This document shows positions 1 to 38,298 of a stretch of DNA of 38,298 bases, in pieces. How positions within the stretch are numbered: the first letter of the stretch is position 1; each line of letters begins with the position of its first letter. The position numbers and the translations under genes are program-made. The stretch spans positions 1-38,298 of the forward strand of contig JAKIHM010000022.1 in assembly GCA_021608145.1 (NCBI GenBank). The letters run 5' to 3'. The notes below the pieces were generated by a model, which saw nothing but the letters and a program-made list of their open reading frames with translations, was not told the DNA's origin and did no database searches. Origin of the DNA: Thermovorax subterraneus (GTDB lineage: Bacteria; Bacillota; Thermosediminibacteria; Thermosediminibacterales; Thermosediminibacteraceae).

Positions 1-18
1 TCGAATATTTAACATAAA

Positions 19-74
19 ACCTCACACTCCTTTTGGTGGTTTGTGTTGTGTTTTGGGTGGTGAGGTCTTTTTTT
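19..74 (+). terminator. Probable intrinsic terminator of a gene left of the window
   Basis: ACCTCAC (19-25) pairs with GTGAGGT (60-66), and a run of seven T follows at 68-74. The loop is long and G/T-rich, and part of it (ACTCC against GGGTGG) could extend the stem imperfectly. No gene is visible in bases 1-18, so this would end a plus-strand gene outside the window. The long loop keeps confidence moderate. Confidence 0.5.
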
Positions 75-189
75 CTACATTTGCAAGCCTTCTTCCTTCT
101 TGTCACCTACTTAAATTTTACACTGCCATTTATGGTACATCACGGATATGTTATTATAAAATTAAAGAGGTAAAAAGGGTGAAGATTAA

Positions 190-1092
190 ATGAACATTCA
201 ATCCCTCAAGTCTTTTATAGCCATCGCAGAAACAAAATCCATGTCCCGGGCTGCGGAGCTCCTATTTGTTACACAACCCGCTCTGAGTCAGCAAATAAAA
301 CAATTAGAAACACATTTTTCGGTGCAATTACTCGAGAGAACCAATCGAGGCATTAAATTAACCGAAGCAGGTAAAATCCTATACGAACATGCCCGACAAA
401 TAGTAGCGCTCTACCAAACCCTTGAGAAAGAAATGGAAGGTTTTAGGGCATCGATAACAGGGAGCTTAGCAGTCGGAGCATCATCCATTGTAGGAGGTTA
501 CGCAGTGCCATGCAGCATTTTCATTTTTAAAGAAAAATATCCGGAGTCGCATATTACGCTAAAAGTTGGAAATAGAAGACAAATTTTAGACGACCTAAAA
601 GGCGGCACAATAGATATTGCTATCGTTGAGGGTGAAAAGCCCGATGGAAATTTATTTTCAAGCGAAATTGGAAATGATGAGATGGTCGTTATAGCGCCCA
701 ATAAAAAACCTTGGAATGAACGAAACTTTTTGAGTCTAGATGAATTTTTAAAACAGCCTCTTATTATGAGGGAAGAAGGCTCAGGGACAAGACAAACGAT
801 AGAAAAATATCTGTCCAAATTGGGCATAGATAAAAAACAACTGAATGTAGTTATGGAATTAAGCAGTGCTGATTCAATCAAAGCCGCTGTGGAAGCCGGA
901 CATGGTATTTCTATCATGCCAAAATTAGCTTTAAAAAAAGAACTCTACAATAAAACTCTAGTGGCTTTAAAAATAGAAAATATATCATTTTTCCAAAAAA
1001 TCTATATAGCTTACAAACAAGAAAAAACTCAAAGCAAAGTGGCTCAAGCTTTTATAAAATTCATGCATTCCCCTAACCGCGGTTTTTGTTAG
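190..1092 (+). CDS. LysR-family transcriptional regulator
   Basis: The 300-residue length is typical for LysR regulators. The N-terminus has the winged helix-turn-helix (roughly residues 2-60, with SRAAELLFVTQPALSQQIKQ as the recognition region). Residues 90-295 form a periplasmic-binding-protein-like effector domain containing GSGTR and SADSIKAAVEAGHGIS motifs like those of the CysB/CysL/YeiE branch. It lies upstream of a YeeE/YedE-TusA cluster. A TATAAG-N5-CTTATA inverted repeat in the 1.32-1.56 kb intergenic region is a plausible target, so it may control the sulfur/selenium genes. The effector is unknown. Its 3' end overlaps the convergent TusA-like gene by 20 bp. The start follows a purine-rich AAAAGGGTGAAG. 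Confidence 0.9.
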   Translation: MNIQSLKSFIAIAETKSMSRAAELLFVTQPALSQQIKQLETHFSVQLLERTNRGIKLTEAGKILYEHARQIVALYQTLEKEMEGFRASITGSLAVGASSIVGGYAVPCSIFIFKEKYPESHITLKVGNRRQILDDLKGGTIDIAIVEGEKPDGNLFSSEIGNDEMVVIAPNKKPWNERNFLSLDEFLKQPLIMREEGSGTRQTIEKYLSKLGIDKKQLNVVMELSSADSIKAAVEAGHGISIMPKLALKKELYNKTLVALKIENISFFQKIYIAYKQEKTQSKVAQAFIKFMHSPNRGFC

Positions 1093-1321
1093 CCTGAGAA
1101 GGTATGGTTATTGTCAATTTCCATATACCGTTGTCCACTTCTTCAACACTGCTTTTAAGTCTTCTCCTCTTCATCTCTTCTATTATTGTCGTAACAGCAC
1201 AACTGTGGTCGGTAAGAAGGACTATCCTGTCCCCCGGCTGCAGTTTTTTTATTTTTGACTGCACTTTAGAATTAGGTATAGGACACATATCTCCCAGTGC
1301 ATTTATAAAATATTCGGCCAT
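1073..1321 (-). CDS. TusA-like sulfurtransferase (first copy)
   Basis: A protein of 82 residues matching the whole TusA/SirA fold. The conserved active-site CPxP motif is present as MCPIPNSK (Cys13), followed by the typical LQPGDRIVLLTDHSCAV segment. TusA proteins carry persulfide sulfur, and in some systems selenium, on this Cys. The ATG at 1321 was chosen because GGAGG lies about 9 nt upstream; the longer frame starts at a GTG with no spacing from the Shine-Dalgarno. It is transcribed away from the YeeE cluster and converges on the LysR gene. A second TusA lies 1 kb away on the other strand, and the two sequences are clearly different. The specific acceptor is unknown. Confidence 0.85.
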   Translation of the reverse strand: MAEYFINALGDMCPIPNSKVQSKIKKLQPGDRIVLLTDHSCAVTTIIEEMKRRRLKSSVEEVDNGIWKLTITIPSQANKNRG

Positions 1322-1448
1322 TGTCTTCACTCCTCCGGCACGCCTTGAAAACAGCTCTCACAATACTTTTCGATATGAAATGTTTTCAACAAGCGGACAA
1401 AAATCTACCTCGAGTTCCTCATACTACAAAACTCTTCTGAACCACAGT

Positions 1449-1465
1449 TATAAGTTTACCTTATA
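1449..1465. promoter_or_regulatory. Candidate LysR-type operator
   Basis: TATAAG-TTTAC-CTTATA is a perfect inverted repeat with 6-bp arms and a 5-bp spacer. This fits the dyad shape bound by LysR regulators. It sits midway between the divergent TusA-like gene and the YeeE/YedE cluster, and a LysR gene is the next gene to the left. Function is inferred from position and symmetry only. Confidence 0.4.
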
Positions 1466-1505
1466 GCAATATAAATTTTATTAATTTTACATCTGAACAT
1501 ATTTA

Positions 1506-1534
1506 TTGTATTTTAATAATAGAGAAAGTGATAT
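1506..1534 (+). promoter_or_regulatory. Candidate sigma-A promoter of the YeeE/TusA cluster
   Basis: TTGTAT (1506-1511) and TGATAT (1529-1534) are separated by 17 bp. The -10 lies 29 bp before the start codon at 1563, which is preceded by GGGAGGTG. The LysR-type dyad lies about 40 bp upstream of the -35, a normal place for activation. Confidence 0.4.
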
Positions 1535-1562
1535 TCTTCACTTGTAGAAGGGAGGTGTAAAA

Positions 1563-2246
1563 GTGGAACAGCAGGCTCAAACTTCTTTAAAATCAAAGTT
1601 GCAAAGCACTAAATCAAAATCCATTGCTAAAAAGAAAAATCAAATCGGATACGGTATCGCTCTCCTAGCATTAATTATAGCATTTGGAGTTTTTTTAGCC
1701 AACATAAAAACAATGCTCGCTATTAGATGGATGATAGGGATTGCTCTTGGTTTCGTATTACAGCGTTCAAGGTTCTGTTTTACCGCAGCTACCAGAGACC
1801 CATTCTTGACCGGGAGTACTTCCCTGCTCAGGGCGGTTATTGTAGCAATTCTCGTAGCGCTGATAGGTTTTTCCGCAATACAGTACAGCGCTTTTTCGGC
1901 CGGAAAACCTGTCCCAGGCAATATAAGCCCTGTTGGTATCCACACACTGTTAGGCGGTATCATATTCGGCATCGGTGCAGTCATTGCCGGGGGATGTGCA
2001 TCCGGAACTCTTATGCGAGTCGGCGAAGCCTACATGATGAATCTTCTTGCTCTCGTTTTTTTCATAATCGGTTCAGCCTTCGGCGCGTATCATTTTGGCT
2101 GGTGGAAAGCAAATGTCATAAAAAACTCGCCGGCCGTGTTTTTGCCAGATGTCTTGGGTTGGCCATTAGCATTCTTCGGATCAATCCTTGCACTATTCGG
2201 CCTTTACTACCTAGCTTTATGGTGGGATTATAGGAAGGCCGAATAA
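1563..2246 (+). CDS. YeeE/YedE-family membrane transporter, N-terminal half protein
   Basis: A hydrophobic protein of 227 residues with a basic N-terminal tail (about residues 1-28) and about five or six membrane segments. It carries two family signatures: RSRFCFTAATRD around Cys72 and AGGCASGTLMRVGE around Cys145. YeeE/YedE (DUF395) proteins move thiosulfate or related sulfur species; some are associated with selenium metabolism. Full-length members contain two such halves, and here the second half is encoded separately after a tusA gene. The start is GTG at 1563 after GGGAGGTGTAAAA. It is followed after 56 bp by tusA, in a likely operon. The transported substrate cannot be decided from sequence. 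Confidence 0.85.
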   Translation: MEQQAQTSLKSKLQSTKSKSIAKKKNQIGYGIALLALIIAFGVFLANIKTMLAIRWMIGIALGFVLQRSRFCFTAATRDPFLTGSTSLLRAVIVAILVALIGFSAIQYSAFSAGKPVPGNISPVGIHTLLGGIIFGIGAVIAGGCASGTLMRVGEAYMMNLLALVFFIIGSAFGAYHFGWWKANVIKNSPAVFLPDVLGWPLAFFGSILALFGLYYLALWWDYRKAE

Positions 2247-2302
2247 AAAATATGCGATTTAAAATCCATTGAGATTATAAATCAACGAAAGGGGTATCGA
2301 AC

Positions 2303-2530
2303 ATGGCAGAAGTTCATCTTGATTGCTTAGGTGAAGCTTGTCCTGTTCCACTTATAAAAACCCAAAACAAATTAAAGGAGTTAAATGTAGGAGATATACT
2401 GATAGTCGAAATAGACCACAGTTGTGCTATGAAAAACGTTCCCGAATGGGCAAGAAAAGAAGGCTATCCAGTAGAAATCGAGGAAATAGAAGAAGGTCAT
2501 TGGTACATCTACATTGAAAAAACAAAATAA
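2303..2530 (+). CDS. TusA-family sulfurtransferase (second copy)
   Basis: A protein of 75 residues covering the full TusA fold, with CLGEACPVPL at the N-terminus. Cys13 in CPVP is the expected persulfide carrier and Cys8 is an additional thiol. The mid-protein VGDILIVEIDHSCAMKN segment is also typical. TusA genes next to YeeE/YedE permeases are thought to accept the imported sulfur (or selenium) on the cytoplasmic side. The gene lies between the two permease halves: 56 bp after the first and 12 bp before the second. GAAAGGGG precedes the ATG. I infer that it receives cargo from the split permease. Confidence 0.88.
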   Translation: MAEVHLDCLGEACPVPLIKTQNKLKELNVGDILIVEIDHSCAMKNVPEWARKEGYPVEIEEIEEGHWYIYIEKTK

Positions 2531-2542
2531 AGGGGGGTCGTT

Positions 2543-3088
2543 GTGAGTAAATTTAAGGAAGAATCCGAAAAGTTGAAGAGAGCCTTATTAAAAGACCCTT
2601 TCCCTTACTGGCTGGGTGCAATATTTCTTGGATTATTGAATATAGTTATATTCATATTGACGAATCACGGCTGGGGTGTAACCACGTCCATTGCTCACTG
2701 GGGGGCATGGCTGGCAAAAGCTCTCGGCGCTTCCCCTGAAAAGTGGGCCTTTTATCAAAGCGAAGCAAACGCAAAAGCCCTATCTGGAGGATTTTTGCAG
2801 GACGGTGGTTCTATTCAAAATCTGGGCATTATTGTAGGCGCTTTACTCGCTGTTTTACTCGCTTCCCAGTTCAGAGTTAAAAAGATTAAAAGTTACAAGC
2901 AGGTTATAGCCGCAATTTTAGGCGGGCTCATGATGGGTTATGGCGCGAGGCTCTCCTACGGTTGAAACATTGGAGCACTTTTTAGCGGCACGGCTTCGAT
3001 GTCGCTTCACGGTTGGATTTTCTTCCTAGCCATGTTCATCGGCGCCTATTTGGGCTCAAAACTTCTCGTCAAGTATTTCCTTACTTGA
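2543..3088 (+). CDS. YeeE/YedE-family membrane protein, C-terminal half, predicted selenoprotein (UGA at 2963-2965 = Sec141)
   Basis: Starts at GTG 2543 after AGGGGGG. A normal reading stops at TGA 2963-2965 after GARLSYG. Past that codon the same frame reads NIGALFSGTASMSLHGW, a membrane-like tail, and ends at TGA 3086-3088, giving 181 residues. Family members read GARLxxGCNIGAxFSGxxSxSLHGW, so the UGA replaces the conserved Cys. A hairpin starts 18 nt later and could act as a bacterial SECIS. Together these support selenocysteine at residue 141. A Cys-to-stop mutation or sequencing error is possible but would be an odd coincidence at this exact codon, and the downstream frame is intact and conserved. 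It is probably the second half of the permease starting at 1563. I recall selenocysteine-containing YeeE/YedE relatives being described but cannot verify it here. Confidence 0.85.
2984..3006 (+). promoter_or_regulatory. Candidate bacterial SECIS hairpin
   Basis: AGCGGCA (2984-2990) pairs with TGTCGCT (3000-3006) in a 7-bp stem with one G-U pair. The 9-nt loop CGGCTTCGA contains a GG. The stem begins 18 nt after the in-frame UGA and the loop begins 25 nt after it, within the spacing known for SelB-recognised bacterial elements. It lies wholly inside the coding extension. SECIS sequence is poorly conserved between bacteria, so this is a structural prediction. Confidence 0.6.
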
Positions 3089-3092
3089 TTTT

Positions 3093-3113
3093 CGGCGGGG
3101 GTAACCCCCGCCG
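3093..3113 (+). other. Strong GC hairpin between the selenoprotein and the flavoprotein genes
   Basis: CGGCGGGGG (3093-3101) pairs perfectly with CCCCCGCCG (3105-3113) across a TAA loop. It begins 4 nt after the stop of the selenoprotein frame. There is no T run after it, so it looks like an mRNA-stabilising or processing hairpin rather than a full terminator. It could set different expression of the membrane genes and the downstream flavoprotein. Confidence 0.6.
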
Positions 3114-3154
3114 AGCTCATGAGCAGAAAAAATTTCTCACAAGGAGGAGCTGCA

Positions 3155-4393
3155 ATGCCGAAAAATATTGAATATTATGACGTCGTAGTCATCGGCGGTG
3201 GACCCGCCGGCATGACAGCTGCTATTTACTGCGGAAGGGCAAGATTAAAAACAATTTTATTGGAAAAAAACTTACTTGGAGGCCTTGCCACCTATACAAA
3301 TGAAATAGAAAACTATCCTGGATTCCCTGAAGGAAGCACCGGCAACGACTTAATGAAGCTTTTCGAAAGACAAGTAAAAAAATTCGGGGTGAAGATAAAG
3401 TACGCGGATGTAACGGGCGTAGAGTTAGAAGGTGAGACGAAAGTCGTAAAAACATTCAGAACTGATTATCATGCAAAGGTAGTTATCATCGCAACCGGCG
3501 GAAAGCCCCGACTTACTGGTGCAAAAAACGAAGAGAAATTTCTTTTCGGCAAAGGCATTTCTTTCTGTGCCACTTGCGATGCTGCTTACTATACTGGCAA
3601 GGACGTATTGGTTGTAGGTAGCGGAGATGCTGCCATTGAGGAATCCATATTTTTGAGCAGGTTTGCAAATAAAATATATATTTCCGTAATTCACGATGTT
3701 GGAATAATGGATGCAAATAAAGTGGCTCAGGAAGCTGCTTTAAAAAACGAAAAATTACATTTTATTTGGAACACAATGGTAGATGAGTTTGTGGGAGACG
3801 ACAAATTGGAAACTGTAATTTTACGGAACGTAAAGACTAATGAAAAAATTCCCGTAAATGTGGATGGTTGCTTCTTGTTTATCGGGTATGTACCAAATAC
3901 AGATATCTTTAAAGGTATACTCGACATGACCGAAAGAGGATATATAATAACAAATGAGAAGATGGAAACTAACATTCCCGGAGTATTCGCCTGTGGAGAT
4001 GTCAGAGAAAAACTTTTAAGGCAAGTTTCAACTTCTGTCGGAGACGGGGCTATTGCAGGATTTATGGCCGAAAAATACATCGCAGAAACTGAAACTTTTG
4101 AAAAGGAATTTAAAGGGGTAAAAGGACCTCAGCTAGTTTTTTGTTACGATCCTACCGATGCTCTGTCCCGGGAAAAAATGACCATAATTGAAGAGTACGG
4201 CAACCATCATCCCGAAATAAAATTAAACAAGATCGACGTTTATAAAGGGAAAGGACTTGCGCAAAGGTTGGGCATAAAAGGAGAACCCTGTTTAGTTCTT
4301 TTATTTGACGGAGAAATAAAAGAAATAGTGCCCCTTGTGGAAATTACAAGAAATTCATTAGAAGAAAAAGTAAGAACAATAATGCATAATTAA
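3155..4393 (+). CDS. Thioredoxin-reductase-like FAD/NAD(P)H oxidoreductase with C-terminal thioredoxin-like domain
   Basis: A protein of 412 residues. Residues 1-310 match low-molecular-weight thioredoxin reductases: FAD motif GGGPAG (about 14-19), redox pair CATC (Cys138/Cys141), nucleotide motif GSGDAA (about 153-158) and the C-terminal FAD motif ACGDV. After that comes an extra segment of about 85 residues with thioredoxin-like character (a Cys after PQLVF and GEPCLVLL near the end). Classic TrxB is about 310-320 residues, so this is a fusion or an extended subfamily. The start at 3155 was preferred over 3119 because AAGGAGG lies 7 nt before it. It follows the selenoprotein gene and is likely its redox partner (inference), perhaps reducing the persulfide or selenium intermediate. 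Confidence 0.85.
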   Translation: MPKNIEYYDVVVIGGGPAGMTAAIYCGRARLKTILLEKNLLGGLATYTNEIENYPGFPEGSTGNDLMKLFERQVKKFGVKIKYADVTGVELEGETKVVKTFRTDYHAKVVIIATGGKPRLTGAKNEEKFLFGKGISFCATCDAAYYTGKDVLVVGSGDAAIEESIFLSRFANKIYISVIHDVGIMDANKVAQEAALKNEKLHFIWNTMVDEFVGDDKLETVILRNVKTNEKIPVNVDGCFLFIGYVPNTDIFKGILDMTERGYIITNEKMETNIPGVFACGDVREKLLRQVSTSVGDGAIAGFMAEKYIAETETFEKEFKGVKGPQLVFCYDPTDALSREKMTIIEEYGNHHPEIKLNKIDVYKGKGLAQRLGIKGEPCLVLLFDGEIKEIVPLVEITRNSLEEKVRTIMHN

Positions 4394-4418
4394 AGCCCGG
4401 TAGACCGGGCTATTTTTC
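4394..4418 (+). terminator. Intrinsic terminator after the flavoprotein gene
   Basis: AGCCCGG (4394-4400) pairs with CCGGGCT (4405-4411) around a TAGA loop, followed by ATTTTT. It closes the plus-strand cluster. Its right arm overlaps the stop codon of the convergent permease gene at 4410. The reverse side has only TTAATTA, so termination of the opposite strand would be weaker. Confidence 0.85.
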
Positions 4419-5465
4419 TCCATCAACTTTTTCAAGCAACGCTAAAATTATCGACTTTAACAAAGCTGCAGCGGGAACTGCCAAAATTAATCCCCACAAA
4501 CCAAAAAACGTTCCGCCAATCAATAGCGAAAAAATGACTGTTACCGGATGCAGGTCCAGATTTTCCCCCATTATATGCGGAGATATTATCCCGCTTTCCA
4601 GTTGCTGGATCAAGGCAAAAATAACCACTATCCCAAATATCTTGCCTGGATATTTAAGAAGGGCTATAGCTATAGCCGGCATCGCCCCGATAATCGGTCC
4701 AAAGTAAGGAATTATATTGGTTATCGCCGAAAGAATTCCTATCAAAAGCGCATAATCTATCCCAAAAAAATAGAGCGAAAAGCCGGTCAGTATTCCAACA
4801 ATTAAACTTACTATAAGCTGTCCCCTTATATAACGCCCCAAAGCGGAATCTATTTTCCTCATCCAACGGAAAAGGCCATCACGATAGGCAGACGGAACGT
4901 ACATTGTCATACTTTTTTTAAGCTCGTCCAAATCCTTTAGAAGGTAAAATCCGATTATCGGACCAAGTATAAAGCTGAATAAACCTGAAAAAAGCCCCGG
5001 CAATCTATTGGTTAAATTCTGCAAGACACTCATTAACCTGCTTTCCAGTCGAATTATATTCCTATCTATAACCTCCTGCATTCCAATCGGCAGATTATCC
5101 CTATATCCTTTTTTAAAAGTGTTGAAAAAGCTTTGTACTTGTTTAGCATAAAAGGGGATGCTCTCTATCAATTTATTTAACTCCGATATTATTACTGGAA
5201 TTACGCAAAACATCGCAACCGCTACTGAACAAATTAGAATAAAATATATCAATGCAACTGCCACTTTTCTTTTAAAACCCTTATTTGTTAAAAACACCAC
5301 TATTGGGTTGAGGATGTAAGCAGTAAGCACTCCAATACTACATGGAAATAACACATTATAGATTTTTTCCCTTAATTTGTATACAAAGACAGCCAACAGG
5401 ATCAATGTAATAAATAAAAAAAGCCGGTATAAAAACTTCCGGTCTAAAATATACTTTACATTCAT
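4410..5465 (-). CDS. AI-2E/UPF0118-family membrane permease
   Basis: A protein of 351 residues with about eight membrane segments and the usual layout of this family: a short N-terminal membrane pair, a central soluble amphipathic stretch (about residues 55-150) and a C-terminal membrane block with IPYFGPIIGAMPA and LWGLILAVP. Members include YtvI-type sporulation proteins, sodium/proton antiporters and AI-2 exporters. The substrate cannot be assigned. ATG 5465 (MNVKYILD) was chosen over a TTG at 5489 because the longer form overlaps the upstream small gene and lacks a good ribosome binding site. It lies 7 nt after that gene in the same direction. Confidence 0.82.
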   Translation of the reverse strand: MNVKYILDRKFLYRLFLFITLILLAVFVYKLREKIYNVLFPCSIGVLTAYILNPIVVFLTNKGFKRKVAVALIYFILICSVAVAMFCVIPVIISELNKLIESIPFYAKQVQSFFNTFKKGYRDNLPIGMQEVIDRNIIRLESRLMSVLQNLTNRLPGLFSGLFSFILGPIIGFYLLKDLDELKKSMTMYVPSAYRDGLFRWMRKIDSALGRYIRGQLIVSLIVGILTGFSLYFFGIDYALLIGILSAITNIIPYFGPIIGAMPAIAIALLKYPGKIFGIVVIFALIQQLESGIISPHIMGENLDLHPVTVIFSLLIGGTFFGLWGLILAVPAAALLKSIILALLEKVDGEK

Positions 5466-5472
5466 TCTGGCA

Positions 5473-5643
5473 TCACTCTTTTTCGCCAACTCGCTTCATT
5501 AAAAATGTCCTTTTTTTCAGCCCTCGCGAAATTTTATAAAGTTTTTTCCCTGCTCTAAATGCCGATGAAGGCCCTAATAAGGTCGTTATAAAAGTGCCCG
5601 CTAAAAAACCTGCAAAGAGCCCTCCCAAAAAACTGAGTCTCAT
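5473..5643 (-). CDS. Small YtxH-like membrane-anchored protein
   Basis: A 56-residue frame. It begins with a hydrophobic glycine-rich segment (LGGLFAGFLAGTFITTLLG) followed by a basic tail (AGKKLYKISRGLKKR). This glycine-patterned single helix with a charged tail is typical of YtxH-type small proteins of unknown function. Its ATG at 5643 shares one base with the TAA of the upstream zinc-ribbon gene (TAATG), and GGAGG lies just before, so the two are probably translationally coupled. It is followed closely by the AI-2E-family permease. No enzymatic function is suggested. Confidence 0.65.
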   Translation of the reverse strand: MRLSFLGGLFAGFLAGTFITTLLGPSSAFRAGKKLYKISRGLKKRTFLMKRVGEKE

Positions 5644-5837
5644 TAAAAAGCATTACCTCCTTTCACTGCTTCATTTTTCCCATAAGGCAGCAGTGTTCCA
5701 TCATCTGCCAGTTCATAAATTGTTATTTTGTTGTGATTTACTGAAAATTCTACGTAACAATCCCAGCAATAATACTGATTGTTACCAACCTTACCGGTAG
5801 AATTTCCACCGCACAGAGGGCAATTCAATCCTTCCAC
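5643..5837 (-). CDS. Small zinc-ribbon protein
   Basis: A frame of up to 64 residues with two CxxC pairs, CPLC near the N-terminus and CWDC about 18 residues on, forming a probable zinc ribbon. The C-terminal part is LPYGKNEAVKGGNAF. The first start is GTG at 5837; TTG at 5828 (giving MNCPLCGG) has a better-placed AAGGTGG and may be the true start. It heads a compact three-gene run with the YtxH-like and permease genes. Function is unknown. Confidence 0.6.
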   Translation of the reverse strand: MEGLNCPLCGGNSTGKVGNNQYYCWDCYVEFSVNHNKITIYELADDGTLLPYGKNEAVKGGNAF

Positions 5838-5897
5838 CTTCTTAAAATTGTAATACCTTTTATATTTTCTCCAAAACTTGCAAAAAATACACCTTTT

Positions 5898-6521
5898 TTA
5901 TTCCAAATGAGCCGTTTCGTTAACCTTAATTATGAAAGAACCATCGCTACATACATCACCGCTGTCGTCCAAGTTTACTACGGTAATCGAGGCATTGCTT
6001 ATTTTGAATTTCCAAAAATGTTTGATATCCAACTCCAAAATGCTCATCAAGACTGCCCTTATCGGACCCGCATGAGTAACAACCAAAATGTCCTCGTTTT
6101 TGTGTTCTATGGCAGTTTTCCTCAAGAATCCCACTACCCTTTGGGTTAATTCTTTCAAATTTTCGCCCTCCGGCGGTCTTATTTCACCCGGGTCATTTAA
6201 CCACATAGAAAACTCTACCGGGTATTTTCTTCGTAATTCTTCAAAAGAATATCCTTCCCACTTCCCGAAATTAATCTCCCTTAGCTCCTTTTTTAAAATT
6301 ACGTCAAGGTCGCGGGGATTTGCAATCGCAAGTGCCGTCTCATAGGCCCTTTTAAGGTCGCTAGAATAAACGGCACGAAAAGTCTCTCGCTCCAGGGCTT
6401 TTGCAAGTTTTTTTGCCTGTTTCCTCCCCTTTTCGCTAAGAGGGATATCCTTTTGACCTTGATATAAAAAATTTCTATTCCATAGTGTTTCACCATGTCT
6501 GACTAAAAATATCCTCGCCAA
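5898..6521 (-). CDS. cobC: Histidine phosphatase, probable alpha-ribazole phosphatase (CobC-like)
   Basis: A protein of about 207 residues of the phosphoglycerate-mutase-like histidine phosphatase superfamily. The catalytic LVRHGETLWN lies at the N-terminus, KKELREINFGKWEG in the middle, and VVTHAGPIRAV carries the second active-site His. In cobalamin operons such proteins remove the 5' phosphate of alpha-ribazole phosphate or adenosylcobalamin 5'-phosphate. It is the last gene of the cobalamin cluster, after cobS. The TTG at 6521, giving MARIFLVRHGET, follows AAAGGGGAAA; a TTG at 6539 that overlaps the cobS stop is an alternative. The family is certain; the cobalamin role rests on context. 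Confidence 0.8.
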   Translation of the reverse strand: MARIFLVRHGETLWNRNFLYQGQKDIPLSEKGRKQAKKLAKALERETFRAVYSSDLKRAYETALAIANPRDLDVILKKELREINFGKWEGYSFEELRRKYPVEFSMWLNDPGEIRPPEGENLKELTQRVVGFLRKTAIEHKNEDILVVTHAGPIRAVLMSILELDIKHFWKFKISNASITVVNLDDSGDVCSDGSFIIKVNETAHLE

Positions 6522-6535
6522 GGCTCTTTCCCCTT

Positions 6536-7270
6536 TCAAAGTTTCCCTAAGATGAAAAAGATATAAAGGGCTGCAATTTCGGAGAATTCATTGACCGCAC
6601 CATAGGTATCTCCCGTCATGCCGCCAATTTTCTTTAATATGTATACCGAAAACAAAATGCCGGATATAAAACTTAGAATAGCCAAAATTATCCCGTTAAA
6701 CTCCCCCGCTGCAAAAGCCAATATTAAACAAAAAACTGTAGGTAAGACAAGCTGAAAAGGAGATTTGTTCTGATTGAACACTTTCCCAAGTCCTTTTTCC
6801 CTGATGTAAGGGAAAAGGACGACAGACCAGGTCATAACCCATCGCGAAATCACCGGAAAAATAAAAAGCAGTTTCGGCCTGAACCAAAGGGGCACAGAAA
6901 CCAAAGCGGAATACTTTAATAAAAAAAGGGCAACAACCCCCATTACTCCGAAAGCACCCAGACGACTGTCCTTCATCACGTCGAGCTTTCCGTTTTTTTC
7001 TTTCCCGCAAAAAAGTCCATCCATCGTATCCGCAAAACCGTCTATATGTAAACCCCCCGTAATCACCGCTTCAACTACCACTATCAAGCACGCTAGCGCC
7101 GGAGCTGGAAGATAATTTTGCAAAATAGCATCAACCAAAGCCAAAACAATCCCGATAACCGCTCCTACTACCGGAAAGTATGGCAAAGAACGGATTATGT
7201 CTTTCTCTTCAAATTTTATATGAGGAAGCGGAATCCTCGTCAAAAACAAAAGAGCAATGTAAAAGCCCAT
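6536..7270 (-). CDS. cobS: Adenosylcobinamide-GDP ribazoletransferase (cobalamin synthase)
   Basis: A protein of 244 residues, the usual CobS length, with several membrane segments. CobS joins adenosylcobinamide-GDP with alpha-ribazole or its phosphate at the membrane to make adenosylcobalamin or its phosphate. Visible signatures are FLTRIPLP near the start, the acidic GGLHIDGFADTMDGLF motif and the downstream KDSRLGAFGV segment, all typical of CobS, plus GDTYGAVNE near the C-terminus. The ATG at 7270 lies 4 nt after the stop of cbiB, and its stop meets the start region of the phosphatase gene, so it sits inside one operon. Confidence 0.93.
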   Translation of the reverse strand: MGFYIALLFLTRIPLPHIKFEEKDIIRSLPYFPVVGAVIGIVLALVDAILQNYLPAPALACLIVVVEAVITGGLHIDGFADTMDGLFCGKEKNGKLDVMKDSRLGAFGVMGVVALFLLKYSALVSVPLWFRPKLLFIFPVISRWVMTWSVVLFPYIREKGLGKVFNQNKSPFQLVLPTVFCLILAFAAGEFNGIILAILSFISGILFSVYILKKIGGMTGDTYGAVNEFSEIAALYIFFILGKL

Positions 7271-7274
7271 TTTT

Positions 7275-8246
7275 TCACACCCTCGCTAATGTTAAAATCA
7301 GGATAACTTCACCCACAATTAGTCCCAGTATTGCAGTGCACACACTGAGATTTACCGAAAGTTTTATGTCTTCAAGGTTTATATCCCTCTTTTTTTCACC
7401 CATGTAAGGGTAAAAATGAAGTTTTCCCGAATAAGAATTCCATCCCCCTAGGCGGATACCGAGGGCACCAGCAAAGGCGGCCTCAGGAATCCCCGCATTA
7501 GGACTTTTATGCTTTCCAGCATCTTTCAGCATAGTCCTTAAAGCGTTTTTGCCGTCGAGCTTCAGAAAAAAAGATGCCGCTACAATTAAAATACCACCCA
7601 ACCGTGCCGGAACGTAATTCAAAATATCATCCATTTTTGCTGAAAACCAGCCGAAGTTTATGTATCTTTCGTTTTTGTAGCCTACCATCGAATCCAAGGT
7701 GCTTACAGCTTTAAAAGCCAGAGCAAGTGGTGCCCCACCTATAAAAGCGTAAAAAAGGGGCGATATAATTCCGTCGACGGTATTCTCTGCTACCGTCTCA
7801 ACCGTCGCCCTGCATATCTCCTCCAAAGAAAGCTTATCGGTGTCCCTGCCTACAATTCCTCCAAGCCGAAGCCTTGCATTTTTCATGTTGCCTTTTTTTA
7901 ACTCTGCCAGTATCGCAAGGGCTTCGTCAGCTAAATTTTTTGTGGCAATTGATGTATATACCAGCCATACCGACAATGTAAATCCCAACCAATAATTAAT
8001 TTCATAACATGCTCCTATTACTGCTGAGGTCATGAAATACACCGTGGGAACAGTTAAAATCCATAGAATAATTCCCGCCACTTTAAGCCCTATAGGGGTC
8101 TTAAAAATACCGTAAAGAATCCTTTCCAAAAAAGTTATTAGTTTCCCAATGAGAACTACAGGATGAGTGGGGCGAACAGGGTCACCCAGCAGCAGGTCTA
8201 GAACAAAAGCAAAAATAACGATTATGCCCTGAGTATATTCTGCCAT
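7275..8246 (-). CDS. cbiB: Adenosylcobinamide-phosphate synthase
   Basis: A protein of 323 residues with membrane segments, matching the CbiB/CobD membrane enzyme that attaches (R)-1-aminopropan-2-ol phosphate (or ethanolamine phosphate) to adenosylcobyric acid. Signatures include LLGDPVRPTHPVVLIGK at the N-terminus, GRDTDKLSLEEICRATVE and VAENTVDGIISPLFY in the middle, and KSPNAGIPEAAFAGALGI. It lies between cobD, which makes the aminopropanol phosphate, and cobS. It is 18 nt from cobD and 4 nt from cobS. Confidence 0.93.
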   Translation of the reverse strand: MAEYTQGIIVIFAFVLDLLLGDPVRPTHPVVLIGKLITFLERILYGIFKTPIGLKVAGIILWILTVPTVYFMTSAVIGACYEINYWLGFTLSVWLVYTSIATKNLADEALAILAELKKGNMKNARLRLGGIVGRDTDKLSLEEICRATVETVAENTVDGIISPLFYAFIGGAPLALAFKAVSTLDSMVGYKNERYINFGWFSAKMDDILNYVPARLGGILIVAASFFLKLDGKNALRTMLKDAGKHKSPNAGIPEAAFAGALGIRLGGWNSYSGKLHFYPYMGEKKRDINLEDIKLSVNLSVCTAILGLIVGEVILILTLARV

Positions 8247-8264
8247 AGTTATTTATCCACCTTT

Positions 8265-9347
8265 TCACCCATTTATAATTTGACTCAATGCTTCGATTAA
8301 AATTTCGTTTGCCCTTCTATCTTTAACCGCCACCCTAAAATATGTATCGTCCAAGAAAGCAAAATCGCTGCACGTCCTTATTAATATTCCCTTCTTGAGA
8401 AGTTCCCGCGCAAGAAAACTCGCTTTTAAGTTCCCTGTTATTTTAACTAGAATAAAATTTGCCGCTGGTTCGAATGGCTTAAAGAAATTGAATTCTTTTA
8501 AATTCCGCCATAAAAAATCCTTTTCCCTAAAAATGTACTCCCTGGTCTTTTTTATATAGTCCTCATCCTTGAGAACTTCTTTCCCAACAGCAGCTGCAAA
8601 CGTATTTACATTCCATGGATCTTTGAGTTTTTCAATTCTATTGATTAATTCCCTGTCTGCAATTGCAAATCCTATACGCAATCCAGGTAAGGCAAAAAAT
8701 TTCGTCAATGAACGCAATACTATAGTATTGGGATTATTAATTACCTCTTGGCTCAAACTCTCGTGTTCACCTATGAAATCTATGAAAGCCTCATCCAGAA
8801 GCAGAAAAGCACCTTTTCTTTTCGTTTCCTCCATAAGTGTTTTGATGATTTCTTTTTTTACAAGGTTCCCCGTAGGATTATTGGGATTACAGATTACCAC
8901 TAATGTTCCAAAAGATATCTTTTTTATTACCGATTCCACAAAAGCGTTGTCCCACACGAATTCATTTTTCGTCATGTCCAAAAGGTCCAGCTCGATTCCT
9001 CTATTTTTTGCTGCCAGAGCATATTCGGTAAATGTAGGTGAAGGTATTATGACCTTTGAAGGCCTTAAGGTTTCAAGAACGAGATTAATGAGTTCCACGG
9101 ACCCGTTCCCCGGAAGTACGTTTTCTTCGCCCACACCGTAGTAAGAGGCAGCCGCTTTTCTGAGCTCCCGCTGCTTTGGGTCGGGGTAATAAACAATGCT
9201 GTCGATATTTTTCTTTATAATTTCTCTCACCGAATCGGGAAATCCAAGGGGATTTATGTTCGCGCTAAAATCCAACAGGTCTTTATGACTAATCCCGATT
9301 TCCCTAATAGCCTCGTAGATGTTACCGCCGTGAAATCTTGTTTCCAT
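8265..9347 (-). CDS. cobD: Threonine-phosphate decarboxylase (PLP-dependent, CobD type)
   Basis: A protein of 360 residues of the fold-type I PLP family (HisC-like). ETRFHGGNI at the N-terminus and FSANINPLGFP are CobD-like. PLP-site signatures are GNGSVELI, NPNNPTGN, LLDEAFIDF and SLTKFFALPGLRIGF with the Schiff-base Lys. It would decarboxylate L-threonine O-3-phosphate to aminopropanol phosphate for CbiB. Histidinol-phosphate aminotransferase is the close alternative, but the flanking threonine kinase and cbiB favour CobD. ATG 9347 was chosen because GGCGGTGAT lies at a good distance; the longer frame would start at GTG 9356 inside that site. Confidence 0.87.
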   Translation of the reverse strand: METRFHGGNIYEAIREIGISHKDLLDFSANINPLGFPDSVREIIKKNIDSIVYYPDPKQRELRKAAASYYGVGEENVLPGNGSVELINLVLETLRPSKVIIPSPTFTEYALAAKNRGIELDLLDMTKNEFVWDNAFVESVIKKISFGTLVVICNPNNPTGNLVKKEIIKTLMEETKRKGAFLLLDEAFIDFIGEHESLSQEVINNPNTIVLRSLTKFFALPGLRIGFAIADRELINRIEKLKDPWNVNTFAAAVGKEVLKDEDYIKKTREYIFREKDFLWRNLKEFNFFKPFEPAANFILVKITGNLKASFLARELLKKGILIRTCSDFAFLDDTYFRVAVKDRRANEILIEALSQIING

Positions 9348-9363
9348 AAATATCACCGCCTGC

Positions 9364-10272
9364 TCACAAGACTAGCGGACCTCTATTTTCTATTTCCGTC
9401 CTAATTATCCTGTATTCTTTTCCGTAATGTTTCATTATGGTTCTCAACCCTTCGAAGAAGTTTTTGTCTGGTATGAAGTTTCTTTCGAAGAATATACCGA
9501 CCGCCGAGCCGCTGTGAGCGATGTTGACCCCAAAAGCGCCGAACTTTTTGCTCAAAGCTATCGCATCTTCCAAAAAGGGCTTATGCAATATCTCCTGGTG
9601 GGCCACAGCACTTTTAACCATGGCCTCTCCAAGCAGTCTAAAATCCTTCCTCGCAAAAGCCTGTCTGACCAGATATAGTGCTTCCTCTACTGCCGGTTCC
9701 TTTTTTCTATTTAACTGCTCGAGGTCTTTTCTGCTGTTAAACGTTATCGTATCTACTTCCTCCTCAGGGACAATTATATAAACGTTCATCGAAGGGAACT
9801 GCCCAAGACTTTCTCTCCAGGTTCCCCGAAGGTGGTCGAAAATCACGCATCCCTTGTACATCACGCCATCGCTCGGTTCTATAGACAGAGCTATATCCGC
9901 CACAAGGTCCGGTGATATATCTTTGTTTACAGCTCTGGCAGCAGCAAAACAAGCTGCCACAATATCGGCAGTACTTGAAGAAAGGCCCTTTCCTACAGGT
10001 ATTTGAGATATAATGCGCAGGCTGAAATCTGTTTCATTAAACCCCCAAAAATCCAGGAGCCTCCTTACGGCATACCAAGTTTTTCTTTGTTCTACCGGCA
10101 CATTTTTTTGATTTGCGGCAAACTCGCCTTCTCGCCTTTCGATCAACTTAATTTGCACCGTCGAATAAAGGGCAACAGGACAGGTTACAAGAAAGTTTTT
10201 TCCATTAATCATCCCCTGCACTATCTCACCGCAGCTTGCAGGACACCGAGCTTCCCCAATCAAATTTCTCAC
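9364..10272 (-). CDS. pduX: GHMP-family kinase, probable L-threonine kinase (PduX-like)
   Basis: A protein of about 302 residues of the GHMP kinase superfamily. The N-terminal ARCPASCGEIVQG and the ATP-binding PVGKGLSSSTADI loop match PduX-type kinases, which phosphorylate L-threonine to the phosphothreonine used by CobD. A C-terminal HSGSAVGIFF is the third GHMP motif. Its place directly before cobD supports that role. The GTG start at 10272 has AAAGGCGG about 8 nt upstream; TTG at 10263 with AGGAG is equally possible. Confidence 0.82.
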   Translation of the reverse strand: MRNLIGEARCPASCGEIVQGMINGKNFLVTCPVALYSTVQIKLIERREGEFAANQKNVPVEQRKTWYAVRRLLDFWGFNETDFSLRIISQIPVGKGLSSSTADIVAACFAAARAVNKDISPDLVADIALSIEPSDGVMYKGCVIFDHLRGTWRESLGQFPSMNVYIIVPEEEVDTITFNSRKDLEQLNRKKEPAVEEALYLVRQAFARKDFRLLGEAMVKSAVAHQEILHKPFLEDAIALSKKFGAFGVNIAHSGSAVGIFFERNFIPDKNFFEGLRTIMKHYGKEYRIIRTEIENRGPLVL

Positions 10273-10285
10273 TCCTGAACCGCCT

Positions 10286-10843
10286 TTACTTAATCTTTAT
10301 GGGTATGCCTGAAACCATAAAATACACTTCATCGGAGGTTGCAGCTATTATCTGATTTACTTCTCCGAGCAGGTCTCTATAAAACCTCCCTAGAGGATAT
10401 TCCGGCACCAACCCCAACCCCACCTCGTTCGATACTATGATAACCTTTTGTTTTAAACTTTTTGCTAATTTTAACATATTTTCGACTTCGTCGATGTATG
10501 CTTTTCTTAAATATTCCCTCTCCGTTTCATCTTCCACATCAACAGAACAAACCCAATTGGATGTTAGCAAGGCCATGCAATCGATAAGAATAGCACGGTA
10601 TTCATCATAATTTTCGTCTTCTTTTATATGTTTTAAGACCTTCGATAAAAATTTATGTTCTTCGAAAGTTTTCCATGTTGAAGGTCTCCTTTTTCTGTGA
10701 ATCAAAATGCGATGTTTCATCTCCTCATCTAAGGCCTGGGCTGTTGCTATGTATATTACTTTTTCTCCTAGCTCTCCTGCTTTTTTCTCTGCAAAGCGAC
10801 TTTTCCCGCTGCGGGCTCCACCTGTGACGAAAATTATCTCCAC
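10286..10843 (-). CDS. cobU: Bifunctional adenosylcobinamide kinase / adenosylcobinamide-phosphate guanylyltransferase
   Basis: A protein of 185 residues, full length for CobU. The P-loop GGARSGKSRFAE is at residues 8-19. HRKRRPSTWKTFEE contains the His-Arg region that takes part in guanylyl transfer, and VSNEVGLGLVPEYPLGRFYRDLLGEVNQ is a signature of the family. CobU phosphorylates adenosylcobinamide and then forms adenosylcobinamide-GDP for CobS. The GTG start at 10843 follows GGGAG. It lies between btuC and the threonine kinase, which suggests that imported cobinamide feeds directly into assembly. Confidence 0.93.
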   Translation of the reverse strand: MEIIFVTGGARSGKSRFAEKKAGELGEKVIYIATAQALDEEMKHRILIHRKRRPSTWKTFEEHKFLSKVLKHIKEDENYDEYRAILIDCMALLTSNWVCSVDVEDETEREYLRKAYIDEVENMLKLAKSLKQKVIIVSNEVGLGLVPEYPLGRFYRDLLGEVNQIIAATSDEVYFMVSGIPIKIK

Positions 10844-10867
10844 TGTATTTCATCTCCCGTTTCAGTT

Positions 10868-11914
10868 TCAAAGTCTGAAGTCTTTTTTGCTCTTTCTCAG
10901 CAAAAGATACAGGAAAAACGGCCCACCGAAAAGCGCCGTAAGTATACCTACCGGCAACTCTGTAGGGGCTATGACAATTCTCGACACCGTATCGGCCAGC
11001 ATAAGATAAAGTCCTCCTGCTAAAGCCGACATGGGATACAGTTTCCAGTGGTCAGGACCAACCATCATCCTCATTACATGGGGTATTATAAGCCCCACGA
11101 AACCTATAACTCCGCTCACCGAAACTGCAGAAGCAGTCAAAAGTGATGCCGCGGCTAGACTTATTTTTTTCAGTAATTCTATATCTACGCCTGTAAAAAA
11201 AGCCGTATTCTCGCCCAATTGAAAAATATTAAGCGCCCGAAGGTTGCATATTCCGACCAAAAAGCCCATGACCCCGTAAGGTAGGTTCATGTATACTTCT
11301 TTCCACCCCTGCGATGAAAAGCTTCCCAAAAGCCAAAAATAGATCTGATGCAGCTTTTGGTCGCTAAAATACATTAAAAATGACACCAGAGCCGATATGA
11401 AGCTGCTTACCGCTATCCCCGAGAGCAAAAGAGTGTTGGAATTTGCCCTGCCGGCAATACCTGCAACAACGTAAACAATTATTACAGTCATGAGAGAGCC
11501 CAAAAAGGCAAACAGGGGTATGGGTCCCCATCCCATAATACTTACTCCAGAAAATAACAAAATAGCCAGGGCTGCCCCTAAAGACGCACCGGATGATGCG
11601 CCGATAATGTAAGGATCGGCAAGGGGATTGCGGAAAATGCCCTGATAGATTACTCCCGCTGCCGAAAGTTCAGCTCCAACAAGGAAGGTCAAAATTATCC
11701 TGGGAAGCCTCAATTTTAAAATTATAACTTCATGGGATTGTGACCACATAGGAGGCAATTTATTTTGCAAAACCGGAATTCTGCTAAGTATAATTTTTAA
11801 AATCTCTGAGGGCGGGACATTGACTGCCCCTACCCCCAGCGAAAAGAAACTTCCGACTAACGTTAGAGCCAGCAAAAATAGGTATATTTTCCCAACCCTT
11901 TTTTTTGCGTCCAT
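10868..11914 (-). CDS. btuC: FecCD-family ABC transporter permease, probable corrinoid importer (BtuC-like)
   Basis: A protein of 348 residues with about nine or ten membrane helices, typical of type II importers of the FecCD/BtuC family. RLPRIILTFLVGAELSAAGV, FRNPLADPYIIGASSGASLGA and GFVGLIIPHVMRM are family signatures; the last contacts the ATPase. Iron-siderophore and heme permeases share these motifs. The cobalamin riboswitch and neighbouring cobalamin genes make a corrinoid the likely cargo. It is 13 nt after btuF. No ATP-binding subunit gene follows or precedes it in this window. Confidence 0.85.
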   Translation of the reverse strand: MDAKKRVGKIYLFLLALTLVGSFFSLGVGAVNVPPSEILKIILSRIPVLQNKLPPMWSQSHEVIILKLRLPRIILTFLVGAELSAAGVIYQGIFRNPLADPYIIGASSGASLGAALAILLFSGVSIMGWGPIPLFAFLGSLMTVIIVYVVAGIAGRANSNTLLLSGIAVSSFISALVSFLMYFSDQKLHQIYFWLLGSFSSQGWKEVYMNLPYGVMGFLVGICNLRALNIFQLGENTAFFTGVDIELLKKISLAAASLLTASAVSVSGVIGFVGLIIPHVMRMMVGPDHWKLYPMSALAGGLYLMLADTVSRIVIAPTELPVGILTALFGGPFFLYLLLRKSKKDFRL

Positions 11915-11927
11915 CCGATAACCCTCG

Positions 11928-12887
11928 TTAATCCTTAAAAATTTCCGGGTGAATTATTTTTGCGAACTGTTCAAGCCCATCCACCAATCTGGGAGTGGGC
12001 CTTTGGATTATATTTTCATCGACGTAATATACCTTTCCTTCCTTTATAGCTTTTATATTTTCCCAGCCCGGACGCTTTATTATATCCTCCTTCGTCTGAT
12101 TGCTGCTTCCGTGATGGGAGAAAATTATTATGTCCGGATTTTTTTCTATGATCATCTCCTGACTGTACTCGGGATACGCCTTTGCTGCGTCGGACGCAAC
12201 GTTGATACCTCCAGCCTTTTCGATGAGGTCATGGACGAAGGTGCCGGGTCCTGCTGAAGTGATAGGTGACGGCCATAGTTCATAAAAGACTTTCGGCCTT
12301 TTGTCCTCCGGTATTGAAGAAACTTTTTCTTCGATGGCTTTAACCCTGGATTTCAGACTGGCCACAAGCTCTTCAGCCTGCTCTTCTCTATTTGTAGCTT
12401 TTCCAACTAACAACAGTGCGTCAAAGACCTCATCTATATTTTTCGGATTTAACACCAAGACAGGGATTTGCAACTCTTCCAGCTTTCTCACCGGTTGCTC
12501 GTGCATGCTCGTTGCCAAAACTAAATCTGGTTTTAAAGCCAAAACCTTTTCCATATTGGGATCTGCAAACCCGCCAATTTTTTCCTTTTGCTTTGCTTCC
12601 TCAGGGTAATCGCAATAATCGGTGACTCCAACAACTTTACCGCCGAGTCCCAGGGCAAATAGGATCTCGGTATTACTGGGAGCAAGAGATATTATGCGCT
12701 CGGGTTCTTTCTCGATTGCTACCTCTCTGCCCATCTGGTCCTTTACCGTCAATGGATATGTACTGCTGGAGCTCTCGTTGGTATCGGTTTTGGAATTCGA
12801 CTTGCAGGATGCCAAAGTTATAGCAATTGCTACTGTAAGGATAACAACAAGCATTTTGTAAAGGGTGAATTTGCTTTTCACATTCAT
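11928..12887 (-). CDS. btuF: ABC transporter substrate-binding lipoprotein, probable corrinoid-binding (BtuF-like)
   Basis: A protein of about 319 residues. It starts with a lipoprotein signal: basic start, hydrophobic stretch, then lipobox LASC with the lipidated Cys near residue 28. The mature part is a periplasmic-binding-protein-like fold of the BtuF/FhuD class, with PERIISLAPSNTEILFALG and VVGVTDYCDYPEEA typical of corrinoid binders. It is the first gene after the cobalamin riboswitch. ATG 12887 lies very close to the GGGGGG ribosome binding site, so GTG 12881 two codons later may be the true start. Confidence 0.87.
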   Translation of the reverse strand: MNVKSKFTLYKMLVVILTVAIAITLASCKSNSKTDTNESSSSTYPLTVKDQMGREVAIEKEPERIISLAPSNTEILFALGLGGKVVGVTDYCDYPEEAKQKEKIGGFADPNMEKVLALKPDLVLATSMHEQPVRKLEELQIPVLVLNPKNIDEVFDALLLVGKATNREEQAEELVASLKSRVKAIEEKVSSIPEDKRPKVFYELWPSPITSAGPGTFVHDLIEKAGGINVASDAAKAYPEYSQEMIIEKNPDIIIFSHHGSSNQTKEDIIKRPGWENIKAIKEGKVYYVDENIIQRPTPRLVDGLEQFAKIIHPEIFKD

Positions 12888-12912
12888 ACCCCCCGTATTT
12901 TAATTTACCTCT

Positions 12913-12942
12913 AAAAAATAATCCCGGCCTTTCAGAGCCGGG
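12913..12942 (-). terminator. Riboswitch-controlled intrinsic terminator before btuF
   Basis: Read on the minus strand, CCCGGC (12942-12937) pairs with GCCGGG (12928-12923) around an 8-nt loop, followed by a T-rich stretch (ATTATTTTTT). It stands between the cobalamin aptamer and the btuF start, the standard layout for transcription attenuation when the ligand is bound. Confidence 0.8.
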
Positions 12943-12998
12943 AAAAATTCTTCTAAAACAGTACTCCCCCTTTCCTCCGAAGGCTTCGTACTAGAAAA

Positions 12999-13156
12999 CC
13001 AACAGGCAGGTCTCCTGGCTTCCGGTTCATCTTCCCTGCGCCTTCCCAGGATTTTTCATCCCAGTGGCCTAGCAGTTCATCCCCGGTTACAGTGGCGGGA
13101 CCGCTCAGGACTTTCACCTGATTCCCTTTTAAACCCAAAGGGTACCTGCTGGCAAC
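12999..13156 (-). promoter_or_regulatory. Cobalamin riboswitch aptamer
   Basis: The minus strand carries hallmarks of the adenosylcobalamin aptamer: GGGAATCAGGTGAAAGTCC, CGGTCCCGCCACTGTAACC, and the B12-box region GCCAGGAGACCTGCC near the 3' end. AGCAGGT near 13150 pairs with ACCTGCC near 13007 to close the outer helix. It precedes btuF, and the cobalamin operon runs from it. A promoter lies just upstream and a terminator downstream, so ligand binding should switch off the operon. Confidence 0.93.
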
Positions 13157-13176
13157 TATTCACTTTCCTTAAATTT

Positions 13177-13205
13177 ATTATACTTCAAACACAGATACTC
13201 TCCAA
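13177..13205 (-). promoter_or_regulatory. Promoter of the cobalamin operon
   Basis: On the minus strand, TTGGAG (13205-13200) and TATAAT (13182-13177) are separated by 17 bp. The -10 is about 20 bp before the start of the riboswitch. It sits immediately after the ptsI stop codon. Confidence 0.6.
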
Positions 13206-13206
13206 G

Positions 13207-14931
13207 TTATTTAATTTCCTCTAAAACTTTATTTAACATTTCTCTTATCTCAGTGGGGTTGTCCATTTCCAGGGCTTTATCCGCGATTTGCTTGGCTTGT
13301 TCAAAGGTCAAAGATCTAATCACCTTCTTGACCTGCGAAATAGAAGTGGCGCTCATAGAAAATTCGTCAAGACCCATCCCCAGAAGTATTGGAGCAGCAA
13401 GCGGGTCGCCAGCCATTTCCCCGCACATGCCTGTCCACTTTCCAGCCCTGTGGGAAGCGTCAATTACGTTTTTTATCAAACGCAAGACCGCTGGATGGAA
13501 TGGCTCGTACAGGTTTGCAATTTTTTCGTTCATCCTATCTACTGCAAGTGTGTATTGGATAAGGTCATTGGTGCCGATACTGAAGAAATCAACTTCCTTT
13601 GCAAGGATGTCTGCGGTTACCGCAGCCGATGGAATTTCTACCATTATGCCTACTTCCAGTTCCTCGTCAAAAGGTATTCCCTCATGCCTTAATTCGGCCT
13701 TCGCCTCTTCTAAAATCTCATTAGCTCTTCTCAATTCCGACAGGCTAGAAATCATCGGGTACATTATTTTAATTTTCCCGTAGTGGCTTGCTCTCAGAAT
13801 AGCTCGCAATTGCACTTTGAATAACTGAGGATTATCCAGGCACATTCTGATAGCTCTCCACCCTAAGAACGGGTTTAGTTCTTCGGGCATTTCGAGAAAA
13901 GGCAGCTTCTTATCCCCGCCGATGTCCAGAGTTCTAATTATCACAGGCCTTGGATACATTGCTTCTGCTACCTCTTTGTAAGCCCGGAACTGTTCTTCCT
14001 CATCTGGAAGGGTTTCCCTGTCCATGTAGAGAAATTCAGTGCGGTAAAGACCTATGCCTTCAGCGCCGTTCTCAAGTGCCCCTTTCACATCTTTAGGCGT
14101 CCCGATATTGGCAGCCAATTCTACGCGCCTTTTTCCGTCTTTTGTTTCAGCGGGAAGATCTTTTAATTTTTTCAATTCTTCCTTATACCTTTGATACTCG
14201 AGTTTTAATTCGCTATATTGTCTCAAAGTATCTTCACTGGGATTCACTAATACTATACCTTTATTTCCATCGACTATGATGGTATCTCCTTCTGAGACCT
14301 CATTAGAAATGCTGCCCAATCCTACTACCGCCGGAATTTCCAAGGACCGGGCCATTATTGCCGTGTGTGAGGTCCTGCCTCCCATGTCTGTGGCAAAGGC
14401 CTTAACCTTTTCCTTATCCATCTGCGCAGTATCCGAAGGAGTTAAATCCCTTGCAATGACGATGACTTCTTCGGCCAAATCTGCCAGAGATTGAATCGGA
14501 ATACCAAGCACATTCTTTATTAGTCTTTCACTTACATCTTTTATATCGGCTGCCCTTTCCTTGAGGTACTCGTCTTCCATACTATTGAACATATCAACGT
14601 ATTTTTTCGCCACCTGACTTATGGCGTTTTCCACAGTTATTCGCTCGCTTTTTATTTTTTCCCTTATCTCATCCATAAACATAGGGTCATCTAAAACCAT
14701 TATGTGGGCGTCGAAAATCTGAGCCTTGTCCTTTCCAAGCTCACGCTCGGCCTTCTCTTTAATTTTTATCAGCTGCTCCCTGGACTTCGCAATACCTTCT
14801 TCCAGACGTTTAATTTCCCCATCGATTTTATCTTCCTCAATGTTGGCCGTATTTATCTTAATTTCGATTTCTTTTAGCACAAAAGCTTTTCCTATTTCGA
14901 TGCCCGGCGAAGCCGCAATCCCTTGATACAT
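13207..14931 (-). CDS. ptsI: Phosphoenolpyruvate-protein phosphotransferase, PTS enzyme I
   Basis: A protein of 574 residues, the standard enzyme I length. The N-terminal part (1-230) is the HPr-binding and phosphohistidine domain with GGRTSHTAIMARSLEIPAVVG, whose His takes phosphate from PEP. The C-terminal TIM barrel (about 255-545) has GLYRTEFLYMDR, GTNDLIQYTLAVDR and the catalytic MCGEMAGD Cys. It phosphorylates HPr in the cytoplasm and so feeds the PTS permease encoded 7 kb away. GGAGGG precedes the ATG. It is 12 nt after a zinc-ribbon gene; no HPr gene is adjacent. No terminator is visible between it and the cobalamin promoter. Confidence 0.96.
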   Translation of the reverse strand: MYQGIAASPGIEIGKAFVLKEIEIKINTANIEEDKIDGEIKRLEEGIAKSREQLIKIKEKAERELGKDKAQIFDAHIMVLDDPMFMDEIREKIKSERITVENAISQVAKKYVDMFNSMEDEYLKERAADIKDVSERLIKNVLGIPIQSLADLAEEVIVIARDLTPSDTAQMDKEKVKAFATDMGGRTSHTAIMARSLEIPAVVGLGSISNEVSEGDTIIVDGNKGIVLVNPSEDTLRQYSELKLEYQRYKEELKKLKDLPAETKDGKRRVELAANIGTPKDVKGALENGAEGIGLYRTEFLYMDRETLPDEEEQFRAYKEVAEAMYPRPVIIRTLDIGGDKKLPFLEMPEELNPFLGWRAIRMCLDNPQLFKVQLRAILRASHYGKIKIMYPMISSLSELRRANEILEEAKAELRHEGIPFDEELEVGIMVEIPSAAVTADILAKEVDFFSIGTNDLIQYTLAVDRMNEKIANLYEPFHPAVLRLIKNVIDASHRAGKWTGMCGEMAGDPLAAPILLGMGLDEFSMSATSISQVKKVIRSLTFEQAKQIADKALEMDNPTEIREMLNKVLEEIK

Positions 14932-14943
14932 CTTATCCCTCCG

Positions 14944-15258
14944 CTAATCCTTTTTTAATATTTCTTCCACTTCTTTTACTATTCTGTAAGGTTTAGTAAT
15001 GATCCTAATGGGTAACGAAAGGAGAAATTTTGTTATGTCTTTTTCAAGCTCTTTTGTCATCCTGTAAGGTTTTGTTATTATCCGTTCGATAAATTCTGCC
15101 GCATAATTTTCTAATAATTTCTCCCTGTTTATTTCTATTTCACTGCCGCATTCTTCACATCTTACGCTTTTCAAGATTTTCCCGACATAGGTCACCACGT
15201 GTGGCGTATCCTTATTGCAATGAAGGCAAAAAAGTTCGGCCTTCATTTTGGAGTTCAT
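14944..15258 (-). CDS. Small zinc-ribbon protein of unknown function upstream of ptsI
   Basis: A protein of 104 residues. FCLHCNKDTPHVVTYVG followed by VRCEECGSEIE gives two CxxC pairs forming a zinc ribbon in the first 45 residues. The rest is helical and contains two copies of a short RIITKPYR(M/I) motif (about residues 65-72 and 90-97). Similar small proteins occur in Firmicutes under uninformative names. The ATG at 15258 has AAAGG at a good distance; an upstream TTG at 15282 is less likely. It is followed after 12 nt by ptsI, so the two are probably co-transcribed. Confidence 0.75.
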   Translation of the reverse strand: MNSKMKAELFCLHCNKDTPHVVTYVGKILKSVRCEECGSEIEINREKLLENYAAEFIERIITKPYRMTKELEKDITKFLLSLPIRIITKPYRIVKEVEEILKKD

Positions 15259-15344
15259 AGGGCAACACCTTTCTTTAATCAAAAAAATGGACTTTTTTTT
15301 ACTATACCTCGAAAATTAAAAAATATCAATATTAAGTTCTAAAA

Positions 15345-15416
15345 GGGAAATCCGTAAAGCCTCGCTGCCGGCTATCCAGGCACTACTTCTACCTTCCAAT
15401 TTTTATGCGGATTCCC
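15345..15416 (-). ncRNA. Structured 3' untranslated or intergenic RNA element of unknown class
   Basis: Read on the minus strand, GGGAATCCG (15416-15408) starts directly after the stop of the dehydrogenase gene. It pairs with CGGATTTCCC (15354-15345), with one bulged A, and TTTTAG follows. The 53 nt between the arms contain further possible helices, such as GCCT with AGGC and CTGG with CCGG. It could be an unusual terminator with a long structured insert or a small RNA. It does not match a riboswitch class I could identify with confidence. Confidence 0.4.
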
Positions 15417-16709
15417 TCAGCCTATCAACTTTTCTTGTATCCTCCGTAGTTGTAAAATAAGTGAACTTTCATCTAGCTTTACAGAATCATAAGTTATTAT
15501 CTGCCCTTTTTTCACATCTCGCGTCATAACCACATTCTCATTTACTAGTCCTATCGGTAATGCATTCTCCTTTTTAGTATTTTCGTAAGTATCAATTATA
15601 CCATAAACCGTAAAACCGCCTATGCCATCAAGGTGCTCTCCAGCTTTTAAATCTTTTTTTGCCACTGCTATGGTCTCGGATACCGGAACACCCTTTGGTA
15701 CAATAGTGGGTTCTTTATACAAATACGCCCGAGCAATCGAAATAGGTGTCTCAATACTTGTCAAGTGGTAAGGGCGATAAAGTACATAATTGGGACCTTC
15801 ACCCATGGAAAGGTAAGCCAATTCTTCTTTAATAGCCTCTAAATTGGTCGTAACAATTGCGAAAACTCCCGGTGCAACACCGTTGACGTATTCCACTACC
15901 TTATACCTTTCTAAAATTCCCCCCTCTTCTTTTAACCTGAATATTTTTGTCAATTCTTTAATGCCCGCATTGGGGCCTATCAACCCCCTTCTGGTGGGCA
16001 AAAAACCGGTTGCGTTGGAAACAGCAGTAAGTTCCACCATAGTTTTAGTGCCGTCTTTGAAAGATGCCAGCATTTTTGGGCTCATGTTCTTCTTAATAGC
16101 TTCTTCTTTAACTGATTCGGGGTTAGCTTCCAGATCAAGGGGGTTGTTTTTGCCCTTGCCTAAAACCAATACCTCAAATCCCAGGGCATCAGCAAAATCA
16201 TATAATTCTTTTATAGCGCCCGGTTCATCGCCGGCAGATACAGTATATACCACCCCCGCACTATCTGCCATCTTCTTCAAAATCGGCCCCACTGTCACAT
16301 CCGTTTCAACGTTTAACATCACTATATGTTTGCCATTATAAATCGATTCTAATGCAATTTGCGCGCCAACCTCGGGCACTCCGGTTGCATCCACTACGAC
16401 ATCAATCGGTATAGCCCGCGTAACGGTACTGAAATCTTCCGTTATTACATACCTTCCCCTTGCTATCCCTTCTTCAACTTCCGCAGGCGTTCGTGCCGGA
16501 AATATATCGTCTTCGGATACCCCCGCCAATATGTAAGCTTTTTTTGCTTCTTCTAAATCCCTATCGCATACGGCCGCCATTTTTATGCCTTTCATGCAAA
16601 AAATCTGGCTCACGAGCCCCCGCCCCATCTGGCCAGCGCCTATTAATCCCACGTTAATTTTTTTCCCGCTGGCCTCCAGCTCCATAAGTTTTGCATTTAA
16701 ATTGAGCAT
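15417..16709 (-). CDS. COG4091-type predicted homoserine-dehydrogenase-like oxidoreductase with C-terminal SAF domain
   Basis: A protein of 430 residues. An N-terminal Rossmann fold (NVGLIGAGQMGRGLV, about residues 19-33) is followed by a long central region with VVDATGVPEVG and VSAGDEPGAIKELYDFA. The C-terminus (about 335-430) is a SAF domain (VPVSETIAVAKKDLKAGEHLDGIGGFTVYG). COG4091 proteins are annotated as predicted homoserine dehydrogenases, but many sit in sugar-acid or polyol pathways, so the real substrate is unclear. It lies beyond the transaldolase gene of the PTS operon but is separated from it by a terminator and a plus-strand gene, so it likely has its own promoter. GAAGGGAGAAG precedes the ATG. 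Confidence 0.82.
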   Translation of the reverse strand: MLNLNAKLMELEASGKKINVGLIGAGQMGRGLVSQIFCMKGIKMAAVCDRDLEEAKKAYILAGVSEDDIFPARTPAEVEEGIARGRYVITEDFSTVTRAIPIDVVVDATGVPEVGAQIALESIYNGKHIVMLNVETDVTVGPILKKMADSAGVVYTVSAGDEPGAIKELYDFADALGFEVLVLGKGKNNPLDLEANPESVKEEAIKKNMSPKMLASFKDGTKTMVELTAVSNATGFLPTRRGLIGPNAGIKELTKIFRLKEEGGILERYKVVEYVNGVAPGVFAIVTTNLEAIKEELAYLSMGEGPNYVLYRPYHLTSIETPISIARAYLYKEPTIVPKGVPVSETIAVAKKDLKAGEHLDGIGGFTVYGIIDTYENTKKENALPIGLVNENVVMTRDVKKGQIITYDSVKLDESSLILQLRRIQEKLIG

Positions 16710-16822
16710 ATCGTCTTCTCCCTTCCGCCATCATCTTCCTCCTTCTATATGTTAACATTTTTGTCCAGTTTCCATCAATCGTTTATATAAAATCGCCAAA
16801 CTCTAAATAATTCTTATCAATA

Positions 16823-16851
16823 TTGCACAATATATTAAAGCAAGATATAAA
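16823..16851 (+). promoter_or_regulatory. Possible promoter of the small lysine-rich gene
   Basis: TTGCAC (16823-16828) and TATAAA (16846-16851) are separated by 17 bp. The -10 lies 18 bp before the ATG at 16870. The -35 is a weak match. Confidence 0.3.
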
Positions 16852-16869
16852 ACGGAGGTTGGTTTTTCA

Positions 16870-17031
16870 ATGGCAAAAAAAGATAAAAGAAAAAAAGAAA
16901 AAGCAACAAGAAAGGAAGAAGTATCAAGGGAGCTTGCTGTTAGAAAAGAAGACCTCGATAAAATCCGTGGTATGAGAAAAGTAGTGGACCCCGAACGGGG
17001 GCCCGAAAACAAAAAAGCCCGCATTAAATAA
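16870..17031 (+). CDS. Small highly charged protein of unknown function
   Basis: A 53-residue frame rich in Lys, Arg and Glu (MAKKDKRKKEKATRKEEV at the start, ENKKARIK at the end). It has no hydrophobic segment and no cysteine. Support for it being a gene: GGAGG about 11 nt before the ATG, a promoter-like pair upstream and a clear terminator overlapping the stop. It runs opposite to all nearby genes and lies between the aldolase and the COG4091 gene. It resembles small nucleic-acid- or ribosome-associated basic proteins only in composition. Confidence 0.55.
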   Translation: MAKKDKRKKEKATRKEEVSRELAVRKEDLDKIRGMRKVVDPERGPENKKARIK

Positions 17032-17050
17032 AGAATACGGGCTTATTTTT
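17015..17050. terminator. Bidirectional terminator between the small charged gene and the aldolase gene
   Basis: AAGCCCGCATT (17015-17025) pairs with AATACGGGCTT (17034-17044) with one mismatch and an 8-nt loop. TTATTTTT follows on the plus side, and six A on the left give a T run on the minus side. It can end both the plus-strand small gene and the minus-strand PTS operon. Confidence 0.85.
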
Positions 17051-17059
17051 CATGCGGCG

Positions 17060-17707
17060 CTAATTCTTCGACACTTTTTTCCAATCCTCGAGGAAGCGCT
17101 GGATTCCTATATCGGTCAATGGGTGTTTTACCATCTGCTCCAGAACTTTATAGGGCACGGTGGCTATATCAGCTCCTGCTTTCGCAGCGTTGACCACGTC
17201 CATTGGCGTCCTGATACTTGCAGCTATAACTTTCGTCTTTATATCATGCAGCGTAAAAATATCGACAATATCCGAAACCAGAGCTATACCATCCTGGCTT
17301 ATATCTGTAAACCTTCCGATAAAAGGACTCACGTAAGTTGCACCGGCTTGTGCTGCCAAAAGAGCCTGGCTTGGTGAGAAAATAAGGGTAACATTCGTTT
17401 TAACGCCATTTTTACCCAATTCTTTTACAGCCTTCAATCCTTCCCACGTCATCGGAATTTTTATTACTATGTTTGGATGCCACGAAGCTATTTCCATAGC
17501 CTCTTTTATCATACCCTGGGCATCAAGGCTGACAACTTCCGCGCTTATGGGTCCATCCACAATTGTTGTTATCTCCAGAATCGTCTCCTTAAAATCCCTT
17601 CCCTCTTTTGCAATAAGCGTGGGATTCGTCGTTACGCCCGAGATAACTCCCAGTGCGGCAGCTTCGCGTATTTCATTGACGTTGGCAGTGTCCAGGAACA
17701 GTTTCAT
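17060..17707 (-). CDS. fsa: Transaldolase-family protein, fructose-6-phosphate aldolase type
   Basis: A protein of 215 residues, the short length typical of the FSA/TalC subfamily. [13 protein letters not shown] at the N-terminus, [13 protein letters not shown] and [18 protein letters not shown] (the catalytic Schiff-base Lys lies in this strand) are clear signatures, followed by [16 protein letters not shown]. It would cleave or transfer a dihydroxyacetone-type unit from a ketose phosphate. The ATG at 17707 follows GGAGG; the longer frame from 17746 adds a non-homologous leader. It is the last gene of the polyol PTS operon. Transaldolase versus aldolase activity cannot be settled from sequence. 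Confidence 0.9.
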
Positions 17708-17779
17708 GTTTTTAATACCTCCGTTAAACTTTTTTTGGTCCGGCATTATTATATTTTACCTTTTGATGGCAAGTCAATA

Positions 17780-18811
17780 CTATGGTTTTAAAACAACTTT
17801 AAGTCCTTCCCCTTTCATTACCTTTTCAAAACCTCTAAACCATTCCGAAAGATCAAACATATCGCTAATGATGGCTTTCGCATTGACCTTCCCTGTTTCT
17901 AATAAATATAATGCTAATTTCCATGAACTGGGTTTTTGACTTCTAGAACCAATATAACATATTTCTTTTTGAACTATTTTTTCAAGATCAACCTCATTAT
18001 ACGCCTTAGAAAATATACCAACCTGGACTATCGTTCCTTTTTTTCTCAATAATGATATGCCGGAATTCAAAGCTCCAACTGCCCCCGAACACTCAAAAAC
18101 CTTGTCTACACCATACCCAGCCGTAACGCTTTTTACTACTTGTTCTAAATCCTCTCTTTCAATATTAACAGTCCTATCTATGCCTAATCTATCAGCCACT
18201 TTCAGTCGTTCTTCATCTTTGGTTAGTCCGGCAAGAATTACATATCCTCCCCTTGCCTTAGCAACCTGGGCCGTCAATAGCCCGATCGGCCCTGGGCCGA
18301 ATACCAAAACCACATCGCTCAGCTCAACGTCCGTTTTTTCCAAAACAGCATGGGCGGCACACGCCAGTGCTTCGGTAATAGAAGCCGAAAGTAAGTCTAC
18401 ATTATCCGGCAGAACGTGAACGCTTTCTTTTCTTGCCACAACATATTCGGCAAAACTTCCGTTTACTTGGGTACCTATCCCTTTTCTGTTCGGGCATAAG
18501 TTATAATCCCCGCTTTTACAATAGTCACATTCCCCACAGATGTAAAATGTAGTCTCACTCGTTACTCTATCCCCTACTTTAATACCTTTCACATTTTTCC
18601 CAACTTCTACCACCACGCCTGAAAACTCATGCCCTAACACAACAGGTGGCCTTAAGTTTTTATATTCACCTTTGTACGAATGTATATCTGAACCACAAAT
18701 GCCCGAATACTCGACTTTTATTTTTACCTGGTCATCATTAATAACTGGTTCTTCAATTTCCACTAATTCCATGTTTCCGTAAGTATTATCCTTTTTTAAT
18801 AATGCTTTCAT
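17780..18811 (-). CDS. Zinc-dependent medium-chain alcohol/polyol dehydrogenase
   Basis: A protein of 343 residues of the medium-chain dehydrogenase family. GICGSDIHSYKG and GHEFSGVVVEVG give catalytic-zinc ligands. CGECDYCKSGDYNLC is the four-Cys structural-zinc loop (about residues 87-101). VFGPGPIGLLTAQVAKARG is the NAD(P)-binding Rossmann motif. Relatives are sorbitol, threonine and galactitol-1-phosphate dehydrogenases. ATG 18811 (MKALLKK) has GGAGG 8 nt upstream; the longer frame from 18826 includes that site. It starts 18 nt after its paralogue's stop. It probably oxidises a polyol phosphate made by the PTS. Confidence 0.87.
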   Translation of the reverse strand: MKALLKKDNTYGNMELVEIEEPVINDDQVKIKVEYSGICGSDIHSYKGEYKNLRPPVVLGHEFSGVVVEVGKNVKGIKVGDRVTSETTFYICGECDYCKSGDYNLCPNRKGIGTQVNGSFAEYVVARKESVHVLPDNVDLLSASITEALACAAHAVLEKTDVELSDVVLVFGPGPIGLLTAQVAKARGGYVILAGLTKDEERLKVADRLGIDRTVNIEREDLEQVVKSVTAGYGVDKVFECSGAVGALNSGISLLRKKGTIVQVGIFSKAYNEVDLEKIVQKEICYIGSRSQKPSSWKLALYLLETGKVNAKAIISDMFDLSEWFRGFEKVMKGEGLKVVLKP

Positions 18812-18829
18812 AAGAGCAACCTCCATGAC

Positions 18830-19873
18830 TTAAGGAAGAATTATAACTTTATTGTATTCTTCTTTTTTGCTTCCTATCAGTTCAAATGCTTCTTTAATAT
18901 TCTTTAATTCAAATCTGTGCGAAATCATCGATTTTAACTCAATTTCTTCTTCCTTTAAGAACTTTATGCTTCTATGCCACTCATCCCCCGGGAACGGAGC
19001 GGAATAAGAATTCCAAAACCCCTTGAGCGTGAGTTCTTTTCTAAATATACTTTCAAATGCCCTTTCCGATAAATGTATATCGGAATATGCTATACCAAGG
19101 TATGCTATTTTACCTTTTTTTCTAGTAACCAATAAACACTGTTCTTGGGTAACCGTCGAACCGGCACATTCGAAAGAAATATCCACACCTTCATTAGCGG
19201 TCAACTTTAAAATTTCTTCTATCGGGTTCTTTTCTTTAGCATTTATACAAACTGACGCACCGAGCATTCTTGCTTCAGCAAGTTTTTTTTCGGAAATATC
19301 CACAGCAATAATATCTACCACGCCGCTAATTTTTAACCACTGCAAAACAAGCTGCCCTAACGTTCCGCACCCCAAGATAGCAACGGTATCCCCAACTTTA
19401 GGCTCAATGCCCATAATTCCGTGTAAAGCAACGGCTAACGGCTCGATCATTGCCGCAACTTCAAAATCAATGTCTCCAATCTTTAAAACATTTGAACACG
19501 GCACTTTTACGTATTCTGCAAAGCCACCGTATAGATTTGCGCCTAACATGTCATAATCATCGCACAAAGAAAAATTTCCCCTCAAACAATTGCTGCATTT
19601 ACCACACGGAATAAAGGGGACTACAGCCACTCTATCTCCAATCTCAACATTTTCTACTTTCGCTCCCTTTTCCACGATTACCCCCGACATTTCATGGCCT
19701 GGAATAGCAGGAAGATTGTATTTCCATTTTTTTAATATTCTCGGTGGATCAGAACCGCATACACCACAAGCTTTAACTTTAACTATTACGTCGTTTTCTC
19801 CGCAATCCGGATCGGGAAAATCTACATATCTGATGTCATTTACAGCAAAGAGCACTCCAGCTTTCATTGCCAT
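18830..19873 (-). CDS. Zinc-dependent polyol(-phosphate) dehydrogenase, galactitol-1-phosphate dehydrogenase-like
   Basis: A protein of 347 residues. ACGVCGSDPPRIL and GHEMSGVIVEKG supply the catalytic-zinc site, and CGKCSNCLRGNFSLC the structural zinc. AILGCGTLGQLVLQWLK is the cofactor motif. The KGFWNSYSAPFPGDEW segment resembles GatD-type galactitol-1-phosphate dehydrogenases, which fits the galactitol-type EIIC upstream. GAAGGAGAAA precedes the ATG. It is the fourth gene of the operon. A GTGCC/GGCAC stem (19927-19942) lies between it and the EIIC gene and may affect mRNA processing. Confidence 0.87.
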   Translation of the reverse strand: MAMKAGVLFAVNDIRYVDFPDPDCGENDVIVKVKACGVCGSDPPRILKKWKYNLPAIPGHEMSGVIVEKGAKVENVEIGDRVAVVPFIPCGKCSNCLRGNFSLCDDYDMLGANLYGGFAEYVKVPCSNVLKIGDIDFEVAAMIEPLAVALHGIMGIEPKVGDTVAILGCGTLGQLVLQWLKISGVVDIIAVDISEKKLAEARMLGASVCINAKEKNPIEEILKLTANEGVDISFECAGSTVTQEQCLLVTRKKGKIAYLGIAYSDIHLSERAFESIFRKELTLKGFWNSYSAPFPGDEWHRSIKFLKEEEIELKSMISHRFELKNIKEAFELIGSKKEEYNKVIILP

Positions 19874-19956
19874 TTTCTCCTTCCCTAGTTAAAGATACGG
19901 GTACCTCCCGGGGCCAGATAATTTACGTGCCCCAAGAGGCACCTTTTTCCTTTTCC

Positions 19957-21306
19957 TTAGCTTTCTACCGACTTTTTATTTCTATTAGTTAGATAAACTA
20001 TCAATCCTATCGCCGCAATCGCAGCAAATATGATCCAACCCCACTGTAGCTCAAAAATTTTGATAATTGCCCAGTTGAGTAAGTTTCCGCCTTCGTCTAA
20101 GCTCGATATTAAAGATGTACCTTCGGGTATCGCAAACTTCGCCTGCTGGGCCATCATGGTGTGCAGAGGTGCCAGATCAGTTGCCATATACAACGCAGTA
20201 GCCATCAATACTACCCCGGTTAGCACCGAGTGGATTATATTTCCGTTAGTTGAACCTACTATAAATGCTATATAAAATACGATCGTTGCTAGGTCTCCAA
20301 ACGGTAGAACTTTATTGCCGGGCAGCAGCACCGCCAAAAACACTGTAATAGGAATCAGGATTAAAGCTGTCGCTATTACAGAAGGGTGTCCTACTACAAC
20401 TGCGGCATCTAGACCTATATAAAGGTCGCTTGCATTTTTAAATCTTTTCTGTAAAAACTCCCTAACCGATTCCGAAAATGGTATTAAGCCTTCCATTAAT
20501 ATCCTTACCATTCTCGGCATGAGGAGCATGACTGCAGCCATAGATATTCCAATCTGAGTTATCTTTGCAAAATCGTAACCTGCTAAAATTCCCAATGCCA
20601 ATCCCAGCACCAACCCCATCATCATAGGTTCTCCGAAAATGCCAAACCTCTTTTGAATAGTTTCGGGATCGGCTTTTATATCTTTAAGTCCGGGAATTCT
20701 TCCGATCAGTTTTCCTAAAGGGATGCCCAAGACGGCATAAGCAACCGTGGAACCTGTGGGTAAAGAAATTCCTTCTAACTTGAAGAAGTTCTGAACCATT
20801 GGAGCCGTCCAATCTGCAATTTTCAATACTATTACTTCGCGGATGATTGCTGCTAAAAGTGCAAGCACTACATTACCATTTGTGACCACGTAAACGAAAG
20901 CTGCTGTTGCTGCGAAATGCCAGTAATTCCAGATGTCAATGTCCATGGTTTTTGTCGTGCGCGTTACAAGCATTATCAGGTTTACAATCAATGCCAGCGG
21001 TATTATAAAAGCCGCTACCGGAGATGCCCAGCTTATAGCAGCCGCAGCCGGCCACCCAACGTCGATCACCTGCAGTTCTAAACCGAATCTATCTACCATA
21101 GCCTGGGCTGCCGGTCCTAAATTGTTAACGAGCAGGTTTATAACGAGATTTATACCTACAAAACCTATACCTATGGTAATACCGGAGCGAAATGCCTTGC
21201 TGAACCCTTGTCCAAATATTATTCCGATTATTGTCAACGCCAGAGGTAACATCACGCTAGGGCCTAGATTCAAAATATACTGCACAATACTTAACAAATT
21301 ATCCAT
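19957..21306 (-). CDS. PTS system EIIC component, galactitol family
   Basis: A protein of 449 residues, almost wholly membrane-embedded with about ten or more helices. It matches the galactitol (GatC) family of PTS membrane channels: MLPLALTIIGIIFGQGFSKAFRSG near the start, MDIDIWNYWHFAATAAFVY in the middle and GLDAAVVVGHPSVIATALILIP further on. It moves a polyol across the membrane while EIIB phosphorylates it. The substrate could be galactitol, another pentitol or hexitol, or a smaller polyol. GGAGGG precedes the ATG, 10 nt after the EIIB stop. Confidence 0.9.
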   Translation of the reverse strand: MDNLLSIVQYILNLGPSVMLPLALTIIGIIFGQGFSKAFRSGITIGIGFVGINLVINLLVNNLGPAAQAMVDRFGLELQVIDVGWPAAAAISWASPVAAFIIPLALIVNLIMLVTRTTKTMDIDIWNYWHFAATAAFVYVVTNGNVVLALLAAIIREVIVLKIADWTAPMVQNFFKLEGISLPTGSTVAYAVLGIPLGKLIGRIPGLKDIKADPETIQKRFGIFGEPMMMGLVLGLALGILAGYDFAKITQIGISMAAVMLLMPRMVRILMEGLIPFSESVREFLQKRFKNASDLYIGLDAAVVVGHPSVIATALILIPITVFLAVLLPGNKVLPFGDLATIVFYIAFIVGSTNGNIIHSVLTGVVLMATALYMATDLAPLHTMMAQQAKFAIPEGTSLISSLDEGGNLLNWAIIKIFELQWGWIIFAAIAAIGLIVYLTNRNKKSVES

Positions 21307-21316
21307 TTTAACCCTC

Positions 21317-21616
21317 CTAATCTTTTAAATATTTTAAAATCTCTTTGTCTATATTTTCAGTGCCAATCCCTGTCAAATAACCCATCGCATTGACCACAGG
21401 AATAGAAAAACTTCTTGGTAATATTGAAGTCGTAACCAATAAATCTGCCCCACTTTCTTTCGAGGTGACTTCTGACATTTTACATTGAATTACATCAGCA
21501 TTAATTCCATTATCATCTATAATTTTTTTGACCCTTTCTGCAACAACAGTTGAAGTGGCAATACCTGTTCCACAAGCTACCAATACAACTTTTCTTTCAC
21601 TCTTTTTTTTATCCAT
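21317..21616 (-). CDS. PTS system EIIB component, galactitol family
   Basis: A protein of 99 residues, the normal length for a free-standing GatB-type EIIB. The phosphocysteine loop VACGTGIATSTVVAERV lies at about residues 13-29, with the Cys at the end of the first beta strand. It passes phosphate from EIIA to the incoming polyol. AAGGAGGAG precedes the ATG. It lies between EIIA (31 nt) and EIIC (10 nt). Confidence 0.92.
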   Translation of the reverse strand: MDKKKSERKVVLVACGTGIATSTVVAERVKKIIDDNGINADVIQCKMSEVTSKESGADLLVTTSILPRSFSIPVVNAMGYLTGIGTENIDKEILKYLKD

Positions 21617-21647
21617 TTCTTGACTCCTCCTTGTGCTTTTTCTTTAT

Positions 21648-22112
21648 CTATAATGCAGCATTTTTTATTATTTCTATTACTTCATCACCACCTTTTACAT
21701 TTAATATTTGATTTAATATATCATCATTTTGGAACAAACTTACCAATTGTTGTAACATCTCCACCTGACTGTGAGGTGAATTCAAAGCTAGCATAAACAC
21801 TATTTTAACAGGCACTTCTTCTTGAGGATTTGCCATGTTTCTAAATATCACGGGCCTTGCCAATGTCGCAAGGGCTATTGCCGGTTTTAAGACATGCTCG
21901 GCATCTGTGTGCGGTATAGCCACATTGTTTTTCCCAAGCAAAAGGCCTGTAGGATAAGACTTTTCTCTATTGATTATTCCTTCTAAAAAAGTTTCTTTGA
22001 CGTAGCCATTTTTAAATAATTTTTCAAATAATACTTTAAAGACATCCCATTGGTCATTTACTTCTAAATTTGTAACTAATAATTCTTCATTGATAAGCTC
22101 TGATATCTTCAC
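21648..22112 (-). CDS. PTS system EIIA component, fructose/galactitol type
   Basis: A protein of 154 residues of the EIIA type 2 fold. NNVAIPHTDAEHV holds the phosphorylated His, and NGYVKETFLEGIINREKSYPTGLLLG precedes it as in the family. It takes phosphate from HPr and gives it to EIIB. The GTG start at 22112 is preceded by AGGAGGAGG at good spacing. It is the first gene of the operon and lies about 30 bp downstream of the expected start site of a sigma-54 promoter. It is a distant paralogue of the C-terminal EIIA-like domain of the adjacent regulator. Confidence 0.92.
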   Translation of the reverse strand: MKISELINEELLVTNLEVNDQWDVFKVLFEKLFKNGYVKETFLEGIINREKSYPTGLLLGKNNVAIPHTDAEHVLKPAIALATLARPVIFRNMANPQEEVPVKIVFMLALNSPHSQVEMLQQLVSLFQNDDILNQILNVKGGDEVIEIIKNAAL

Positions 22113-22152
22113 TATAATGGACCTCCTCCTAGTTAACTATGGATTACTTCCT

Positions 22153-22168
22153 CGCAAAAACCGTGCCA
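22153..22168 (-). promoter_or_regulatory. Sigma-54 promoter of the PTS operon
   Basis: On the minus strand TGGCAC (22168-22163) and TTGC (22157-22154) are separated by 5 bp, giving the exact GG-N10-GC spacing of sigma-54 promoters. It lies between the stop of the LevR-type activator and the EIIA gene. LevR proteins act with sigma-54, so the match of regulator and promoter type is strong evidence. Confidence 0.88.
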
Positions 22169-22187
22169 CTTTCTTGCAGATTTTGTT

Positions 22188-25154
22188 TTATAGGCAGTCA
22201 GCACCTAAAATCCACTCAAGAAATGCCTTTTTTATAAGGCCCGGCTCTTTCAAATATTTAATTTTCTTGATAAATTGATCGTCCTGTAACAGCCTATATA
22301 ATCTCCTGAAAAATTCCACTGAATCCTCTTTTAATGCCAGCATCATCACAATTTCTACCTCTTCTTCCTGTACCCACTTAACAGGCTTAGGTAATATTGC
22401 AAAAGCTACAGCAGGTCTTATTACATTTTCTGGTATTCCATGAGGTATGGCTATTTTATTCTTCAAAAGAGTAGGCCCAATAATTTCTCTTCGATAAACA
22501 TCTAATAGATATCTCTCGTTCACATAGTTTTTATTTATTAACAGTCCTCCCAGATGATCCAGGACATCATTTTTAAATTGAAAATCACGATTTATCACAA
22601 TTAAATCTTCACTAAAAAGATCTGCGAAAGATAATATCTCAGAAATATTCTTGTCAAAAACTTTAAAATTCTTTGTCAAACCTATAATTTGCCTCAGCTT
22701 GTTCAACGCCGAACCGCTTATAAGTTCTTCAATCGATATAAATGGGATTTCTTCATCCTCTGGATTTACAGTGCCAACTATCGCTGCTACCTTTTTTACA
22801 TTTTTTATCCTTCTTATCTGCGACCTTATATCTTCGTCCGACATAGCTCCCACAGGAATTATTTCCGCTTTCTCGAAAATATCAGGAGCCATTTCTTTAA
22901 TTAATTCTTTCAACCTTATAGCGGAACCCTGTCCTGTTATACATACCGTCAAGATTGTCCACTTTCCAACATTTACACGACTTTCTCCATCTAGAGCAAA
23001 TCTGCCAATCTCCAATTCGTCCTTTTGTATATTCTTTACTATATCTTCCAAACTGGTATCAGGTAAAATTGCTCGTCTCACCGCCTCGAGCACCATTACA
23101 GTATCTACCCGTCCGACCGTCATAGTAGGTATTCCCGTTTTTTGAGTGATTATTTCTCCAAAAGTTAAAAGCGAACCCATATCTACCAAAAGTAGAACGC
23201 CTTTGCCTTCATCTACCTTTTTTACAACTTCAATTGTTTTCTGGAGGACAGCCTCCGGTTCCTCGTCAAGGCTCATCTCTATACCGATGGCATGTTCAAC
23301 ACCTAAAAGCCGGTTTACTACTTCGACCATCCCCTTTGCAACATGCCCGTGAGTCAAAACTATTACCCCTACCCTGCCCGTCTTGAAATCGGCGGGATGA
23401 GTCATAGTTCTAAGGTACATAGCTACAAAAGCTATTTCGTCCTCCGGCATCTTATACCCCGTCAATTCCTCAACAATTTCTACCATTTCCTTTGCGACTT
23501 TATATTCCAACTTGTATTCATTCTTTACTTTTTCCAATTGGGGATTAATTACGGGTTTCCCCTGGCGAATGCGATCCAAAGTTGCGCTGAGGTGTATGGC
23601 AAGGCAATAAAACAGATGGTTATCCACTTTGCCCAGTTTTTTTTCGGCAACTTTAATCATCTGTTCTGTAAGGTTCACTATTTGAGAACCTACAATTCCT
23701 TCCAAGTCCTTTTTTTCCAAGGTTTTGTGCTTAGTTTCAAACTGCCTCACCAATTGCTGGAATTTTACTTCCAGTTCCCCTCCTATCACCCTATTGATGA
23801 CTTCCTGGCTTAACCCCTGGCTCTGAAGTTCCTGGTATTTTTCTTCTATATACCTGTAAATTTCTTCCGGCAGAATATAGAGGTCTTCCTTCGGCATGGG
23901 CGTAATGTCGGCTTCCCCAGGGTTTACCATCAAGTCTCCTTGAAGGAGGGTCTCTATATCGGGAATGCGGTTTTGGACTTTTAACATCCCTCTCCTGGCG
24001 TGTACCGGTAAATCTATTAAATCCACCTCTATGAAATCCTTTTGATTACCTATATACGACAAAAATCCCCTCGCGCAGGCCACCTGTATATCGCTTCTCA
24101 ATTGCCCTAAATTCCCGGGACAATCGTACATCAAAAGCGCCCTTAACGCTTCTTGTTTAACCCTTATTTTTACCCCGATGCGGTCAGCCTCTTTTCTGAA
24201 GAAATCCTTTATTATCTCGTATCTTTCCGATATGGGTCGAGCCGAAAGCGGGGGCAATTCTATTATCATCGGGATTCTTCGCCGGAAAGTTAAAAGCAAG
24301 GATGATTCTATATCTTCCGTAGTGGCGGCAATTATCATGACGCTGGCGGTGCGGAAACTTTCCGTTTCACCCAATCTCCTGAACTTCCCTTTATCGATGA
24401 GGTAATACAAAATCTCCTGTCCCTCCGGAGGAAGCCGGTGAACTTCATCTAAAAATAAAATTCCACCGTTAGCTTTTTCCACCAGTCCTTCCTTCGGCGA
24501 ATCCGCACCGGTATAGGCTCCCTTCACGTGTCCAAAAAGCTGAGATAATAGAAGCTGGGGGTTTTCGGCGTAATCGGCGCAATTGAACACCACAAAAGGA
24601 GCATTTTCGGGAAGTTTCCCGGTTTCGACAGCAAAATGGTACATGGCTTCGGCAAGAATGCTCTTTCCGACCCCCGTAGGACCGATAATGAGAGTATGCA
24701 GCCCGTGAGGAGGATAAAGAACCGCCGCCTTGGCCTGCTGAATCTGGGTCTTCAAACTTCCATCCGACCCGATAATCCTGTCAAACGCTGTCGATGTTTT
24801 CGAACCGGCTTTTAGCTTTTTCTCTGCCGTATTCTGGCCTTTTTTTACTACTCTTTCTTGCAGCTCCTTTCTAAGTTGAGAGATAATAAATCTCGATACA
24901 TTAAAACCACGCTTTTGTACGGCCTTTGTCAGTTCCCTGTCAGATACGCCAGGATTTTTTGCTACTTCTTCCTCTATAGCTTTCATAAGGTGCGGTTTTC
25001 GCCTTTCGCGAGAATCAGGGATATTGAATTTTCCCCTTAAGATAGTAACCTCATCGCGCCTTATCCCCAGCATTTCTGCCAGCTGTTCATCGGTGTATGG
25101 ATTTTTTTTGTCTTCATTTTTAATGAGTTCCAGCAATCGTTCTTTTTCAACCAT
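22188..25154 (-). CDS. LevR-type sigma-54-dependent activator with PTS regulatory domains
   Basis: A protein of about 988 residues. Order: N-terminal helix-turn-helix region (about 1-105), AAA+ sigma-54 activator domain (P-loop GPTGVGKS near 160, sigma-contact loop GAYTGA near 215), PRD domain (about 435-560), EIIA-mannose-like domain (VLTHGHVAKGMV, about 590-710), EIIB-like domain with CITGQGSA, and a C-terminal EIIA type 2 domain (KIAIPHGIPENVIRP). Phosphorylation of these domains by the PTS should tune its activity. In classic LevR the C-terminus is a second PRD; here an EIIA domain is found instead. ATG 25154 is preferred over GTG 25163. It probably activates the downstream PTS operon. 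Confidence 0.9.
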   Translation of the reverse strand: MVEKERLLELIKNEDKKNPYTDEQLAEMLGIRRDEVTILRGKFNIPDSRERRKPHLMKAIEEEVAKNPGVSDRELTKAVQKRGFNVSRFIISQLRKELQERVVKKGQNTAEKKLKAGSKTSTAFDRIIGSDGSLKTQIQQAKAAVLYPPHGLHTLIIGPTGVGKSILAEAMYHFAVETGKLPENAPFVVFNCADYAENPQLLLSQLFGHVKGAYTGADSPKEGLVEKANGGILFLDEVHRLPPEGQEILYYLIDKGKFRRLGETESFRTASVMIIAATTEDIESSLLLTFRRRIPMIIELPPLSARPISERYEIIKDFFRKEADRIGVKIRVKQEALRALLMYDCPGNLGQLRSDIQVACARGFLSYIGNQKDFIEVDLIDLPVHARRGMLKVQNRIPDIETLLQGDLMVNPGEADITPMPKEDLYILPEEIYRYIEEKYQELQSQGLSQEVINRVIGGELEVKFQQLVRQFETKHKTLEKKDLEGIVGSQIVNLTEQMIKVAEKKLGKVDNHLFYCLAIHLSATLDRIRQGKPVINPQLEKVKNEYKLEYKVAKEMVEIVEELTGYKMPEDEIAFVAMYLRTMTHPADFKTGRVGVIVLTHGHVAKGMVEVVNRLLGVEHAIGIEMSLDEEPEAVLQKTIEVVKKVDEGKGVLLLVDMGSLLTFGEIITQKTGIPTMTVGRVDTVMVLEAVRRAILPDTSLEDIVKNIQKDELEIGRFALDGESRVNVGKWTILTVCITGQGSAIRLKELIKEMAPDIFEKAEIIPVGAMSDEDIRSQIRRIKNVKKVAAIVGTVNPEDEEIPFISIEELISGSALNKLRQIIGLTKNFKVFDKNISEILSFADLFSEDLIVINRDFQFKNDVLDHLGGLLINKNYVNERYLLDVYRREIIGPTLLKNKIAIPHGIPENVIRPAVAFAILPKPVKWVQEEEVEIVMMLALKEDSVEFFRRLYRLLQDDQFIKKIKYLKEPGLIKKAFLEWILGADCL

Positions 25155-25173
25155 GCCATCCACCCCTCACATC

Positions 25174-25253
25174 CCACATTTTATGCAATTAATGTACCAT
25201 AAAAATATTTTTGAGCCTTTGCTTATATAGTTCCACATTTTATGCCACATTTT
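25174..25253 (-). repeat. Direct repeats upstream of the levR-type gene
   Basis: The 13-mer GCATAAAATGTGG (minus strand) occurs at 25186-25174 and again at 25245-25233. A shorter copy of its right part, AAAATGTGG, lies adjacent at 25253-25245. The copies are 59 and 12 bp apart and stand immediately before the regulator gene. They may be operator sites for autoregulation. Confidence 0.5.
25220..25235 (-). promoter_or_regulatory. Weak sigma-54-like promoter before the levR-type gene
   Basis: On the minus strand TGGAAC-TATAT-AAGCA has the GG-N10-GC spacing of sigma-54 promoters but differs from consensus at several other bases. It overlaps one of the direct repeats. It may be fortuitous. Confidence 0.25.
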
Positions 25254-25264
25254 CAACACTGATG

Positions 25265-25292
25265 AAAAAAGCCCGACCTTTTCGGTCAGGCT
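25265..25292 (-). terminator. Intrinsic terminator of uvrC
   Basis: On the minus strand GCCTGACC pairs with GGTCGGGC (25278-25271) around a short A-rich loop, followed by TTTTTT. It overlaps the uvrC stop codon at 25286-25288. Confidence 0.88.
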
Positions 25293-27112
25293 TTGTGGAA
25301 GTATTCATAGACTGCCATTGCTGATTTTCTGTTCATCCCGGGCACTTTTACCAATTCCTCTACAGAGGCCTTTTTTATATCCTCCAAGCTCCCAAATGCA
25401 CCGAGCAAAGCTTTCCTCCGCGCTTTGCCGATGCCCGGGATTTCTTCTAGTATGGATTTTAAATTTCTTTCAGAGCGCAGTTTTCTATGATAAGTAACCG
25501 CAAAGCGATGGGCTTCATCCCGAACCCTTTGTAAAAGATACAGGGCTTGCGAATCCCGGGGTAAAATAATAGGTTCGCTTTTAGCTTCAATAAAAACAAG
25601 TTCGAATTCCTTGGCAAGTCCAATTGCAGGAACTTGACCGTATAAATCTAATTCTTTTAAAGCCTCAAGTGCGTATCTCAACTGTCCCTTTCCTCCATCA
25701 ATGACGAGAAGGTCGGGAAAATTCTTAAACTTTTCATCCCCCTCCAAACCCCTTTTAAACCTCCTAAAGACAGCTTCTTTTATGCTTTCAAAGTCATTTG
25801 GACCTTCAACCGACTTTATCTTAAACCTCCTGTAGTCTTCCTTTTTCGGCATCCCATTTTCAAATACAACCATGGATGCAACCGATTCCGTCCCCTGCGT
25901 GTTGGATATATCAAAAGCTTCAATGCGCTTGGGCAATTTTCCCAGTCCAAGATAGCCTTTTAATTCTTCCATCGCCCTTTCGTTCCTTATCCTTTGCCTT
26001 TCTTCAATGGCCTCTTTTTGCTCAAGATAAGCCAAAGCGTTTTCCGCGACCATTTCTATTAACTTTTTCTTTTCTCCTCTTTTCGGTGCGATTATCTTCA
26101 CTTTTAAACCCTTTTTGGCCGAAAGCCAGGCTTCGATAGCTTCCTTTTCATCTATTTCATCTTCTAAGATAATTTCTTTCGGAATGAAAGATGCCGTATC
26201 GTAAAACTGTTTTATGAAGGAAGCTAGAATTTCCTTCCTTTCAGCCCCTTCGGCATTGCTCAATATAAAAGGTTCGCGTTCAACAATTTTTCCCTCGCGC
26301 ACAAAAAATACAGTCACGCAAGCCGTATCAAATCCCCGCGCCATCGCTATTACATCTTGATCAACCAGATCGGTTGACGATATTTTTTGCTTTTTTAATA
26401 TTTTTTCCAGCGCTACGATTTGATCCCTGTAAACTGCTGCCGCCTCAAATTGAAGCGAGTTCGCGGCCTCCTGCATTTTTGCCTTTAAATGATCCAAAAG
26501 CTGTTCCTTTCTTCCTTCTAAAAACATTATGATATTTTTTACAAGTTCTCCATATTCCTCTTCTGATATGTTACCCTGACAGGGAGCAGTACAAAGCTTT
26601 ATATGATAATTGAGACAAGGTCTTTCTTTCAAAGGCACCCTGTTCAAATCCTTTTTACAGCTCCTTATAGGGAAAATCTTCCGGAGCACATCTATAGCTT
26701 CGCGCATTGCCCGCGCATCTACATAAGGCCCAAAATACTTCGAACCATCCTTCTTTATTTTTCGCACCACCTCTATCCTCGGGAAAGATTCGTTTGTCGT
26801 AATTTTTATATAAGGATACTGCTTATCGTCCTTTAAGAGAATATTGTACTTGGGCCGATAGAATTTTATTAGGTTGCATTCCAGGATGAGCGCTTCCACT
26901 TCAGAATCGGTAACAATATACTCTATATCTTCTATATGTGAAACCATGGAACTTACTTTTGCAGGCAAACTCTCACCAGATTTGAAATAAGATTTTACCC
27001 GATTTTTTAACGAGACTGCTTTACCTACGTATATGACCTTCCCGCTTTTGTCTTTCATTATATAAACTCCGGGCTTTTCCGGAAAGGAATCTATTCTTCC
27101 GGGGTCGAACAT
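25286..27112 (-). CDS. uvrC: Excinuclease ABC subunit C
   Basis: A protein of 608 residues, full length. The N-terminal GIY-YIG nuclease (about 12-90: KPGVYIMKDKSGKVIYVGKA) makes the 3' incision. A UvrB-binding UVR motif lies near 200-235. The RNase H-like 5' nuclease domain has AFDISNTQGTESVASMVVFE and LLVIDGGKGQL. A tandem helix-hairpin-helix ends the protein (IPGIGKARRKALL, VPGMNRKSAMAVY). It acts with UvrAB in nucleotide excision repair. The ATG follows GGAGGG, which lies in the 3' arm of a hairpin described separately. The gene follows an arsR-type gene on the same strand. Confidence 0.97.
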   Translation of the reverse strand: MFDPGRIDSFPEKPGVYIMKDKSGKVIYVGKAVSLKNRVKSYFKSGESLPAKVSSMVSHIEDIEYIVTDSEVEALILECNLIKFYRPKYNILLKDDKQYPYIKITTNESFPRIEVVRKIKKDGSKYFGPYVDARAMREAIDVLRKIFPIRSCKKDLNRVPLKERPCLNYHIKLCTAPCQGNISEEEYGELVKNIIMFLEGRKEQLLDHLKAKMQEAANSLQFEAAAVYRDQIVALEKILKKQKISSTDLVDQDVIAMARGFDTACVTVFFVREGKIVEREPFILSNAEGAERKEILASFIKQFYDTASFIPKEIILEDEIDEKEAIEAWLSAKKGLKVKIIAPKRGEKKKLIEMVAENALAYLEQKEAIEERQRIRNERAMEELKGYLGLGKLPKRIEAFDISNTQGTESVASMVVFENGMPKKEDYRRFKIKSVEGPNDFESIKEAVFRRFKRGLEGDEKFKNFPDLLVIDGGKGQLRYALEALKELDLYGQVPAIGLAKEFELVFIEAKSEPIILPRDSQALYLLQRVRDEAHRFAVTYHRKLRSERNLKSILEEIPGIGKARRKALLGAFGSLEDIKKASVEELVKVPGMNRKSAMAVYEYFHKA

Positions 27113-27117
27113 AAAAA

Positions 27118-27155
27118 ATCCCTCCCGCCTTTATTATACCATAAGCGGGAGGGAT
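27118..27155 (-). terminator. Hairpin between the arsR-type gene and uvrC: terminator that also holds the uvrC ribosome binding site
   Basis: On the minus strand ATCCCTCCCGC (27155-27145) pairs perfectly over 11 bp with GCGGGAGGGAT (27128-27118), followed by TTTTT. The uvrC Shine-Dalgarno GGGAGGG is in the 3' arm, and a TATAAT hexamer lies in the 16-nt loop. So readthrough transcripts would terminate or hide the ribosome site, while transcripts starting inside the hairpin would expose it. Confidence 0.75.
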
Positions 27156-27165
27156 ACTTTTGTTA

Positions 27166-27525
27166 TCACGTGTGCTCGACATGGGCGAATCCCTCTTTGA
27201 TAATGTGTATAACGTGGTCGTCGTCTAATGAATAATAGACTTGCTTTCCTTCCCTGCGGAATTTTACCAGGTGGGCCACTCGGAGTACCCTCAAGTGATG
27301 GGACACGTTGGACACAGTCAATCCTAATATAGCTGCAATATCGCAAACACATAGTTCATCTTGGGAAAGCAGGTACACTATTTTCAGCCTCGTCTCATCG
27401 GCGAGAACTTTAAACAGTTCTGCAAGCTCATTGGTATGGGGAATAGTTCCAGATAATTTTTTTACTTTCTCTTCGTCGATACAGAAAACGTCGCACATAT
27501 CCGGAGCTTTGTTTTTATTTTCCAT
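27166..27525 (-). CDS. ArsR/SmtB-family metal-sensing repressor, CadC-like
   Basis: A protein of 119 residues with a winged helix. It carries the CadC-type metal site: Cys11 and Cys15 in the N-terminal arm (CDVFC) and Cys59 and Cys61 in ELCVCD of the DNA-binding region. A second site of the alpha-5 zinc type is suggested by DDDH (Asp102, His104) and FAHVEH (His115, Glu117/His118). Such repressors release DNA on Cd, Pb or Zn binding. ATG 27525 was chosen over GTG 27534. No metal pump gene is adjacent, so the target may be itself or lie elsewhere. Confidence 0.9.
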   Translation of the reverse strand: MENKNKAPDMCDVFCIDEEKVKKLSGTIPHTNELAELFKVLADETRLKIVYLLSQDELCVCDIAAILGLTVSNVSHHLRVLRVAHLVKFRREGKQVYYSLDDDHVIHIIKEGFAHVEHT

Positions 27526-27551
27526 AACATTCACCCATAAAGTTAGTATTT

Positions 27552-27586
27552 GTGATAATTATAACTTATTTTATTTGTTTTGTCAC
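27552..27586 (-). promoter_or_regulatory. Promoter with overlapping dyad of the arsR-type gene
   Basis: On the minus strand GTGACA (27586-27581) and TATAAT (27563-27558) are 17 bp apart. The near-perfect dyad GTTATAATTATCAC (27565-27552) covers the -10, as expected for an autoregulatory operator of an ArsR protein. Confidence 0.6.
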
Positions 27587-27625
27587 CCTAAATTTTTTGT
27601 ATCTCCAAAAAAACATCCATTTTTT

Positions 27626-28186
27626 TCACAAATTAGATGTCTTAATAAAATCTACTATTCTTTCGTCATTAACGTCAAAGGCAGGAATTTCCCTATTCCC
27701 GTTTATAACAATTCTAATATCACCGTTTTCACCTTTTTTTATATCTAGACCCTTTAAGTCTTCTTTTATCGAATGAATTTTATTTATATCGAGCATTACC
27801 ACTCCCTTCACATCATCATCTTCCAACAATTTTAAGTCTTCTGGGGTAATTTGGTTTCCGTAAACTACTATCTTCGGCAAACAACTTGACTTGTAACCTT
27901 CCACCAATACTAATTCAACGTCCTTTAACTCGTCCAAAATATCATTAAGAGAAACGGCTTGCTCAAGGCGCTCCATCCTTAGCAATTCCTTTTCTGAAGA
28001 GGCTATGACTACATCAGCACCTGCCGTATAAATACGTCCCGTATCACTTTCATCCACATCAAAGCCATGGGGCGTGTGTTTTATAACGCCAACCCTCACC
28101 CCATCTTTTTTTAACCTTTTTACTATCCGTGTTATCAAAGTTGTCTTACCGCTATTTGAAAAACCAGCAAACCCTACAACTCTCAT
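27626..28186 (-). CDS. mobB: MobB-like molybdopterin-guanine dinucleotide biosynthesis adapter protein
   Basis: A protein of 186 residues. The P-loop GFSNSGKTTLI is at about residues 8-18. GVIKHTPHGFDVDESDTGRIYTAGAD is the MobB signature after the second strand, and VLVEGYKSSCLPKI is the VEG(Y/F)K motif. MobB binds GTP and assists MobA in attaching GMP to the molybdenum or tungsten cofactor. It has its own promoter-like element and stands alone after the terminator of the symporter gene. No mobA or moa gene is in the window. A second MobB-like protein is encoded at 37.6-38.1 kb. Confidence 0.9.
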   Translation of the reverse strand: MRVVGFAGFSNSGKTTLITRIVKRLKKDGVRVGVIKHTPHGFDVDESDTGRIYTAGADVVIASSEKELLRMERLEQAVSLNDILDELKDVELVLVEGYKSSCLPKIVVYGNQITPEDLKLLEDDDVKGVVMLDINKIHSIKEDLKGLDIKKGENGDIRIVINGNREIPAFDVNDERIVDFIKTSNL

Positions 28187-28230
28187 ATAAACATAAGCCC
28201 CTCTTTCAAATAATCCGAGTCCATGAAATA

Positions 28231-28258
28231 ATTATACTAAAAAAAATCCGAATGTCGA
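28231..28258 (-). promoter_or_regulatory. Candidate promoter of mobB
   Basis: On the minus strand TCGACA (28258-28253) and TATAAT (28236-28231) are separated by 16 bp. The -10 is 45 bp before the mobB ATG. Confidence 0.5.
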
Positions 28259-28265
28259 AGTACAT

Positions 28266-28289
28266 AAAAAAGCCGTGGAAGTCCACGGC
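28266..28289 (-). terminator. Intrinsic terminator of the alanine symporter gene
   Basis: On the minus strand GCCGTGG pairs with CCACGGC (28278-28272) around a 4-nt loop, followed by six T (28271-28266). It lies about 30 bp past the symporter stop codon. Confidence 0.88.
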
Positions 28290-28315
28290 CAATCCATTCT
28301 TCAAAATTATTTTAA

Positions 28316-29668
28316 TTATTTTATAGTCGGATCTTCTGCTTCCAACCTTCCTTCCCACAGGTACTTCTTTGTCTCTGCCACCAAGACACCGCTCAAGGCG
28401 ATAAGAGAAATTAGATTCGGTATGGCCATCAGACCGTTGAAAATATCCGCAAAGCTCCACACTATATCCAGGGTAGCAACAGAACCAATAAATGCAGCGA
28501 TTACCCACAGCCACCGGTAAGGCATTACCGCACCTGTGCCAAAAAGGTATTCCACCGCTTTTTCACAGTAATAGGCCCAGCCGAGAATGGTGGAGTAAAC
28601 AAATGTCAGTAAACCTATTGTCAACGTTATGGGCCCAATAACGGGTATATGCTCAAAAGCGGTCTTTGTAAGTTCCGCCCCCTTAAGGCCTGTCTCCCAG
28701 CTTCCCGTTGTGACAAGCACCAAGCCGGTCATAAGGCAGATTACCACGGTATCCCAGAACGTCCCGGTCATCTGGACAAGCGCCTGGCGGGTGGCATTTG
28801 GTGTCTGTGCTGCGGCAGCGGCTATTGGTGCGCTCCCTAGCCCGGACTCATTGGAAAAGAGTCCCCTTGCCACGCCGTATCTCATTGCCTGCATCACTGT
28901 TGCTCCTACAAATCCACCGATTGCAGCCTGCCCGGTAAAAGCACTCTTTAAGATTATAGCTATAGCAGAGGGGATATTGGCCGCATTCATTCCAAGTATT
29001 ATAAGGCATCCTGTCACATATACTATAGCCATGAATGGAACTAACATTTCACAGACCCGCGCAATACTTTTTATTCCGCCTATAATTACGATGCCGGTAA
29101 ATACCGCTATTACCAGACCCGTAATCCAAGTAGGAATGTTAAAAGTAGCTTTGACCATTTGCGATATCGAGTTGGCCTGGACTGTACATCCTATTCCAAA
29201 GCCTGCTATTGCTGTAAAGAGCGCAAAGAGAACACCTAGCCATTTCATTTTGAGACCGCGTTCAAGGACATACATAGGGCCACCGGCCATTTGTCCCAAT
29301 GCATTCTTTGTCCTGTACTTCACAGATAGCAGGGCTTCAGCATATTTTGTGGCGATTCCGAATACCCCAGTTATCCAGAGCCAAAAAACAGCTCCGGGAC
29401 CGCCTAAGCCAACTGCTGTAGCAACGCCTACGATGTTACCGGTGCCGACCGTCGCAGCAAGTGCGGTAGTCAAGGCCCCAAAGTGGCTCACATCACCTTC
29501 GCCTTCCGATACTCTCGTCAAAGACAGTTTTATGGCCTTAAATATGTATTTTTGAATAAACTTCAACCTAAATGTCAGATATATATGAGTGCCCACAAGA
29601 AGGATGAGCATCGGGGGACCCCAGACTATGTTACTTAATTCCCCTAAAATTTTTTCTAGCGCTTCCAC
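28316..29668 (-). CDS. Sodium:alanine symporter (AGCS family)
   Basis: A protein of 450 residues with about ten membrane helices. FGALTTALAATVGTGNIVGVATAV is the family signature in the first third; GGPGAVFWLWITGVFG, GGPMYVLERGL and RGLFSNESGLGSAPIAAAAA are further conserved segments. AGCS proteins import alanine or glycine with sodium. It is divergent from an ACT-domain sigma-54 activator that is itself followed by alanine dehydrogenase, so alanine is the likely substrate. The GTG start at 29668 follows GGAGGG. Upstream I found a TATAAT-like -10 but no sigma-54 element. Confidence 0.93.
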   Translation of the reverse strand: MEALEKILGELSNIVWGPPMLILLVGTHIYLTFRLKFIQKYIFKAIKLSLTRVSEGEGDVSHFGALTTALAATVGTGNIVGVATAVGLGGPGAVFWLWITGVFGIATKYAEALLSVKYRTKNALGQMAGGPMYVLERGLKMKWLGVLFALFTAIAGFGIGCTVQANSISQMVKATFNIPTWITGLVIAVFTGIVIIGGIKSIARVCEMLVPFMAIVYVTGCLIILGMNAANIPSAIAIILKSAFTGQAAIGGFVGATVMQAMRYGVARGLFSNESGLGSAPIAAAAAQTPNATRQALVQMTGTFWDTVVICLMTGLVLVTTGSWETGLKGAELTKTAFEHIPVIGPITLTIGLLTFVYSTILGWAYYCEKAVEYLFGTGAVMPYRWLWVIAAFIGSVATLDIVWSFADIFNGLMAIPNLISLIALSGVLVAETKKYLWEGRLEAEDPTIK

Positions 29669-29924
29669 TCAAATCCCTCCATAAATTTTAAATTTGACGG
29701 CAGCTAATCTCTATCTGACTTGCCCAACACCTCCTTCATCATAATTTTTTTATTATTCAACTTTTATGCACGGTATATATTATATCACTTTTTTTATTTT
29801 TACACATTATGTATATTATAAAATGGTCGCAATTTTATTAATGCCAGTTCGAAAGGTGTTTGTTAGTTAATAGAGAATATTATAATAGCATTAGTAGGTT
29901 AAAATTTTGTTCGGAGGGTTTCCT

Positions 29925-31472
29925 GTGAAAAAATTCAGGTACAGGATACGCTTTAAAGACAGAGTGGGTATGGTAAGGGATATTTCGGAAATCGTAGCTC
30001 AAGGAGGGGCTAACATAGTTTCTCTGGAAGTGAAACGGGGTGAAATTTACCTCCAGGTGGAACCCCTGCCGGAAGAAAAGCTCTCTTACATCATCAATCG
30101 CATTTCCCTCATTCCCGACGTCTACGAAGTAACTCCTGTGGAATGGATGCCTCACGAACTGGCGGAGCAACAACTAAGAACGGTTATAAATTCCGTACAG
30201 GAAGGCATACTTTCAGTAAGCAAAAAATTAATCATCAATACTTGCAATGCAAGAGCAATGCAAATTCTAGAAATTAACTACCCACCGATAGGGAAAACTT
30301 TATACGAAGTAGTGAAATTTCCAGATGAAGTTCTTGAACTAATAAGAAGCGGAAAACCCCTGGAGCAAAAAGAGGTCTCCATCAATTCCTCCGGGGGCTC
30401 CATCCGGGTAATGGTCAACTCCAAACCTATTTTCGACGATAAAGGAGAAATTGCGGGTGCCGTGCTTACGATAATGAAGATGTCCGAAATTCGACGGCTG
30501 GCCCATTCCTTAACGCGCCCAGTAATGGTCACTTTCGACGATATCATACACCGGAGCAGGAAAATAAAAGACCTTATAGAACTTGCTAAGACCGTGGCAA
30601 AAGGCGACTCCACCATCCTGCTGAGAGGAGAAAGCGGCACCGGCAAAGAACTTTTTGCCAGGGCAATCCACATGGAAAGCCCTCGCAGGGAATACCCCTT
30701 TGTTGTAGTAAACTGTGCAGCCATCCCGGATACTTTGCTGGAAAGCGAACTTTTCGGCTACGCCGACGGTACTTTCACAGGAGCGAGGCGAGGAGGACGG
30801 CCGGGCCTATTTGAATTTGCCCACAAGGGTACGATATTCCTGGACGAAATAGCGGAAATCCCACCGCACATCCAGGCCAAGTTGTTAAGGGTACTTCAAG
30901 AAGGGAGCGTCCGCAGGTTGGGTGAAATGGAGGAAATCAGAGTAGATGTGAGAATAATAGCCGCCACCAACCGCCCACTTGAGGAAATGGTTTCAAGAGG
31001 TGACTTTAGAGCAGACCTATTTTACAGGCTCAACGTTATACCTATTTACCTGCCGCCTTTGAGGGAACACAAGGAAGACATACCCGTACTTGTGGATTAT
31101 TTCATAAAAAAATTCAACCAGAAATTCAACAAATGCGTTCAGGGCATATCTCCAGACGCCCTAGAGCTTATTTTAAACTATCCCTGGCCCGGCAACATCA
31201 GGGAACTTGAAAACGTCATGGAAAGGGCGATGAACCTCTGCAAGGATCACATAATAAAAGTCAAAGACATAATAATAAATTCGCCTCCGTTTTTGCTTTC
31301 ACCTTCCGAAAAATACCTGCATTTAAAGGAGATGGTTGAGGAGACCGAGAAGGAAGCGTTATTGAGGGCGCTCAGCCAGGGAGGGAGCGCGAGAAAGGCG
31401 GCAAAAATCTTAGGAGTCTCCCACACCACCGTAATTAAGAAAATGAAAAAATACGGAATCACTTTAGAATAA
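29925..31472 (+). CDS. Sigma-54-dependent activator with ACT and PAS domains (TyrR-like)
   Basis: A protein of 515 residues. Order: ACT-type amino-acid-binding domain (about 1-75: FRYRIRFKDRVGMVRDISEIVAQ), PAS domain (about 85-190), AAA+ domain (P-loop GESGTGKE near 235; sigma-54 contact loop GTFTGA near 280, where most relatives have GAFTGA), and a Fis-type helix-turn-helix at the end (GGSARKAAKILGVSHTTVIKK). TyrR shows the same order. GTG 29925 was chosen because GGAGGG lies just upstream. It is followed by a palindrome, a sigma-54 promoter and alanine dehydrogenase, so it most likely activates that gene in response to an amino acid, probably alanine (inference). Confidence 0.9.
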   Translation: MKKFRYRIRFKDRVGMVRDISEIVAQGGANIVSLEVKRGEIYLQVEPLPEEKLSYIINRISLIPDVYEVTPVEWMPHELAEQQLRTVINSVQEGILSVSKKLIINTCNARAMQILEINYPPIGKTLYEVVKFPDEVLELIRSGKPLEQKEVSINSSGGSIRVMVNSKPIFDDKGEIAGAVLTIMKMSEIRRLAHSLTRPVMVTFDDIIHRSRKIKDLIELAKTVAKGDSTILLRGESGTGKELFARAIHMESPRREYPFVVVNCAAIPDTLLESELFGYADGTFTGARRGGRPGLFEFAHKGTIFLDEIAEIPPHIQAKLLRVLQEGSVRRLGEMEEIRVDVRIIAATNRPLEEMVSRGDFRADLFYRLNVIPIYLPPLREHKEDIPVLVDYFIKKFNQKFNKCVQGISPDALELILNYPWPGNIRELENVMERAMNLCKDHIIKVKDIIINSPPFLLSPSEKYLHLKEMVEETEKEALLRALSQGGSARKAAKILGVSHTTVIKKMKKYGITLE

Positions 31473-31478
31473 TTCCAC

Positions 31479-31500
31479 AATGGAAACTTAAGTTTCCATT
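31479..31500. promoter_or_regulatory. Perfect 22-bp palindrome, probable activator binding site
   Basis: AATGGAAACTT (31479-31489) is followed directly by its exact reverse complement AAGTTTCCATT (31490-31500). It lies 40 bp upstream of the -24 element of the sigma-54 promoter and just after the activator gene. This is a natural place for an upstream activating sequence bound by a dimeric Fis-type helix-turn-helix. A weak terminator role is less likely because the T run is missing. Confidence 0.75.
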
Positions 31501-31540
31501 CAACGAATCAAAATCCCAGCAGGAAAGCGAAACTTCATAA

Positions 31541-31556
31541 TGGCACAAATTTTGCA
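31541..31556 (+). promoter_or_regulatory. Sigma-54 promoter of alanine dehydrogenase
   Basis: TGGCAC-AAATT-TTGCA matches the sigma-54 consensus at every conserved position. The GC of the -12 element is about 60 bp before the ATG of ald. A sigma-54 activator gene is immediately upstream. Confidence 0.92.
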
Positions 31557-31615
31557 AAGTATAACGTGGAGAGAGGTTGTAAAAAATCTCTTTTCAAGAA
31601 GGAGGTAAACTCAAA

Positions 31616-32740
31616 ATGATTGTCGGCGTACCAAAGGAAATAAAGCCTCAGGAAAACCGTGTAGCGATAACTCCCGCTGGCGTTGACGCCCTCGTTAGGG
31701 CAGGCCACAAGGTTTTAATCGAAAAAGGTGCGGGCGAAGGAAGCGGCATTTACGACGAGGATTACAAACAAGCCGGCGCCGAAATAATGCCCTCCGCTGA
31801 AAGCGTCTGGGAAAACAGCGAGATGATAGTTAAAGTAAAAGAACCGCTGCCGAGTGAATACAAATACTTCAAAGAAGGACAGGTTATCTTCACGTACCTT
31901 CACCTCGCTCCCGAACCCGAACTCACCAAAGCCTTAATGGAAAGCAAGGTCGTGGCAATTGCCTATGAAACGGTGCAGAAGGACGACGGCAGCCTGCCGC
32001 TGCTCACACCCATGAGCGAAGTCGCCGGAAGATTGGCCATTCAGGAAGGAGCCGCTTTTCTTGAAAAATTCCGCGGAGGAAAGGGTGTGCTCTTATCGGG
32101 AGTACCTGGCGTTCCCCCCGCTTCAATCGTAATCGTAGGTGCTGGAACAGTCGGCACCAGTGCCCTCAAAAGGGCCGTTGGCATGGGTGCAAGGGTTACA
32201 ATTCTCGATATAAACGTAAACAAGCTTCGCTATTTGGATGACATTTACCAGGGACGCATCGAAACCCTCTACTCCAACCGCTTCAATCTTTTGAACGCCA
32301 TAAGTAAAGCCGACCTCGTAATAGGCGCCGTGCTCATACCAGGAGCCAAGGCCCCGAAGCTCGTCACCGAAGAAATGGTCAGGGCCATGGAACCAGGCAG
32401 TGTCATAGTAGATGTTGCAATCGACCAGGGAGGCTGCGTGGAAACCATAGACCATCCCACAACCCACGCCGACCCGGTATTCGTAAAACACGGAGTAATT
32501 CATTACGCCGTATCCAACATGCCAGGTGCGGTGCCGAGGACTTCCACTTTCGCCCTTACCAATGCAACCCTTCCCTACGCGCTGGAACTCGCCAACAAAG
32601 GGTGGAAAAAAGCAATACTGGAAAACAAGGCTTTGGCCCGCGGAGTCAACGTCTTAAACGGCAAAATCACCTATAAAGCCGTGGCAGAAGCTCACAATCT
32701 GCCATACCATCCGCTGGAGGAAGTCCTCTCGGAAATATAA
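31616..32740 (+). CDS. ald: Alanine dehydrogenase
   Basis: A protein of 374 residues, full length for Ald. The N-terminal [23 protein letters not shown], substrate-site [11 protein letters not shown], and the NAD-binding [23 protein letters not shown] (about 172-194) are diagnostic. [20 protein letters not shown] contains catalytic-site residues, followed by [13 protein letters not shown]. It interconverts L-alanine with pyruvate and ammonia using NAD. AAGGAGG precedes the ATG. It sits behind a sigma-54 promoter and a palindrome. The symporter on the other side of the regulator would supply alanine. Confidence 0.97.
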
Positions 32741-32744
32741 CAAG

Positions 32745-32777
32745 ACCCCCTTCCGGCAAACCGGGAGGGGGCCTTTT
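32745..32777 (+). terminator. Intrinsic terminator of ald
   Basis: CCCCCTTCCGG (32746-32756) pairs with CCGGGAGGGGG (32761-32771) around a CAAA loop with one G-T pair, followed by CCTTTT. It meets the stop codon of the convergent histidine kinase gene. Confidence 0.85.
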
Positions 32778-34506
32778 ACTGGGAATAAGGGATGGTAAAG
32801 CAAAAAACCGCTCCTTTTTCCCCTGCGTTTTTTGCCCAAACCTTTCCACCGTGGGCTTCCACAATCCCCTTCACGATAGAAAGTCCAAGACCGGTTCCGC
32901 TGCTGTCCCTCGTCCTTGCCTTGTCAACCTTATGAAATCTCTCCCAAATAAAAGGCAGCTCTTCTTCTGGTATACCGGGGCCCTCGTCTTTTATACACAC
33001 CACCACGCCATCCGAACTACTAATAGCTTCAATCGTTATTTTCCCACCTTTTTCGGTATATCTCAACGCGTTATCTATTAAATTAATCAACACCTGTTCG
33101 ATCCTATCCTCATCCGCCAAGACTAATGGAATATCCTTTACATCAACTACTATCGAAACTCCCTTTTTTTCGATTGAGGGATTAATCTTTTTTATCACTC
33201 TATCTATTAATTTGTCCAATGAGAAACTGTCTTTTTTCAGGTTTAAATGCCCTGCTTCCATCTGCGAAAGATCTAATAGGTCATTTACCAACCGGCGAAG
33301 CCTCAGAGTTTCCTCCAAAATGATGTTGAGATATTTTTTCTGTTCATCAGGTTCTTCTATCATGCCATCTATTAAGGCCTCAGTATACCCCTGAAGATAA
33401 GTCAGTGGAGTTCTCAGTTCGTGAGACACATTAGCTACGAATTCTTTCCTCAATGACTCCAGCTTTTTTTCTTTTGTAATATCCTGCAAAACCGCCACCA
33501 CGCCCCATACACCTGATTCGTCACTAAAAAGAGGCGCTAATCTTACGCTCAAAAATCTCCCCTCGAATTTTACTTCCTCTTTTATTTGTTCTTTTTTTTC
33601 TATAACTCTTTGAACAAGTTCACTTAAAAGACTTTTTGCTTCTTCCTCCCAACCATTCTTTTTTGTACTACCCCCTAATAATTCTTCAACTTGCGGATTA
33701 GCCATAATAATTTGCCCTACCTTATCGAAAGTTATAACACCGTCAGTCATGCTGAGCAAGACGTTCTGCAGTTGGTTTTTTTCCTGCGAAAGGGCAGTTA
33801 TATTTTTCTTCAAAGCATCGGAGAGAATGTTTAAAGTTTCAGCTAAAGTTCCAACCTCATCGTCGGCACTTATCTCGACCTTGTCTTCAAAATTGCCCTT
33901 TGCCATATTTTCCGCTACCTTTTTCATTTTCACTAGAGGTCTTGTTATAGTCCGCGAAAAGCCCAAACTTAAAAAAGTCGATAATATTAAAGACACTACC
34001 GCTACAAAGGTTATTCCTCGTCTGATTTCCCATATTGATTCCTGAATGGAAGCCATTGGCGACAATAGAATAAGCCCTCCCACCACATTTCCATTGCGTA
34101 CAATTGGAAGGGCGACCATGAGCATAGAAGATTCTTGCTCAGGCAAATAACTTTTATCTACTACTATTTCTCCCTTTAGCACACTTGAAAGCTTTAATCC
34201 ATCTATCGGAAGGTTCTTGCCAAAGTATAACCTATTTGTACAGGCCATAATTAGGCCGCGCCTATCTACCACTATAGTATAAGCGTTTATAAACTTACTA
34301 ATATCTACGAGCTCTTCAGGGGCTATACCTCGGGTAATTAGGGTAGATAGCTGCTGTCCTTCATTAATCATTTCAGTTTGTTTTATTTTTATATAAAAAT
34401 CTTCAAAAAAACCAGATAACACAAATCCAGAAAATACAATAGTAATTATGGTCAATAATGTCATATATATCCATAATTTTATAGTAATGCTGTTTTTAAA
34501 CTTCAT
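32776..34506 (-). CDS. Membrane sensor histidine kinase
   Basis: A protein of 576 residues. Two membrane helices (about 10-30 and 165-185) flank an extracytoplasmic sensor domain of about 130 residues. Then come a HAMP linker (TRPLVKMKKVAENMAKGNF), a PAS domain (about 255-340: MTDGVITFDKVGQIIMANPQ), the phosphoacceptor box FVANVSHELRTPLTYLQG, and an ATP-binding domain with NLIDNALRYTEKGG, DEGPGIPEEELP and SGTGLGLSIVK. This is the ResE/PhoR/WalK layout. Its ATG overlaps the response regulator stop by 4 nt (ATGA), so the pair is coupled. The signal is unknown. Confidence 0.93.
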   Translation of the reverse strand: MKFKNSITIKLWIYMTLLTIITIVFSGFVLSGFFEDFYIKIKQTEMINEGQQLSTLITRGIAPEELVDISKFINAYTIVVDRRGLIMACTNRLYFGKNLPIDGLKLSSVLKGEIVVDKSYLPEQESSMLMVALPIVRNGNVVGGLILLSPMASIQESIWEIRRGITFVAVVSLILSTFLSLGFSRTITRPLVKMKKVAENMAKGNFEDKVEISADDEVGTLAETLNILSDALKKNITALSQEKNQLQNVLLSMTDGVITFDKVGQIIMANPQVEELLGGSTKKNGWEEEAKSLLSELVQRVIEKKEQIKEEVKFEGRFLSVRLAPLFSDESGVWGVVAVLQDITKEKKLESLRKEFVANVSHELRTPLTYLQGYTEALIDGMIEEPDEQKKYLNIILEETLRLRRLVNDLLDLSQMEAGHLNLKKDSFSLDKLIDRVIKKINPSIEKKGVSIVVDVKDIPLVLADEDRIEQVLINLIDNALRYTEKGGKITIEAISSSDGVVVCIKDEGPGIPEEELPFIWERFHKVDKARTRDSSGTGLGLSIVKGIVEAHGGKVWAKNAGEKGAVFCFTIPYSQ

Positions 34507-35186
34507 TTTCCCACCTCAAATTTATAACCCACTCCCCAGACCGTGACAATGTATGAAGATGCCTTGCTCCTCCCTAGTTTTTCTCTTAGCTGTTTTATAT
34601 GCGTGTCAACAGTTCTTAAACTTCCAAAAAAGTCATAACCCCATACCTCTTCCAACAATTTCTCTCTCGTAAAAACTTTATCTTTGTTCTTAGCTAAGAA
34701 GTACAAAAGGTCAAATTCTTTTGGTGTCAGCGCTACCTCTTTTCCATCAACCACAACTTTCCTAGATTCGGGATCTATGATGAGCCCTTCGAACTCAAAT
34801 ATTTGTCTTAGTTCTCTATGGCCGAATCGCCTCAACAAAGCTTTTACCCTCGCAACCAGCTCCCTTGGACTAAAGGGCTTCACGACATAATCGTCTGCCC
34901 CCAATTCGAATCCAAGAACTTTATCGAATTCCTCCCCTCTTGCCGTAAGCATTATGATGGGGATATCGTATTTCTTCCTGATTTCCTTGCAGACAGTCCA
35001 ACCATCTACCACGGGCAACATCAAATCCAAAATTATCAAATTATATTCGGCTTTTTCTATCATTTCGAGAGCCTGCTGCCCATTAAGCGCTTCATCAACC
35101 TTGAATCCCTCTTTTTCAAGATAGAGCCGTACCAAATCTATCATCTTTTTCTCATCGTCGACTACAAGGATCCTCACTTGTTCCAA
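34503..35186 (-). CDS. OmpR/PhoB-family response regulator
   Basis: A protein of 227 residues. The receiver domain (1-120) has the acidic pair DDE near the start, the phosphorylated Asp in LIILDLMLPVVDG and the conserved Lys in YVVKPFSPREL. The C-terminal winged helix (about 130-225) shows LTPKEFDLLYFLAKN and VDTHIKQLREKLG. The TTG start at 35186 follows AAGGGGG at good spacing; GTG at 35177 is an alternative. It precedes its cognate kinase gene. Likely targets cannot be named, though the polysaccharide deacetylase upstream may be related. Confidence 0.94.
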   Translation of the reverse strand: MEQVRILVVDDEKKMIDLVRLYLEKEGFKVDEALNGQQALEMIEKAEYNLIILDLMLPVVDGWTVCKEIRKKYDIPIIMLTARGEEFDKVLGFELGADDYVVKPFSPRELVARVKALLRRFGHRELRQIFEFEGLIIDPESRKVVVDGKEVALTPKEFDLLYFLAKNKDKVFTREKLLEEVWGYDFFGSLRTVDTHIKQLREKLGRSKASSYIVTVWGVGYKFEVGK

Positions 35187-35206
35187 AAGTATTTCCCCCT
35201 TGTCAT

Positions 35207-35230
35207 AAAAGGGCCACTTATATGGCCCTT
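35207..35230 (-). terminator. Terminator of the polysaccharide deacetylase gene
   Basis: On the minus strand AAGGGCCA (35230-35223) pairs with TGGCCCTT (35216-35209), followed by a short T run. It separates the deacetylase from the response regulator gene, and the T run is short, so some readthrough is possible. Confidence 0.7.
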
Positions 35231-35261
35231 GTTTTACAAACTAATTATAAAATTCCAGGGA

Positions 35262-36053
35262 TTATTCCGTCAATGGTTCTATTTGTTTTTTCCTCATTTC
35301 TCCAGTGTTTCTGTCCACATAATAATCTCCCTTTAGCAGGAGCTCGGATACAGGAACAATCTTGTAACCCCTTTTTGTCAATTCCTCTAATATAAGTTCT
35401 ACCGCCTCCGGTGTGTTCTTACCATTATTGTGAAACAAAACTATAGATCCCGGCTTTACTTGCTTTATAACACGACTGTATATGGCACTCGCGCTCAAAT
35501 CCTTCCAGTCCAGGGAGTCGACATCCCATTGAATTACATAATATCCTAACTCATTGGCCGTTTCAATCAATGTATTGCTGTAATCCCCAAAAGGTGGCCG
35601 GAAGACTTTACATTCTTGGCCGGTAAGTTCTTTTATTTTCTCATGAGTGGATTTTATCTCCTCAATTATTTGCTGTTTTGAAAGACTACCCATCCGTGGA
35701 TGGGTTGCCGAATGGTTGCCTATCTCATGACCTTCTTTTGCTATTAACTTAGTCATGTCTGGATATCTGTCCATCCACATCTTTACTAGAAAAAAAGTAG
35801 TTTTAACATTATATTTCCTCAGGATTTCTAACAACTTTGGGGTCTTATCCGAGCCCCAGGCTGCATCAAAGGAGATTGCTATTTTCTTTTCATCAGTCTG
35901 AACCCTGTAAATAGGCACTAATCTATCCCGTCCGGCAAAAACAAAAACTGCTCTTTTAAAAAATTCGGCGTTAGAAGCCAAAAAAATAGCGACGAAGGTA
36001 AAGAAACATATAATGGCAGTAAAAAACTTTTTATTTATATTCACATACACCAC
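35262..36053 (-). CDS. Membrane-anchored polysaccharide deacetylase (NodB domain)
   Basis: A protein of about 263 residues with an N-terminal signal anchor (about 8-30) and a NodB homology domain. Motif 1 is SFDAAWG, motif 2 HSATHPRMG (metal-binding His pair), motif 3 RPPFGDYS, motif 4 DVDSLDW and motif 5 IVLFHNN. The second Asp of the usual FDDG motif is Ala here; PdaB-type sporulation deacetylases also lack it. It probably acts on peptidoglycan or a related polymer outside the membrane. Start codons are uncertain: GTG at 36053, 36050 and 36044 are all in frame before the anchor. Confidence 0.87.
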   Translation of the reverse strand: MVYVNINKKFFTAIICFFTFVAIFLASNAEFFKRAVFVFAGRDRLVPIYRVQTDEKKIAISFDAAWGSDKTPKLLEILRKYNVKTTFFLVKMWMDRYPDMTKLIAKEGHEIGNHSATHPRMGSLSKQQIIEEIKSTHEKIKELTGQECKVFRPPFGDYSNTLIETANELGYYVIQWDVDSLDWKDLSASAIYSRVIKQVKPGSIVLFHNNGKNTPEAVELILEELTKRGYKIVPVSELLLKGDYYVDRNTGEMRKKQIEPLTE

Positions 36054-36218
36054 CGCCCTGATTGAATTTCATCTAAATCTTTATTCGGGCATTACGATAT
36101 TTATGATTATTGTTTCTTATACAATCAAAAGCGGTGGTAATGTATTATTAACTGACCTTTCGCACCCTTAACCATTAAAAAATTTTTTAAATTATGTTAA
36201 AAACCAGCATGTACTTTG

Positions 36219-36268
36219 GCCATCTCTGTCGAATATATAAAAAAAGAAAAAGTTAAGACAGAGGTGGC
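36219..36268 (+). repeat. Inverted repeat at the start of the transposase remnant
   Basis: GCCATCTCTGTC (36219-36230) pairs with GACAGAGGTGGC (36257-36268) at 11 of 12 positions across a 26-nt A-rich loop. The right arm contains the ribosome binding site of the transposase remnant. Such hairpins in insertion sequences limit expression from outside transcripts. It need not be the terminal repeat. Confidence 0.5.
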
Positions 36269-36272
36269 TGTA

Positions 36273-36859
36273 GTGGATTTTTTCGAAATAAAAGAATTAG
36301 GCCCCGGACCCTTCAAAGCGCCATATTCAGACAGCTCGGATTCTACGACATAGCTGGAACAAAAGCCTGATAGAAAATCATGCGGTAAATATTACACCCG
36401 AGATTTTGTTAATCTTTCCCTCATAGAAAAGAAAAACCTCAAATTCATATCCCGCCTTCCAAGTACTTTTAACTTAACTTCGGAACTAATTGAAAAGACT
36501 TTTTCATTAAAAGAGAAGGCTGGGAAAAGTATTCTCCGCATGAGAATAAAACTTCCTATAAGCTCAAGGAATCTGAAGCGGAAGTTTTTAACCGCCGGTA
36601 TAGATTGGTAGTAGTATGCCCGTTACCTCTCGACAAGCGAAAGCTAAAAGAATTAGAATCAAGGCTCAAGAAGGAAAGAGCAAAACTGGAAAAAGAAATA
36701 GAAGAATTAGGCAAAATACGCTTTGCCTGCGAAGTAGACGCAAGGGAAGCTTTTAATAGGTTTTTGAAAGAAAAGCAAAACTCAATTTACAGGATAAAAG
36801 GAGAGGTAGAACATTGCCTTGAAAAACAAAAAAGAATTATAGCATTAGTTTTATTTTGA
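36273..36859 (+). pseudogene. Decayed IS1634-like (IS4 superfamily) transposase
   Basis: The fragments resemble an IS1634-family transposase in the wrong frames. VDFFEIKELGPGPFK is followed after a frameshift by IFRQLGFYDIAG, an N-terminal transposase segment. Later comes KNLKFISRLPSTFNLTSELI and then, in another frame, YRLVVVCPLPLDKRKLKELE with a coiled Lys/Glu-rich stretch ending in FLKEKQNSIYRIKGEVE. The middle, which should hold catalytic Asp residues, is absent, and there are several stops. The whole C-terminal catalytic end is also missing. This is a dead remnant, the only content of the 840-bp stretch between the deacetylase and the kinase-like gene. Confidence 0.75.
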
Positions 36860-36895
36860 TAATTATCCCAATAGAAGTTTGAAAAGAGCAAAAAA

Positions 36896-37585
36896 CTAAT
36901 TACTCCCCTTTCTTCGCCTCTTTATGGCCAAAAGTTCTTTAACCAATTCGTTCATAATTAGGTCAGGATTCAATTTTAACTTTTTCACGGCAGTACCGAA
37001 GATGTACCTGACCAACTCTAGTTTTAATAATGTATATTCAGGTCTGTAAGTGAGTAAAAAGGCACAAATCTTACCGAAATCTTCTTCGGGGCTTCCTTCA
37101 CCTGCTTCTTCAAAATCGATACCGTAAATCTTGCCATCCCGAACTATATAATTCCTCAAGTTTACATCTTTCATAATAATTCTTTTATGTAACGCCTCTT
37201 GTGCCGCCCTATAAAAAGATTTAAGCCATTTGCATAAACTGTCGGCAATGGGATAAACGTCTTCGGGTGGCACCCCTTTTTTCTCCATTTGTTCAACAAA
37301 ATCCGCTAAGTTCTCACCATCTATGTATTCTAATAATAGATAATTGCTGCCTCTATGCAAAACTCGTGGCACTCTTACGCCTTGCTGCTTTAGAATCTCT
37401 AAAAACGCGGCCTCTTTCACAAGATCCCCGGGATTGCTGAACACCTTCAAAACACAATTCCGTTTTTGTCTGGTAATAGCCGGATTACGGACTAGATAGA
37501 CCCGGTTCCTTTTGCTGCGGAACCGCTTTATGAAGGTATAACTGTTCATTTTGAGTTTGATCAAAATATTATTATTGGAATTCAC
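36896..37585 (-). CDS. Small kinase-fold protein of unknown substrate
   Basis: A protein of 229 residues with a minimal protein-kinase-like fold. CVLKVFSNPGDLVKEAAFLE gives the ATP-binding Lys and helix C Glu, LLLEYIDGENL is the hinge, IIMKDVNLRNYIV is the catalytic loop (Asp and Asn kept, the preceding His replaced by Lys) and YGIDFEEA replaces DFG. It resembles RIO/Bud32 and sugar-phosphotransferase kinases only in general. GTG 37585 was chosen since AAGGGGTG precedes it; the longer frame from 37705 would overlap the upstream mobB-like gene by 74 bp. It lies 46 bp after that gene and is probably co-transcribed. The target is unknown. Confidence 0.65.
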   Translation of the reverse strand: MNSNNNILIKLKMNSYTFIKRFRSKRNRVYLVRNPAITRQKRNCVLKVFSNPGDLVKEAAFLEILKQQGVRVPRVLHRGSNYLLLEYIDGENLADFVEQMEKKGVPPEDVYPIADSLCKWLKSFYRAAQEALHKRIIMKDVNLRNYIVRDGKIYGIDFEEAGEGSPEEDFGKICAFLLTYRPEYTLLKLELVRYIFGTAVKKLKLNPDLIMNELVKELLAIKRRRKGSN

Positions 37586-37631
37586 GTTGATTACACCCCT
37601 TACCCTTTCACCAATAAGCGGAGCTCTATTT

Positions 37632-38147
37632 TTATCCAGGATTTGGAATATTGGGGAGTACACGTGGCACCCTGGCCTCGATATAATCCGCAAGCTTTTG
37701 CGCATCCTTCAGCGGATCGAAGACAGGCAGCCCTTCATACCGGTCCAGATATTTCGCTATAACTCCGGATAATGCAAAAACGGTTGGGTCTATACGTTCT
37801 TCGATCTCTTGTTTGCTGCGTACACAAAGGAGTTTGGGGACAACAAAATCGGTTACTCCTTCTAAAATCACAAAATCATGGTCGTAAAACTTCAGTATTT
37901 TATCCATAGACAGGCGCTCCCCGAAAAGGAGATCAGTCTCATATAGTCCCCGGGCCGCAATCAGTTTCGATCCTGCCTGCCGGTGCCTGTTCGTATCTGT
38001 TCCGGGTTTGTCCATGGTAAATTGTTCATAATGTATTTCCTTAACGGATCCCACGGAATAACCCCGGCGGGAAAGCTCCTTTATAATTACTTCAATAGCG
38101 GTGGTTTTGCCCGATCCGCTTACTCCGACTACCGAAAAAACTTTCAT
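37632..38147 (-). CDS. mobB: MobB-like GTP-binding protein (second copy)
   Basis: A protein of 171 residues. The P-loop GVSGSGKTTAI lies at about 8-18, KEIHYEQFTMDKPGTDTNRHRQAGS is the MobB-type signature, and HDFVILEGVTDFVVPKL contains the LEG motif. It differs strongly from the copy at 27.6-28.2 kb, so it is not a recent duplicate. MobB aids guanylylation of molybdopterin; the divergent copy may serve a tungsten or another variant cofactor (inference). GCAAGGAGG precedes the ATG. It is followed by a kinase-fold gene. Confidence 0.87.
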   Translation of the reverse strand: MKVFSVVGVSGSGKTTAIEVIIKELSRRGYSVGSVKEIHYEQFTMDKPGTDTNRHRQAGSKLIAARGLYETDLLFGERLSMDKILKFYDHDFVILEGVTDFVVPKLLCVRSKQEIEERIDPTVFALSGVIAKYLDRYEGLPVFDPLKDAQKLADYIEARVPRVLPNIPNPG

Positions 38148-38243
38148 GGACCTTCCTCCTTGCGATATAAGTGTAATGTCAAATTAGGGCACCAAATTCA
38201 CATACCTATGGCCTCTAAAACATTGAAACTAAAAGTTTTTCGG

Positions 38244-38263
38244 AAAAAAGGAGGATTCCCTCC
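38244..38263 (-). terminator. Terminator of a minus-strand gene beyond the right edge
   Basis: On the minus strand GGAGG (38263-38259) pairs with CCTCC (38254-38250) around GAAT, followed by six T. The gene it ends lies outside or at the very edge of the window; 38264-38298 is too short to identify it. Confidence 0.65.
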
Positions 38264-38298
38264 CCTTGGTGTCGTAGGTAGTAGTTGCCAAAACAAAT

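Follow-up and report, generated by a model that had tools for sequence, protein, structure and literature searches.

We found that a split YeeE-type transporter gene of Thermovorax subterraneus very probably encodes a selenoprotein, with selenocysteine (Sec) inserted at codon 141 in response to an in-frame UGA at positions 2963–2965 of the window, by which we mean the whole stretch of 38,298 nucleotides that was analysed. The gene lies on the forward strand at 2543–3088, opens with a GTG codon preceded by AAAGGGGGGTCG and encodes the C-terminal half of YeeE in 181 codons before its final stop, the TGA at 3086–3088. Codon 141 is the TGA, in the context Y-G-[TGA]-N-I-G-A-L-F-S-G. A standard listing of open reading frames (ORFs) gives a protein of 140 amino acids that ends at 2965, and the initial annotation was right that ordinary gene calling truncates the product there and loses a conserved segment. 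Its claim that the frame continues past the TGA as YeeE/YedE sequence also held. The 181-residue read-through product matched PF04143 (Sulf_transp; gathering cut-off 27 bits) at 128 bits over residues 5–170, on either side of the TGA and covering profile positions 162–310, and the frame reaches its stop at 3086–3088. The column at residue 141 was invariant, with Cys in 16 of the 24 aligned rows and UGA in 8, which bears out the proposal that the TGA stands in place of a conserved Cys. In the part after the UGA, the window and a genome of the same family (G021) differed by 5.5 nonsynonymous and 17.5 synonymous changes (dN/dS of approximately 0.04), a pattern indicating that the frame 3′ of the UGA is under purifying selection.

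The UGA recurs in relatives. The same TGA was present in G021 and in two genomes of the window's own genus (G014 and G015), and a scan of 398 genomes of the phylum added six further carriers from another family (f18), the second, here called the Moorella family after the named records Moorella mulderi and M. thermoacetica. Within the order to which this family belongs, 22 genomes were scanned and six had close homologues, all six with UGA. The frame after the UGA was maintained in ten genomes of the two families. Named records bearing the UGA were M. mulderi DSM 14980, M. thermoacetica DSM 21394, Fervidicola ferrireducens Y170 and a Clostridia metagenome-assembled genome. The remaining relatives, several from the window's own order included, had Cys, as did a 53% relative in Acetoanaerobium noterae that was found in a plasmid search. 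A degenerate TGA motif gave 22 matches across 84,980 species genomes, of which 18 were chance occurrences in unrelated frames and 4 were true relatives; the motif is a restrictive one and may have missed Sec forms that have diverged further. Judged from these comparisons, the recurrence of the UGA in the same bacterial family and in a second one is far beyond chance, and the selenoprotein is conserved in both the Fervidicola group and the Moorella family rather than being specific to the window's genome. On a tree, the Sec or Cys label required two changes and was strongly clustered, which may reflect a double gain of Sec, transfer between lineages, or an ancestral Sec that was later replaced by Cys. 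At the Cys positions of the N-terminal half, no in-frame TGA was seen among the matches listed from the 398 phylum genomes except in G146, the match of which has an in-frame TGA and also a TAA within the aligned span.

A search downstream of the UGA, as proposed in the initial annotation, revealed a SECIS-like hairpin at 2984–3006 on the forward strand. Its 9-bp stem is capped by a GCUU apical loop (2993–2996) and has a single A bulging from the 3′ strand (2999), and its folding energy was −10.7 kcal/mol (z of −3.3 for 32 nucleotides, with 0 of 200 shuffles as good). The apical loop begins 28 nucleotides past the UGA, a spacing within the range of bacterial SECIS elements. The hairpin sits within a conserved core of 29 bases (2981–3009) that overlaps the coding sequence and was identical in 8 of 13 other UGA-bearing loci, some species being represented twice in this set, and one base off in the other 5 (28–29 of 29 bases identical). 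The Cys forms matched the core at 15 to 25 of the 29 bases, with the exception of G001 at 28 of 29. RNAalifold recovered the same hairpin as a structure common to all seven distinct Sec sequences, although the hairpin is almost invariant and covariation therefore cannot prove the pairing, and in the Fervidicola sequences, over windows of 50–60 nucleotides, an alternative pairing of similar energy competed with it (z of approximately −1.5). Codon conservation points to the same segment: codons 145–156 are all identical between the window and G021 (permutation P = 0.003), in a gene where 102 of 181 codons differ, and a comparison with G255, from the second family, likewise gave a longest unbroken stretch of 12 identical codons (P = 6 × 10−5). 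In these comparisons, synonymous change is unusually scarce over codons 145–156, with diverged synonymous sites flanking them. The Cys form of G001 (locus L028, 1501–2040, reverse strand) has TGC for TGA and differs at one base of the inner stem; its near-complete core could be a relic of a SECIS element left behind after a change from Sec to Cys.

The machinery for Sec insertion is encoded in the genome, and the selA, selB, selC and selD genes that the initial annotation had suggested seeking were all present. On contig 42, selA (624 bits) and selB (390 bits) stand in a row with the gene for tRNA-Sec (77 bits) just downstream, and contig 33 carries selD (396 bits), which has an in-frame TGA of its own, as does a formate dehydrogenase (907 bits). 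SelB scored above the cut-off in every UGA-form genome tested, and two Cys-form genomes (G011 and G013) gave only sub-threshold SelB matches. Three sequence marks of a bacterial selenoprotein, namely an in-frame UGA where homologues have Cys, a SECIS hairpin downstream of it (found here by computation) and SelA, SelB, tRNA-Sec and SelD in the same genome, were all found.

Other readings of the UGA fit these data poorly. Were it a real stop, the product would be a truncated or decaying YeeE half, which is where standard gene calling leaves it at 2965, but the conservation of the downstream frame across both families speaks against this, as do the intact neighbouring genes of the operon and the content of the part that would be lost, which holds the invariant pore residue and conserved motifs; we consider truncation very unlikely. 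A miscalled TGC or TGT deserves a thought in a draft genome of 44 contigs, TGA and TGC being one base apart. The independent assemblies of F. ferrireducens Y170, M. thermoacetica DSM 21394 and M. mulderi DSM 14980 carry the same TGA, together with the matching downstream element, and we rejected sequencing error on this ground as having a negligible chance of being correct; the initial annotation, which had named resequencing to TGC or TGT as fatal to its proposal, is supported on this point. TGA closes 9 of the 30 long ORFs in the window and is an ordinary stop for them, so a genome-wide reassignment of the codon was likewise rejected. These same stops also count against decoding of the UGA as Trp or Cys by suppression, a reading that gains what room it has from the fact that the inserted residue is read from sequence alone; given, in addition, a full Sec machinery and a UGA placed exactly at the Cys position with a SECIS-like hairpin following, we regard suppression as highly improbable. 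Insertion of Sec at codon 141 is the reading that we adopt below.

The gene belongs to an operon with the following neighbours, all on the forward strand. The N-terminal half of YeeE (1563–2246) matched PF04143 at 106 bits over profile positions 1–153, and since this gene and that at 2543–3088 cover complementary positions of the profile, they represent two halves of one YeeE. Between the halves is a gene for a TusA-like sulfur carrier with a CPVP motif (2303–2530; PF01206, 83.5 bits), for which the best NCBIfam matches were TsuB/YeeD and YedF, all below cut-off. Downstream is a thioredoxin-reductase (TrxR)-like flavoprotein with a CATC motif and a C-terminal extension (3155–4393; TIGR01292, 337 bits against a cut-off of 343), for which we prefer the ATG at 3155, with AAGGAGGAG upstream, to that at 3119. 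Upstream of the transporter genes is a LysR-type regulator of the selenium-metabolism subfamily (LysR_Sec_metab; 190–1092), which scored 272 bits to NF040786 (cut-off 250). M. mulderi has an identical gene set, consisting of the selenium-metabolism LysR (265 bits, same family), the YeeE N-terminal half, TusA, the YeeE C-terminal half and the TrxR-like flavoprotein. In the Sec loci checked, TusA occurs together with an N-terminal half that has both of its Cys residues. The TrxR-like flavoprotein adjoins the Sec gene in the loci of the Moorella family, and its motif was CATC across the loci checked, G021 alone having CSTC. G001 has the same operon in the Cys form, and in G020 the two YeeE halves are adjacent, with no TusA between them.

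The solved structures of the thiosulfate transporter TsuA place residue 141 in the transport path. Residues 91–170 of the C-terminal half aligned without gaps to residues 243–322 of TsuA (8J4C and 8K1R, and also 6LEO) in a phmmer search against solved structures, and this gap-free alignment sets residue 141 on Cys293, in the GCNIG motif of Spirochaeta thermophila TsuA. The N-terminal half aligned to 6LEO at E = 1.9 × 10−18, with its Cys72 on TsuA Cys22 and its Cys145 on TsuA Cys91 (numbers counted from the translation), so that all three relay positions of TsuA (22, 91 and 293) are matched in the alignment, by Cys72, Cys145 and Sec141. In TsuA, Cys293 acts first in the relay, Cys91 second, Cys22 third and the Cys of the TusA-like partner fourth (PMC11073785); roles for the three cysteines and the partner are also supported by PMC11582611. 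An AlphaFold model of the C-terminal half alone, built with 24 sequences, was poor (pLDDT 59, pTM 0.37), and the pore geometry is for this reason taken from the TsuA alignment.

From the UGA, the alignment, the conservation, the hairpin, the machinery and the operon, which were read from the sequence, we infer how Sec would be inserted, how the halves would assemble, what they would carry and what the flavoprotein would do. SelB and tRNA-Sec would insert Sec at the UGA, directed by the hairpin, and the two halves most likely form one heterodimeric YeeE channel. A chalcogen would pass from Sec141 on the outer side to Cys145 and then Cys72 of the N-terminal half, and from there to the Cys of the TusA-like carrier on the cytoplasmic side, with Sec serving as a more nucleophilic first acceptor than Cys. 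The cargo is probably a reduced chalcogen, such as thiosulfate, sulfane sulfur or a selenium analogue; homology to TsuA favours the first two, and the LysR family and a weak similarity to YedE/FdhT suggest selenium. The flavoprotein may provide reduction, either freeing the chalcogen from the carrier or keeping Sec and Cys reduced. When selenium is lacking, translation would end at residue 140 with loss of the pore residue and the last helix, which would make the transporter dependent on selenium. We hold this mechanism of sulfur or selenium transport to be fairly probable.

The role of selenium admits another account, in which Sec is present in an ordinary importer of thiosulfate or sulfur and only boosts reactivity, selenium not being the cargo. 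TsuA is the closest solved homologue, the Cys forms retain the same operon, and contig 33 encodes a separate YedE at a distance of approximately 0.4 kb from selD; this YedE is a full-length PF04143 protein, so the usual selenium-linked role of YedE may be filled elsewhere in the genome. Against a sulfur importer stand the selenium-metabolism LysR that adjoins the operon in both the window and M. mulderi, and the NCBIfam comparison, in which each of the two halves scored best with the selenium model YedE/FdhT, at values that fell well short of the cut-off. On balance we find it reasonably likely that sulfur is the cargo. An importer dedicated to selenium is a possible but unlikely reading; in that case the selenium-linked LysR next to the operon would control it, and the Sec pore residue would make it self-gating, through termination at the UGA when selenium runs out. 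A transporter dedicated to selenium has not been established in any organism, and Methanococcus maripaludis lacking yedE showed no clear selenium phenotype (PMC11097638).

The system resembles several that are known and coincides with none of them. Like S. thermophila TsuA/YeeE with YeeD/TsuB (6LEO, 8J4C and 8K1R), it has the three relay positions and a TusA-like partner encoded alongside; unlike TsuA, it consists of two genes with TusA between them, has Sec at the Cys293 position and is followed by a TrxR-like gene. The TsuA equivalog model NF052577 expects more than 400 bits from one protein, and the halves scored 46.5 and 72.5 bits, values that the split lowers. Within the same superfamily as selenium-linked YedE, the halves each scored approximately 108 bits to NF033796 (YedE/FdhT; cut-off 350), and the N-terminal half scored 43.8 bits to TIGR04112 (cut-off 200). 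In NF033796 the halves lie in the opposite order, the C-terminal half matching positions 13–161 and the N-terminal half 174–382. The YedE of contig 33 has the same reversed order relative to TsuA, and from their sequences the YedE/FdhT and TsuA families look as if they were circular permutations of each other.

The initial annotation had allowed that related Sec-containing members might already be known, and this is the case: in a published PF04143 protein, Sec takes the place of Cys in a motif that reads GUxSG (WP_012471001.1; PMC13188914 and PMC9312934). The motif in the window differs, being GUNIG rather than GUxSG, and by motif alone GUxSG resembles the Cys91-type motif (GCASG), not the Cys293 type. 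Split YeeE proteins are also on record, as the accessible portions of PMC11582611 and PMC5322559 describe two short genes that match the N- and C-terminal halves, PmpA/PmpB and archaeal YedE, and selenium-linked YedE and LysR; PmpA and PmpB are shorter, at approximately 130 amino acids, and in those portions Sec is not reported for PmpA/PmpB or archaeal split YedE. The class is therefore already known and the novelty reduced. The suggestion of a fresh instance encoded as a separate half-protein stands in so far as a GUNIG half-protein with Sec is concerned, but this protein is shared by relatives, and split halves and Sec-containing YeeE each have precedents. A full-text literature search that covered mainly openly available main texts found no description of the GUNIG site in Fervidicola or Moorella, although an earlier one may exist.

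Because the structures of this membrane transporter family are solved and its cysteine relay is defined, a Sec residue located in the transport path offers a clean test of what Sec adds at the first relay position. By implication, M. thermoacetica, a well-studied acetogen, has a GUNIG selenoprotein that standard gene calling would truncate ahead of the residue in the pore.

Several further features of the region were observed. A second TusA-like ORF with an MCPIPN motif (1073–1330, reverse strand) lies between the LysR gene and the transporter genes, and a similar ORF is found in M. mulderi (L054, 1021–1248). A G+C-rich inverted repeat, CGGCGGGGGTAACCCCCGCCG, without a T run, lies at 3093–3113 between the stop codon of the C-terminal half and the TrxR-like gene; G021 keeps a similar hairpin, and the repeat may be an attenuator or a processing site. 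The TrxR-like protein has approximately 100 extra C-terminal residues, possibly a thioredoxin-like domain, with an FCYDPTD motif that is the same in M. mulderi and reads LCYDPTD in G001. Farther along the window, a cobalamin riboswitch (12988–13164, reverse strand; 124 bits) is located near a run of reverse-strand genes that resembles cobalamin biosynthesis.
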